DNA from: Patescibacteria group bacterium
GTDB lineage: Bacteria; Patescibacteriota; Patescibacteriia; 2-12-FULL-60-25
Direction of reading: 5' to 3'
DNA: 64,000 nucleotides
NCBI GenBank assembly: GCA_018830865.1
Contig: JAHJRN010000019.1
Coordinates: 1-64,000 of the forward strand
A program made the position numbers and the translations under genes. This document shows, in pieces, positions 1 to 64,000 of this stretch (position 1 is the stretch's first letter; every line of letters starts with the position of its first letter). Under the pieces are notes generated by a model, which was given only the letters and a program-made list of their open reading frames with translations, was not told the origin of the DNA and did not search any database.

Positions 1-2262
<2,262 letters not shown>

Positions 2263-2607
2263 ATCCGGAGCCACGATTCGAATGAGGGAATCGCGGACGG
2301 AAGGCCTGTCAGGTGTACTGTGCTTACGCCGATACGTTGATCGGCATCCCGACCGCGATTGCGCGCGTCGAGACTTGAAGATTATAGATGCCATGTACGT
2401 ATGACGTTCTATCGTCATCGTTACAGGTTCCGTTGTCGAGGTCCGGCCTTCAAGCCGTCGGTTCTTCCGGAGACGAAAATCGCTTGGCGTGGCCAAGCGA
2501 CAGTTCCCTCATTCTGGAGGGACCTGTGCTTAGCGAGGCGATATCGTACGCATTTGGTAAGCAGGGTCTCCAGAGGTCCCGGGGTGGGACGTGGTGGGTC
2601 TTGAAGT
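2263..2607 (-). promoter_or_regulatory. structured leader of the 23S rRNA gene
   Basis: This stretch of about 345 bases between the 23S promoter and the mature 5' end holds no gene on either strand. It contains several inverted repeats: a perfect 9-bp stem with a 3-nt loop at 2480-2500, followed on the minus strand by TTTT; a stem at 2501-2526 (tccctc/gaggga with outer cag/ctg); a 6-bp stem at 2401-2418; and gccgat/atcggc near 2328-2345. These are plausible rRNA processing or antitermination structures. I could not identify a clear boxA. Confidence 0.6.
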
Positions 2608-2613
2608 GTCGGT

Positions 2614-2642
2614 ACAATAGACGAACCAAAAACACTTGTCAA
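2614..2642 (-). promoter_or_regulatory. sigma70-type promoter of the 23S rRNA gene
   Basis: On the minus strand TTGACA (2642-2637) is followed by exactly 17 bases and TATTGT (2619-2614). This is one of the best promoter matches in the window. It drives transcription towards the 23S gene, with a predicted start near 2607. Confidence 0.75.
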
Positions 2643-2722
2643 GGCCCGGAAAACGGATGAGTCCCGGGTACCGAAGGCCCCTATATGAGGGGATAACGAG
2701 GGGCTTCTGCTACACTATCCGC

Positions 2723-2902
2723 ATGGCGCATCCGACGACCCCATCAAACGAGCGGCTGAAGGAGGCCTGGGCCGCCTTCGAATCGAAGATGACCTCCATC
2801 CGATCGGACTATCGAGACCTGCTCGCCAAGGTCGACGGGCGAGCCACGGAACGGAAGATGACAACGCTCCGAAAAACCATCGGAGCAGACCCGCGCGTAT
2901 GA
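2723..2902 (+). CDS. small hypothetical protein (59 aa), first gene of a three-gene operon
   Basis: A 59-residue charged helical protein beginning MAHPTTPSNERLKEAW; I recognise no family. The start at 2723 lies 6 bases after TACACT (2711-2716), so the message is probably leaderless. The stop codon overlaps the next gene's start (ATGA at 2899-2902), a sign of translational coupling to the 520-residue protein downstream. Function unknown. It could be a helical partner or chaperone-like peptide of the next protein, but nothing in the sequence proves that. Confidence 0.55.
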   Translation: MAHPTTPSNERLKEAWAAFESKMTSIRSDYRDLLAKVDGRATERKMTTLRKTIGADPRV

Positions 2903-4461
2903 CCACCGACCCCCAAGCAGCCCAAGAGAGGGTGAGTGCGCCGTTCGAACGGATGCCATCGCCCGAATCCACGCCGCCGGAATCCAGCGAGCGGCTCGTG
3001 ACGCGTGGACGTGAGGAGGTCGGACGTCTGACGGTCGAGATGAAGACGGCACAGGCATCGCTCGCGCCGGAAGATGACGTCTTCTCCGGCGATTTCTGGG
3101 ACCTGAAAGCGCGGGTCGAGACGGCGCAGGCGGAGCTCGAAAAGGATATAGGTTCAATCATCTCGGAGACGCTGCACGAACAGGAACAACTGGCTGAGCC
3201 TACGGAAGCCTCTTCGGAGACACCGCCACTCATTGATCCGAATCTCGACCCTCTCGAAATGTCGGACCGCATCCGCGACGTCCTAGCGGAATCGACGGAA
3301 CGACACGTCGCGTTCGATAAGCTGGATCAGGTCGCAGAACTCGCGTCCAAGGACGCATCCATCCGAGAACAGGCTATGGATAGGTTGTCTGACGTGGTGG
3401 GAAAGAAATTCGCCGAACGTATCCTTTCGGACCGAAGATATCGTGAGGTGCTTCACCGACTTCAGGAGACTCTGACGCAACGCATCAGCGGGAAGGAGAG
3501 CCCAAATTTCTGCAAAGAGACGGGGCTGGAAAACCTCGTCGCCATCCATGAAGTCCTCGGCGAACGTGCGGAGGCGGTGGTCCGAACCCTCGATCTCCGT
3601 TCCTATGGTCGCGGGCTCGATGCAAGCCTGAAATTCTCCCCGTCGCAAAACGGCGAGTTCCCCGACGCGATCAGGGTCTTCGGAACGTCCTTCGACGATG
3701 AGGGCAACCTCACGGATGTGCAGATCGACCTCGGTTTTGGCTTCGATGTCATCGGCAAAGACGGGACCGCGACCGGAGACGATGCGAAAATCTATCGTTC
3801 GTTCATCCTGGAACAACGGACGATTCCGGACGGGACGATGGAGAAAGATATCACCGTGAAGCATGAACTCTTCGAGCTCCCGACATCCATCAAGGGCAAC
3901 GGACTCGCGGCAGAGGTGACCGCGACGTCGCTCCAGGAATACGATCGGATTGGAGCCAATGCCATCACGCTCCATGCGAATATCGAGCAGGGCGGATATG
4001 CCTGGGCCGGATACGGGTACGGCTGGGACCAGCGCAAGACCCGCGAACAGGATGTCGGCGGACTCATCGGCGGCGTGAAGGCCGCGTTCCTCGATGCCCT
4101 CCAAGAGGCCGGTGTAGACCCATCTTCCGAAGCCGCGCACAGGACCATCGAGGCTATCGAGACGGCCGAACAGAACCCCTCCGCCTGCACACCCCAACAC
4201 CTTGCCCTTCTCGGCAAAGAGGAGCTTCTCTTTCGACGTGGTACGTCTGGACGTCTCTATACGGACGAAGCTTTCCAGGCCGCCCTCGCCGAGGGGTCGG
4301 AAACCGACGAGATGGATACGATGAAGGGACCTCTGCATGCCGGAAAACTCGGGATGATGGGAAGCTCCTGGTACGGCCGTATCGACCTGAAACCCGACGG
4401 ACCGCAGGGTGGAAAAAACCGCGCCTTGCTCGAAGAGAAGGTTTCCCGTTCGACGAAATAA
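2899..4461 (+). CDS. hypothetical protein, 520 aa
   Basis: Soluble, acidic, mostly helical in the N-terminal 130 residues, with no signal peptide or membrane segment. The middle part (about residues 230-360) looks like a mixed alpha/beta domain. An aromatic/glycine motif, GYAWAGYGYGWD, lies near residue 356. A C-terminal segment (about 425-500) carries GMMGSSWYGRIDL. I recognise no family or catalytic signature. It overlaps the 59-residue gene upstream by ATGA and is followed after 12 bases by a 99-residue gene, so the three are probably one operon. A 524-codon ORF opposite it is a codon-bias shadow. Confidence 0.7.
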   Translation: MTTDPQAAQERVSAPFERMPSPESTPPESSERLVTRGREEVGRLTVEMKTAQASLAPEDDVFSGDFWDLKARVETAQAELEKDIGSIISETLHEQEQLAEPTEASSETPPLIDPNLDPLEMSDRIRDVLAESTERHVAFDKLDQVAELASKDASIREQAMDRLSDVVGKKFAERILSDRRYREVLHRLQETLTQRISGKESPNFCKETGLENLVAIHEVLGERAEAVVRTLDLRSYGRGLDASLKFSPSQNGEFPDAIRVFGTSFDDEGNLTDVQIDLGFGFDVIGKDGTATGDDAKIYRSFILEQRTIPDGTMEKDITVKHELFELPTSIKGNGLAAEVTATSLQEYDRIGANAITLHANIEQGGYAWAGYGYGWDQRKTREQDVGGLIGGVKAAFLDALQEAGVDPSSEAAHRTIEAIETAEQNPSACTPQHLALLGKEELLFRRGTSGRLYTDEAFQAALAEGSETDEMDTMKGPLHAGKLGMMGSSWYGRIDLKPDGPQGGKNRALLEEKVSRSTK

Positions 4462-4473
4462 TCTTACGGACAT

Positions 4474-4773
4474 ATGAATGAAAAACCGAAGCAGGAACAG
4501 GCGATGGAAGGGCGCCTCACTAAAGACGGGAAGGATCTCGGTGACAGGCATTTTCACGAAGTCGGATGGGGAACCTCGCCCGATGCGGCGCAGGAGGACC
4601 TTGCGCGTATCGCCATGATGGAGGTCGAGCTCGCCGAACGGCAGGCAGAGTCCCTCGCATCCGAAAACAAGAACTGGGGCGTCAGCGCCTACAAAGGACT
4701 CATCGCGATCTATCGGAATCACCAGAATATCGATGTATGGAGGAAACGCATCGAAGATCTTGAACGCGGATAA
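4474..4773 (+). CDS. hypothetical protein, 99 aa
   Basis: A short soluble protein (starts MNEKPKQEQAMEG) with a helical C-terminal half rich in Glu and Arg. It is the third gene of the operon starting at 2723 and ends just before a bidirectional terminator. I recognise no family. No strong ribosome-binding site is visible, so translation may depend on coupling with the gene upstream. Confidence 0.55.
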   Translation: MNEKPKQEQAMEGRLTKDGKDLGDRHFHEVGWGTSPDAAQEDLARIAMMEVELAERQAESLASENKNWGVSAYKGLIAIYRNHQNIDVWRKRIEDLERG

Positions 4774-4779
4774 AACAAT

Positions 4780-4812
4780 ACGCCCCGAAGTCCTCATGGA
4801 CTCGAGGCGTTT
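4780..4812. terminator. bidirectional intrinsic terminator
   Basis: Stem ACGCC-CGAAGTCC / GGACT-CGAGGCGT around a TCAT loop. TTTCC follows on the plus strand and a TGTTTTA stretch on the minus strand. It separates the operon 2723-4773 from the convergent sirtuin gene. Confidence 0.7.
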
Positions 4813-4814
4813 CC

Positions 4815-5570
4815 TCACGTCAGGATGACGGGGAGGAAGAGTGTGGCCGGCGCGCACACCTTAATGTGGGCCGGGATGGACGAGATGTGGGGATTGACCT
4901 CGATGACGGTCGCCCCGTTCTTGCGGGCGCCGGCGACGAAGGCCGCGGCCGGCATGACCACGCCGCTCGTCCCGACCACGAGGACGGTATCCGCCATCTG
5001 GACGGCTTCGACTGAGCGGACGACCAGGTCCCTCGGAATCGATTCATCGAACCAGACGATGGCCGGACGCTCCAGTTCGCCGCAACAGGGCGAGGTGGGA
5101 AGTTCCTCATAGTCGAGCGCGTTCTCCTCGCGCTCGACGCCGCACGCGGTGCAGCGGTTCCTCCAAAGCGAGCCATGAAGGGCGGTGACGTCCGGATGCC
5201 CTGCACGTTCATGCAGCCCGTCCACGTTCTGCGTGACGAGGGTCACGCCCTCCCGCTTCCGCGTCCACTCCGCGAGCGCCGTGTGCGCATCGTTCGGCTT
5301 GCATGCGGCGACGGTCTTCCGACGTTCGCAGTACCACTCCCAGACGAGCGCTGGATGTTCAGCGAAAGCCGCCGGATTCGCGAGATCGCTGTAATACCGA
5401 TTTCTCCAGTACCCGTCTGGCCCCCTGAAGGTCGGGACACCGCTTTCCGTGCTGATTCCCGCCCCCGTGATGACCAGCACGCGTTTCGCCTCCTTCATGA
5501 CGACACGCGCCATCATGACGGCCTCGACCACCGCATCATCATCCGTCCTGGGCTGCATCGCTTTTTCCAT
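4815..5570 (-). CDS. cobB: NAD-dependent protein deacylase (sirtuin, CobB/SIRT5-like)
   Basis: 251-residue class III sirtuin removing acyl groups from lysines with NAD+. Visible motifs: GAGIS (residues 36-40), FRG (48-50), TQNVDGLH (113-120), catalytic His in LHGS (H132). Y80 and R83 form the YxxR pair that marks SIRT5-type desuccinylase/demalonylase activity. The zinc ribbon has C140 and C143, but the distal pair reads SPCC, so one usual cysteine position is Ser160 with C162/C163 adjacent. I chose the start at 5570 because AGGAACGGAG precedes it and a consensus promoter lies 38-66 bases upstream; the longer ORF runs into that promoter. It is divergent from tdk. Confidence 0.9.
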   Translation of the reverse strand: MEKAMQPRTDDDAVVEAVMMARVVMKEAKRVLVITGAGISTESGVPTFRGPDGYWRNRYYSDLANPAAFAEHPALVWEWYCERRKTVAACKPNDAHTALAEWTRKREGVTLVTQNVDGLHERAGHPDVTALHGSLWRNRCTACGVEREENALDYEELPTSPCCGELERPAIVWFDESIPRDLVVRSVEAVQMADTVLVVGTSGVVMPAAAFVAGARKNGATVIEVNPHISSIPAHIKVCAPATLFLPVILT

Positions 5571-5607
5571 CTCCGTTCCTTTCCATGTTCTGAAGGGACG
5601 ACATGCG

Positions 5608-5658
5608 ACTATCCCAGAAATCAGGACTTTTGTCAACCCCTCGACCGCCGTCTACCAT
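5608..5658. promoter_or_regulatory. divergent promoters of sirtuin and tdk sharing one -35 element
   Basis: Minus strand: TTGACA (5636-5631), 17 bases, GATAGT (5613-5608), towards the sirtuin gene. Plus strand: TTGTCA (5630-5635), 17 bases, TACCAT (5653-5658), towards tdk, whose ATG follows 9 bases later. The two -35 hexamers occupy the same seven base pairs read on opposite strands, so both promoters cannot be occupied at once. Confidence 0.7.
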
Positions 5659-5667
5659 ACTTCCGAT

Positions 5668-6237
5668 ATGCCGGGAACTATCACCTTCTTCACCGGCCCC
5701 ATGGCCTGCGGCAAGACGCTGGAGCTCGTCCGTCATCTCCAGATCCATTCGGAACAGCACATCCCGACGGTCTGCATCCGGCCGGCGACGGACACGCGGA
5801 CCGAAAACGTGGAATCCCGGGCCGGGCTCCGCTTCGACGGGCTCACGGTCCAGGACGAGGACCTTGAGACCATCCGCGGCATCCTCGACCGCTACGACGT
5901 CATCGGCGTGGACGAGGCGCACTTCTTCCCGCCCGGCATCGTGCCGCTCCTCGCAGACGCGGTGCTTCGCGGCAAGACTATCCTCGTAGCCGGACTCGAT
6001 GCAGACTTTCGCGGCGACGTGTTCCCGACATCGCTCGCGCTCCTCTCGTTGCCCGAGACGTCGGTCCAACGCACGCCGGCGGTCTGCTGCGTGTGTCGTC
6101 AGCACAACGCGACACGCACGCAGCGGCTGAAGGACGGCGAACCGGCGCGCCGCGACGACCCGACCGTCCTCGTCGAGGGGTCGGATTGCGTCATCACCTA
6201 CGAACCGCGCTGCCTCGACCATCACGTGGTATTCTGA
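5668..6237 (+). CDS. tdk: thymidine kinase (type II)
   Basis: 189-residue cytosolic kinase making dTMP from thymidine and ATP (pyrimidine salvage). It has the P-loop GPMACGKT (residues 10-17), the DEAHFF segment with the catalytic Glu, the GLDADFRG lasso-side motif, and a zinc site from CCVC plus a late C..HH (CLDHH) near the C-terminus. Length is normal for the family. The start at 5668 is 9 bases after a -10 box, so the leader is only 2-3 nt. Its stop overlaps the ATG of the next gene (TGATG). With the dCMP deaminase at 11.4 kb it points to reliance on nucleotide salvage. Confidence 0.93.
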   Translation: MPGTITFFTGPMACGKTLELVRHLQIHSEQHIPTVCIRPATDTRTENVESRAGLRFDGLTVQDEDLETIRGILDRYDVIGVDEAHFFPPGIVPLLADAVLRGKTILVAGLDADFRGDVFPTSLALLSLPETSVQRTPAVCCVCRQHNATRTQRLKDGEPARRDDPTVLVEGSDCVITYEPRCLDHHVVF

Positions 6238-7295
6238 TGGGTATGCACCCGGAGAATCCCTTCCTCCCGGACGCACCCGAAGCCGCTTCGGAACGTCCGA
6301 AAGACCTCCAGGCGTTCGACGTCGTCGAGACGTTCGAGGTCGCCGGATTCGACAGCCTCGAGGTCGCGACGACGATGGAGAAGGGGCACGACGCCGAGGG
6401 AGAGAAGGATTCCCGCAACGGGGATGCGATCCTCGCGGATGCGAAGACTGGTCTCCTCGGGGTATTCGACGGTCTCGGCGGCCAGAAGCACGCGGACCGC
6501 GCCAGCCAGGCGGCGAGCCTCATGTTGGCTTCGTCATGGAAACGCGCACTCACGTCATGGAACGGGAAAACGGACCTCATCGAAGAGGCGCTTACCCCCC
6601 TTTCCGACATGGAGACGTTGCCGTGGCTCCGGCAGGATTCCGCTTTCGCAAGGAAAGCGCACGCGATGCTCGTCGGCCTCGAATGGGCTCATGCGTCCGC
6701 CACAGGAACCGGGGGCATGACCACGGCCTGCGTGGGGTTCGTCCACACGTCGGAGGACGGCGCACGTCGTCTCGTCACCGCGAACGTCGGCGACAGCGGC
6801 GCGTTCATTCTCCGCTCAGGCGGCGGCGTCGAACGGGCGTCGCCCGACGAATCCATCCTCGGCTATCTCCTCGCTGTCGGGGCAATCGACCTTCCCTTGC
6901 TCTACCGACTGAAGAAGGAGCCCGATACGGCGATTGAGGTTCCTTCCCTCGGCCGCAAGGATTCCTACTACGACATGGCGAATACCGTCATTCGACCGCT
7001 CGGCGGTCCGGACTCGGTCCGGCCGCGTATCACGGTCAAGACGCTCCTGCCGGACGACGTGGTCATCTTCTGTACGGACGGCGTGATCGACAAATACGAA
7101 AACGTCATCTCCGAAATCCCCCCGGAGAGGGAGATGCGGGAGGAACAGATGGACCTCGGCGGATTCGAGTCCGCTGCCGCGGAATTGACGGTCATGGAAC
7201 GTGTCGAGTCCCTTCGGAAGGACGCGGCGGAGCGTGTCGCCTACAAGATCACGGACGATATCGGTATCGTAGGCATCCGCGTCCTGAAGGATTGA
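6237..7295 (+). CDS. PPM/PP2C-type serine/threonine protein phosphatase
   Basis: 352-residue metal-dependent phosphatase. Family motifs in order: DGLGG, MTTA, NVGDSGAF (PP2C GDS motif), FCTDGVID and the final DDIGIV, which supply the metal-binding aspartates. About 55 acidic, low-complexity residues precede the domain. No transmembrane segment is visible, so it should be cytosolic. The ATG at 6237 overlaps the tdk stop as TGATG; a second in-frame ATG at 6243 is possible. No Ser/Thr kinase gene lies in the window, so the substrate is unknown. Confidence 0.85.
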   Translation: MGMHPENPFLPDAPEAASERPKDLQAFDVVETFEVAGFDSLEVATTMEKGHDAEGEKDSRNGDAILADAKTGLLGVFDGLGGQKHADRASQAASLMLASSWKRALTSWNGKTDLIEEALTPLSDMETLPWLRQDSAFARKAHAMLVGLEWAHASATGTGGMTTACVGFVHTSEDGARRLVTANVGDSGAFILRSGGGVERASPDESILGYLLAVGAIDLPLLYRLKKEPDTAIEVPSLGRKDSYYDMANTVIRPLGGPDSVRPRITVKTLLPDDVVIFCTDGVIDKYENVISEIPPEREMREEQMDLGGFESAAAELTVMERVESLRKDAAERVAYKITDDIGIVGIRVLKD

Positions 7296-7320
7296 TAGAA
7301 CGCGGCGGATGAGATAGAAC
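7292..7320 (+). promoter_or_regulatory. promoter of tRNA-Leu
   Basis: TTGATA (7292-7297), 17 bases, TAGAAC (7315-7320). The predicted start is near 7327, six bases before the mature tRNA. It overlaps the end of the phosphatase gene. Confidence 0.6.
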
Positions 7321-7332
7321 AGTGACGGATAT

Positions 7333-7419
7333 GGGCGAGTGGCGGAACTGGCATACGCGCCGGCCTTAGGAGCCGGTCCTCGCAAGAGGTTGTGGGTTCG
7401 ACTCCCACCTCGCCCACCA
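7333..7419 (+). tRNA. tRNA-Leu (anticodon UAG)
   Basis: An 87-nt cloverleaf with acceptor GGGCGAG/CTCGCCC, anticodon loop CTTAGGA (UAG, normal U33), a long class II variable arm (TCCTCGCAAGAGGT), T arm GTGGG/CCCAC and an encoded 3' CCA. The class II arm and anticodon fix it as tRNA-Leu. Confidence 0.96.
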
Positions 7420-7427
7420 TGCCGAAA

Positions 7428-7450
7428 ACCGCGCTGACGCGCGGTCTTTT
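7428..7450. terminator. intrinsic terminator after tRNA-Leu
   Basis: Perfect stem ACCGCGC-TGAC-GCGCGGT followed by CTTTT on the plus strand; AAAA flanks the other side, so it may also stop the convergent gene at 7467. Confidence 0.75.
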
Positions 7451-7466
7451 CGCGCACAGCCGCGCG

Positions 7467-8198
7467 TCACATGCTCCACCACCGGACCATGGCTTCCATG
7501 ACCCCAACGTTGATGCGGATGCAATTCCTCATGGAAAGCACATCGGGTACTTCCATGCAGATCGCGTAAGGGACGCCGTCATCATGCATGCGCCATTCGA
7601 ACGAGCCGTCGGCGACCGGCCTGCCGATGACGCCCTTCTCGGCCCGTCGACGGTAGATGCGCGTATCGGTGCAGATAGGCCCATGCCGTGAGGCGGCGCG
7701 AATCAACGTCCGGAACAGCTCCGGATCGGCTGCGGGTCGCGCGAAGCCGTACAGATAGGACCCCTTCTTCACGTCGTCCTCGTGGAACGATGCGAACGCC
7801 TCCAACGGCTCATGTGCGATGGCGCGATACAGTGCAGCGACCTCGCCGGTCAACGGCCTGTCGCTGAAATGGCGGTTGGGATTGAGGTTACGGTCGTTCC
7901 GGTACGTATCGCGGTCGTACCCGCTCGGGTTGGCGTTCGGCAGGATGATGATGCGCGGATGCGACGGTTCACTCCGATACGTTCGAAGGAACTCGATTGC
8001 CGACGCGGGTCCGGACGTCTCGTTCCCGTGCACTCCGCACACGAAACAGACCGCACGCTTCCGACGCGGATTCAGCGTGACCTTGAAGAGATCATACGAC
8101 CGTGAGCGCCCGGCGTGTCCGATATGCTCGGGCTCCACGCCCCGCATGTTGCACGCCGCACGCAAATCCTTCACGAATACTTGATATTTCGATGGCAT
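7467..8198 (-). CDS. M14-like / succinylglutamate desuccinylase-aspartoacylase family zinc hydrolase
   Basis: 243-residue predicted cytosolic zinc hydrolase. The zinc motif HGNE lies in CGVHGNETSG, followed by NPSGYDRDTYRNDRNLNPN (substrate binding, typical of M14 carboxypeptidase-like proteins) and FASFHEDD with the third zinc ligand. A late CMEVPD supplies the likely catalytic Glu. The substrate could be an N-acyl amino acid or a murein peptide; the sequence alone does not decide. I chose the start at 8198 because TACACT (8220-8215) precedes it, giving a leader of about 10 nt. Confidence 0.8.
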   Translation of the reverse strand: MPSKYQVFVKDLRAACNMRGVEPEHIGHAGRSRSYDLFKVTLNPRRKRAVCFVCGVHGNETSGPASAIEFLRTYRSEPSHPRIIILPNANPSGYDRDTYRNDRNLNPNRHFSDRPLTGEVAALYRAIAHEPLEAFASFHEDDVKKGSYLYGFARPAADPELFRTLIRAASRHGPICTDTRIYRRRAEKGVIGRPVADGSFEWRMHDDGVPYAICMEVPDVLSMRNCIRINVGVMEAMVRWWSM

Positions 8199-8274
8199 AT
8201 CTGTCGGTCGTCCCAGTGTAGCAGATTCCGACACATGACCGGACCTGACGACCGTCATGACGCGACGCCGGGTT

Positions 8275-8302
8275 TTGTCATACGTCCCGCTCGCGGTATC
8301 AT
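8275..8302 (+). promoter_or_regulatory. promoter of the secreted protein gene
   Basis: TTGTCA (8275-8280), 16 bases, TATCAT (8297-8302). The ATG at 8312 follows 9 bases later, so the leader is nearly absent. Confidence 0.55.
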
Positions 8303-8311
8303 GCCGACACT

Positions 8312-9715
8312 ATGACTTCCCTCAGATACCTTGCCATGACCGCCTGCGTCATGCTCTCAAGCCTCATGCCCTTCGCGACCAACGCCGCCACATCGAGCGG
8401 CACGCTCATCAAAGGCACGACGAATACCGCCGTCTACTATGTCGAGGCGGGCAAACGCTATGCCTTCCCGAACGAACGTGTCTACTTCAGCTGGTATACG
8501 GATTTCTCCGGCGTCATGACCGTCCCGGACACGGATCTCGCGACGTACATGCTTGCGGGCAACGTGACCTACCGGCCAGCGAGCCGGCTCGTGAAGATCA
8601 CGACCGACCCCAAGGTCTACGCGGTCTCGCGCCATGGCGTGCTGCGCTGGGTCATGACCGAATCGGCCGCGGCCGGACTGTACGGAAGCGACTGGAACAC
8701 GAAGGTCCATGATGTCGCCGACACGTTCTTCACCAACTATCTCGTCGGGTCCGCCATCGGCATGCCCACGGACTACGATATGGACGGAGAGCTCGGCATC
8801 ACATCCATCGGCGCGGATATCCGGCCGTCCGGCTATGTCCCACCCACGCTCCCGACGTCACCGGTCGCGCCTTCTGATGCGATAGGAGCCTCCATCACGG
8901 TCGGCTTGAGCTCATCCCAGGCGACGTTGAACCAGACCGTCCTCGTCTTCGCCGACGTGACGGGCAACACGCATCCGATCGCCACGCTCGAAATCTTCAA
9001 CGGCCAAAAGACGACGCCGCTCGCGACCTGCACCCGTAGCGCGACCTGCAGCTTCATGTATACCGTGCCGCAGGCGCCGCTCGACACGCGGTTCCGCGCC
9101 ATCGCCACGGACGACCTCGGCACGGTCATCACGACGCCCTTCGGACAGCAGGCGGCCCTGACCGTCGCCGCCGTCTCCTCGGACCTCCAATTGGACGTCA
9201 CGCCCGCCGCCGTCACCGCCGGAAGCCGCGTAAGCTACTCGTCCGACGCGACGAAGATTCAGGACATCGCGAGCCACCGAATCTACGCTGTCATCCCGGG
9301 CGAACCGAATCCCATCCTCTGGAAGGATTGCGGCACCGCGTCGGTCTGTGCCTCCTCGAGCCCGTTCTATCGGACGACACAGCTCTACTCCAAGGTCGCG
9401 TTCAACGGAACGACCTACCAATCACCCGCCAAGACCATCACCGTCACGAGCGGCACTCCGCCCAAACCGACGTTGACGCTGACGGAACGCCCGACCACGA
9501 ACCAAGCCACGCTTGCGCTCGCGGCGCCGTCCGGCGAGACGATCGGCTGGTCCACCATCGTGGAGGGGACGTCGCAGGACGACCTCGCCTTGGCGCTGTG
9601 CGAGCTGTCGAGCTGTGAGATCACGGTGCAGGTCGCGGGCCCGCGGACGTTCACGGGATTCACGGACGTCGGCGGCAAGCTCGAGGCGTCGAACAGCGTG
9701 ACGGTCACGCCATAA
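8312..9715 (+). CDS. secreted multidomain protein with Ig-like repeats
   Basis: 467 residues. A signal peptide (about 1-25, ending TNAA) is followed by an N-terminal domain of about 125 residues with motifs such as YYVEAGKRYAFPN, FSGVMTVPDTDL, GNVTYRPASRLVKI and VYAVSRHGVLRWV. I know this domain type from exported Patescibacteria proteins but cannot give it a function. A Pro/Thr linker then leads to three beta-rich Ig/PKD-like segments, two holding a cysteine pair (CTRSATC; CGTASVC). There is no C-terminal anchor. It is probably a surface or secreted structural protein. A perfect terminator follows. Confidence 0.75.
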   Translation: MTSLRYLAMTACVMLSSLMPFATNAATSSGTLIKGTTNTAVYYVEAGKRYAFPNERVYFSWYTDFSGVMTVPDTDLATYMLAGNVTYRPASRLVKITTDPKVYAVSRHGVLRWVMTESAAAGLYGSDWNTKVHDVADTFFTNYLVGSAIGMPTDYDMDGELGITSIGADIRPSGYVPPTLPTSPVAPSDAIGASITVGLSSSQATLNQTVLVFADVTGNTHPIATLEIFNGQKTTPLATCTRSATCSFMYTVPQAPLDTRFRAIATDDLGTVITTPFGQQAALTVAAVSSDLQLDVTPAAVTAGSRVSYSSDATKIQDIASHRIYAVIPGEPNPILWKDCGTASVCASSSPFYRTTQLYSKVAFNGTTYQSPAKTITVTSGTPPKPTLTLTERPTTNQATLALAAPSGETIGWSTIVEGTSQDDLALALCELSSCEITVQVAGPRTFTGFTDVGGKLEASNSVTVTP

Positions 9716-9730
9716 ATCGTCGATGACACC

Positions 9731-9760
9731 AAAACGGACGGGAGTGACCCGTCCGTTTTA
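9731..9760. terminator. bidirectional terminator
   Basis: AAAACGGACGGG-AGTGA-CCCGTCCGTTTT: a perfect stem flanked by A and T runs, stopping both the secreted-protein gene and the convergent efp gene. Confidence 0.85.
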
Positions 9761-9774
9761 GAAATTTGATGCGA

Positions 9775-10344
9775 TTACTCTTTCTTCGCCCGCTCGACGT
9801 ATTCCCCCGTATCCGTGTTCACGACGACCTCTTCGCCCTCGTTGATGAAGATGGGGACGCGGACGACGAATCCGCCGTCGGTCTTCGCCTCCTTCGTCAC
9901 GTTGCCGGTCGCGGTGTCGCCTTTCACGGCCGGCGTCGTCTCCGCGATGCGGAAATTCATCTTGCGCGGAAACTGGAGCGCGATGGGGTTTCCCTCGAAC
10001 ATCGTCAGCGTCACGTCGAGGCCCTCGCGCAGGTATTTCCCCTGGTCGCCGACCTCGTCGTCGGACATCGTGTATTGGTCGTACGTGCCCATGTCCATGA
10101 ACGTGTAGCCCGTCGCGTCGTGGTTGAGGTACTGCGCGTTGCGGTAGTCGACCTCAACGATTTCGATGGTCTCGGAGACCTTGTAGGTCTGCTCGAGCGT
10201 GCGGCCGGTCTTCGCGTTCTTGATGCGCGTGCGCACGAACGCGGCGCCCTTGCCCGGATTGATGTGCTGGAACTCAGTGACGACCCACGGCTCGCCGTTG
10301 TGGAGGAGGACGATGCCTTTCTTGATTTCGTTCGGTGAGGCCAT
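9775..10344 (-). CDS. efp: translation elongation factor P
   Basis: 189-residue EF-P, which relieves ribosome stalling at polyproline. The KOW-like N-terminal domain carries the loop NPGKGAAF, in which K32 corresponds to the lysine modified by EpmA in E. coli. Two OB domains follow (FMDMGTYDQYTM; the last with PIFINEGEEVVV). Length is normal. The gene has its own promoter inside the end of the EpmA-like gene directly upstream, so the modifying enzyme and its target are neighbours. Confidence 0.95.
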   Translation of the reverse strand: MASPNEIKKGIVLLHNGEPWVVTEFQHINPGKGAAFVRTRIKNAKTGRTLEQTYKVSETIEIVEVDYRNAQYLNHDATGYTFMDMGTYDQYTMSDDEVGDQGKYLREGLDVTLTMFEGNPIALQFPRKMNFRIAETTPAVKGDTATGNVTKEAKTDGGFVVRVPIFINEGEEVVVNTDTGEYVERAKKE

Positions 10345-10386
10345 AGGAGAAAAACGTGAAGATCGTACCTGGGGAATGATGTGCGG

Positions 10387-10415
10387 ATTTTGTCCGAAAC
10401 GGACGATTCCGTCAA
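10387..10415 (-). promoter_or_regulatory. promoter of efp, overlapping the 3' end of the EpmA-like gene
   Basis: Minus strand TTGACG (10415-10410), 17 bases, CAAAAT (10392-10387). Leader of about 35-40 nt. The -35 box overlaps the stop codon of the upstream gene. Confidence 0.65.
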
Positions 10416-11392
10416 TCCTCGAACCGCTCGCGAGCAGGAAACGGCAGGATGTCGTTGATTGAGGTCGCGCCCGTGAGCCACATGATGAAGCGGTCCACGC
10501 CGAAGGCGATGCCGGCGACGTTCCCCATCTTCGGAAGCGCGCCGAGGAACCGCTCGTCGAGCGGCCACGTCTTCTTGCCGAGCTTCTGGCGCAGCGCGCG
10601 CTCCTCCTCGAACCGCTTCCGCTGCTCAACGGGATCGGACAGCTCGGCAAAGCCGTTCGCGAGCTCGAGACCCCTCGCGTAGAACTCCACGCGCTCGGCG
10701 AACCGCGGGTCGTCGGCGCACGGACGCGCCAACGCGGCCATCGAGACGGGATAGCGATACAGGAACGTCGGTTCTTCCCCGAGGCGCGGCTCGATGCCCG
10801 TCAAGAATATCTTGAAGAACAGGTCATCCCACGTGTCGGCGTCGGTCACGGTCTGCCCGTTCGCGCGGCAGGTATCGGCCATGGCCTCGCGGTCGTCGAG
10901 CAGCGGGTCGAGGTCTATGCCGACGTATGCGTTCCATGCCTCGCTGACGGTCATGCGTCGGAACGGTCCAAGCATCGGGACGAGGGACGTGTAGCCCGAT
11001 TCGGTCGCGACCCACCGGACCATCTCTTCGGTGTCGCGCATCAAATCCTCGAGGCCTGCGTCGCGGCGATACCATTCCAACAGGAGAAATTCCGGGTCAT
11101 GCGTGCCGTCCCACGGCTCCCCGTCGCGAAAGCAGGGACCAAGGTCGTAGATGCGGTCCATTCCCTCGGCGAGCAGGCGCTTCATCGCGTATTCGGGCGA
11201 GGTGACGAACGCAACCGGACGCGACGCGCCGTCCGCCTCGTGGACAACTGACCAGAACGGGTCGAGATGCGGTTCTTGGCCCGGCAAACCGACGAGCCGC
11301 GGCGTGTGCATCTCCAGGAACCCGCGCTCGTCGAACCAGCGACGAATCAGCCGGACGATGTCCGACCGTTGCCTGATGCGCTCGACGTTCAT
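10412..11392 (-). CDS. epmA: EpmA-like EF-P lysyltransferase (LysRS paralogue without the anticodon domain)
   Basis: 326 residues, the size of EpmA/GenX/PoxA. It has the class II lysyl-tRNA synthetase catalytic core but no N-terminal OB-fold for anticodon binding. Motif 2 is visible as CFRDGEPWDGTHDPEFLLLEWYR, motif 3 as GIAFGVDRFIMWL. The expected job is to attach (beta-)lysine to K32 of EF-P, encoded just downstream. The start at 11392 overlaps the stop of the dCMP deaminase gene (ATGA), so both are one operon. The aminomutase EpmB is not in the window. Confidence 0.85.
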   Translation of the reverse strand: MNVERIRQRSDIVRLIRRWFDERGFLEMHTPRLVGLPGQEPHLDPFWSVVHEADGASRPVAFVTSPEYAMKRLLAEGMDRIYDLGPCFRDGEPWDGTHDPEFLLLEWYRRDAGLEDLMRDTEEMVRWVATESGYTSLVPMLGPFRRMTVSEAWNAYVGIDLDPLLDDREAMADTCRANGQTVTDADTWDDLFFKIFLTGIEPRLGEEPTFLYRYPVSMAALARPCADDPRFAERVEFYARGLELANGFAELSDPVEQRKRFEEERALRQKLGKKTWPLDERFLGALPKMGNVAGIAFGVDRFIMWLTGATSINDILPFPARERFED

Positions 11393-11883
11393 TGGTTCGG
11401 ATATTCCTCTACGACCGGCGTCACGACCACGAGTTCGATGCCCGCCTGTTCGAACAGCTTCCGCGTGTCCGTCGCGGCATGATATTGCTTCTCGCAGACC
11501 ACGCGCTTGACCCCGGCGTTGATCAGGGCCTTCGCGCAGGTATGGCACGGCTCGAACTTACCGTAGAACGTAGCCCCGTCGATCGCGATGCCGTAGCGTG
11601 CCGCGTTGCAGATGGCGTTCAGCTCGGCGTGCGATGTCCTCATGCAGTGCTGGGAGACGTTCCCGTCCTCATGCGTCACCTTCTTCATCTGATGCCCGAC
11701 TTCATCGCAATGCAGCAGCCCGACGGGCGATCCGACATAGCCGGTCGCGAGGATGCGCTTGTCCCGAACGATGACGACGCCGATCATGCCGCGGTCGCAC
11801 GTGCCGCGCCTGCCCACGACGCGCGCGATCTCAAGGAAATATTCGTCCCAAGACGGACGGGGGTTCGGGATGGATTCATTCAT
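11389..11883 (-). CDS. deoxycytidylate (dCMP) deaminase
   Basis: 164-residue zinc-dependent deaminase converting dCMP to dUMP for dTMP synthesis. The catalytic motif HAELNAI is followed by EPCHTCAKALINAG (zinc cysteines PCxxC). The N-terminal SWDEYFLEIARVV and the CDRGMIGVVIVRDKRI segment are typical of the family. I chose the start at 11883; the longer ORF runs through the rpsR terminator. An 8-bp stem-loop (11891-11909) sits immediately upstream. The stop overlaps the start of the EpmA-like gene. Confidence 0.92.
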   Translation of the reverse strand: MNESIPNPRPSWDEYFLEIARVVGRRGTCDRGMIGVVIVRDKRILATGYVGSPVGLLHCDEVGHQMKKVTHEDGNVSQHCMRTSHAELNAICNAARYGIAIDGATFYGKFEPCHTCAKALINAGVKRVVCEKQYHAATDTRKLFEQAGIELVVVTPVVEEYPNQ

Positions 11884-11890
11884 ATACGTT

Positions 11891-11909
11891 GCATCGTGAC
11901 ACACGATGC
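11891..11909 (-). promoter_or_regulatory. stem-loop before the dCMP deaminase gene
   Basis: Perfect 8-bp inverted repeat GCATCGTG/CACGATGC with a 3-nt centre, 8 bases upstream of the ATG. It could be a repressor site or an mRNA hairpin controlling initiation; nothing else identifies it. Confidence 0.45.
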
Positions 11910-11916
11910 GGGGACC

Positions 11917-11940
11917 GAAAAGGGCGCGGCAAACCGCGCC
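11917..11940 (-). terminator. terminator of the rpsF-ssb-rpsR operon
   Basis: Minus strand stem AGGGCGCGG-TTTG-CCGCGCCCT running into TTTTC, 20 bases after the rpsR stop. Confidence 0.75.
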
Positions 11941-11959
11941 CTTTCTTCCTCCGTATCGA

Positions 11960-12181
11960 TCAGACGACGTACGGCAGGAACCCCATGAATCGACCGCGCT
12001 TGATGGCGTTCGCAAGCTTGCGCTGGTGCCACGCGCACACGCCGGAGCGCTTGCGCGCGACAATCTTCCCGAACGAGGAAAGATACCGCCGCAGGGTGTT
12101 CGTATCCTTGTAGTTGATGGCATCGACATTCGCTTGGCAGAAGCCGCACGGACGATCGACCTTCTTCTTGTTGATAGGCAT
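11960..12181 (-). CDS. rpsR: 30S ribosomal protein S18
   Basis: 73-residue S18, which pairs with S6 on the platform of the small subunit. It is the zinc-binding (C+) form: C12 and C15 (PCGFC) with C49 and H52 (VCAWH). The core INYKDTNTLRRYLSSFGKIVARKRSG is typical. It is the last gene of the rpsF-ssb-rpsR operon, an order known from many bacteria. Confidence 0.95.
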   Translation of the reverse strand: MPINKKKVDRPCGFCQANVDAINYKDTNTLRRYLSSFGKIVARKRSGVCAWHQRKLANAIKRGRFMGFLPYVV

Positions 12182-12207
12182 ATGGATGTGGTGATGTCGT
12201 TGCGGGT

Positions 12208-12687
12208 TTAAAACGGGACGTCCTCGATGCGAATCTCGTCGTCGTCGATGCCCTTATCGACCGCTGGGGTCGCTGGCGTGGACGCGATCGGCGTGACCGT
12301 CGGTTCGCCCGGCGTGGCGACCGGCGTGGCGACCGGCGTCCCGGACCCTTGTCCGGCCGGCGCGCGGTCCAACATGATCATGTTCTCCGCGACGATCTCG
12401 GTCCGGTTCCGCTTAGACCCGTCCTGTGCTTCCCATTCGCGCGTCTGAAGGCGGCCTTCGACGTAGACCTTGCGGCCCTTGCCGAGATACTGCCCGCAGA
12501 TATCCGCGAGCTTCCCCCAAGCGACGATGCTGTGGTATTCGACGCGCTCCTGCCGCTGACCGGACGCGTCTGTCCACTGCGAGGAGGTCGCGACGCCGAA
12601 ATTGGCGACGCTCTGCCCTCCCGGCGTGGTTCGGACCTCGGGATCACGCGTGAGGTTCCCGATGATCATGGCTCGATTCAAGTTCAT
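12208..12687 (-). CDS. ssb: single-stranded DNA-binding protein
   Basis: 159 residues. The N-terminal OB-fold (MNLNRAMIIGNLTRDPEVR, WTDASGQRQERVEYHSIVAWGKLAD) binds ssDNA as a tetramer. A low-complexity Pro/Thr/Ala linker with PVAT repeats leads to the acidic C-terminal tip ending DVPF, which recruits partner proteins. It lies 6 bases downstream of rpsF in the same operon. Confidence 0.95.
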   Translation of the reverse strand: MNLNRAMIIGNLTRDPEVRTTPGGQSVANFGVATSSQWTDASGQRQERVEYHSIVAWGKLADICGQYLGKGRKVYVEGRLQTREWEAQDGSKRNRTEIVAENMIMLDRAPAGQGSGTPVATPVATPGEPTVTPIASTPATPAVDKGIDDDEIRIEDVPF

Positions 12688-12693
12688 ATCGCG

Positions 12694-13233
12694 TCACGCG
12701 TCTTTCACGTCTCCCTCGAGCGCGGCCTTGAGCTTCTTGTCGAGCTCCTCGTCGGTGATGGCCTTCTCCTCGGCAGGCTTCTCGGCGACCGCATCCGGCG
12801 ACTCGATCGCGGCGACGCCGGACTTGATGTCCTCGGCGACCTTGGCCTTATCCTCCGCCGTCGGCTCCTCACGCTTACGGCGCGGCCGATCCTCCTTCGA
12901 ATCGAGGTTGACCTCCGTGAACTGCACGAGCTCAAACTTCTCCCCTCCCGCCTCGTCGGCACGGAGGATAAGGTGACGGAGCACCTCGTTCGACATGCGC
13001 AGGATCTCATCAAGTTTCGCGACCGTCGTCGGCTCCATCTCGACATACGTCAGGATGTAATGGCCGTGGCGGTTCTTCTTGATGGGATACGCGAAACGGA
13101 ACTTGCCGAGACGCTTGGTCTCGACGAGACGCGCACCGACTTTCTCGATGAGGGCCTTCACGTTGCCCTCGACTTTCCCCACGTCTTCGTCCGTATAGGA
13201 CGATGAGACGATATACAGCAGTTCGTACTGCAT
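12694..13233 (-). CDS. rpsF: 30S ribosomal protein S6
   Basis: About 179 residues: a normal S6 domain (MQYELLYIVSSSYTDEDV, FRFAYPIKKNRHGHYILTYVEM, LRHLILR) followed by an unusually long charged extension of about 80 residues rich in Glu, Lys and Ala. I chose the ATG at 13233, where the family pattern MxxYE begins; an in-frame ATG at 13245 is the alternative. It is the first gene of the rpsF-ssb-rpsR operon behind a promoter at 13333-13361. Confidence 0.92.
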   Translation of the reverse strand: MQYELLYIVSSSYTDEDVGKVEGNVKALIEKVGARLVETKRLGKFRFAYPIKKNRHGHYILTYVEMEPTTVAKLDEILRMSNEVLRHLILRADEAGGEKFELVQFTEVNLDSKEDRPRRKREEPTAEDKAKVAEDIKSGVAAIESPDAVAEKPAEEKAITDEELDKKLKAALEGDVKDA

Positions 13234-13239
13234 GACATC

Positions 13240-13361
13240 GCCCATGGAACGCCCCGCCCGCTGGGCAAGGTCCCACGGATCCTTGAGAATCCGGGGATTG
13301 GCCGACCATGGGATTTATGAATGAGTGAGGAGACGGTAACGGAAGACGGAAAAAACGTCAA
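13240..13361 (-). promoter_or_regulatory. promoter and leader of rpsF-ssb-rpsR
   Basis: Minus strand TTGACG (13361-13356), 17 bases, TACCGT (13338-13333). The leader of about 90 nt contains a stem CGGAT/ATCCG with flanking CCC/GGG (about 13273-13300) and a nearby CCG. This is where an S6:S18 autoregulatory motif sits in other bacteria; I cannot confirm that motif by eye. Confidence 0.5.
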
Positions 13362-13380
13362 GGTTAGGGGTCCTTTGTCA

Positions 13381-13400
13381 TCCTGAGGCTCGGCGAAGGA
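13381..13400. repeat. REP-like dispersed element, copy 1
   Basis: Twenty bases TCCTGAGGCTCGGCGAAGGA in an intergenic gap. They match a second intergenic copy at 38839-38858 at 16 of 20 positions, with identical 7-base ends (TCCTGAG and CGAAGGA). Confidence 0.4.
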
Positions 13401-13451
13401 TTTGGTTGGATATATGGGCTCTGGATGACAGGTGGACGTGGGCTAGGGTAA

Positions 13452-13482
13452 AGAAAAAAGGGCCGCGAGAAGGGTGCGGCCC
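13452..13482 (-). terminator. terminator of coiled-coil gene A
   Basis: Minus strand stem GGGCCGC-ACCCTTCTC-GCGGCCC followed by TTTTTTCTTT. Confidence 0.8.
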
Positions 13483-13518
13483 ATGGAAGGTACTGTCCTG
13501 GCAGAAGGACGGCGACGG

Positions 13519-15729
13519 CTAGGAGCCGTTGCTGTGTCGGCGGCGCTTGCGGCCGCGCTTCGCGTCCTTGATGGACACGACCGTCGAACGATCGGATTTC
13601 GCGTCCGTCACGGACGTCTCTTCTTTATCGCAGCCCTCCTCATCTCCTGTTTCCTCCTCGACTTTCTCCGGAGGGGGAGGTGGTGGGGGCTTCGAATCGT
13701 AGTTTGGCGGCCGAGGCCCCGCCTCAGGGTAAGGTTGGCGTACCTCCACGGGAATCTCATGCCCCCACAGGTTGGTCTGAATGCGACCACGGGACTTTCC
13801 CTTGTCCACGGGAGGTCTCACCGCCCCGGGCGCCGACGGACGCTCCGTCTTTCGCGAGGGCTGTTGCGACTGTCCGACGCGAACGTGAGGTCCTTCGTCG
13901 AGATCGAGGTCGACCCGCACGAGTGGGGGGGAGGCTTCGGAATATCGGTCGGAATCGGGTGCGAGCACCGTCAACCGTTCCTGAGGATCCTCCGGCTCGG
14001 CCGATACCGATTGCGCGAGCGGATTCTCTTGGCGAACTGCCGTCTGCCGGAGGTCTTCAGGGACCACGACCGGTGGACTTCCGGGAAACATGCGCGCGCC
14101 GCCGAGCTGCTGCGATGCAAGCGACGGCTGTTCGGTGTCGGAGAGGGGGACCTCCTCGATGACCGGTATAGGCGCCGGCTGAAGCGACTCGTTGGCGACG
14201 CCATCGATGATGGCGTACCTACCGTCCGGTTCCTTGCTCTGGCTCGCCGAAAGGTGTTTAGCGATCAAGTCGACCGCCTTCGTCGCAACGCCGAGATTCA
14301 TGGGCTCGGTCCGGCGGCGGCGCGATTCTTCCTCGCGACGCTTCGCCAGTACATAGATCCACTCGACGGCCGCGATCATCTCGATCTCGTTCGTCTCACA
14401 GAGCTCAGCGAACGTCGTAAGCAGGACCGCTGCCCTCTTGAGCATCTTGTCCTGGTGCTCTTCGGATTTCTCCAGCGCGACGGCATCGTTGCCGACCTCA
14501 CCGAACGCCGAGAATGCCTCGATGGTGGCGGTGGAAGCCGACTTACGCCACTTGAGGTGTTCGACCTCCGACTGGAGCTCGGTGAGAAGCGCTTTCTTTT
14601 CGGAGAGCGCCTGTTCGGCCTGTTGCTTACTGGTGGCCAGGTCGAGATTCGCCCGCTTCAGTCCATTGAGCTGCGCCTCGAGCGCCTCATTCTTCTTGAG
14701 CGTGATGTCATTCTGCCTCTTGAATAGGATGGCGCACTTAGCCTCGGCGATGTGTCGCTCCGAGAGCGTGGCCTTCTCCACTTCGAGTTGCTTGACCTGC
14801 TCGCTGACAGTCTTGTGGTCGCGCTCCAAATTGCGCTTGGTCTTGGCGTCGCGCCGAAGGGACGTGAGCTCCGCCTTCTCGTGCTTGAGTGCGTCGCGCT
14901 CTTCCTTGAGGTCGAAGAAGGCCCTCTGCTTGAAGGCTTCCGCTTGTGCCTGGCTGGAACGCCTTCCACCGATGAAGGCCAACCCCACGAAGATCGCGAG
15001 ACCGAAGACGTACCACGTACCGAAGTTGTTGGAGATGGTGCCGGCGATGTCCGCCTTGGACGCGAGCGCGGCGTTCTTCTCCTCGAGCTCCTTGTTGGCC
15101 TTGCGGAGCGTGGCGCTCTCGCCCTGGGACGCCTTGGCCTCATCTTGGATCTTGCGCACGTCTCCGGTCGGGACCGGGACGCCACCGAGGTCCTTGAGCT
15201 TCTCGCTGAGGCACGCGATGCTCGTCTGGCACGTCCGGAACTCGTCGAGCTCCTTGTTCTTCTCCTCGAGGGACTGCACCGGCTCCATCTTGATCAGGAG
15301 CCGACCGGTCTCTCCGGCCACGAGCGCGACGATCGGGGTATTCTCGTTCTGCACGCATGTGTTCCAGACCTCGATGTCCCGTGAAGGATTCCCCTCGAAG
15401 CCGTCGCCCTTGTGGTGACAACTCGGGATGAACCTCGGGCGGATCTTGCGCCCCTGCTTGTCCATCTCCCAGTTCTCGGGGATATCGAGCGCCTTGTAGC
15501 TCAACGGAACGCCGGTCGCCTCCTTGTAGGCGCGAGCGAGCGAGAGCTTCTCGCTTGCGAGGACATGGAACCCCGTTTCGGGTCCCACCTCGACGACCCA
15601 GCCCTTCTCGTTGGTCTCGACGACCCGATACGTGTTGGGCTTCGGCATCGCCGACGCACCCTGAGCGAACGTGAGGAACAACGCCATGACGACGAGCCCC
15701 CACAACCGACGCGACATTGTCTGTTTCAT
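13519..15729 (-). CDS. bitopic coiled-coil envelope protein A (paralogue of 15948-17759)
   Basis: 736 residues. Signal peptide 1-27 (ends GASA), then an extracytoplasmic domain of about 170 residues with cysteines at 104, 125, 167 and 173, a short coiled coil (about 195-225), one transmembrane helix (about 237-255, rich in Gly), then a long cytoplasmic coiled coil (about 260-430) and a Pro-rich, basic C-terminal tail. GGAGG stands 8 bases before the ATG. Its neighbour B has the same plan, including a 21-residue spacing of the first cysteine pair, and the same promoter layout. I recognise no named family. The topology suits an envelope-to-cytoplasm tether or sensor. Confidence 0.8.
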   Translation of the reverse strand: MKQTMSRRLWGLVVMALFLTFAQGASAMPKPNTYRVVETNEKGWVVEVGPETGFHVLASEKLSLARAYKEATGVPLSYKALDIPENWEMDKQGRKIRPRFIPSCHHKGDGFEGNPSRDIEVWNTCVQNENTPIVALVAGETGRLLIKMEPVQSLEEKNKELDEFRTCQTSIACLSEKLKDLGGVPVPTGDVRKIQDEAKASQGESATLRKANKELEEKNAALASKADIAGTISNNFGTWYVFGLAIFVGLAFIGGRRSSQAQAEAFKQRAFFDLKEERDALKHEKAELTSLRRDAKTKRNLERDHKTVSEQVKQLEVEKATLSERHIAEAKCAILFKRQNDITLKKNEALEAQLNGLKRANLDLATSKQQAEQALSEKKALLTELQSEVEHLKWRKSASTATIEAFSAFGEVGNDAVALEKSEEHQDKMLKRAAVLLTTFAELCETNEIEMIAAVEWIYVLAKRREEESRRRRTEPMNLGVATKAVDLIAKHLSASQSKEPDGRYAIIDGVANESLQPAPIPVIEEVPLSDTEQPSLASQQLGGARMFPGSPPVVVPEDLRQTAVRQENPLAQSVSAEPEDPQERLTVLAPDSDRYSEASPPLVRVDLDLDEGPHVRVGQSQQPSRKTERPSAPGAVRPPVDKGKSRGRIQTNLWGHEIPVEVRQPYPEAGPRPPNYDSKPPPPPPPEKVEEETGDEEGCDKEETSVTDAKSDRSTVVSIKDAKRGRKRRRHSNGS

Positions 15730-15835
15730 CTCATCACCCTCCGCCAGTTGTCGATGTACGACCTACGGTTCCGGCCCGTACCTTCCAGAGTCTGACCGGA
15801 TTCCGTTGCGCCTCCCCCTATTGAGAGGACGTCTC

Positions 15836-15864
15836 ACCTCATCATAAATTGAGGTCCCTGTCAA
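15836..15864 (-). promoter_or_regulatory. promoter/operator of coiled-coil gene A
   Basis: Minus strand TTGACA (15864-15859), 3 bases, ACCTCA, 8 bases, TGAGGT (15841-15836). The hexamers ACCTCA/TGAGGT form an inverted repeat at the spacer and -10 position. The same arrangement precedes gene B at 17802-17830. Confidence 0.6.
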
Positions 15865-15892
15865 GTTAGCATAGGACACCAAGACGAGCCAT

Positions 15893-15923
15893 AAATAAAA
15901 AAGCGCGGAAGAGAATCCGCGCT
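15893..15923 (-). terminator. terminator of coiled-coil gene B
   Basis: Minus strand stem AGCGCGGA-TTCTCT-TCCGCGCT followed by TTTTTATTTA. Confidence 0.8.
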
Positions 15924-15947
15924 GAGTGAAGGTACAGGAGGTCCGCG

Positions 15948-17759
15948 TCACACGGACGTGGCCATGGGAGACGTCGCGAGTTCAAGCAGTTCGCTCGAAA
16001 GCGGCCCGAGGCCGGGGCTTGATGTGGACGGTCCAGCAGGTGCTGGAGATTCTTCTCCTTGAGAGGTCCTTCCGATGAGGCGGAAGACGTTCAACAGGTC
16101 CGGCATCTCCGAAGGAGAGACGCGGAAGACCAGGCCGACCCGATCCGTGAACTGCCGGAGATTACCCATGAGCTCGACTTCAGTCGCCGCGAGCTCCTCC
16201 ATGACGGCTTCGCGTTCGGCCATGCCCCGCAGGTCATGCTTCCCGTTCTGGTCGGCTACGGATTCGCTGTTCAGCCGTCCGACCGTCGCGGCAAGCGCAC
16301 CGAGGGTACCGTATTCGCCGAGAATCTTCCGATACAGCTCACGCGTGTCCGGAGGGATGGCCTCATACGGCTTCTGCTCCAGTTCCTTCTGGATGTCCTC
16401 CGCGATGGCAGTGGAGTCGCTGACCTCCTTGAGGTCCTGTTCCGCTTTCGCGAGCGCCTCAGCGAACGTCGCCTCGCTCACGCGCGCCTCGGTGGCGTCC
16501 TGGAGAGCGGCGTCGAGCTTAGACGTCAGCTCATCCGTGTACTTGTCGAGAGCGAGTTTTTCGCCCTCGAGTTCCGTCACCCTGACTTGGAGAACAGCGT
16601 GCTCTTCGGTCACGACCGCGAGCCTACGTCCGAGATCCGGGTCCTGCGCCGGAAGCGTCGTGCGCTCTTCGTTCGCATTCTCACGCTCCTGCAGAGCCTT
16701 CTGGGCTTCCTTGAGCTTGCGACGTAGGTCGGTCTGCTCCGCGGTCAAGGCGACGAACTTCTGCCGCATCTCCTCACGTTCGCTCCTGGCGAACACGAGC
16801 TGCTTCTGAATCTCGGCCTTCTCCTTCCCGAGCGAGACGATTTTCAGTCGGAGATCCTGCACCGTGGGGTCAGGACGCGGTTCCTCACCGGGTCGCGGAA
16901 GGCTCTTCTGCGTGATCTGCTCGGACGGACGCTTGCCCGATTTCGCGGGTGACAGTTTGGCTTCCATCATGGCGACGGATGCCTTGACGGGCTCCTTCCG
17001 TCCGCGGCTCCGTCCGAACTGGAAGCCCGCGACGAGGCCGATGGCGAGGCACATAAGGCCCATTACTACCAAGTCGGACGCCCATTTTCCGCGCGTCGGT
17101 CGGGTATCGAGCTCCGCGATGGCGGCATCACGTTCCTTCGTGACGGCGACGACCTCGGCCGCGAGTTCCGCCGTGCTGCGCCGCGAGGCGCTGTCTGCGA
17201 ACTTGGTCGCGTCGATCTTCACGATCGGTTTGTCGTTCGACGCCGCTTTGACCTTCGTCAGGAGACAGTCATCCTGGGAAGTCAGGTCCGTGCAGCCGAT
17301 ATCGGTGAGCGCCTTATCGATAAGCTCGAGCCGAAGCAGCTTGTCCGGAAGAAGCTCCATGGTCTCCATCGGGATCCAGAGATAGGCGCCAGCGATGAGC
17401 GCGATATTCTGGTCCTTCGAGGCGCATCCGTCCCAGATGGACGGGTCATGCGGGTTGCGCTTATTGTACGGAGGGTCGCTCGTGAAGCAAACCGCGATGG
17501 TGCTACGAGGGTTCGCCGTATGCAGAATGCGCCATGTCAGCTCGGTGTTGGTCGTGCGTCGATACTCGACCGCGAACCGTGAGACGACCTGATCCGCGTC
17601 GGTCCGGGGACCGATATGGACCACTGGACCGCCGTCGTTCACTCCCACGATAGGGAACGTCCGCTCCGGCGGCATGTCGGCTGCGGCCGCGCTCGAGACG
17701 AGTAGAAGGATCGCCGCGACGGCAATCCCGAGGACCCGTCGAAAAAGCCGGGTATTCAT
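15948..17759 (-). CDS. bitopic coiled-coil envelope protein B (paralogue of 13519-15729)
   Basis: 603 residues with the same plan as protein A: signal peptide (1-27, AAILLLVSSAAAA), extracytoplasmic domain with cysteines 91, 112, 156 and 165, one transmembrane helix (about 228-247), and a cytoplasmic coiled coil of about 270 residues (about 290-560) with a short Pro/Ser tail. Conserved blocks between A and B include VV.IGP/VVEVGP near the start and IALIAG/IVALVAG before the second cysteine pair. I chose the start at 17759 because AGGAAGG precedes it; the longer ORF has no signal. Gene A follows after the terminator at 15893, so each has its own transcript. Confidence 0.8.
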   Translation of the reverse strand: MNTRLFRRVLGIAVAAILLLVSSAAAADMPPERTFPIVGVNDGGPVVHIGPRTDADQVVSRFAVEYRRTTNTELTWRILHTANPRSTIAVCFTSDPPYNKRNPHDPSIWDGCASKDQNIALIAGAYLWIPMETMELLPDKLLRLELIDKALTDIGCTDLTSQDDCLLTKVKAASNDKPIVKIDATKFADSASRRSTAELAAEVVAVTKERDAAIAELDTRPTRGKWASDLVVMGLMCLAIGLVAGFQFGRSRGRKEPVKASVAMMEAKLSPAKSGKRPSEQITQKSLPRPGEEPRPDPTVQDLRLKIVSLGKEKAEIQKQLVFARSEREEMRQKFVALTAEQTDLRRKLKEAQKALQERENANEERTTLPAQDPDLGRRLAVVTEEHAVLQVRVTELEGEKLALDKYTDELTSKLDAALQDATEARVSEATFAEALAKAEQDLKEVSDSTAIAEDIQKELEQKPYEAIPPDTRELYRKILGEYGTLGALAATVGRLNSESVADQNGKHDLRGMAEREAVMEELAATEVELMGNLRQFTDRVGLVFRVSPSEMPDLLNVFRLIGRTSQGEESPAPAGPSTSSPGLGPLSSELLELATSPMATSV

Positions 17760-17801
17760 CGGTGACCTTCCTGTGTTCAATTGAGAAACGAGCACGTGAC
17801 G

Positions 17802-17830
17802 ACCTCACCACGAAATGAGCCGCCCGTCAA
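17802..17830 (-). promoter_or_regulatory. promoter/operator of coiled-coil gene B
   Basis: Minus strand TTGACG (17830-17825), 3 bases, GGCTCA, 8 bases, TGAGGT (17807-17802). The spacing is identical to the element before gene A. The left half-site differs from ACCTCA at two positions. Confidence 0.6.
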
Positions 17831-17886
17831 GGGTTTTAGGCCGCTGGAGGTGGCCATTCGGCCCATTCCCGGCTAGAATACATCGG

Positions 17887-19062
17887 ATGGACCACTTCCT
17901 CGTCTTCGGCCGACATCCGCGCTTGAGTCTCGCGGAATTTTCCAGCACTCGGCCCCACGCGTACGTCCGGGCCCTCGCAGGCGCCGGTGCGGTCGTACGC
18001 GATGCGGACTGGGACGGTGCCAGCCTCATGCAGGCCCTCGGCGGATGCGTGAAGGTCGGTGACGTGCATCTCGAGATGCCGCATACCGACCTCGACGCCG
18101 ACGTCATCACCGACCTCCTCCGTTCCAAGCTACGTGGCGGACGCGTCATCTTCGGCCTGTCGGTCCTCGGCGGGACACCGGCGGCGCGTACACGGCTCGA
18201 GAAGCTCGCGCTCGGTGTGAAGCGCGCGTGCTCCATGACCGGCGCTTCGGCACGATGGGTCACTTCAAAACAAAACGCGTCGCTCTCGCCCGCGGCGGTC
18301 GCGAAACTCCATCTCACGACCGACGGCTACGACATCGTCCTGCTTGTACATGGCGAGACCGTCTCCATCGGCCTCACGACCGACGTGCAGGATGCGGACG
18401 CCTGGAGCCTACGCGACTACGGACGCCCCATCCGCGACGACGAGAATGGCATGCTGCCGCCCAAGCTCGCGCGCATCATGGTAAACCTCGCGAGGGTAAC
18501 GGACGGCGGCACGATGTGCGATCCCTTCTGCGGTTCCGGAACCGTACTTATGGAGGCTGCGCTCGCGACGCACGCGTCGACCATCATCGGCAGCGACATC
18601 GAGGAACGACAAGTCGCGTCCACGCAGGAGAACCTCGCCTGGTGCGTCGGAAAGCGCATCTTCCGCAAGGACGACATGAAGCGCTTCGACCTCATCACCT
18701 CGGACGTACGCACGCTTACGAAGCATCTGAAACCCAACTGTGTCGACTCGGTCGTGACCGAAGGGTCCCTCGGACCTCTACTGTCCGGACATGAGACGCT
18801 CCCGACGCTCCAGAAGAATGTCGAGGGCATCACCACGCTTTGGCGCGACACGTTCGCAGCTCTCCATCCGCTCGTACGAAAAGGTGGACGTATGGTCTGT
18901 GTCTGGCCGGCGTTCAAGACCTCGCATGGCATGGCGCGCATCGACCTCACAGACGATCCGGGTCTCGAAGGATGGCGCATGGCCGACGGGGATCCGCTCC
19001 TCTACCACCGACCCGGACAGCGCGTGATGCGAAGAATCGTCATCCTCGACCGATCGGCCTGA
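17887..19062 (+). CDS. Trm11/TrmG10-like RNA (guanine-N2) methyltransferase family protein
   Basis: 391 residues. The C-terminal Rossmann methyltransferase has the SAM motif DPFCGSGTVLMEAAL, preceded by RDYGRPIRDDENGMLPPKLARIMVNLA, the segment that precedes it in Trm11 and archaeal TrmG10 enzymes. An N-terminal domain of about 170 residues sits where THUMP lies. The expected catalytic DPPY-type motif is replaced by TEGSLGPLL, so activity or target may differ. I chose the start at 17887, 7 bases after TAGAAT (17874-17879), giving a leaderless message; the earlier ORF start overlaps the promoter of gene B. Confidence 0.75.
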   Translation: MDHFLVFGRHPRLSLAEFSSTRPHAYVRALAGAGAVVRDADWDGASLMQALGGCVKVGDVHLEMPHTDLDADVITDLLRSKLRGGRVIFGLSVLGGTPAARTRLEKLALGVKRACSMTGASARWVTSKQNASLSPAAVAKLHLTTDGYDIVLLVHGETVSIGLTTDVQDADAWSLRDYGRPIRDDENGMLPPKLARIMVNLARVTDGGTMCDPFCGSGTVLMEAALATHASTIIGSDIEERQVASTQENLAWCVGKRIFRKDDMKRFDLITSDVRTLTKHLKPNCVDSVVTEGSLGPLLSGHETLPTLQKNVEGITTLWRDTFAALHPLVRKGGRMVCVWPAFKTSHGMARIDLTDDPGLEGWRMADGDPLLYHRPGQRVMRRIVILDRSA

Positions 19063-19139
19063 TAGCCTAGCGAAAAACCTGGACCCACGGTCACACATCG
19101 CGGATTTTGCGCTATCGTAACGGGTGGAGCCACTAGTTA

Positions 19140-19168
19140 TTGACAAAAAGCCCATTTTCGAGTACCTT
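19140..19168 (+). promoter_or_regulatory. promoter of the cNMP-domain-like gene
   Basis: TTGACA (19140-19145), 17 bases, TACCTT (19163-19168). A second -10-like TATACT lies at 19232-19237, immediately before the GTG start. Confidence 0.6.
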
Positions 19169-19237
19169 CAACGGTTCCCGACCGTATGTCATGGGGGCGT
19201 ACGCGCCGAGGATGCTCCTTTTACAAAAAGGTATACT

Positions 19238-20458
19238 GTGACAAACAACGGACGAAAATCGACCCCGCAGAGTCACCCGCTCCAACATATGACTCGGCCA
19301 GCGGTGCTGAACGTCCAAAAGCTGCTGCAGGCCATCTTCCCGAACAAGGTCGAACGCGACAAGCACCGCCTCGACTTCGTGAAGGGAAAAGTCCTCATCC
19401 GAGAGGGCGAAGTACCCCCATTCGCGACAGCCTTCCTCGTCGTCGAGGGGGAACTCGACGAAGAACAGCTTCGCGCCACCACGGGCGAAGGACAGAAGCG
19501 TTTCAAGGTCGCACGAATCATGCCAGGCGCCCTCGCCAATCGGCAAGGTCTCTTGCCCAGTGCCGAAAAGCGGCAAAGCGACATCACGATCCGTGCCGTC
19601 ACGGACGGCGTCGCCTACCTCGTCACCGACGACGTCCTACACCGCATCGGCGCGGACGGCGAACTACTCGTCTCCGAGACCATCGTACGGAAGCAGTTCT
19701 ACGATATCATCGCGGAGCTGCAGAGAGCGCTCGCGGTGACGCCCGAGGCCGCCTATCTCGGCACGAAGCTCGTGGAATTCACGGACACCGTGAACCGGCG
19801 GCAGGGGCTGAAGCTCTCGCCGCGCGAGCTCCTCAAACAGATGTGGGAGGCGTTCAACACACGCTCCCAGGCCGAATCGAAACTCGCGGAAAGCACGGAC
19901 CGCATCAGGCGGATCGAAGCCAACCTGAAGAAGGAACGGAAGGCTGGCGCGCAGGCACGCACAAGCCTCCGCGACTACATGGAAGAGGTCGACACTTCCA
20001 CCGAACGACAGACGCTTCAGGCGAACGAGACGTTTAACCTGATGCAGTCCGTGTTCAGGAAGATCGGAGGGTATCTCGCGGAACAGGGTGTAAGCCTACG
20101 AGACCTCGAAGTGACGCCAGAGGAAATCAACGTCTTCAGCGGATTTGATCTCATCCAGCAGAATGATGCGGTTGGCATCACCTGCCCGCCCGGACGGATC
20201 CGCGGGGCGCCGACCGTCCTTCCCTGTCACGAAGCGCCGCCGTCCACGGGAGCGATTCCCCTCGTCACACCATCCGAGGAAGGACCTCGGCGGCACGACG
20301 TCACCGGCGTCTGGGAAAGTCTGCCAGAGGGGCATCTTACGCCGATCCACCGTCCCTTCGGAGACGAGGACGATCCCAACGATCCAGGCCGCGAAACACT
20401 CGTATACGACGCCTTCCCGTTCTCTGATCGATTCTCGAATCGATACAAACCAAAATAG
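19238..20458 (+). CDS. cyclic-nucleotide-binding-domain-like protein with coiled coil
   Basis: About 406 residues. After a short polar N-terminus, residues about 25-140 look like a jelly-roll regulatory domain of the CRP/cNMP type (GKVLIREGEVPPFATAFLVVEGEL, later AYLVTDDVLHRI). The phosphate-binding cassette is not convincing, so the ligand is unknown. A coiled coil of about 100 residues and a disordered acidic C-terminus follow; there is no helix-turn-helix, so it is not an ordinary Crp-type regulator. The start is uncertain: GTG at 19238 has AAAAAGG upstream and lies after the promoter start; ATG at 19289 is the alternative. Confidence 0.6.
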   Translation: MTNNGRKSTPQSHPLQHMTRPAVLNVQKLLQAIFPNKVERDKHRLDFVKGKVLIREGEVPPFATAFLVVEGELDEEQLRATTGEGQKRFKVARIMPGALANRQGLLPSAEKRQSDITIRAVTDGVAYLVTDDVLHRIGADGELLVSETIVRKQFYDIIAELQRALAVTPEAAYLGTKLVEFTDTVNRRQGLKLSPRELLKQMWEAFNTRSQAESKLAESTDRIRRIEANLKKERKAGAQARTSLRDYMEEVDTSTERQTLQANETFNLMQSVFRKIGGYLAEQGVSLRDLEVTPEEINVFSGFDLIQQNDAVGITCPPGRIRGAPTVLPCHEAPPSTGAIPLVTPSEEGPRRHDVTGVWESLPEGHLTPIHRPFGDEDDPNDPGRETLVYDAFPFSDRFSNRYKPK

Positions 20459-20483
20459 CCTCCAAAATGACATCGGAGGCCCT

Positions 20484-20532
20484 TGCCGCCTTTCCTCAGC
20501 TCATCCGAGCGGAGTCGAAGGGCGGCTTTTTC
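20484..20532 (+). terminator. terminator of the cNMP-domain-like gene
   Basis: GCCGCCTTT ... AAGGGCGGC stem followed by TTTTTCC, preceded by a second small stem GCCTCC/GGAGGC at about 20459-20480. Confidence 0.6.
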
Positions 20533-20534
20533 CT

Positions 20535-20771
20535 TTATACCGGATAAATCCTGTCGCCGTTCTCGTCGTAGAGCGAGATGGCCTGCACCGGACAGGTTTG
20601 CGCCGCAAGGAGGATGGTCGCCACATCCGCGCCGTGCGCGTCTGCGACCACGGCCTTGTTCTCCCCGTCGAGCTTGAACACGCCGGGTGCGACCATCACG
20701 CACGGCGCCGCGCCAATGCACGCGTCGCGGTCGACTTCTATCTTCGAAATCTTGAGGGGTTCGGTTTCCAT
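20535..20771 (-). CDS. ferredoxin with three cysteines
   Basis: 78-residue single-cluster ferredoxin. The cluster motif reads CIGAAPC (C18, C24) plus C60 in TCPVQAI; the usual second cysteine of CxxCxxC is Ala21. Three ligands suggest a [3Fe-4S] cluster or a [4Fe-4S] cluster with an open site. It is an electron carrier in the cytosol. It lies 47 bases downstream of iscU with a promoter-like TTACAC-17-CAGAAT between, and completes an iscS-iscU-fdx group. Confidence 0.85.
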   Translation of the reverse strand: METEPLKISKIEVDRDACIGAAPCVMVAPGVFKLDGENKAVVADAHGADVATILLAAQTCPVQAISLYDENGDRIYPV

Positions 20772-20818
20772 ATTTGGCTATTCTGCCCTACAAGACGACG
20801 CCGTGTAAACCCGACGGA

Positions 20819-21247
20819 TCACCCGATGCGTCGCATCCAGTCGTCGATGGCCGCGCGAAGGGCCTGATCGCCCAAAACCGAGCAGTGGACCTTGCGCGGT
20901 GGGAGCCCACCGAGACGGGAGAGGATGTCCTGCGGCCGGAGCTTCTGCGCCGCATCCAGTGTCATGCCACCGTCCTCGGTGACCATGACGGACAGCATCG
21001 AGGTAGATGCGATGGCGGACGCGCAGCCGAACGTCTTCCATTTCATCTCCGTGATGCGCTCCGTAGCCGGATTGATCCTCACCCAGACCTTCATCACGTC
21101 TCCGCATGCAGGCGACCCGACCACGCCGACCGCCATATCTCCGGCGGCGCCCTCGTCGTCCATGAAATTCCGCGGACGAAAAAAGTGATCTTTGACCGTA
21201 TCGGAATAGATCCACCCACCTCCGTCGCAGGACGTGACGTCGTTCAT
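20819..21247 (-). CDS. iscU: iron-sulfur cluster scaffold protein IscU/NifU
   Basis: 142 residues. It carries the three conserved cysteines and the aspartate of the scaffold: GSPACGDVM, FGCASAIASTSML and KVHCSVLG. It assembles Fe-S clusters with sulfur from IscS. Its start overlaps the iscS stop (ATGA), so the two are translationally coupled. Confidence 0.95.
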   Translation of the reverse strand: MNDVTSCDGGGWIYSDTVKDHFFRPRNFMDDEGAAGDMAVGVVGSPACGDVMKVWVRINPATERITEMKWKTFGCASAIASTSMLSVMVTEDGGMTLDAAQKLRPQDILSRLGGLPPRKVHCSVLGDQALRAAIDDWMRRIG

Positions 21248-22428
21248 ACGGGAATCTCGACAGGACTCATGGACCGCAACCGCTCGACGATAGGCGACAT
21301 GGCCGCAATGACCACCTCGATATCATCGACGGTCGTGGAGCGTCCGAGCGTGAACCGCACCGAGCCATGCACGATATCGTGCGGCAAGCCGATAGCCATG
21401 AGCACATGCGACGGCTCGAGGGATGAGGACGCGCAAGCGGAACCGGTAGATGCGCGGATACCTTTCGCATCGAGATACAGGACCGCGGCCTCCCCTTCGA
21501 TGTCCGGGAATGTCACGTTCACGTTGTTCGGGAGTCGTGTCGTCGCATGGCCGTTGAGTCTGGCCTTCGGGATGGAGAGGAGCCCCTCGATGAGCCGATC
21601 GCGGAGCGGGATGAGCCTCGCGTTCTCGGTCTCCTTCTCCGCCTGTGCGAGTTCGAACGCCGTCGCAAGTCCGATGATGCCCGGGACGTTCTCCGTGCCG
21701 GACCGAAGCCCACGCTCCTGTCCACCGCCGCGTATGAGCGGCTCGACCGAGACGCCGCGGCGGACGAACAGGAGTCCGATACCCTTCGGGCCGTAAATCT
21801 TGGACCCGTTCAACGTAAGCAGATCGACGTGGAGTTTCTCGACGTCGAGGTCGAGGGCACCTGCGGCCTGACAGGCATCTGTATGAAAATACGGCAACGC
21901 GGTCGCGTTCTGCTTGCGGTGCTTCAATAGGCGCTTGCCTATCTCCGCGACGGGCTGGATAGTGCCGATCTCGTTATTCGCGAGCATGACCGAGATAAGG
22001 ACGGTGTCCGGACGGATGGCCTCCATGACCGCGTCCGGGTCGACAAGCCCGGCCCCGTCGACCGGAAGGACCGTCAGGTCGATATCCCCCGTCTTCTCGA
22101 GATGCAGGAGCGGCTCAAGGATCGCCGGATGCTCGATGGCGGTCGTGACGACGTGGCGTCCCTTGGACATGTTCGCCCACACGACGCCAACGACCGCGAG
22201 GTTGTCCGATTCCGTGCCACCGGAGGTAAACAGGACCTCTTCCGCATGCGCGTTCAAGAGCCGAGCGATCCGCTTGCGCGCATCCATGACCGCGTTCGAC
22301 GCGGAGACGCCCGGCGCATGCAGGGACGACGGGTTCGCGAAGACCTCCGACCAAAACGGCCGCACGACGTCCAACACGCGCGAATCCACGGGCGTGGTCG
22401 AGGCGTGGTCGAGATAGATGTCCTTCAT
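21244..22428 (-). CDS. iscS: cysteine desulfurase
   Basis: 394-residue PLP enzyme of the NifS/IscS class. Visible motifs: YLDHASTTPVD at the N-terminus, SGGTESDN, the cofactor region HTDACQAAG, the PLP lysine in NGSKIYGPKGIG, the RSGTENVPG segment and the catalytic Cys in RASTGSACASSS. It supplies sulfur for Fe-S clusters to IscU next door. The promoter upstream carries the same palindromic operator as the copper operon, and its -35 box overlaps the end of copA. Confidence 0.96.
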   Translation of the reverse strand: MKDIYLDHASTTPVDSRVLDVVRPFWSEVFANPSSLHAPGVSASNAVMDARKRIARLLNAHAEEVLFTSGGTESDNLAVVGVVWANMSKGRHVVTTAIEHPAILEPLLHLEKTGDIDLTVLPVDGAGLVDPDAVMEAIRPDTVLISVMLANNEIGTIQPVAEIGKRLLKHRKQNATALPYFHTDACQAAGALDLDVEKLHVDLLTLNGSKIYGPKGIGLLFVRRGVSVEPLIRGGGQERGLRSGTENVPGIIGLATAFELAQAEKETENARLIPLRDRLIEGLLSIPKARLNGHATTRLPNNVNVTFPDIEGEAAVLYLDAKGIRASTGSACASSSLEPSHVLMAIGLPHDIVHGSVRFTLGRSTTVDDIEVVIAAMSPIVERLRSMSPVEIPV

Positions 22429-22431
22429 GAC

Positions 22432-22485
22432 GATATAATCCTAGTTGATGGCTAGGATTATATCTGATGACGCCGTGGCCGTCAA
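22432..22485 (-). promoter_or_regulatory. iscS promoter with palindromic operator (shared with the copper operon)
   Basis: Minus strand TTGACG (22485-22480), 17 bases, TATAAT (22462-22457). A perfect 13-bp inverted repeat with a 7-base centre (22432-22444 and 22452-22464, arms GATATAATCCTAG/CTAGGATTATATC) covers the -10 box and the start region. A bound protein there should block transcription. The core TCCTAG-N7-CTAGGA recurs at 26394-26412. Confidence 0.8.
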
Positions 22486-24677
22486 CGCTCCTGGCGCGCG
22501 ATGCGAAGCGAATTCGTGAGGACGGAGACGCTCGACATGGCCATAGCGAACGACGCGATGACCGGATTCACGAGACCGATGGCCGCGAGCGGGATGAGGA
22601 TGATGTTGTACGCGAAAGCCCAAAACAGATTCTGCCGGATGGCACGGAACGTCATCTGGCTGAGTCGGATGGCTTCCGGGACCTTGGAAGGCGACCCGCC
22701 CATGAGCACGATCTGCCCGGCGGCGATGGCCACGTCCGTACCGGTCCCGACCGCGATGCCGAGGTCGGCCTGCGCGAGCGCCGGCGCGTCGTTCAACCCG
22801 TCGCCCACGAACGCAACCCTCCTCCCTTCACCCTGAAGTTTCTTCACCTCGTCTGCCTTCTGCTCCGGCGAGACTTCGGCGATGACGTGCGTGATGCCGA
22901 TCTCCGAAGCGACGGCATCCGCCGTGGCGCGATGGTCCCCCGTCAGCAGCGCGGTCTCGATTCCCATCCCCATCAGCGACGCGACCGACGCCTTGGCGTC
23001 CGCCTTCACCAGATCCTGCACCGCGATGATGCCCGCGAATGCCCCCTCTTCCGCGACGGCGACCACGGTCTTCGCCTCCTTGCGCATCATCATGACCTCG
23101 GACAGCACGTCGGTCGGGATGCGTACATGTTCGGACAGGAGTAAATCGACTTTCCCTAGGAGGACCAGCTTCCCATCGACCGTCCCACGGATGCCCTGGC
23201 CAGGGATGGCCTGGAACCGCTCGACGCGGCGAGGTTCCACGCCCTCGTCCGTCGCGCGATGCAGGATAGCGGACGCGAGCGGATGCTCCGACGACGCTTC
23301 GAGGGACGCGGCGATGCCCAGGAGCCGCTTCGCGTCCCCGTCCGCAGGGATGACGTCCGTCACGTGGGGTTTTCCTTCCGTCAGCGTTCCGGTTTTGTCG
23401 AACACGACGATGGAGATGCTGCGACTCGCCTCGAGCGCGGATCCGTCCTTCACAAGGATGCCCTTTTTCGCGCCAGCGCCGGTCCCGACCATGATGGCCG
23501 CGGGCGTGGCGAGCCCCAAGGCGCACGGGCACGCCACGATAAGCACCGCGACCGCGAACCTGATGGCGTCGCCGGCGGGCGCGCCGGTCATAAGCCATGC
23601 GACGAAGGTCACGAGCGCGACGGCGATGACGACCGGAACAAAAATCCCGGACACGCGGTCTACGAGCTTCTCGATGGGCGACTTCGCGGACAAGGCGCGG
23701 TCCACGGTCGCGACGATGGCGTCGAGCGTCGATGTTCCGGGCTCGACCGTCACCTCCATGATGAACGTCCCAGTCCCATTGATGGTCGCGCCGGTCACGA
23801 CGTCACCATCGCGCTTCTCGATAGGCACGGGCTCACCCGTGAGCATGGACTCGTCCACGCTCGATTCCCCATCGACGACGACACCGTCCGTCGGGACCTG
23901 CTCCCCGGCCTTCACGCGACACCGGTCGCCCGGTCGGAGGACCTTCGGATCGACATCTTCCGTCGTTCCGTCCTGATGGATACGATGCGCGACGTTGGCG
24001 GACAGGTTCAACAGCGCTTGGATGGCCTCGCCTGCCCGTTGCCGCTGACGTGATTCCAGATATTTCCCGAGCAGGAGGAACGCGATGATGATACCTGCGA
24101 CCTCCACGTACATCTCACCTCCCGTGAAGAGCGCGACCGTACTCCACAGGAGCGCGGTTCCGGTCCCCACGGTCACGAGCGTATCCATGTTCGCGCGTCC
24201 GTGACGTATCTCGTTCAGGGTCCCGCGATGGAATCCGCGGCCGAACCAGGCGACAAGGACCCACGCGGCGATGAGCAAAACGGTCCCGAAAACGGACCGC
24301 CCGAACAGCGTCCCGATATCCGGCATCCAGAACATGGACAGGACCAGTGGGGCGGCAAGGACGAACGCGACGACAAGGTCTTTCCCGGTGCCGTATGCCG
24401 CGTGTTTGAGGTGGGATGCATGATCCGCGGATTGGCCATGGCCTCCATGACCGTCCGTCGGCTTCCCCTCCAACGCGGGCTCGTACCCGTTCTCACGGAT
24501 GGCGTGCGCCAGATGCTCAGGCGTCGCGACCGTCTCGTCATAGTCGACGGCCGCGCGTTCCATCGCGAAGTTCACGGATGCGCTGTGCACGCCCGGGACC
24601 TTCTTCAGCGCGCTTTCGGTCGTCACGGCGCACGACGCGCAGTGCATTCCCTTGATCGGGATGGTGAGGGTCTTCAT
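22482..24677 (-). CDS. copA: copper-translocating P1B-type ATPase
   Basis: 731 residues. One N-terminal HMA domain (GMHCASC, residues about 9-15), a His/Gly-rich linker ([16 protein letters not shown]), then a P1B ATPase: TGEP actuator loop, [10 protein letters not shown] metal motif in the membrane, DKTGT phosphorylation site, SEHPLA, and [13 protein letters not shown] with HMA indicates Cu+ export from the cytosol. I chose the start at 24677 ([11 protein letters not shown]), which overlaps the stop of the upstream gene; the longer ORF is a read-through of that gene in another frame. Last gene of the copper operon. Confidence 0.95.
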
Positions 24678-26011
24678 AGCACGGTAATGGTCCCCCGGAT
24701 CATCCCCATGCCGCAGGAGAACGGAATCGTCCCTATCTGCGTCGGGGTGAACCGGATGACGTTCAAGCCTTTGATAAGCTCTTTCTTGATGCCGTACGAC
24801 GGGACCACGATGGAACTCGCGCACCCGGAGACGTCCTGCCCGTCGATGTCCCAACGTACCGGAATCCCGCTCCTCACGTTCAGGTTCTTGGGTTGGAACG
24901 TGCCGTAGGCCACGGTCATGCGGATGACCTGTTCTTCACCGTCCGGAATCGCGGCTGAGACGTCCTTTGAACGGAACGGTGCGACGATGGTCGCGGCCGT
25001 GACCGGAGATCCGAGGATCGTCAGGCCTCCCTCGATCTGACCGAACGCGAACAGGACGAGCACGGCACCGGCGAGCAGACGGACCATGCGGTGCCGAAGC
25101 GTGGCGGCGGTCCCGAACCAGGAGATGCCGAGCAGGACCGGAAGCGTTCCGAGGCTGAAGGCGATAAGCATCAGGAGTCCGCTCGTCGCGGAACCGGAGG
25201 CGAGTGCGAGTGCCTGCGCCGTCTGGGTGAAACCGCACGGCAGGATGAACGTGACGGCGCCGATGAGGAGCGGGGCGAAGGCGCCACGACTCTCCGCGAC
25301 CCGGTCGCCGACGCGATGAAGACGCGACGGAAGCGCGATACCGAGGCGCGACAACGGCGGCGCAAGGTCGAGAAGCTGCAGTCCGACCATGAGGAACCCG
25401 ATTCCGAGCACGAGCGCGAAGACGCCATACCAAGAGCTGGAGATGCTCGGGATGCCGCTCCCGCTGGCACCGAGCACTACGCCGCCGAGGGCGAACATAG
25501 CGAGTCGGCCGATATGCATCAGAATCGTTCGTCTGCGTGATGGGTCGCGGGCACTCGCGGCCAGCATGAACCCACCCGTAGACGCGAGACAGGAAGAGAG
25601 GGACGCGATGACGCCGAGCCCGAACATCGCGCCGATGGACGCGCCTGCGCCGATACTTGGAACAATCCCGCGAAGCGGCGATGCAACAAGGAGGACGGCG
25701 ACGGCGATGCCGAGGACGGCGATTGCCCGCCCCAGACGCGCCTTCAACGGGTCGCGACCGCCGCCAACCGAGCATCCGGTCGGACGCTCTCCTCGCGGAA
25801 ACACGACGTATCCATGCGCCTTCAGCCGCTCATTGACGGCATCACACGCAGGTTCCGCCGCCGCATCTTTGAATCGGATGGCCGCACGCTGTTGTTTGAG
25901 GGAGACTTCGACCTCTATAACGCCAGGAATCTCACGAAGAGCGTCCCCAATGACCTGTTCGCACGAACGGCAGGTCATGCCGTCCACGTCGAAAATGACG
26001 ATTTGTGGCAT
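24674..26011 (-). CDS. copper-handling fusion: HMA - DsbD/TauE-like membrane domain - cupredoxin
   Basis: 445 residues. Residues 1-70 are an HMA metallochaperone domain (GMTCRSC, 11-17). About 90-340 form a DsbD-2/CcdA-like membrane domain with cysteines in SSCLASTGG and [10 protein letters not shown]. The C-terminal 110 residues are a cupredoxin-like domain with CASSIVVP and a late FSCGMGM holding likely Cu ligands. It probably moves copper or reducing equivalents across the membrane. It stands between the secreted peptide gene and copA and overlaps copA by ATGA. Confidence 0.85.
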
Positions 26012-26058
26012 ATATTATGATGATGGTACGTGAATAAAGCCCGTCCGTCACGGAAGGC

Positions 26059-26403
26059 CTACTCACGCTTCATCCTGCTTCGACAATCGAACCTCTGTCT
26101 CTCTGGGGAAGACCGACGGGATTCATGTGGTCGAAGATGCCACGTACCCACCTCGACAGGAATCGGCACCTCTGCCGGGACGAACGTCGGCACATCGGAC
26201 ATCACGGCCCTAATCGGCACATCGGCAGACGTATCGAAGACCCCCTGGGACAGGCAACACGCCATCGCGGGCACCTGCATCTCCGAAACAGCCCGGGCCA
26301 TCTCCATCCGATCCCCAGATTCCGCGTGGACGGAGAGGGGGCACGCCGAAAGAAGGCTGATGCCGATCAGGAGCACATAGACGTGGCGTAAAATCCTAGT
26401 CAT
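26059..26403 (-). CDS. small secreted protein, first gene of the copper operon
   Basis: 114 residues with a signal peptide (about 1-27, ILRHVYVLLIGISLLSACPLSVHA). The mature part holds MACCLSQG, several Met residues (MEMARAVSEMQVPAM) and a basic, Arg/Ser-rich tail. I recognise no family; the Met/Cys content and position suggest a periplasmic copper binder, which is an inference. The ATG lies 8 bases after the -10 box and inside the operator palindrome, so a leaderless message and repression at the start codon are predicted. Confidence 0.6.
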   Translation of the reverse strand: MTRILRHVYVLLIGISLLSACPLSVHAESGDRMEMARAVSEMQVPAMACCLSQGVFDTSADVPIRAVMSDVPTFVPAEVPIPVEVGTWHLRPHESRRSSPERQRFDCRSRMKRE

Positions 26404-26440
26404 CAACTAGGAATATATCCGGCGTGCGCTCGCGGGTCAA
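26387..26440 (-). promoter_or_regulatory. copper operon promoter with palindromic operator
   Basis: Minus strand TTGACC (26440-26435), 17 bases, TATATT (26417-26412). TCCTAG-N7-CTAGGA (26394-26412) follows directly and covers the start codon of the first gene. Read on the minus strand, 23 of 25 bases from the -10 box match the element before iscS read on the plus strand (TATAWTCCTAGTTGATGR then CTAGGATTW). Confidence 0.8.
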
Positions 26441-26472
26441 CAGAATCCGGCCGTCGCGGTACACTGGGTGCC

Positions 26473-36058: not shown

Positions 36059-36742
36059 TCACGCATCTTTGCGTACGAACAAGAACCGGCCGGCGGCGTC
36101 CCACTCGTCATCGAATCGGCAACTGTCGAGCATACGCCTACCGAAATCGATGTCCAGCACCGCGGCGTACCGCTGGCCGTCGCGTTGCATGGATGAACCG
36201 AGAGCCGCAATCCAAAACTGCCGTTGCAACTCTGGGTACCCCTTCGCGAACGCGTACGCTTCAAGGTGGATCGCGGGACGGTAGCCCAGCGTGTCCATCT
36301 CGGCGATAGCCGACTCGGTCAACAAGGCGCGACCGAAATGTTTGACGAGCATGATGCGATTACCGGATGTCTGGTCGATATCGATACACGACGGGTGAGG
36401 CTGCCACTCGTGATCACCGCTGAATATGACCGACACCCCGCTCTTAGAGAACTCGGCCTCAAACACGCCCATGTCACGCGGCATCGTGTAGTCCACGAAG
36501 ACGCGATAGTGGTGTGGCGGGAGGCTATCGACGGGCGGCTTCGGATACGTCCGATCGTCGAGGTAGTCCGTGTGCGCGATGTCGACCATGTCCACGAGGG
36601 CTGCGCGGCCGGCGGGCGTGGTCAGCCGATGGATAGCCTCGAACGGGACCTCTCCTTCCCGTGCGACGTCCATGATGCTCGTGATGAGCGCCTGGAAGAA
36701 CCCGGCGCCGCGTTCGATGTCCGATACCTTCTTCTTGGCCAT
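36059..36742 (-). CDS. conserved hypothetical protein, 227 aa
   Basis: Soluble protein with an N-terminal Lys-rich start (MAKKKVSDIERG) and motifs WQPHPSCIDIDQTSGNRIMLVKHF and AYAFAKGYPELQRQFWIAALGS. I recall near-identical phrases from uncharacterised Patescibacteria (Parcubacteria-type) proteins, so it is probably lineage-specific; no function can be given. The start at 36742 follows GGAGAGGAGG at 5 bases. It has its own promoter (36849-36877) and terminator. Confidence 0.75.
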   Translation of the reverse strand: MAKKKVSDIERGAGFFQALITSIMDVAREGEVPFEAIHRLTTPAGRAALVDMVDIAHTDYLDDRTYPKPPVDSLPPHHYRVFVDYTMPRDMGVFEAEFSKSGVSVIFSGDHEWQPHPSCIDIDQTSGNRIMLVKHFGRALLTESAIAEMDTLGYRPAIHLEAYAFAKGYPELQRQFWIAALGSSMQRDGQRYAAVLDIDFGRRMLDSCRFDDEWDAAGRFLFVRKDA

Positions 36743-36848
36743 GACGGCCTCCTCTCCGCTTCGACGGCTCACCCCTCATCCCGACCGCAGCGTCGGGACC
36801 CCAGGCTCACCGTGTTCAGAAGGATGTTCTGTAAGAAAGGTGCATATG

Positions 36849-36877
36849 TAGGTAACGCTTTTTCGACGAAATGTCAA
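36849..36877 (-). promoter_or_regulatory. promoter of the 227-residue hypothetical gene
   Basis: Minus strand TTGACA (36877-36872), 17 bases, TACCTA (36854-36849). It is divergent from the ATPase gene at 36905. Confidence 0.55.
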
Positions 36878-36904
36878 GGAATGCATGGTATCATAGGGCA
36901 TATC

Positions 36905-38734
36905 ATGGGACGTCCTCCGATGCGACAGCTCCTCTCCATGCCGATGCGTGAATTCGCGCTCGAGGGTTTGGTCGTGCTTGGGTTCGTCGCGTCCTTCGTC
37001 TCCCCCTCCGGCAACGTCCTCCTTGCCGTCGCCGCGATCATCGGAAGCGTCCCGACGCTCCTCGAGGCGATGAAGTCGCTGCTGCGCCTGAAGATCGGCA
37101 TCGACGTGTTCAACGCGGTCGCGGTCGTCATCACCCTCGTCATGTGGGACCTGCGTGCCGCGGCCTTCATCGTGCTCATGCTCTCGGCCGCGCGCGTGCT
37201 CGAATGGCGCACTGCCACGCGGACCGGCGACGCCATCGCGGAGCTTCTCGCGCTCAAGCCCGAACGGGCGATGCTTGAGGTCGACGGCGACCTGCACGAC
37301 GTCCCGGCGGATGAGGTCCGCGTCGGCGACATCCTGGTGGTGACCGAAGGCGGCCGCGTGCCGGTGGACGGCATCATCACGTTCGGCGAGGCGCATCTGA
37401 ACGAGGCCTCGGTCACGGGCGAATCCGTGCCGGTGCACAAACTCCCCGGGGATCGCGTCGTGAGTTCGACCCTCGACGAATCCGGCACCATCAAGATCCG
37501 CGCGACGGCCGTCGGGGGCGACACCGTCATCGACCGCATGGCTGATCTCATGCGCGACGCGGCGAAGCACAAGTCGCGTTCCGAGAAGCTGGCGGATCGG
37601 TTCGCGGGCGGATTCCTCCCCTTCGTCCTGGCGCTGGGTCTCGTGACGTATCTCGTGACGCGGAACGCCTCCATGACCGCCGCAATCTTCCTGGTCGCCT
37701 GCGCGGACGACATGGCCGTGGCCATCCCGCTCGCCGTGACCGCCTCCATCGGCCGCGCAGCCAAACGCGGCGTCGTCGTGAAGGGCGGCGAGTGGCTGGA
37801 CCGCCTGCGCGCCCCGCACACGGTCGTGTTCGACAAGACCGGCACGCTGACCTACGGCGCCATCGAAGTGATGGACGTGGTGATGGAACCTGGCGTGAGC
37901 GAATCCTCCTTCTGGAGCGCGGTCGGTCAAGCGGAAAAATTCTCGGAACATCCCATCGGACGCGCCGTCTATCGCGAGGCGCTGACGCATGTCAGCGACA
38001 TCCCCGATCCCATCGACGTCCGTGTCGTACAGGGGGCGGGCATCGTCGCACGGACCCACGATGGCGAAATCGGCATCGGCAACGAGCGGCTTGCGTCCGC
38101 CATCGGCATCGACGGGACGGAAGCGTCCGCGACAGGACGGACCGTCTTCGGCGTCTATCGTGACGCCAAGCTCATCGGTTACATTTCCGTGTCCGACGTC
38201 CCGAAACCCGAAGCGGCGGAAAGCGTCCGTGAACTCAAACGACTTGGCGTCAGACGCGTCCTGATGTTCACGGGCGATGCGCCGGAGGTGGCACGGCGCG
38301 TCGCGGACGCCATCGGCATCGACGGCTACGTCGCGTCCATGCGGCCGGAGGACAAGGTCCGCGCCATCGAGGACCTGCTCCCGCAGGGAACGCTCGTCAT
38401 GGTCGGCGACGGCGTGAACGACGCGCCGGCGCTCGCACGCGCGGACGTAGGTATCGCCATGGGCGGAGCCGGGACGGCCGTCGCGGTCGAGGCCGCGGAC
38501 ATCGTCATCCTCACGGACGACCTGAACCGCCTCCCCGACATCATCCGGCTCGGACGCCGCACCGTCTCGGTCGTCCACGGCGATATCGTGATCTGGGCCG
38601 TATCCAACGTCATCGGATTCACGCTCGTCCTCACCGGCTTCCTCGGTCCTGCCCTCGCCGCCTTCTACAATTTCGTCACGGACTTCTTCCCGATGCTCAA
38701 TTCGACCCGGTTGTTTAAGGAATATCGGGATTAG
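36905..38734 (+). CDS. P1B-like heavy-metal ATPase with non-canonical CADD metal motif
   Basis: 609 residues with no N-terminal metal-binding domain. It has the P-type ATPase set: VTGES actuator loop, DKTGT phosphorylation site, SEHPIGRA (HP motif of P1B ATPases) and GDGVNDAPAL. The membrane metal motif, CPC/SPC/CPH in known P1B types, reads ACADDMAVAIPLA, so Pro is replaced by Ala and two acidic residues follow. The transported ion cannot be predicted. I chose the start at 36905; the ORF upstream is out of context and overlaps the divergent gene. TATCAT (36889-36894) is 10 bases upstream of the ATG. Confidence 0.85.
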   Translation: MGRPPMRQLLSMPMREFALEGLVVLGFVASFVSPSGNVLLAVAAIIGSVPTLLEAMKSLLRLKIGIDVFNAVAVVITLVMWDLRAAAFIVLMLSAARVLEWRTATRTGDAIAELLALKPERAMLEVDGDLHDVPADEVRVGDILVVTEGGRVPVDGIITFGEAHLNEASVTGESVPVHKLPGDRVVSSTLDESGTIKIRATAVGGDTVIDRMADLMRDAAKHKSRSEKLADRFAGGFLPFVLALGLVTYLVTRNASMTAAIFLVACADDMAVAIPLAVTASIGRAAKRGVVVKGGEWLDRLRAPHTVVFDKTGTLTYGAIEVMDVVMEPGVSESSFWSAVGQAEKFSEHPIGRAVYREALTHVSDIPDPIDVRVVQGAGIVARTHDGEIGIGNERLASAIGIDGTEASATGRTVFGVYRDAKLIGYISVSDVPKPEAAESVRELKRLGVRRVLMFTGDAPEVARRVADAIGIDGYVASMRPEDKVRAIEDLLPQGTLVMVGDGVNDAPALARADVGIAMGGAGTAVAVEAADIVILTDDLNRLPDIIRLGRRTVSVVHGDIVIWAVSNVIGFTLVLTGFLGPALAAFYNFVTDFFPMLNSTRLFKEYRD

Positions 38735-38838
38735 ACGTTCTACGGCATGACGGAGGGTGCGGTAGATGTGAAGATCCCTCGGATGACCTCGGGACGCGGA
38801 GTCTTTCGTATCGGGACGCGACATCCAAAATATTCGCT

Positions 38839-38858
38839 TCCTGAGCGTAGCCGAAGGA
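38839..38858. repeat. REP-like dispersed element, copy 2
   Basis: TCCTGAGCGTAGCCGAAGGA in the 127-base gap after the ATPase gene. Sixteen of 20 positions equal copy 1 at 13381-13400. The rest of this gap shows nothing I can name. Confidence 0.4.
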
Positions 38859-38861
38859 CCT

Positions 38862-40352
38862 TCAAAACAGCCGTAGCTGTTGTTTCACGTACTCTATCGC
38901 CTCCTTCTTCGTCTCGATGTCTCCGGTATCCCGCATCTCCTCGACGCGTCGGATCCACTCCCCCATCCCGGGGCCTGGCGCGACGCCGAGCGTCTTCAGG
39001 TCTTCGCCGGAGAGCAGCGGCGCGAGCGCGCCATCCGTCCGTTCGAGTTCGGTCGCGACCTGGATGAACGCCTCCAGTGCCGGCAGGACCGGTCGACCGG
39101 CCTTCATGCTCGCGCGGCCGCGCCGATCCGCTTCGACCGCCATCAGGAAAACCTGCCACGGAAGCGGCGCGAGACGTTTCAGGATCCGACGGACGCCGTT
39201 GCGGTATGCCCGTTCGTCCATCTTCCCCGCCTCATGCTTCTTCCAGATACGGACAGGCGTCATGTGATTCACGACGATGGCGGCCACGTCACGCGCGACG
39301 GACGATGGAAAGGTCCATCGATCGAGCAGGGTTCCCGTGGGGATGACGCCTGCCGCGTCATGCCCCAGTGCCTGAACACGCCCATCCACGACAGCCGAGG
39401 TCGCGGGTTTCCCAAGGTCGTGGCACAGCGCCCCGAGCATCACGGTCAGACGCGCATCCGTGTCCGGCGCAGGAGATGCGGTTCTGACGATCTTCGCCGC
39501 CGTATCGAGCACGATCATCGTATGCGTCCAGACGTCGCCTTCGGGATGCCATTCCGGTTCCTGCCCCACGCCGATGAGCGCATCGATCTCAGGATAGTCG
39601 CGCGCGATGACGCCGAGGTCGCGCAGGAGGGTGAACCCGGCCGAAGGTGTCGGCGCAAGCAAGAGCTTCCGCATCTCTTCGGTCACGCGCTCGGCGGACA
39701 GCTCGTCGAGGTCACCGGCCGAGACCATCTCTTTCATGAGTCCGACTGTCTTGGGCTCCACACTGAAGCCGAATCGCGCCACGAACTGCGCGGCGCGATA
39801 GACCCGGAGCGGATCGTCGGGAAAGGCCGCGGGATCGGTCGCGCGCAGGACCATCCGCATCAGGTCTTCGCGTCCCCCATGCGCGTCGATGACCTCGCCC
39901 GTCGCAGGATCGGCCGCCATCGCGTTCACCGTGAAATCGCGTCGACGTGAGGCGTCCTCGACCGACATCGTCGGATCTCCAGTAACTGTGAAGCCGCGAT
40001 GCCCTTTCCCCGCCTTCGACTCACGTCGAGGCAGGGCGACATCGAGCTCCACGTCGTCGTCCACCCGAATCTTGAATACGCCGAACGCCCGTCCGACCGC
40101 ATGGACGCGGCCGGGAAAATGCTTCGTGAGGGTGACGTCGATTTCGTCGACAGAAACGCCATAGACCTCGAGGTCCGCGTCCGCCGATGTCCGGCCGAGC
40201 AGGGCATCGCGCACGAATCCGCCGACCAGGAGCGCCCGCGGGACGGCCTTCGCGACGGTCCGCGCGGCCTCAAGAAGCCGCGGATCCTGCGCCAAGATAC
40301 GCGTGCGGCATGTCTCCGGATCGAGGACGTCCTGCTGAAAGGGGTTCTGCAT
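38862..40352 (-). CDS. cca: CCA tRNA nucleotidyltransferase with HD domain
   Basis: 496 residues. The class II nucleotidyltransferase head has LLVGGFVRDALLGR and the DADLEVYG catalytic pair, then RRRDFTVNAMA, DPLRVYRAAQFVARFGF. An HD domain follows (THTMIVLD, GALCHDLGKP). It adds or repairs the 3' CCA of tRNAs; several tRNAs here already encode CCA, so repair may dominate. I chose the start at 40352, only 6 bases after TATGAT, predicting a leaderless message; the longer ORF crosses the prs promoter. Confidence 0.92.
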   Translation of the reverse strand: MQNPFQQDVLDPETCRTRILAQDPRLLEAARTVAKAVPRALLVGGFVRDALLGRTSADADLEVYGVSVDEIDVTLTKHFPGRVHAVGRAFGVFKIRVDDDVELDVALPRRESKAGKGHRGFTVTGDPTMSVEDASRRRDFTVNAMAADPATGEVIDAHGGREDLMRMVLRATDPAAFPDDPLRVYRAAQFVARFGFSVEPKTVGLMKEMVSAGDLDELSAERVTEEMRKLLLAPTPSAGFTLLRDLGVIARDYPEIDALIGVGQEPEWHPEGDVWTHTMIVLDTAAKIVRTASPAPDTDARLTVMLGALCHDLGKPATSAVVDGRVQALGHDAAGVIPTGTLLDRWTFPSSVARDVAAIVVNHMTPVRIWKKHEAGKMDERAYRNGVRRILKRLAPLPWQVFLMAVEADRRGRASMKAGRPVLPALEAFIQVATELERTDGALAPLLSGEDLKTLGVAPGPGMGEWIRRVEEMRDTGDIETKKEAIEYVKQQLRLF

Positions 40353-40432
40353 GCCATCATCATACACGATGTCGCCTGCCCAAGCCGAAAACGGGGTGAT
40401 AGTGTAGAGGCGCCGAACCACAGGAGGGTGCA

Positions 40433-41449
40433 ATGGATTTGCTGCTCTTTTCCAACCAGCCGGAGCATGAACTCGTACGCAACACGCTCACGGAGCTCAA
40501 ACGGATGTCGGGGTTCGACGCGGTCCGGATGGGTCGCGCGACCGTGAAGTTCCATAACGACACGGAGCCGTTCGCCGAAATCCTCGAAAGCGTGCACGGA
40601 AAGCCGTGCGTCGTCATCGCCTGCGATGCCACGGACGACCGTCACACCGTGAACGACTACTCCATGCTCACGCGGGTGCTCCTCGGAGCGCTCCAATACG
40701 CCGAAGCGGACATCCAAGCCCTGATCTATCCGTATTTCCCGTACGCGCGTCAGGATCGGCACAAGGGCGAATCCTCGGATCGGACCGCGATCACCGCGAA
40801 GATCCACGTGGAAGACTTGGAGCGTGCCGCGGACTTCCGCTTCGTCGGCCTCATGGAGCCGCATACGACCCATCTCGAGACATGGTTCACGCGCGCATGC
40901 CGGCGGCTGCCCGTCGTGCAGGAGTTCATCGCGCCCCTGCGCGAGGATTTCGGCGGATTCGGCAACGTCGTCTTCGCCACGCCTGACGTCGGCGGCCTGC
41001 AGCGTACGCGACGGACCGCCCAGCTCGCCGGAGCATCGTTCCCCTGCGCGGTCATCGACAAGGAACGCGAGCGTATCGGCGAGATCGCCCGGGCGACCAT
41101 GGTCTCCGGGGATCTTGCGGGACGGGATGTCGTGGTCGTCGACGACATGATCGATACGGCCGGGACGCTCTGCAATTCGGCGCGTATCGCCAAGGCCGAA
41201 GGCGCGCGGCGCGTCGTCGTCTGCGCCATGCACGGCCTCTTCAACAGAGGCGCGCTCGACCGCATCCGCGCATGCGGCGTGGACAGGGTCTACGTCACCT
41301 CGTCCGTGACGCAGAAACCCGCAATCCGGGAATCCGACCTCGTCACCATCATCCCCATCGGAAGCCTCACGGCCGAGATCATCCGCTGCGCCATCGAAAA
41401 GAGGTCCTGGAGCGCCTTGCGCATCTCCCGGCTCGAGCGGGTCTGCTAG
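40433..41449 (+). CDS. prs: ribose-phosphate pyrophosphokinase (PRPP synthase)
   Basis: 338 residues. It has the ATP/ribose-phosphate motifs YPYFPYARQDR with the flexible loop region, and the PRPP-binding loop DVVVVDDMIDTAGTL. It makes PRPP for nucleotide and NAD synthesis. AGGAGGG precedes the ATG by 5 bases, making it one of the few genes here with a strong ribosome-binding site. Divergent from cca. Confidence 0.93.
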   Translation: MDLLLFSNQPEHELVRNTLTELKRMSGFDAVRMGRATVKFHNDTEPFAEILESVHGKPCVVIACDATDDRHTVNDYSMLTRVLLGALQYAEADIQALIYPYFPYARQDRHKGESSDRTAITAKIHVEDLERAADFRFVGLMEPHTTHLETWFTRACRRLPVVQEFIAPLREDFGGFGNVVFATPDVGGLQRTRRTAQLAGASFPCAVIDKERERIGEIARATMVSGDLAGRDVVVVDDMIDTAGTLCNSARIAKAEGARRVVVCAMHGLFNRGALDRIRACGVDRVYVTSSVTQKPAIRESDLVTIIPIGSLTAEIIRCAIEKRSWSALRISRLERVC

Positions 41450-41544
41450 CGGTCACCGCTGCAGCCGCACCTTCCTCACGACTACGTCGAATCTGCCAGC
41501 CGGCAGGCGGATGTGGTCGTTTTTCATGTTCGTTCAGACGATGT

Positions 41545-42723
41545 TCAGGTCTTTTTCGATGCTCTCCGCGTACCAGACGCCGTATCGGCCAAGACGCTCC
41601 GATAAACACGAAGGAGCGACCCAACGATACGCTTCGCGTTGAAGGTCCGCGCCGTGTCGCGCGCATGCATGGCCATCCCCCTCCGTTCCTGCGGAGACTG
41701 ATGCATAAGGAACCGGACAGACGCGCGGGCCTCGTCCTGGTTCTTGACGAGGAACCCGTTCTGCCCGTTGACGATGATCTCCGGAGCGATGCCGACCGGG
41801 TACACGACCGGAATCAATCCCCTCGACATGCCCTCGATGAGACTCAAGGAGAACCCCTCATACCGGGACGGAATGAAGAGGACGCTCCCCTCAAGGTCGC
41901 GCAGGCGGCCGGGGATGTCCAGTTTTGCCACATTTTGTTCGAAACGATGATGCGGGACGTTCCTATCCATCCATGCGACGAGCGATGCGTTCAGCGTCAT
42001 GCCGATGGTCCTCTTCTCCAACGTCGGGAACGACCGATAGAGGTCGATGAGCCGGTCGATGCCCTTCAGCTTCATGGTGAAGACGTCATGTCCGATGCGC
42101 CCGAGGAAGACGAGCGCCGGTGCATCGCGGACCGCGAGGTTCCGGCGGTCGAACCAATAGTCCTCGATGGCATTATGGACGACATGGAGACGGTCGGCCG
42201 GGACCCCGACGGACAGGAGGTCGTCACGGACGATATCCGAGGTCGCGATGACGGCATCCGCCTGCGTCGCGACGAGCTTCTCGACCTCCGCGACGTCACG
42301 GAGCGGCTTACGCGTCTTGACGTTCAGCTCCTTGATGACTTTCGCGCTTTTCAGCTCGACCCAGACCGAACGTAGTCCGTCATCAAGATCGGACGTGCGG
42401 GGGACGGCTCTCAAGAATCCCCACGACGTCGAGCCGAAGTGGCTGACGACCGGAATGGGGAACGAGAGGAAGGCGAGCGGCGTGTAGGTCGTCCCTTGGA
42501 TGAGGTCGCACTTGAGGATGTCGTCCTGGCGTTCCAGGAGCGAATGAAAAAACAGGATGTTCGCGATGCCTTTAAGGTGGACGGGCGCGTCCATGAGAGG
42601 GTGCCGCGGATAGAAATTGCGCACGGTGACACCCGCCTCGCGCAGACGAACGGCCATGAGGTCGTTGATGTGATGCGCACCTGTCCCGAGCCGCTTGCTG
42701 TTATGGATGAACGCGACTTTCAT
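41545..42723 (-). CDS. glycosyltransferase, GT4-like (GT-B fold)
   Basis: 392 residues. The N-terminal half starts MKVAFIHNSKRLGTGAHH with a substrate-binding Rossmann fold. The C-terminal half has LVFLGRIGHD, KLKGIDRLIDLY and the donor-binding E-x7-E motif in SRYEGFSLSLIEGMSRGLIPVV. It transfers an activated sugar, probably in envelope glycan synthesis; the substrate is unknown. The gene is monocistronic with a clear promoter and a start codon 6 bases after the -10 box. Confidence 0.85.
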   Translation of the reverse strand: MKVAFIHNSKRLGTGAHHINDLMAVRLREAGVTVRNFYPRHPLMDAPVHLKGIANILFFHSLLERQDDILKCDLIQGTTYTPLAFLSFPIPVVSHFGSTSWGFLRAVPRTSDLDDGLRSVWVELKSAKVIKELNVKTRKPLRDVAEVEKLVATQADAVIATSDIVRDDLLSVGVPADRLHVVHNAIEDYWFDRRNLAVRDAPALVFLGRIGHDVFTMKLKGIDRLIDLYRSFPTLEKRTIGMTLNASLVAWMDRNVPHHRFEQNVAKLDIPGRLRDLEGSVLFIPSRYEGFSLSLIEGMSRGLIPVVYPVGIAPEIIVNGQNGFLVKNQDEARASVRFLMHQSPQERRGMAMHARDTARTFNAKRIVGSLLRVYRSVLADTASGTRRASKKT

Positions 42724-42729
42724 GCGTCG

Positions 42730-42758
42730 ATGATACGCGTTTTCGGGGCATCTGGCAA
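42730..42758 (-). promoter_or_regulatory. promoter of the glycosyltransferase gene
   Basis: Minus strand TTGCCA (42758-42753), 17 bases, TATCAT (42735-42730). The ATG begins 6 bases later, so the transcript should be leaderless. Confidence 0.65.
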
Positions 42759-42770
42759 CCGTTCAGGATG

Positions 42771-42797
42771 AAAAAAAGCCGCCCCAAACGAGGCGGC
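42771..42797 (-). terminator. terminator of the zinc-finger gene
   Basis: Minus strand GCCGCC ... GGCGGC stem followed by seven T. Confidence 0.75.
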
Positions 42798-42818
42798 GTG
42801 ACGGTCGAAAGATACGGC

Positions 42819-43340
42819 TCATCGCATCGTGAGACGCGACTTCTCGTCGAGAAGCGACATGATGCGACGAAGGCTCGTGGAATCCACCGACCGGGTACCC
42901 GTACATTCGGGGAAAGACTTGCACCCGAAGAAGGGTGCGTGGTCCCGCTTCCGGTGTCGGATGACCATCTGTTGCTCGCAGTCCGGGCATGTCGGATACA
43001 GGCCCGCGAGTTCCTTGTCGATGTACGTGCGCCGTTCCTCTTCCTGCACGCGCTTCACGTACCACGACGGACGATCGCGGATGCCGCCGAGCGCCTCGAG
43101 CGCCTCCCGATACGCGACGTGGTCGATGTCAGTTTCGTTTTGGACTGAATACGTCATCGGTTTCCACCGCGTGGAATAGGTCACCCAGGTGAAACGCTTC
43201 GGCGTGACGTTGTCCTTCAGGGCGACAACGTCGTACCGCTCCACATCTTCCATGGAACCGGACTGCGACTCGTGTTCGTAGACGAGCTTAAACGCGATGC
43301 CACTATATCCGCGGTCGACGAGCCATTCGAGGATACCCAT
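42819..43340 (-). CDS. topoisomerase-type C4 zinc-finger protein
   Basis: 173 residues. The first 120 residues have no motif I know. Residues about 118-150 form a zinc ribbon of the kind found at the C-terminus of topoisomerase I: CPDCEQQM ... FFGCKSFPECTGTR. It probably binds nucleic acid. A stand-alone finger with a different N-terminal domain is seen in various NERD or restriction-like proteins, but no nuclease motif is visible here. The start at 43340 has AGGAGG 5 bases upstream. Confidence 0.75.
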   Translation of the reverse strand: MGILEWLVDRGYSGIAFKLVYEHESQSGSMEDVERYDVVALKDNVTPKRFTWVTYSTRWKPMTYSVQNETDIDHVAYREALEALGGIRDRPSWYVKRVQEEERRTYIDKELAGLYPTCPDCEQQMVIRHRKRDHAPFFGCKSFPECTGTRSVDSTSLRRIMSLLDEKSRLTMR

Positions 43341-43432
43341 CCCCACCTCCTACCCTATATATGATACGAAAGAACGCTGCTGACGTCACAACAAAGCCAC
43401 GGAATCGCTCATGCGTCAAGCCTCATCCGGTC

Positions 43433-43457
43433 AAAAAAACCATCCGGAGTCGGATGG
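43433..43457 (-). terminator. terminator of the LytR_C gene
   Basis: Minus strand CCATCCG-ACTC-CGGATGG followed by seven T. Confidence 0.8.
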
Positions 43458-43477
43458 CTTGGTCCGTTCTTGTCGCA

Positions 43478-44176
43478 TCACGGCTGATAGTCTTCGCCGA
43501 CGATGACGAGGATATCACCCCTCATGGCGGCTTCGCCGGCCGGCATCTCGGCGATGACCGTCCCCGGAACGAATCCCTGAAGCGTCACGAGTGTCTGCTG
43601 ATATTTCTGGGCATCCGCGGTGATGATGAGCGTCGTCGGATAGGTCGTTCTCGCGGAAGCGATGGTACCGACCTTCAGCCCGGCAGCCACGACCGCGTCT
43701 GAGGCGATCCTCGACAGACCGACGGTCCGCGTCCCGTTCCAGACGTCGACGACCGGGACCTCGATAGGATCTTCCGTCACGGCCGGTTCCGTGGGCGTCG
43801 GGAGCTGGATGGACAGGACGTTCAGGACCTTCTCGAGCTTCGAGGAATAGAGAATGGCCGTGTTCGACCAGACGAGCAGACGGTCGCCGTTTTCCGCTTC
43901 CTTATAGAATTCCGGGTTCTGCGAACGGAGCGTATCGATATCCTCGATGGTCGCGACCGTGGGACTCTCCCCTGCCGGGACCGGAATCTGCTGGCTCAGG
44001 CGGTTCACGAGTTCCGTGATCTCATCGGGTGTCATGACCGGCGCGGGCCTTGCTGCCGGCGCGCGACCCAACCATCCCGCGGATTTTGCAAAGAAGAATC
44101 CTCCGCCGAGGACGAGGACCAATGCGACCACGACGAAGGTGGCGACGGGCGGTTTGCGCAGTCGGACGGTCGACAT
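43478..44176 (-). CDS. membrane-anchored protein with LytR C-terminal-like domain
   Basis: 232 residues. One N-terminal transmembrane helix (about 13-33, VATFVVVALVLVLGGGFFF) is followed by a Pro-rich linker and an extracytoplasmic part. The last 100 residues fit the LytR_C domain (VDVWNGTRTVGLSRIASDAVVAAGLKV ... TTLIIT). There is no LytR-CpsA-Psr catalytic domain. A role in the cell envelope is likely. TATACT with an upstream TGC (extended -10) ends 7 bases before the ATG at 44176, predicting a leaderless message. Confidence 0.75.
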   Translation of the reverse strand: MSTVRLRKPPVATFVVVALVLVLGGGFFFAKSAGWLGRAPAARPAPVMTPDEITELVNRLSQQIPVPAGESPTVATIEDIDTLRSQNPEFYKEAENGDRLLVWSNTAILYSSKLEKVLNVLSIQLPTPTEPAVTEDPIEVPVVDVWNGTRTVGLSRIASDAVVAAGLKVGTIASARTTYPTTLIITADAQKYQQTLVTLQGFVPGTVIAEMPAGEAAMRGDILVIVGEDYQP

Positions 44177-44236
44177 GCACAAAAGTATAGCACGCGCGAC
44201 GCGTTGCACGAGCCTAGACGCGTCACGCCGCTTTTC

Positions 44237-46045
44237 TTAGTTCGACTCCGTCGTCACGCGCTTGCGCTCGTGTGCCTTGAGCAGACGCTTGCGAATCCGA
44301 AGCGACTCGGGCGTCACTTCGAGCAGCTCGTCGTCGCCGAGATATTCCATCGCCTCCTCAAGGCTCTGCGACCGTGGTGTCTCGAGCGATTCCGAGACCC
44401 CATCGCCCTTGGAGCGCATGTTCGAGAGCCGTTTTTCCTTGCAGACGTTCACTTCCATGTCCGTGGGTTTTGATGCCTGGCCGATGACCATACCCTCATA
44501 CACCTTTGTCCCGGCGCCGATGAAGAGCTGTCCGCGTTCCTCTGCGTTCAGGAGACCATACGTCATCGCCGTTCCGTCCTCGAACGCGATGAGCGAACCG
44601 TGCGACGCCGCGTCGATGCCGCCGATGGTCGGCCGATACTCCTTGAAGACCGAATACATGACACCTTGGCCGCGCGTCTCCTTCACGAACAGCGACCGAT
44701 AGCCGATGAGCCCGCGGGTGGGGAAGATGCACGTAAGATTCATGGTGCCGTTCTCGCTCTTCATGTCCAGAATCTCGCCGCGACGACGTCCGATGCGCTC
44801 GATGACCGGTCCACTCGCGTCTTCGGGACATTCGATGGTCACGTCCTCGAACGGTTCGGATTCGACGCCGTCGATATCACGGAAGATGACCTGCGGACGC
44901 GATACCTGCAGCTCATATCCTTCACGCCGCATCTTCTCGATGAGGATGGAGAGATGCAGTTCGCCGCGTCCGGACACTACGAAGTTCCCTTCGCTCGTGC
45001 CCGGGTCCATGCGGAGCGCCACATCGTTCTGCAACTCGCGTTCGAGGCGCTCCTTGATGTTACGCGACGTGGTGAACTTCCCTTCCTGCCCCGCGAACGG
45101 CGACGTATTCACGCCGAACGTCATCTTCACGGTTGGCTGCTCGATCTCGATGACCGGTAATGCGTCCGGATGCAAGGGGTCCGCGATGGTCTCGCCGATG
45201 TTCACGTCCGGGATGCCGGAGAACGTCACGATGTCGCCGGCGTCCGCGTGGTCCACCTCGATCTTGCCGAGCCCCATGAACGAAAAGACCGTGTTCACCT
45301 TGGCGTTCGTCGTGTGTCCGTCGCGGTCGATCCATGCGACGGTACCCGGACGGAACACACCGCGCACGACGCGGCCGATACCCATCTTGCCCTTGAACGT
45401 GTCGTACGAGACGTTCGCTACCGAGACCTGCAGCGACCCCTCTGTGTCGTTCGTCGGCGCCGGGATCTCCGCGAGGATGGTGTCGAACAGCGGTCGCACG
45501 TCCGTCATGGACGTGAGGTCCGTGGTGAGGCCCGCCTTGCCCTGCTTCGCGGACGCGTACACGACCGGGAAATCCGACTGCGCGTCGCTCGCGCCGAGGT
45601 TGGTGAAGAGGTCGAACGTCTGGTCGAGGACCCAGTCCGGGCGCGCGTCCGGCTTGTCGATCTTGTTGATGACGACGATGATGCGGTGCCCCGCCTCGAT
45701 GGCTTTCTTGAGCACGAAACGCGTCTGCGGCATCGGGCCTTCCTTCGCGTCCACGAGGAGCAGCGCGCCGTCCACGAGATTCATGATGCGCTCCACCTCG
45801 CCGCCGAAATCCGCGTGGCCGGGCGTATCCACGATGTTGATCTTCACGTCGCCGATGAGCACCGCACAGTTCTTGGAAAGGATGGTGATGCCGCGCTCGC
45901 GCTCGAGGTCGTTGGAGTCGAGGATGGTCGTGCCTTCGAGTCCGCGTTCGCGAAACGTGTCGCTCTGTTTGAGCAGAGCGTCGGCGAGGGTGGTCTTGCC
46001 ATGATCGACGTGCGCGATGATGGCGATGTTGCGGATGTCAGCCAT
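44237..46045 (-). CDS. typA: translational GTPase TypA/BipA
   Basis: 602 residues. GTPase motifs: AHVDHGKTTL (G1), RGITI (G2), DTPGHADFGGEV (G3), NKIDK (G4). EF-G-like domains and the TypA-specific C-terminus follow (YRPTIGGIDAASHGSLIAFEDG). It is a ribosome-associated GTPase for assembly and stress. I chose ATG 46045; a -35/-10 pair TTGATG-17-TATCGT ends 15 bases upstream of it. Confidence 0.95.
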   Translation of the reverse strand: MADIRNIAIIAHVDHGKTTLADALLKQSDTFRERGLEGTTILDSNDLERERGITILSKNCAVLIGDVKINIVDTPGHADFGGEVERIMNLVDGALLLVDAKEGPMPQTRFVLKKAIEAGHRIIVVINKIDKPDARPDWVLDQTFDLFTNLGASDAQSDFPVVYASAKQGKAGLTTDLTSMTDVRPLFDTILAEIPAPTNDTEGSLQVSVANVSYDTFKGKMGIGRVVRGVFRPGTVAWIDRDGHTTNAKVNTVFSFMGLGKIEVDHADAGDIVTFSGIPDVNIGETIADPLHPDALPVIEIEQPTVKMTFGVNTSPFAGQEGKFTTSRNIKERLERELQNDVALRMDPGTSEGNFVVSGRGELHLSILIEKMRREGYELQVSRPQVIFRDIDGVESEPFEDVTIECPEDASGPVIERIGRRRGEILDMKSENGTMNLTCIFPTRGLIGYRSLFVKETRGQGVMYSVFKEYRPTIGGIDAASHGSLIAFEDGTAMTYGLLNAEERGQLFIGAGTKVYEGMVIGQASKPTDMEVNVCKEKRLSNMRSKGDGVSESLETPRSQSLEEAMEYLGDDELLEVTPESLRIRKRLLKAHERKRVTTESN

Positions 46046-46101
46046 GTTCCAGGTCGCCAGACGATACATGATTAAGCCGATTTCATCAAGTCCCGACGCC
46101 G

Positions 46102-46130
46102 TTGCCCATCGGGCGACGGAGCGGCATGCT
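46102..46130 (+). promoter_or_regulatory. promoter of the alkyltransferase-like gene
   Basis: TTGCCC (46102-46107), 17 bases, CATGCT (46125-46130). The ATG follows 6 bases later. Confidence 0.5.
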
Positions 46131-46136
46131 CATGTC

Positions 46137-46490
46137 ATGAGACAGATGCCGTCGAAACCGTTCGCGGACCGCGTGCGGGAGGTCGTACGAAATATCCCGA
46201 AAGGATCGACGATGACGTACGCGCAGGTCGCGGCGGCGGCGGGACGCTCGAAGGCGTACCGCGCCGTCGGGAACATCCTCAACAGGAACTTCGACCCGGA
46301 CATCCCGTGTCATCGCGTCATCCGAAGCGACGGGACGCCCGGCGGCTACAACCGCGGGACGACGAGGAAGGTCGAAATACTCCGGTCAGAGGGGGCGCTC
46401 GTGGTGATGCGACGATTCACGACATGTCCCGCGTCGCGACAGAGGTCGCCCTCGACAGCAATCGTGCGATACGAATCTCGTCGTAGCTGA
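46137..46490 (+). CDS. O6-alkylguanine-DNA alkyltransferase-like protein
   Basis: 117 residues, only the C-terminal DNA-binding/active-site domain of MGMT. It keeps the methyl-acceptor motif PCHRVI and the helix-turn-helix MTYAQVAAAAGRSKAYRAVGNILNRN, so it may repair O6-alkylguanine rather than be a Trp-type ATL protein. The last 74 bases overlap the convergent recQ gene, and the final 25 residues look non-conserved. Confidence 0.8.
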   Translation: MRQMPSKPFADRVREVVRNIPKGSTMTYAQVAAAAGRSKAYRAVGNILNRNFDPDIPCHRVIRSDGTPGGYNRGTTRKVEILRSEGALVVMRRFTTCPASRQRSPSTAIVRYESRRS

Positions 46491-48255
46491 ACGAGTCCCC
46501 GAGGAGGGCACGGGCGGGCGCGAGCATGTCGTTTCCCGCCTTCCGGAATGCCGCCTCGATGCGTTCCTGTCGTTCGGACGGGACGGTCGAAATATGCGTC
46601 GCGTCGAGCGCCTTCCCCTTCTCGATCGCCTGTTCGAGATGCTGCACGACGGTGCCGACGCTCAGCTTCCGCATGAGCGCGATGCGTTCGAGCGAAAACT
46701 TCTTCTCGAAGAGGCGGACCGTCTCCTGGATCGTCCCCGACACGGCACGGACCGTCGGCTTGTTTCGTCGGACGACGGACTCCGACGACGGTCGCTCCGC
46801 GAGGCCGTTCGCCTGCGCATACGCACGGATGATCTCCAGGAATCCGGGGCCGTAGCGTTCGAGCTTCCGTCCTCCGACGCCCGAGATGTGGGAGAGGGAT
46901 TCCGTGCTCTGCGGATATACGCGTGCCATCTCCTGCAGCGTCTTGTCCCCGAAGATGACGTACGGCGGGACATGAAGCGACTCCGCCAGCCGACGGCGTT
47001 GCGCACGCAGTTCCTCGAAGAGGCCGCGATCGAATTCGACGTGAGCCTCCTCCGTCGCTTCGATCTCTCCCCGGGGGACGCACACGTCGCACGCGTCGCA
47101 TGTCGGTTCGGTCCGGGCTTCCCCGAAATATCCGAGCAAGAATGTCCGACGGCACGAACGGAGCTCGCCATAGCGCATTACCTCCTGCAGCTGCGCGCGG
47201 ACACGCGCCTGCTCTTCCGGGTCTTCCATCTGACGGATGAAGTACTCGTGCTTCATCCTATCCCCGGCAGAGAACATCAGGAGACACTCGCTCGGCAATC
47301 CGTCGCGCCCAGCGCGGCCCGTCTCCTGATAGTATCCCTCGACGCTCTTCGGGAGGTCCATGTGCACGACGAGGCGCACGTCCGGCTTGTCGATACCCAT
47401 CCCGAAGGCGATGGTCGCGACGATGACGGACACCTGGTCATGGATGAACCGTTCCTGCACGCGGCTGCGTACATGTGCCGGAAGTCCGGCGTGATAGGCG
47501 GCGGCCTTCACCCCGTTCGCCACGAGATCCTTCGCGACCTTCTCCGTCCCGCGGCGCGAGAAGCAATAGACGATGACGGCCTGGTCCGGACGGCTCCGAA
47601 CCTCACGCAGCAACCGCTCGAACGACTTCTTCTTCGGCACGACCCGATACGTAAGGTTCGGCCGGTTGAAGCTCGAACGGAAGACGCGGCCGCGGTCGAG
47701 CTTCAGATGCTGGATGATATCGACCTGCACGCGCGCGTTCGCGGTCGCCGTCAACGCGATGACCGGGATGCCTGGAAAATACGTCCGCAACAGATCGAGG
47801 TTCCGGTATTCCGGGCGGAAGTCATGACCCCATTCGGAGATGCAGTGCGCCTCGTCGATCGCGAACAGGCTGATACGAAGCGTCTGGAGGAACTGGCGCA
47901 CGCCCGAGACGGCGAGACGCTCCGGCGCGAGATAGAGGAGCTTCAGTGCCCCACCCTTCGCGAGCGCTTCGACCCTTGCCGATTCCGTCGGTGACAGCGT
48001 GCTGTTCAGGTACGCTGCCGCAATGCCGTTCGCGCGCAACGCGTCCACCTGATCCTTCATGAGCGCGATGAGTGGCGAGATCACGATGGTCAGCCCGTCG
48101 AACTTCAGCGCGGGCAACTGGAAGCAGAGTGATTTCCCTCCGCCGGTCGGCATCAGTACGAGGGCGTCCTTACCGGAAACGCAATGCTCGACGATCTCCT
48201 GCTGGAGCGGCCGAAACGCATCGTATCCGAAATGTTTCTTGAGGAGATCGAGCAT
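46417..48255 (-). CDS. recQ: ATP-dependent DNA helicase RecQ
   Basis: 612 residues. Superfamily 2 motifs: RPLQQEIVEHCVSGKDALVLMPTGGGKS (motif 0/I), FAIDEAHCISEWGHDFRPEY (DEAH), ALTATA, YYQETGRAGRDG (VI). A zinc-binding segment (CRRTFLLGYFGE ... CDACDVC), an HRDC domain (EELRAQRRRLAESLHVPPYVIF) and a C-terminal helix-turn-helix follow. It acts in recombination repair. Its first 160 codons and upstream 44 bases are duplicated at 50368-50892. Confidence 0.95.
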   Translation of the reverse strand: MLDLLKKHFGYDAFRPLQQEIVEHCVSGKDALVLMPTGGGKSLCFQLPALKFDGLTIVISPLIALMKDQVDALRANGIAAAYLNSTLSPTESARVEALAKGGALKLLYLAPERLAVSGVRQFLQTLRISLFAIDEAHCISEWGHDFRPEYRNLDLLRTYFPGIPVIALTATANARVQVDIIQHLKLDRGRVFRSSFNRPNLTYRVVPKKKSFERLLREVRSRPDQAVIVYCFSRRGTEKVAKDLVANGVKAAAYHAGLPAHVRSRVQERFIHDQVSVIVATIAFGMGIDKPDVRLVVHMDLPKSVEGYYQETGRAGRDGLPSECLLMFSAGDRMKHEYFIRQMEDPEEQARVRAQLQEVMRYGELRSCRRTFLLGYFGEARTEPTCDACDVCVPRGEIEATEEAHVEFDRGLFEELRAQRRRLAESLHVPPYVIFGDKTLQEMARVYPQSTESLSHISGVGGRKLERYGPGFLEIIRAYAQANGLAERPSSESVVRRNKPTVRAVSGTIQETVRLFEKKFSLERIALMRKLSVGTVVQHLEQAIEKGKALDATHISTVPSERQERIEAAFRKAGNDMLAPARALLGDSFSYDEIRIARLLSRATSVATRDMS

Positions 48256-48302
48256 GGGTCTCTTCCACCGCTATCATGCGTAAGCGACGGACGTCAACTA
48301 TA

Positions 48303-48347
48303 ACCCCACGTAAAAACTCCCGTTGTGCGGAAGTTTTTACGTGGGGT
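48303..48347. repeat. perfect 16-bp inverted repeat upstream of recQ
   Basis: Arms ACCCCACGTAAAAACT (48303-48318) and its exact complement (48332-48347) around 13 bases. No T run follows on either side, so it is not a simple terminator. It starts four bases beyond the point where homology between the two recQ copies ends, so it may be the end of an inserted element. The rest of 48256-48450 holds no gene I can support. Confidence 0.65.
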
Positions 48348-48450
48348 GGGTTGGTTGACGATTTTAGAACTCTTGACTGGTCGAATGTGCATCGTGAACT
48401 ATGCATTTTCCCGTCCATTGCCATGCGGCAACTGGGCTGGAAGCAATTCC

Positions 48451-48472
48451 AAAACGCCTGACGGATCAGGCG
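48451..48472 (-). terminator. terminator of the tRNA-Arg pair
   Basis: Minus strand CGCCTGA-TCCG-TCAGGCG followed by TTTT. Confidence 0.75.
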
Positions 48473-48475
48473 CTT

Positions 48476-48551
48476 TGGTGCCCGCGCGAGGATTTGAACC
48501 TCGCTGGCCGCGTTAGGGTCGCGGCAGCCTATCCAGTTAGCTTACGCAGGC
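48476..48551 (-). tRNA. tRNA-Arg (anticodon CCU) with C33
   Basis: A 76-nt cloverleaf with acceptor GCCTGCG/CGCGGGC, perfect anticodon stem CCGCG/CGCGG, loop ACCCTAA, T arm CGAGG/CCTCG and encoded CCA. The loop places CCU at 34-36 and C, not U, at position 33. It is one base downstream of the next tRNA gene and co-transcribed with it. Confidence 0.85.
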
Positions 48552-48552
48552 A

Positions 48553-48628
48553 TGGTGCCCTCGGGTGGGGTCGAACCACCGTCTCGCGGCTTAGAGGGCC
48601 GGGCTCTATCCCGTTGAGCTACAAGGGC
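48553..48628 (-). tRNA. tRNA-Arg (anticodon UCU) with C33
   Basis: A 76-nt cloverleaf with acceptor GCCCTTG/CGAGGGC and encoded CCA. The anticodon loop reads CCTCTAA, giving UCU with C at position 33. The anticodon stem has 4 good pairs plus a mismatch, and the gene is one base shorter than the related tRNA-Arg(UCU) at 53095. It may be a degenerate or specialised copy. Confidence 0.75.
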
Positions 48629-48642
48629 AGGAGAATGGGCTA

Positions 48643-48700
48643 TTCAAAAACCCGCTAAGACCGCCTGCCGTGCGCAGACGATTTCGCGGGTTACGTTCTC
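48643..48700 (-). terminator. possible terminator of the NYN gene
   Basis: Minus strand AACCCGC ... GCGGG followed by TTTTT, with an inner GC-rich hairpin. It lies between the NYN gene and the tRNA pair. Confidence 0.4.
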
Positions 48701-48763
48701 CTGAATCGGTAGGTCATGCTTGGCTTTTGATTACAACGTCGGCTCTTTTGAGAGCAATTACCT

Positions 48764-49441
48764 TCACAAGGAAGTTGCATCCAGTATCGAGGGTTGTGAT
48801 GGCAGCAAGAATCTCCTAACATCGCTCTCAACCAAAACGCGTTGCACGTCGGTGCGGCTGATGAGTGCTTGAGTTGGTTTTACGTCATTACCTTTGCCGG
48901 AGGCATCCGGGATGGAAAAACCGATATACTCGACCTTCTTATTGAGACGAAACCGAATCCAATCAACCATCGGTACCAAATCCGTATCAGAACTCACGAG
49001 AATTGCAGCGTCGTACTTGTCATCCAATGCACCCGCAACCAAATCGGTAGCGATCTTCACATCGATGCCCTTCTCTCGGAATGTCTTGTATACGATCTCA
49101 GAGACGCCCTTCTTCTTGATGGTCTGAAAATCGTCCACCCTGCTATCGATAAAAATCCTTTCAGAGCGTTCTCGGAGCTTGCTGGTTTTTATCTGCCAAG
49201 CCGTTTTCTTAAGCGTGTTAAATAGCTGCGTCTGTCGCGCCATCACTTGCTTACTTCGTTCGTCCCCTTCTTTCTCCCTTACTGTGCCGACGTAATACCT
49301 TTTGCCCATCTCTGTCACCGTTCGACCGTCAGCTAGAAATAACGCAAATGCATCAAAATCAAACTCAACCGCCTTAATGCCCAAGGACTTTAAAGCGAGG
49401 TGGTGAAAATTGCCTCCATCAATGAATATCTGAACTCGCAT
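48764..49441 (-). CDS. NYN-domain (LabA-like) putative nuclease in an AT-rich insert
   Basis: 225 residues. It has the NYN/PIN-like acidic motifs: IFIDGGNFHHL near the start, then KGIDVKIATDLVAGALDDKYDAAILVSSDTDLVPMVDWI. These Asp residues form the metal site of this RNase-like fold. Its codon usage and surroundings are visibly more AT-rich than the rest of the window, which suggests recent acquisition. The start is uncertain: ATG 49441 fits the family start, 49467 is possible. It is unrelated in detail to the NYN protein at 54787. Confidence 0.75.
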   Translation of the reverse strand: MRVQIFIDGGNFHHLALKSLGIKAVEFDFDAFALFLADGRTVTEMGKRYYVGTVREKEGDERSKQVMARQTQLFNTLKKTAWQIKTSKLRERSERIFIDSRVDDFQTIKKKGVSEIVYKTFREKGIDVKIATDLVAGALDDKYDAAILVSSDTDLVPMVDWIRFRLNKKVEYIGFSIPDASGKGNDVKPTQALISRTDVQRVLVESDVRRFLLPSQPSILDATSL

Positions 49442-49628
49442 AGGCGTTACAGAGTTGGAATCTACCATAAACGAAAAAGTCCTGCACACTCCCCCGAAGG
49501 GCAGGCACAGGAGACTTTATGAATCCAATATACCGATTTCACGCGCTTTTGTCAATGATTCATATTCATGCAAAAAACAAGGGATTTATTGATTATCAAC
49601 AACCTACATTACTGCGTCTCCACAATTG

Positions 49629-50075
49629 CTATTTCGGCAACTTTACACTAAGCCGATCAGCCTCCTTGCTGATCAACTCCTCTAATTCCTTAATTTGGGC
49701 GCTCACGGACTGAGTATCGTTCTGATGTTCCGTGATTTGATGTGTTAGTTTCAATATTTTCACCGCCTCTGTTTCTCCAAGCGGCCACTCTTGCATCTGC
49801 TCCCAATTCTCTCCATCAACGAGGTCATTCTTTCCGAAGTCATACCAGACATTGTGCTGTTTTTCGATTAATCGACCGCAGTCGATCATTAACGTATCCC
49901 ATTCCCCATCCGGCTTCCGATCCTTTGGAGATTGAATACCAGATCCAGACAATTTTTGAATCATGGCTCGATGGCCTTTTGTCGTCCAATCGAAAGAAAG
50001 ATATTCATCCACGTTCACGGTTGGTACGGACACAAAGAATGATTTTCCGTCGGATTCATCAATCCAGAGTTTCAT
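49629..50075 (-). CDS. hypothetical protein, 148 aa, in the AT-rich insert
   Basis: Soluble, acidic protein (starts MKLWIDESDGKSFF) with several Trp and a C-terminal coiled-coil-like helix (about residues 105-145). I recognise no family. It shares the AT-rich composition of the NYN gene, and both lie between the two recQ copies. It could be an antitoxin-like or accessory partner, but there is no direct evidence. Confidence 0.5.
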   Translation of the reverse strand: MKLWIDESDGKSFFVSVPTVNVDEYLSFDWTTKGHRAMIQKLSGSGIQSPKDRKPDGEWDTLMIDCGRLIEKQHNVWYDFGKNDLVDGENWEQMQEWPLGETEAVKILKLTHQITEHQNDTQSVSAQIKELEELISKEADRLSVKLPK

Positions 50076-50096
50076 AATTGATAGCCAGCATATCAT

Positions 50097-50362
50097 CCAG
50101 TTCCAACTCTCGGTAGGGGTATGAAAATTGCCACATTGTTAGAACTATCAAAACCCACTCAACCAAAACAAAATTCGAACCCTTTTGAGTTCGAATTCTA
50201 TTGGGGTCACATCGTCGAGGCTGTTAGAACCGCTATAGCAAATCTACCGCCGTGTTCGTTCATTCCTGACTATCAAACGTGCATTTTACCCTGATTACGT
50301 ATTGTATTTCACCGATGGAAAAATAGGAATCTAGGACACAAAATCAGGCTTTACCAGAAACA
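50097..50362. other. AT-rich gap without a gene
   Basis: About 265 bases between the 148-residue gene and the recQ fragment. It holds a perfect 9-bp inverted repeat AATTCGAAC/GTTCGAATT (50172-50197, 8-base loop) and no ORF I can support on either strand. Confidence 0.6.
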
Positions 50363-50848
50363 TCAGGGAAACTGCGTCCGAAGCAGGCCAAGGTTCCGGT
50401 AGTCCGGCCGGAAGTCGTGTCCCCATTCGGAGATGCAGTGCGCCTCGTCGATAGCGAACAGGCTGATGCGCAGCGTCTGCAGGAACTGGCGGACGCCCGG
50501 GATGGCGAGGCGCTCCGGCGCGAGATTGAGGAGCTTCAGCTTCCCCGCAACCGCGAGCGCCTCAACCTTCACCACCTCCGACGGCGGCAAGGTGCTGTTC
50601 AGGTACGCCGCCGCGATGCCGTTCGCTCGCAAGGCGTCCACCTGATCCTTCATGAGTGCGATGAGCGGCGAGATGACGACGGTCAGTCCGTCGAATGCGA
50701 ACGCCGGTAATTGAAAACGCAGCGACTTCTCTCCGCCCGTCGGCATCAGCACGAGCGCGTCCTTGCCGGACACGCAATGCTCGACAATCTCCTACTGGAG
50801 CGGCCGGAACGCATCGTATCCGAAATGTTTCTTGAGGAGACCGAGCAT
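50363..50848 (-). pseudogene. recQ: truncated duplicate of recQ (5' end)
   Basis: Homologous to the first 160 codons of recQ at 46417-48255. It keeps the upstream region (44 identical bases, 50849-50892) and the ATG at 50848. Codon 20 is changed to TAG, the Walker A motif reads GGEKS instead of GGGKS, and homology stops after LLRTQFP, where a stop follows by chance. It cannot make a helicase. The two copies are direct repeats bracketing the tRNA-Arg pair and the AT-rich insert. Confidence 0.9.
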
Positions 50849-50905
50849 GGGTCTCTTCCACCGCTATCATGCGTAAGCGACGGACGTCAACTTTCATGAG
50901 GACTC

Positions 50906-51178
50906 TCACATGCATACGTACCCAAGACGGATGAGCGTCTTGGCCAGCTGAACCTCCAGGATCGCTCTTCCATTTCCACCTTTGAGGTACCGTTCCCTTC
51001 TCTTCGCCTCCTGCTCGTCCGAATACGCTTCATGATATATCAATTCGAGCGGCCGTCGATTCTTCGTCGCTTCGACCTGTCCCATCTGATGCTGTCTGAA
51101 TCTCTTGGACACATCATGCGAATACCCGATATACAGCTTCCGATCCGAACGGCTGAACAGGACATAGACGAAATACAT
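50906..51178 (-). CDS. GIY-YIG domain protein
   Basis: 90 residues forming a single GIY-YIG fold of the small UvrC-N-like type: MYFVYVLFSRSDRKLYIGYSHDVSKRFRQHQ (YVL ... YIG), RRPLELIYHEAYSDEQEAKRRERYLKGG. Stand-alone copies are common in bacteria; some are nucleases, many are uncharacterised. The start is 51178 by family pattern; 51187 is possible. Confidence 0.85.
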   Translation of the reverse strand: MYFVYVLFSRSDRKLYIGYSHDVSKRFRQHQMGQVEATKNRRPLELIYHEAYSDEQEAKRRERYLKGGNGRAILEVQLAKTLIRLGYVCM

Positions 51179-51196
51179 ACCTTCCATAGCTATCAC

Positions 51197-51238
51197 GACA
51201 CAAACGAAACAACCAGCCCGCTGGCTGATTGTTTCGAC
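51197..51238. repeat. hairpin upstream of the GIY-YIG gene
   Basis: Outer arms CGAAACAA/TTGTTTCG enclose CCAGC/GCTGG. It may terminate transcripts from the tRNA-His side. Confidence 0.4.
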
Positions 51239-51261
51239 CTAACTCACCTCTCTGGATCCCG

Positions 51262-51278
51262 GTCGAGCTGAGCTCGAC
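51262..51278. repeat. AGCTGAGCT-core palindrome, copy 1
   Basis: GTCGAGCT-G-AGCTCGAC, a perfect 8-bp inverted repeat. Confidence 0.55.
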
Positions 51279-51305
51279 TGTTCACCTCGCTCTTCCAATG
51301 GGTGA

Positions 51306-51322
51306 ACGAAGCTGAGCTTCGT
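51306..51322. repeat. AGCTGAGCT-core palindrome, copy 2
   Basis: ACGAAGCT-G-AGCTTCGT, a perfect 8-bp inverted repeat with the same core as copy 1 and different, but again complementary, flanks. Confidence 0.55.
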
Positions 51323-51337
51323 CATCCTCTCGGAGGA

Positions 51338-51354
51338 ACCGAGCTGAGCTCGGT
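51338..51354. repeat. AGCTGAGCT-core palindrome, copy 3
   Basis: ACCGAGCT-G-AGCTCGGT, abutting the 3' CCA end of tRNA-His. Confidence 0.55.
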
Positions 51355-51429
51355 GGGGTGGCCAACGGGAATTGAACCCGTAATAGCGGGACCACAACCC
51401 GCTGTGATAACCGTTTCACCATGGCCACC
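51354..51429 (-). tRNA. tRNA-His (anticodon GUG)
   Basis: A 76-nt cloverleaf with the extra G-1 opposite C73 typical of tRNA-His, acceptor GTGGCCA/TGGCCAC, anticodon loop TTGTGGT (GUG, U33) and encoded CCA. Promoter TTGCCA-17-TATATT upstream. Confidence 0.95.
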
Positions 51430-51450
51430 ATGGATGCCGGAAGCGGACGG

Positions 51451-51479
51451 AATATATCGGATTCCGGGCGGTTTGGCAA
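51451..51479 (-). promoter_or_regulatory. promoter of tRNA-His
   Basis: Minus strand TTGCCA (51479-51474), 17 bases, TATATT (51456-51451), about 22 bases before the tRNA. Confidence 0.65.
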
Positions 51480-51492
51480 GACCTTCTTGCGC

Positions 51493-51933
51493 CTACTCAT
51501 CCCATGCCGCGCGACGGCCACGCTTCGCCTCTCCCCGCTGCTTCTTCTCCTGCAGACGACGTTCCTTCGCCCCTCTCGAAGGTTTCGTCCCGATGCGCTC
51601 CTTCTCCTGCTCCAACGCCGCGAAGACGACCTTCCGTAGCGTCGTCACAGCCGTGATGCGATTCTGCAGTTGCGACCGTTCCTGCATGCACGCGATGACG
51701 ATGTCGCCGTCCTTCGTGATGCGGTTCTTGAGCTTCTCGCGGAGACGCTCTTTCTCCTCGTCCGAGAACGACGGCGACGCGTCCACATTCCATCGCACGA
51801 CCGCCTTGCTCGATGTCTTGTTCACCTTCTGCCCGCCCGGCCCGGACGAACGCGCGAATGTGATGTCCATCTCGGCTTCGGGGATGGTGCGCAGCGGACT
51901 CTCTTGGCGGAACGGGTTCTCGACGTTCATCAT
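51493..51933 (-). CDS. arfB: ArfB/YaeJ-like peptidyl-tRNA hydrolase (release-factor domain)
   Basis: 146 residues with the GGQ motif of release factors (SSGPGGQKVNKTSS) and a basic C-terminal tail (ERRLQEKKQRGEAKRGRR) that in ArfB inserts in the mRNA channel. It rescues stalled ribosomes by hydrolysing peptidyl-tRNA. There is no codon-recognition domain. The ATG at 51933 lies 6 bases after TACACT (51945-51940), so it is predicted leaderless. Confidence 0.88.
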   Translation of the reverse strand: MMNVENPFRQESPLRTIPEAEMDITFARSSGPGGQKVNKTSSKAVVRWNVDASPSFSDEEKERLREKLKNRITKDGDIVIACMQERSQLQNRITAVTTLRKVVFAALEQEKERIGTKPSRGAKERRLQEKKQRGEAKRGRRAAWDE

Positions 51934-51967
51934 GCGACAAGTGTACCAGACGCGCATGAGACGAAAC

Positions 51968-52019
51968 AAAAAAACGCCCGACCGGAGTCGAAGCGCGAGG
52001 AGCGTCCTGATGTCGGGCG
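51968..52019 (-). terminator. terminator of the 34-residue peptide gene
   Basis: Minus strand CGCCCGAC ... GTCGGGCG stem followed by TTTTTTTG, directly after the small ORF. Confidence 0.65.
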
Positions 52020-52021
52020 CG

Positions 52022-52126
52022 TCAGAAGGACAGACGGAAGAAGGATCCGACAATGATGCCAGCGAGGAAGAAGTCGACCGCGACGACGAACAGGATCGGG
52101 ACAAGGAACTTCAGGAGTCTCATCAT
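52022..52126 (-). CDS. 34-residue single-pass membrane peptide
   Basis: Short ORF MMRLLKFLVPILFVVAVDFF then LAGIIVGSFFRLSF: almost entirely one hydrophobic helix with Lys/Arg at the N-terminus. AAGGAG stands 6 bases upstream of the ATG, a promoter TTGACG-17-TAAGGT lies at 52162-52190 and a terminator follows at once. Complete expression signals make a real small protein likely. Function unknown; it could be a regulator of the neighbouring SPFH protein or a type I toxin-like peptide. Confidence 0.65.
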   Translation of the reverse strand: MMRLLKFLVPILFVVAVDFFLAGIIVGSFFRLSF

Positions 52127-52161
52127 GGCGCACTCCTTTCGTATCGTAAGGGACCGAACAG

Positions 52162-52190
52162 ACCTTACGTGTGGCTGGACGAATCGTCAA
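52162..52190 (-). promoter_or_regulatory. promoter of the 34-residue peptide gene
   Basis: Minus strand TTGACG (52190-52185), 17 bases, TAAGGT (52167-52162). Confidence 0.5.
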
Positions 52191-52204
52191 TGCGGACACG
52201 GACA

Positions 52205-52234
52205 AACGAAACAGCCGGCCTCGGGGCCGGCTGT
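52205..52234 (-). terminator. terminator of the SPFH gene
   Basis: Perfect stem ACAGCCGGCC/GGCCGGCTGT with a 4-base loop, followed on the minus strand by TTCGTTTG. Confidence 0.75.
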
Positions 52235-52250
52235 CGTTCCTCATTCGAGG

Positions 52251-52997
52251 TTACTGTCTCTTCGCAAACGCCTCGAACGCACGCAGGATCTCGACCGGAA
52301 TCGCGAACACGACCGTGTTCGACTGATCGCTCGAGATGTCGTTGATGGAATTCAGCGTGCGCAGGTGGAGTGCGGCCGGATTCCGCATGAGGATCTCCGC
52401 GGCCTTGTTCAGGTTCTCCGCCGCGATGACCTCGCCCTCGGCGTTGATGATGACCGCGCGCCGCTCGCGCTCGGCCTCGGCCTGCTTCGCGATGGTGCGG
52501 ACCATGTCCTCCGGCAGCTGGATGTCCTTCAGCTCGACGGCCGACACTTCGATGCCCCATGCCGTCGAATGCGCGGCGATGAGCTCTTTGATGCGTGCTG
52601 AGGCCTGGTCACGTTCCGACAGCAGCTCGTCGAGCGTGAGCTCACCGACGATGTTCCGCATCGTCGTCTGCGCGAGCTGCGAGATGGCGTTCCAGAAGTT
52701 CTCGACCTCGAGCACGGCCTTGCCCGCGTCCGCGACCTTATAGTAGATGACCGCGTTGATCTTGCAGGACACGTTGTCGCGGGTGATAGCTTCCTGATAC
52801 GGCACCTCGACGGCCTTGGTGCGGATGTCCACCTTCTTCATGGACTGGAAGACGGGGATGACGATGCGCCACCCCGGATTCACGAGGCCCGTGAACTTCC
52901 CGAATGTGAACATGACACCGCGTTCGTACTGGTTCACCTGTCGGACGAAGACGATGAACGCCACCACGATCCATGGCAGAGTATAGAGATATTCCAT
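52251..52997 (-). CDS. SPFH/stomatin-like membrane protein
   Basis: 248 residues. One N-terminal membrane segment (about 5-22, LPWIVVAFIVFV) is followed by the SPFH/band-7 domain: VNQYERGVMFTFGKFTGLVNPGWRIVIPVFQSMKKVDIR, TRDNVSCKINAVIYYKV, ELTLDELLSERD, and the C-terminal helix AEAERERRAVIINAEGEVIAAENLNKAA. It should form membrane-bound oligomers, often modulating FtsH/HtpX-type proteases. No NfeD partner is present next door. Start at 52997. Confidence 0.9.
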   Translation of the reverse strand: MEYLYTLPWIVVAFIVFVRQVNQYERGVMFTFGKFTGLVNPGWRIVIPVFQSMKKVDIRTKAVEVPYQEAITRDNVSCKINAVIYYKVADAGKAVLEVENFWNAISQLAQTTMRNIVGELTLDELLSERDQASARIKELIAAHSTAWGIEVSAVELKDIQLPEDMVRTIAKQAEAERERRAVIINAEGEVIAAENLNKAAEILMRNPAALHLRTLNSINDISSDQSNTVVFAIPVEILRAFEAFAKRQ

Positions 52998-53065
52998 ATG
53001 TCTAGTTGGGCGTGAATGAATCTTACGGATACGGTACGTGCCTCCCGCCTCCACGTCAACGAAGT

Positions 53066-53090
53066 GAAAAGACCCTCGTCGGGTCTTTTC
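53066..53090 (-). terminator. terminator of tRNA-Arg(UCU)
   Basis: GAAAAGACCC-TCGTC... perfect 10-bp stem ending in TTTTC on both strands. Confidence 0.75.
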
Positions 53091-53094
53091 ATCA

Positions 53095-53171
53095 TGGTGC
53101 CCCCGGGTGGAGTCGAACCACCATCTCACGGCTTAGAAGTCCGGTGCTCGATCCGGTTGAGCTACAGGGGC
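53095..53171 (-). tRNA. tRNA-Arg (anticodon UCU)
   Basis: A 77-nt cloverleaf with acceptor GCCCCTG/CGGGGGC, anticodon loop CTTCTAA (UCU, normal U33) and encoded CCA. The anticodon stem shows two mismatches (27-43 and 31-39). It is a close relative of the gene at 48553, which has C33. Confidence 0.85.
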
Positions 53172-53181
53172 ATGACGCGTG

Positions 53182-53210
53182 ACGATACCTGATTTTCTCC
53201 CGTCTGGCAA
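53182..53210 (-). promoter_or_regulatory. promoter of tRNA-Arg(UCU)
   Basis: Minus strand TTGCCA (53210-53205), 17 bases, TATCGT (53187-53182). Confidence 0.6.
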
Positions 53211-53214
53211 GACC

Positions 53215-54168
53215 TTATCCCTCCTCATCCCCTCTCCGCTTCGCATGGAACGCCTGATGCACCTCGCGGAGCTGCTGGTTCGTGACATGGGTGTAGATCT
53301 GCGTGGTCGTGATGGATGCATGTCCGAGCATGGACTGTACGCTCCGGATATCTGCGCCGTTCATGAGCAGGTCCGTGGCGAACGAGTGGCGGAGCGTGTG
53401 CGGCGACACCTTCTTCGGGATGCCGGCCGCGACGGCATAGTGGCAGACGAGGCGTTCGATGGACCGCGGCGTGATGGGCTTCGGGATAACCTCGCCCTTC
53501 GCATCTTTCTTCCCGGCTGCCCGGTCGTGTCGGATGATGAGGTACGGCGACGCATCGTCGCGCAACGCGAGATATGCCTTCAGCCAATGCCGCGCCTGAT
53601 GTGAGAGAAACACGACGCGTGCCTTATCGCCCTTGCCGCGCACCGAGAACTCGTCGCGGTCGAGGTTGATCTGGTCTTTCTTCAGATTTGCGAGCTCGGA
53701 GACGCGCATGCCGGTCGAGAAGAACAGCTCGAGGATGGCGCGGTCGCGTGCCTTGAGGATGGGCGGCGCGTCGGACTGCGTCGGCGCGTCGAGCAGGCGT
53801 TCGAGGTCCACGGCGTCGAGAAACGACGGTTCGCGATTCCCCTGCTTCGCGAGCTCGATCTTCTCTGGCGCGAGCGTGCTCACGTCGTTGCGCGCAAGGT
53901 ACTTGAGGAACGACCGCAAGGCGATGAGGTGGTAATTCTGCGTGTTCTTCTTCAGGGGGCCGCGGCTCGGATCCTCGATGCGGTTGAGATAGAGGCGATA
54001 CTGCCGGACCAGTTCGGACGTCACCTCGTCCACAGCCGGATCCTTAGTCCACTCGATGAACCGCCCGAGGTAAAATTCGTAGTTACGCACCGTGAGCGAC
54101 GACCGCCCCCTCTCGATTTCGAGGTACTCGAGGAACGGCCGGAGGTATTGTGATATCTTCTTCGCCAT
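53215..54168 (-). CDS. xerD: tyrosine recombinase, XerC/XerD family
   Basis: 317 residues. The N-terminal SAM-like core-binding domain contains ISQYLRPFLEYLEIERG. The catalytic domain has the Arg in TGMRVSELANL, HTLRHSFATDLL (HxxR), the LGHASITTTQIYTHV segment and the nucleophile Tyr therein. It probably resolves chromosome dimers at dif; no dif site was seen in the window. The ATG at 54168 lies 6 bases after TATACT (54180-54175), predicting a leaderless message. Confidence 0.9.
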   Translation of the reverse strand: MAKKISQYLRPFLEYLEIERGRSSLTVRNYEFYLGRFIEWTKDPAVDEVTSELVRQYRLYLNRIEDPSRGPLKKNTQNYHLIALRSFLKYLARNDVSTLAPEKIELAKQGNREPSFLDAVDLERLLDAPTQSDAPPILKARDRAILELFFSTGMRVSELANLKKDQINLDRDEFSVRGKGDKARVVFLSHQARHWLKAYLALRDDASPYLIIRHDRAAGKKDAKGEVIPKPITPRSIERLVCHYAVAAGIPKKVSPHTLRHSFATDLLMNGADIRSVQSMLGHASITTTQIYTHVTNQQLREVHQAFHAKRRGDEEG

Positions 54169-54220
54169 CGCCACAGTATACCTTAGGGCGTCGTAAAACG
54201 GGCAATGCAGGCCATGTACC

Positions 54221-54249
54221 TTGCCACGACAGGAGATATCTGATAGCGT
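54221..54249 (+). promoter_or_regulatory. promoter of rpsO
   Basis: TTGCCA (54221-54226), 17 bases, TAGCGT (54244-54249). The leader of about 130 nt contains palindrome copy 4 (54285-54299). Confidence 0.5.
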
Positions 54250-54284
54250 TGGGCCACATAAATCACCTACGCCCATCCGGTCCG

Positions 54285-54299
54285 GCCAGCTGAGCTGGC
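54285..54299. repeat. AGCTGAGCT-core palindrome, copy 4 (rpsO leader)
   Basis: GCCAGCT-G-AGCTGGC, the same core as the three copies near tRNA-His, within the untranslated leader of rpsO. Confidence 0.5.
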
Positions 54300-54385
54300 T
54301 CCACGGGGTGCAGCGCGAATCCGGGCACGCACGCCCATGATGCGATCCTCACGGTTCCATCGTGGGCGCACGTCCCCGACACGAC

Positions 54386-54646
54386 ATGTTAGATCCGAAA
54401 AAGAAGAAGCGCGTCATCGAAAAATTCAAGATGCACGCGACCGACACGGGCTCACCACAGGTCCAGATCGCCATCCTCACCGAGGAGATCAAGGACCTCA
54501 CCGAGCACCTCCGCGGCCACAAGAAGGACTTCTCGTCCCGCCGTGGCCTCATCAAGAAGGTCGGCGAGCGCCGTCGCCTGATGAAGTACCTCAAGCGCGA
54601 GGATGCCAAGGCCTACGACGACCTGATGACGAAGCTGAAAATCTGA
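54386..54646 (+). CDS. rpsO: 30S ribosomal protein S15
   Basis: 86 residues. Typical S15 core: [56 protein letters not shown]. It binds 16S rRNA early in 30S assembly. I chose the start at 54386 (MLDPKKKK); a short upstream extension is possible but not conserved. A terminator follows directly, so it is separate from pnp, which in many bacteria lies next to rpsO and here follows after one gene. Confidence 0.95.
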
Positions 54647-54651
54647 AGATG

Positions 54652-54676
54652 AACCGCCCCTCGTGGGGCGGTTTCG
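54652..54676 (+). terminator. terminator of rpsO
   Basis: AACCGCCCC-TCGT-GGGGCGGTT followed by TCGC. Confidence 0.7.
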
Positions 54677-54689
54677 CTATCCGGTAGGC

Positions 54690-54780
54690 TTGACGAGACT
54701 GTCGTTTTCGTGTATCTTCGGACTGTCGGGAAGCGCATTTTTCATCATCGACTAACACAATCAACCCGCGCTTCCGACAC
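54690..54780 (+). promoter_or_regulatory. promoter and long leader hairpin of the NYN gene
   Basis: TTGACG (54690-54695), 17 bases, TATCTT (54713-54718). The leader folds into a strong stem: GTCGGGAAGCGC (from about 54726) with GCGCTTCCGAC (to about 54781), one bulged G and a loop of about 33 bases, ending 6-7 bases before the ATG. Confidence 0.55.
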
Positions 54781-54786
54781 CTTTAT

Positions 54787-55377
54787 ATGATCAAGCACCC
54801 CGATCAGCGCGTCGCGGTCCTCGTGGACGCGCAAAACATGTATCACTCGGCCAAGCATCTCCACAGCGCTCGGCTCAATTTTGGGAAGGCCGTGCAGGAC
54901 GCGGTCGCAGGCCGGCCGCTCGTGCGCGCCATCGCCTACGTCGCCAAGTCCAAGACTGGTGAGGAGACGTCGTTCTTCGACGCGCTCGTCGAGGCGAAGA
55001 TCGAACCGCGCATCAAGGACGTGCAGGAATTCTCGTCCGGAGCCAAGAAGGCGGATTGGGACGTCGGCATGGCCATCGATGCGGTGAAGCTCGCGGAGAA
55101 GGTCGACGTCATCGTCCTCATGACCGGCGACGGCGACTTCTGCCCGGTCATCGAATATCTCCATGGCCATGGCGTCATGGTGGAGGTCGTCGCATTCGGC
55201 GAATCCACCAACGCCGATCTCCGCGCCATGGCGGACAGCTTCGTCGACCTCTCGAGCTCGCGCGGCAATCTGCTCCGCGCCGGCAGCAAGAAGGCGCAGC
55301 CCGACCTCGAGCCCAAGGAGCCTGCACCCGACAAGGACTCGACACGAGGCACGAGAAGTGTCAAAGTGACCTACTGA
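54787..55377 (+). CDS. NYN-domain (LabA/PIN-like) putative ribonuclease
   Basis: 196 residues. Acidic motifs: VAVLVDAQNMYHSA (N-terminal Asp/Asn), KADWDVGMAIDAVKLAEKVDVIVLMTGDGDFCPVIEYL, and a following Gly-rich strand VMVEVVAFG. This is the LabA_like subgroup, whose PIN fold is expected to cut RNA with divalent metals. A disordered C-terminus of about 40 residues follows. It lies between rpsO and pnp, so a part in RNA turnover is plausible. A leader hairpin may regulate it. Confidence 0.85.
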   Translation: MIKHPDQRVAVLVDAQNMYHSAKHLHSARLNFGKAVQDAVAGRPLVRAIAYVAKSKTGEETSFFDALVEAKIEPRIKDVQEFSSGAKKADWDVGMAIDAVKLAEKVDVIVLMTGDGDFCPVIEYLHGHGVMVEVVAFGESTNADLRAMADSFVDLSSSRGNLLRAGSKKAQPDLEPKEPAPDKDSTRGTRSVKVTY

Positions 55378-55474
55378 ACGACAGCTACCCTCCTTTGCCT
55401 GGGGGGCGAGAGGGGGTCCAACGGCGACGCCCTCTCACTCCCCCGCGTTAAGGGGACCTTACACCTAACACGTG

Positions 55475-55526
55475 GCCCGAAGACAGGGAGACACATTCGA
55501 GTCGAATGGTCTTGTGTCTTCGGGGC
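55475..55526 (+). promoter_or_regulatory. pnp leader hairpin
   Basis: GCCCGAAGACA (55475-55485) pairs with TGTCTTCGGGGC (55515-55526); inside, CATTCGA-G-TCGAATG (55494-55508) forms a second stem. It ends 17 bases before the pnp ATG. In E. coli a similar hairpin is cut by RNase III and PNPase in autoregulation; the parallel is an inference. Confidence 0.55.
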
Positions 55527-55543
55527 ACAGACATACCCCGAGT

Positions 55544-57790
55544 ATGAAAAACGAACAGACGTTTTCGATCGAGTGGGGCGGGCGGACGCTGACGATCAGC
55601 GTCGGACAGCTTGCCCGGCAGGCGAACGGCTCCTGCACGATCCAGTACGGCGACACGGTCGCGCTGTGTACCGCGACCATGGGTGGCGTGCGAGACGGCA
55701 TCGACTTCTTCCCCCTGCAGGTCGATTTCGAGGAACGCATGTACGCGGCGGGCCGCATCAAGGGCTCGCGGTTCATGAAGCGCGAAGGTCGGGCGACCGA
55801 TGAGGCCATCCTCTCCGGCCGTCTCATCGACCGCGCCATCCGCCCGCTCTTCAAGGACGGGATGCGTAATGAGGTCGCGGTCATCGCGACCGTCTTTTCG
55901 CATGACCACGAAAACGATGCGGACGTGCCGGGGCTCATCGGCGCCTCGTGCGCGCTCGCCATCTCGGACATCCCGTGGGACGGCCCCATCGCCGCGGTGC
56001 GCGTCGGCCGCAAGGACGGGGCGTGGATCCTGAACCCCACCTATAAGGAAATCGACGAGGGCGGCGTGGACATCGTGGTGGCCGGAGGCAACGGCAAGAC
56101 CATCATGCTCGAGGCGGGCCTGAACGAGATGAAGGATGAGGAGGTCGGCGACGCCATCGAATGGGCGCATGGCCATCTCGCGCCCGTCATCGAGCTCGTC
56201 GAGAAGGTCCGTGTTGCCGTCGGTAAGGAAAAGAAGGACGTCTCCACGCCGAAGACGGAGGAAGAGCGAGTCCAACGCGCCAAAATCGACGAACTGCACG
56301 CGACGGCGCGCGCGTTCCTCGCCACCCGCGTGAACGCGACACTCTTCGCGACCCCACTCAAGGACAAAGCAGACCGTAAGGACGCCGTGTCGCGTCTCAA
56401 GGCCGAGCTCGACGTGCATCTCACGGAACAGGGCGTGGCGAAAGATGACCTGAAGCGCGCTACCGAGGTGGTGGACGCGTTCGTGGACGCCGAAGTCTCG
56501 CGCATGATCCTCGAGGAGGGCAAGCGCGCGGACGGCCGCGGCATCGACGATGTCCGCGATCTCTCCGCCGAGGTCTCCCTCATGCCACGCACGCACGGAT
56601 CCGGCGTCTTCCAACGCGGGGCGACGCAGGTACTCTCCACGGTCACGCTCGGCGCGCCCGGCATGGAGCAGACCATCGACACCATGGAATTCCAGACGAA
56701 GCGCCGATTCTTCCACCACTACAACTTCCCCAGCTACTGCGTCGGCGAAACGAAACCGAACCGTGGCCCGGGCCGCCGCGAAATCGGTCACGGCGCCCTT
56801 GCCGAACGCGCCATCCAGCCTGTCCTGCCTGCACGCGAACCGTTCCCGTACACCATCCGCGTCGTATCCGAAGTGCTCGGTTCCAACGGCTCGTCCTCGA
56901 TGGGCGCGACCTGCGGGTCGACCCTCGCGCTCATGGACGCCGGCGTGCCCATTACGGCGCCGGTCGCCGGCATCGCCATGGGCGTCGCGAGCGATGAGAA
57001 GAGCGGACGCTACCGCGTGATTACGGATCTGCAGGACCTCGAAGACGGCGACGGCGGCATGGACTTCAAGGTCGCCGGGACACGCACCGGCGTGACGGCC
57101 GTGCAGATGGACTGCAAGCTCACCGGCATCCCGATAGAGGTCGTTCGCGAGACCATCACAAAGGCACGGACCGCGCGTCTCCAGATCCTCGACGTCATCG
57201 AGGCCGCCCTCCCCGCTCCGCGGGCGGAGCTTTCCAAGTGGGCGCCGCGCATCGAGACCCTCCGTATCCATCCGGACCGCATCCGCGACGTCATCGGCCC
57301 GGGCGGCAAGATCATCAATGAGATCATCGACACCTGCAGCGTCGAGATCGACATCGAGGACGATGGACTCGTCATGATCACGTCATTGAACCCGGAAGGC
57401 ATGAAGAAGGCGAAGGACTGGGTCACCCAACTCACGCGCGAGGTCGCGGTGGGAGAAATCTTCACCGGTCCTGTCACGCGCCTCATGGACTTCGGCGCGT
57501 TCGTCGAAATCCTTCCCAAGCAGGAAGGTCTCGTGCACATCTCCGAGCTCGCGCCCCAGCGCGTGGACAAGGTCACGGACGTGGTGAACGTGGGCGATAT
57601 CGTGACCGTGAAGGTCTACGAGATCGATTCCATGGGACGCATGAACCTCTCAATCAAGCGTGCGGATCCGAACTACCAGCCGTCGGACCGTGACGAACGC
57701 CCATTGCGCGACCGTAAGCCCATGGGAGGTGGTGGCGGGTTCGGCGGACCGCGTGGAGGTAATGGCGGCCCTCGCGACCGGCGCTTCTAA
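55544..57790 (+). CDS. pnp: polyribonucleotide nucleotidyltransferase (PNPase)
   Basis: 748 residues. Two RNase PH domains (GDTVALCTATMG, DFFPLQVDFEERMYAAGRIKGSRFMKREGR; FHHYNFPSYCVGETKPNRGPGRREIGHG, SSSMGATCGSTLALMDAGVPI), an all-alpha linker, KH domain (VIGPGGKIINEI) and S1 domain (GPVTRLMDFGAFVEILPKQEGLVHISE). It degrades RNA 3' to 5' by phosphorolysis. A Gly/Arg-rich tail ends the protein. I chose the start at 55544; the longer ORF reads through the leader hairpin. Confidence 0.97.
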   Translation: MKNEQTFSIEWGGRTLTISVGQLARQANGSCTIQYGDTVALCTATMGGVRDGIDFFPLQVDFEERMYAAGRIKGSRFMKREGRATDEAILSGRLIDRAIRPLFKDGMRNEVAVIATVFSHDHENDADVPGLIGASCALAISDIPWDGPIAAVRVGRKDGAWILNPTYKEIDEGGVDIVVAGGNGKTIMLEAGLNEMKDEEVGDAIEWAHGHLAPVIELVEKVRVAVGKEKKDVSTPKTEEERVQRAKIDELHATARAFLATRVNATLFATPLKDKADRKDAVSRLKAELDVHLTEQGVAKDDLKRATEVVDAFVDAEVSRMILEEGKRADGRGIDDVRDLSAEVSLMPRTHGSGVFQRGATQVLSTVTLGAPGMEQTIDTMEFQTKRRFFHHYNFPSYCVGETKPNRGPGRREIGHGALAERAIQPVLPAREPFPYTIRVVSEVLGSNGSSSMGATCGSTLALMDAGVPITAPVAGIAMGVASDEKSGRYRVITDLQDLEDGDGGMDFKVAGTRTGVTAVQMDCKLTGIPIEVVRETITKARTARLQILDVIEAALPAPRAELSKWAPRIETLRIHPDRIRDVIGPGGKIINEIIDTCSVEIDIEDDGLVMITSLNPEGMKKAKDWVTQLTREVAVGEIFTGPVTRLMDFGAFVEILPKQEGLVHISELAPQRVDKVTDVVNVGDIVTVKVYEIDSMGRMNLSIKRADPNYQPSDRDERPLRDRKPMGGGGGFGGPRGGNGGPRDRRF

Positions 57791-57799
57791 CCACGCTTC

Positions 57800-58939
57800 A
57801 TGTCGGAGCCGATCATCCACGATTCGACGCCGAAAGGCAGCGCGATTCTGGCGTATGGCGAATCGCCACGCCGATCGAGCATCCCCATCATCCTCGCCCT
57901 CGCGGCGGGGATGATTGCGGTCGCCTGCATCGCGACGCTCGTGGCCGTATCGGTCTCCGACGCGGTTCCCCTTCCCGCCGACACCATCTCCATCCTGTAT
58001 CTCAAGGCGGATGCGACGCTCCCGACGGACACGCCGTCTACATGGTCCTCGGCCCAATCCACGGCAAAGCCTTTTCCGATCCTGGTCGGCTATCGACGGG
58101 ACTCGGACGGGAGCGTGAAGCCTTTCGCTATCCTGCCGCGCTGCTTCGGGTCCGGCGGTCAGACGACGTGGGCCTTACGGTTGACCGATGAGCGTATTTC
58201 GACGAAACGCGTATCCCTCCTCGACCTCGCGGGGTCAATACGTACCCTCATCGCTCCATCCTGGCTCCGTATCTGGCCAAGAAGGGCCTTTCCGGACCTC
58301 GACAGCACCCCCGATGATGCATCGGTTGGTGGTGCATTGACGCCGACTTCTTGGAACACGGACGTAAAGTCTCCAGCATCCCATATCGACGGAGATATTG
58401 GACGTAACACCTTGGATATCGAGGCTTTTCCAGGCGCATGGCCGGTCGTGGAGTCCTCGTTTCGCGCTCGTGGGTTGGATCTTCGGCTGACCGAACGCCC
58501 GGTATCCGCCTCCTGGTCGATGGACCTGGACACCAGAATGACAGTCAGTCTGACGTTCTCGGAAGGACTTTCCGCCAAGACCAAGGCGGAAATCGCCGGA
58601 AGTCTCGGAATATCGTCACTGACGCCCATCGCTCTCGATGACGGGACACCTATCAATGAGCTTGCTGTTGATGAAACGGCGTTTGTTCATGCGACATCGA
58701 TCAGAGGCATCGAGGACGTCGAGGCAGTCTTTCTGGGTCCTTTAGCCATCATCGGGCCTATCGGTGCCTCTCTTGAAGCTCTTCCGATGCCTCAGAGCTG
58801 TACTGGCCAGGTGCTCGCGGCGTTTGATATCGCTGGAATCCGTGACTCGCTCACCGAAAGAGGCATCCCAACCTTCCCCGGTTCCCCCAAGCGCCTTCTG
58901 TGGACGACTGGGTCTGGAACCATCCTCGCGTGCTGGTAA
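57800..58939 (+). CDS. hypothetical single-pass membrane protein, 379 aa
   Basis: Cytosolic N-terminus of about 28 residues, one transmembrane helix (about 29-51, IPIILALAAGMIAVACIATLVAV), then an extracytoplasmic part of about 325 residues, beta-rich, without known motifs; two cysteines at a distance (RCFGSGG; QSCTGQV). It starts 9 bases after the pnp stop and is probably in the pnp transcript. I recognise no family. Confidence 0.6.
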   Translation: MSEPIIHDSTPKGSAILAYGESPRRSSIPIILALAAGMIAVACIATLVAVSVSDAVPLPADTISILYLKADATLPTDTPSTWSSAQSTAKPFPILVGYRRDSDGSVKPFAILPRCFGSGGQTTWALRLTDERISTKRVSLLDLAGSIRTLIAPSWLRIWPRRAFPDLDSTPDDASVGGALTPTSWNTDVKSPASHIDGDIGRNTLDIEAFPGAWPVVESSFRARGLDLRLTERPVSASWSMDLDTRMTVSLTFSEGLSAKTKAEIAGSLGISSLTPIALDDGTPINELAVDETAFVHATSIRGIEDVEAVFLGPLAIIGPIGASLEALPMPQSCTGQVLAAFDIAGIRDSLTERGIPTFPGSPKRLLWTTGSGTILACW

Positions 58940-58941
58940 AC

Positions 58942-58974
58942 TTATCCACACTCTCACTACTTGATTGTGGATAA
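58942..58974. promoter_or_regulatory. two inverted consensus DnaA boxes
   Basis: TTATCCACA (58942-58950) and TGTGGATAA (58966-58974) are both perfect DnaA-box consensus matches in inverted orientation, 15 bases apart. As RNA they would also form a hairpin followed by TATTTTTG, so a terminator is the alternative reading. Confidence 0.5.
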
Positions 58975-59026
58975 CGGTATTTTTGCTTCCATTAGCACAG
59001 CATTTTGCTGATATTCCCTACCGGCA

Positions 59027-59055
59027 TTGAAGAGACTCTTTTTTTGCCGTATACT
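59027..59055 (+). promoter_or_regulatory. promoter of the candidate noncoding RNA
   Basis: TTGAAG (59027-59032), 17 bases, TATACT (59050-59055). No start codon with coding potential follows. Confidence 0.65.
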
Positions 59056-59061
59056 TATAGG

Positions 59062-59510
59062 GCATACGAAAATTGTTCTTTGCGAGAGGGAAGCCAGCCC
59101 TTCAAATGGCATTGCACTTTTCACTGTACCTGGACCGATAGCCCGTTCCTGACGACGGACGTCGGTTCTATGTCTCAACTCGACCCTCGACCCCGTTTTC
59201 GGGGTCCCTCGAAACCAAAACTCCAAATCGAAAGCTTCGGTGTAACTCTCACTCCCATCGCGGGAACATTCATGGGAACCTGAAACCCCTGACGAGACGT
59301 CACCAGGGTCCGGTCGAGACAAACAGCCCTTTTTACAGCCTGGATTTCCTCGTGTCCTTACCGTCAGCGGCTAAACCCGACAGTCCGTCGGACCCTCGCT
59401 CCGTCACAACGTGAGCACCCGCTACGACGCAACAGACCAAGAGCACCTAGGCCGAGAGCCGCGACCCACTTAATCAAAACATAAGGGGCGTACGCGGCTC
59501 TTTTCTTTTT
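59062..59510 (+). ncRNA. candidate structured noncoding RNA, about 450 nt, unassigned
   Basis: The stretch runs from a strong promoter to a strong terminator and has no credible ORF in six frames. It contains stable hairpins, e.g. GACCCCG-TTTT-CGGGGTC (59189-59206), and paired segments near 59290-59315. Length fits RNase P RNA or tmRNA, but I could not find their universal motifs (GAGGAAAGUCC/ACAGAA, or a tRNA-like end with a tag ORF). The identity is therefore open; a divergent form of a housekeeping RNA is possible. Confidence 0.6.
59455..59510 (+). terminator. terminator of the candidate noncoding RNA
   Basis: AGAGCCGCG (59455-59463) pairs with CGCGGCTCT (59493-59501); TTTTCTTTTT follows. 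Confidence 0.7.
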
Positions 59511-59522
59511 GCCGATTGTCCC

Positions 59523-59551
59523 TTGCCTTTTCCCACATTCGTGGATAGACT
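59523..59551 (+). promoter_or_regulatory. promoter of dksA-lspA
   Basis: TTGCCT (59523-59528), 17 bases, TAGACT (59546-59551), 12 bases before the ATG. Confidence 0.65.
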
Positions 59552-59563
59552 ACTTCCAATATT

Positions 59564-59938
59564 ATGGACAAGGCTCGCATCGACCATTTCAAGCAACGTC
59601 TGCTGGAAGACCATACGCGTCTCGAGCAGGAACTTGAGACTATCGGATCAAAGGATCCGACCCAAAAGAACCATTTTCAAGCCGATTATCCTGAAAGCGG
59701 AGGCAATTCGGATGACGACAACGCGGCCGAAATCTCGGAATACGCGGACGAAATTTCCATCGAGGCACGACTGGAGACGGAGCTGCGAGACGTGACCAAG
59801 GCGCTTGCGGCGATTGAGGCGGGGTCCTATGGCGTATGCAAGTACTGCAAGAAAGTCATCGACGAGAAGCGTCTCGAAGCTCGCCCCGCGTCATCGAGCT
59901 GTATCGAGTGCAAGAAGCTCCTGACGCAAGAGATGTGA
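59564..59938 (+). CDS. dksA: DksA/TraR family zinc-finger protein
   Basis: 124 residues. A helical coiled-coil N-terminus (IDHFKQRLLEDHTRLEQEL) is followed by the C4 zinc finger CKYC ... CIEC. It probably enters the RNA polymerase secondary channel and tunes initiation. The acidic tip of true DksA (DxxDxA) is not clear, so DksA-like is safer. The stop overlaps the lspA start (TGATG). Confidence 0.88.
   Translation: MDKARIDHFKQRLLEDHTRLEQELETIGSKDPTQKNHFQADYPESGGNSDDDNAAEISEYADEISIEARLETELRDVTKALAAIEAGSYGVCKYCKKVIDEKRLEARPASSSCIECKKLLTQEM

Positions 59939-64000: not shown

Follow-up and report, generated by a model that had tools for sequence, protein, structure and literature searches.

Two adjacent genes, A and B, are encoded on the minus strand of the window, the 64,000-nucleotide stretch of Patescibacteria DNA analysed here, and are flanked by rpsF and a divergent RNA methyltransferase gene (Table 1). 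As the preliminary description had reported, each product has a signal peptide, an ectodomain with four cysteines, one transmembrane helix and a long inner part; the ectodomain, given there as about 170 residues, measures about 205 in both proteins from the sequence features. The cysteines are located at positions 104, 125, 167 and 173 of A and 91, 112, 156 and 165 of B, so that the first pair is 21 residues apart in both, as had been noticed, and the second pair 6 residues apart in A and 9 in B. The inner flank of the transmembrane helix shows an excess of Lys and Arg in A and B. The long cytosolic coiled coil that had been assigned to both genes has fair support in B, from the heptad signal and SMC-type coiled-coil matches at residues 301-475, and weaker support in A. 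The SMC, SH3_and_anchor and eukaryotic coiled-coil matches of the family were regarded as coiled-coil or transmembrane noise.

Table 1. Positions of the A and B genes, their parts and their flanks in the window.
Feature	Position	Strand	Description or basis
Gene A	13519..15729	minus	736 aa; N-terminal third paralogous to B; helical cytosolic part of its own, with a Pro-rich tail
Gene B	15948..17759	minus	603 aa; LysM-like ectodomain behind the signal peptide, a single TM helix, then a long cytosolic part (helical/coiled-coil)
A signal peptide	15646..15729	minus	hydrophobicity and AxA site
B signal peptide	17679..17759	minus	hydrophobicity and AxA site
A LysM-like core (predicted), residues 33-148	15286..15633	minus	alignment to B
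B LysM-like core (predicted), residues 38-133	17361..17648	minus	AlphaFold pLDDT about 90 mostly; OsCEBiP match; hhalign to LysM
A first cysteine pair, C104-C125	15355..15420	minus	alignment
B first cysteine pair, C91-C112, inserted loop within	17424..17489	minus	alignments
A transmembrane helix, 236-255	14965..15024	minus	sequence features
B transmembrane helix, 230-249	17013..17072	minus	sequence features
A long Pro/Gly-poor helical region, about residues 260-420	14470..14952	minus	weak heptad signal
B coiled-coil region, about residues 300-480	16320..16862	minus	heptad signal, SMC-type coiled-coil matches
B promoter (-35 TTGACG, 17-nt spacer ending CGTGG, -10 TGAGGT)	17802..17830	minus	
A promoter (-35 TTGACA, 17-nt spacer ending TATGA, extended -10, -10 TGAGGT)	15836..15864	minus	
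B terminator, hairpin and T-run	15902..15923	minus	
A terminator, hairpin GGGCCGC-N9-GCGGCCC then T-run	about 13453..13482	minus	read from sequence
UPF0020/Trm11-type RNA methyltransferase, divergent neighbour, conserved locus flank	17887..19062	plus	
rpsF (then ssb), other conserved locus flank	12694..13245	minus	

Alignment of A with B yielded a Smith-Waterman score of 110, whereas none of 2000 shuffles scored above 55, and the two proteins match each other in a search of the genome with an E-value of 2.0e-8. BLASTP aligned residues 1-173 of A with 1-156 of B (E 2.8e-13), a stretch that begins with the signal peptide and reaches the second cysteine pair. Judged by these alignments, A and B are true paralogues in the signal peptide and the ectodomain; the preliminary description had staked its case on the two ectodomains being alignable, and they are. 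The cytosolic parts gave no alignment (E>2). Therefore, the same plan that had been ascribed to both genes holds as homology for the head, but the cytosolic parts are alike in architecture only.

A homologue of B was first found in two genomes, in each case oriented divergently to a gene for the same UPF0020-type methyltransferase. The methyltransferase was searched in 41 genomes of the bacterial family and the DNA upstream of it was read; in most of these genomes, one, two or three genes of the A/B architecture lie in the interval between it and rpsF. A profile made from 43 ectodomains and run on the 41 genomes matched 31, confidently in 30 and marginally in G015, and the locus of the family is nearly always this interval. 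The gene is single-copy in 14 of the 30 confident genomes and present in two or more copies in the other 16; 12 of these 16 have tandem copies at the locus. Some copies lie off the rpsF locus or some kilobases away (G013:C3:961324, G025:C2:402, G030:C1:422830 and G026:C6:3875). As the remaining 10 of the 41 genomes gave no match to the ectodomain profile, the function can be dispensed with or replaced; in G022 nothing separates rpsF from the methyltransferase gene. Among 285 genomes drawn from the class, matches to the head domain occurred only in members of one bacterial family, and the class matches outside it (E about 5e-5), which covered the stalk and transmembrane helix only, were not counted. 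On this survey the A/B gene family is restricted to one bacterial family, some of whose genomes were deposited under the name Candidatus Uhrbacteria. The A/B family corresponds to no named model of Pfam or NCBIfam. The tandem copies group by genus group in a tree of all ectodomains, and therefore tandem duplication has occurred more than once. In the close-group tree, A, B and the copies of G004 and G021 split from the rest with a support of 100; the branches inside this clade, which bear on the timing of the A/B duplication, have supports of 44-51.

Each gene was found to have its own promoter and, as described before, its own terminator. The upstream regions of A and B are identical at 21 of 29 positions, a value reached by 0.6% of the window's 946 other upstream pairs; the preliminary description had made its case depend on such a likeness, which here is better than that of 99% of these pairs. 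A genome scan with the shared pattern, as had been suggested, returned exactly two sites at ≤2 mismatches, those of A and B from which the pattern was drawn, and the reversed pattern had no genome site within 2 mismatches. The pattern had been taken for a shared operator. The shared block (TTGACR, 17 nt, TGAGGT) is real, but it reads as a sigma70-type -35/-10 pair, and its RRCTCA part is not conserved in relatives; the palindrome ACCTCA-N8-TGAGGT, which relatives do not conserve, was rejected as an operator in favour of the -35/-10 pair. At the same place the relatives have the consensus TTGACN-N12-TATGRTG, in which an extended -10 (TRTGn) precedes a -10 element that has G at -11 and T at both -12 and -7. 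Compared across relatives, the shared block of A and B is a sigma70 -35/-10 pair with an extended -10, conserved in the family at this locus. It shares with sigma70 extended -10 promoters the TTGAC -35, the 17-nt spacer, TRTGn and T at -12 and -7; unlike in these, position -11 at the locus is almost always G, not A, with A in only 1 of 28 locus sites, which are orthologous and hence not independent. Elsewhere in this DNA, TTGAC sites show TA...T in 58 cases and TG...T in 8. The B promoter departs from the extended -10 in the -16 region, where it reads CGTGG. Duplication with retention of promoter and architecture, as first proposed, is supported and recurs in relatives.

The looser TATGRT form gave 26 matches in 360 kb, all at the A/B-family locus. 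TTGAC-N13-TATGRTG gave 47 matches in the 41 genomes, with 1 for the reversed control; about 20 lie off the locus, many of them upstream of unrelated genes with no common function visible. The -11A form of the promoter is commoner, with about 68 matches. In view of the off-locus sites and the commoner -11A form, the motif was regarded as a promoter variant and not as proof of a dedicated regulon. A special sigma factor was likewise rejected: the genome encodes several sigma70-region-2 proteins, but no motif was found around them.

The fold of the ectodomain was approached through structure models and profile alignments. The AlphaFold model of the B ectodomain with its transmembrane helix has a mean pLDDT of 80.5, exceeding 90 over most of the core, and the core of the G024 homologue was modelled with a mean pLDDT of 88.9 and a pTM of 0.73. 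Foldseek gave no match at E≤0.001 for the two ectodomain models and did not list LysM. In a second look with VIA, which re-aligns only chains ranked by Foldseek, the best small-domain match of the G024 model was the LysM domain 4uz2 (Z 4.1, rmsd 1.7 Å over 48 residues), followed by SleL 4s3j (Z 3.9, rmsd 5.0 Å over 76 residues) and the fungal MoCVNH-LysM (Z 2.9), and the core of the B model matched the LysM receptor OsCEBiP (Z 2.9); none of these Z values is high enough to prove a fold, a Z under 8 being no proof by itself. Using hhalign against LysM domains from proteins of relatives, the B-led profile scored 20.1 (shuffled maximum 16.7), rising to 25.0 (shuffled maximum 16.5) when the loop columns were removed, and a relaxed alignment threshold brought the whole 43-column motif into the expected register. 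The L045-led core alignment scored 19.5 against a shuffle maximum of 21.1, at the edge of the shuffles. Searching the PDB sequences with the ectodomain profile returned nothing, and PF01476 (LysM) is absent from the Pfam families listed for 43 family members, whereas it was detected in other proteins of the same genomes.

Taken with the models, these matches make it probable that the ectodomain is LysM-like. In the predicted LysM-like core, an inserted loop with a conserved C...W..C separates helix 2 from the last strand; in the alignments, both cysteines of the first pair and the Trp between them are invariant in the close group. Like the LysM domain of wall hydrolases, the A/B head has a predicted strand-helix-helix-strand core, an Asn ending helix 2 and a PGxxIxI-type last strand, but it falls below Pfam detection, carries the Cys-pair loop, occurs in one copy and is membrane-anchored. 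It is rather unlikely that the resemblance arose by chance and that the ectodomain instead has a small Cys-bearing fold of a new kind. Such a reading accounts for the empty Pfam/NCBIfam and Foldseek searches and the middling Z values; however, LysM chains from unrelated proteins come first in the second look at one model and also fit the core of the other, and hhalign found the register of the match independently. The A/B family suggests a LysM-like domain that escapes standard models. The only Pfam LysM matches of the genome are in an M23-type protein with two LysM domains at 62457-63938 (plus strand), and a tandem-LysM protein occurs in nearly all relatives.

We propose, with a probability of about one half, that the A/B family is a peptidoglycan-anchored single-pass membrane scaffold with a variable cytosolic arm, because A and B are paralogous, the same architecture recurs at the same locus, the models are confident, LysM matches were obtained and the inner flank of the membrane helix is richer in K/R (39 of 42 family members). 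The N-terminus would be exported by Sec and the signal peptide cleaved. The LysM-like module, its inserted loop closed by a probable disulfide, would bind the glycan of peptidoglycan, and the stalk would connect it to the single membrane helix. Inside the cell, the long helical and often acidic arm may oligomerise and hold partner proteins at a wall-fixed site, such as the pole, the division site or a secretion/pilus site. Through repeated tandem duplication the arm would diverge, with the promoter and the wall-binding head retained, resulting in several arms on one type of anchor. Against this proposal count the empty Pfam and Foldseek searches for LysM, the low Z values, the L045-led alignment at the edge of the shuffles, the ten genomes that have no match, and the cytosolic arms of the family, in which no conserved client-binding domain was found. 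The organisation of the envelope, poles and attachment sites of ultrasmall Patescibacteria is little known, and the A/B family, with a fixed chromosomal place in most of the bacterial family and a probable wall-binding head coupled to a diversifying inner arm, offers a concrete entry point.

A comparable layout is found in FimV/HubP, which share with A and B a signal peptide, one transmembrane helix and a long cytosolic region, highly variable among relatives; their extracytoplasmic LysM-like domain has a probable counterpart in the A/B head. The LysM-like domain of FimV is required for peptidoglycan binding and polar anchoring (PMC12918733), and the need of a protein of the same layout for this domain is counted in favour of the scaffold. 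Unlike in FimV/HubP, the LysM-like core of A and B is broken by the Cys loop, no other named domain was found and the proteins occur in Patescibacteria. The C-terminal TPR domain of FimV has no Pfam/NCBIfam match in A, B and five relatives. The cytosolic region of PpFimV contains 25% D+E and has a pI of 3.75, whereas those of A and B contain 17% D+E and have pI values of 6.0 and 5.1, respectively, with most family members at 4.9-6.1. Since the TPR domain and the strong acidity are absent, A and B may work like FimV/HubP without being members of that group. As a doubtful extension, Uhrbacteria might have arrived, independently of FimV/HubP, at a wall-anchored landmark system of their own. In it, one LysM-like head with the Cys-bounded loop would have been duplicated repeatedly in place under the conserved promoter, and the arm, diverging each time, would let each copy organise a different machine at a shared site of the envelope.

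The preliminary description had placed A and B in an envelope process such as cell-cell attachment or signalling. The LysM-like head points to binding of peptidoglycan or another GlcNAc polymer rather than to either role in particular, though both are possible. LysM receptors and chemoreceptors pass signals through a membrane helix, and the single-pass layout with coiled arms, together with the use of the LysM fold in receptors such as the matched OsCEBiP, would suit a sensor whose ectodomain binds a glycan or muropeptide of the cell itself, its host or a competitor and signals through the helix to the coiled coil. We consider it unlikely, as an output domain, be it kinase, HAMP, methyl-accepting or another, was found neither in A and B nor in five relatives, and the arms are not conserved. 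Less likely still is a role as a surface adhesin, with which the ultrasmall cell would hold on to a host cell through the glycan or wall of that host. The ectodomain does evolve fast (mean column identity 17% over 43 members) and cultivated Patescibacteria are episymbionts (PMC12206443), but about 205 residues with one small module are short for crossing a wall, and most of the protein is intracellular. Equally improbable is the suggested heteromer with A and B as obligate partners: the genes are adjacent with the same promoter type and homologous heads, and tandem copies are kept in 12 genomes, yet 14 of the 30 family-bearing genomes manage with a single copy, the duplications are independent and the two arms, of A and of B, cannot be aligned with each other.

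Some minor observations concern sigma factors and other promoters. A small sigma factor of ECF size is encoded at 35679-35879 (minus strand). The genome has six sigma70-region-2 matches, many for 1.14 Mb, and two of them are on G000:C31, a contig that encodes Bacteroidetes-like sigma and FecR-type proteins and is possibly a contamination of the bin. Three lipoprotein-like genes with low-complexity Asp/Ala-rich stretches (L193, L194 and L217) carry the -11G type of promoter. Upstream of rpsF (L043-L077), a conserved CCACTAAT-like stretch lies about 34 nt past TTGAC promoters and is perhaps an rpsF leader element.
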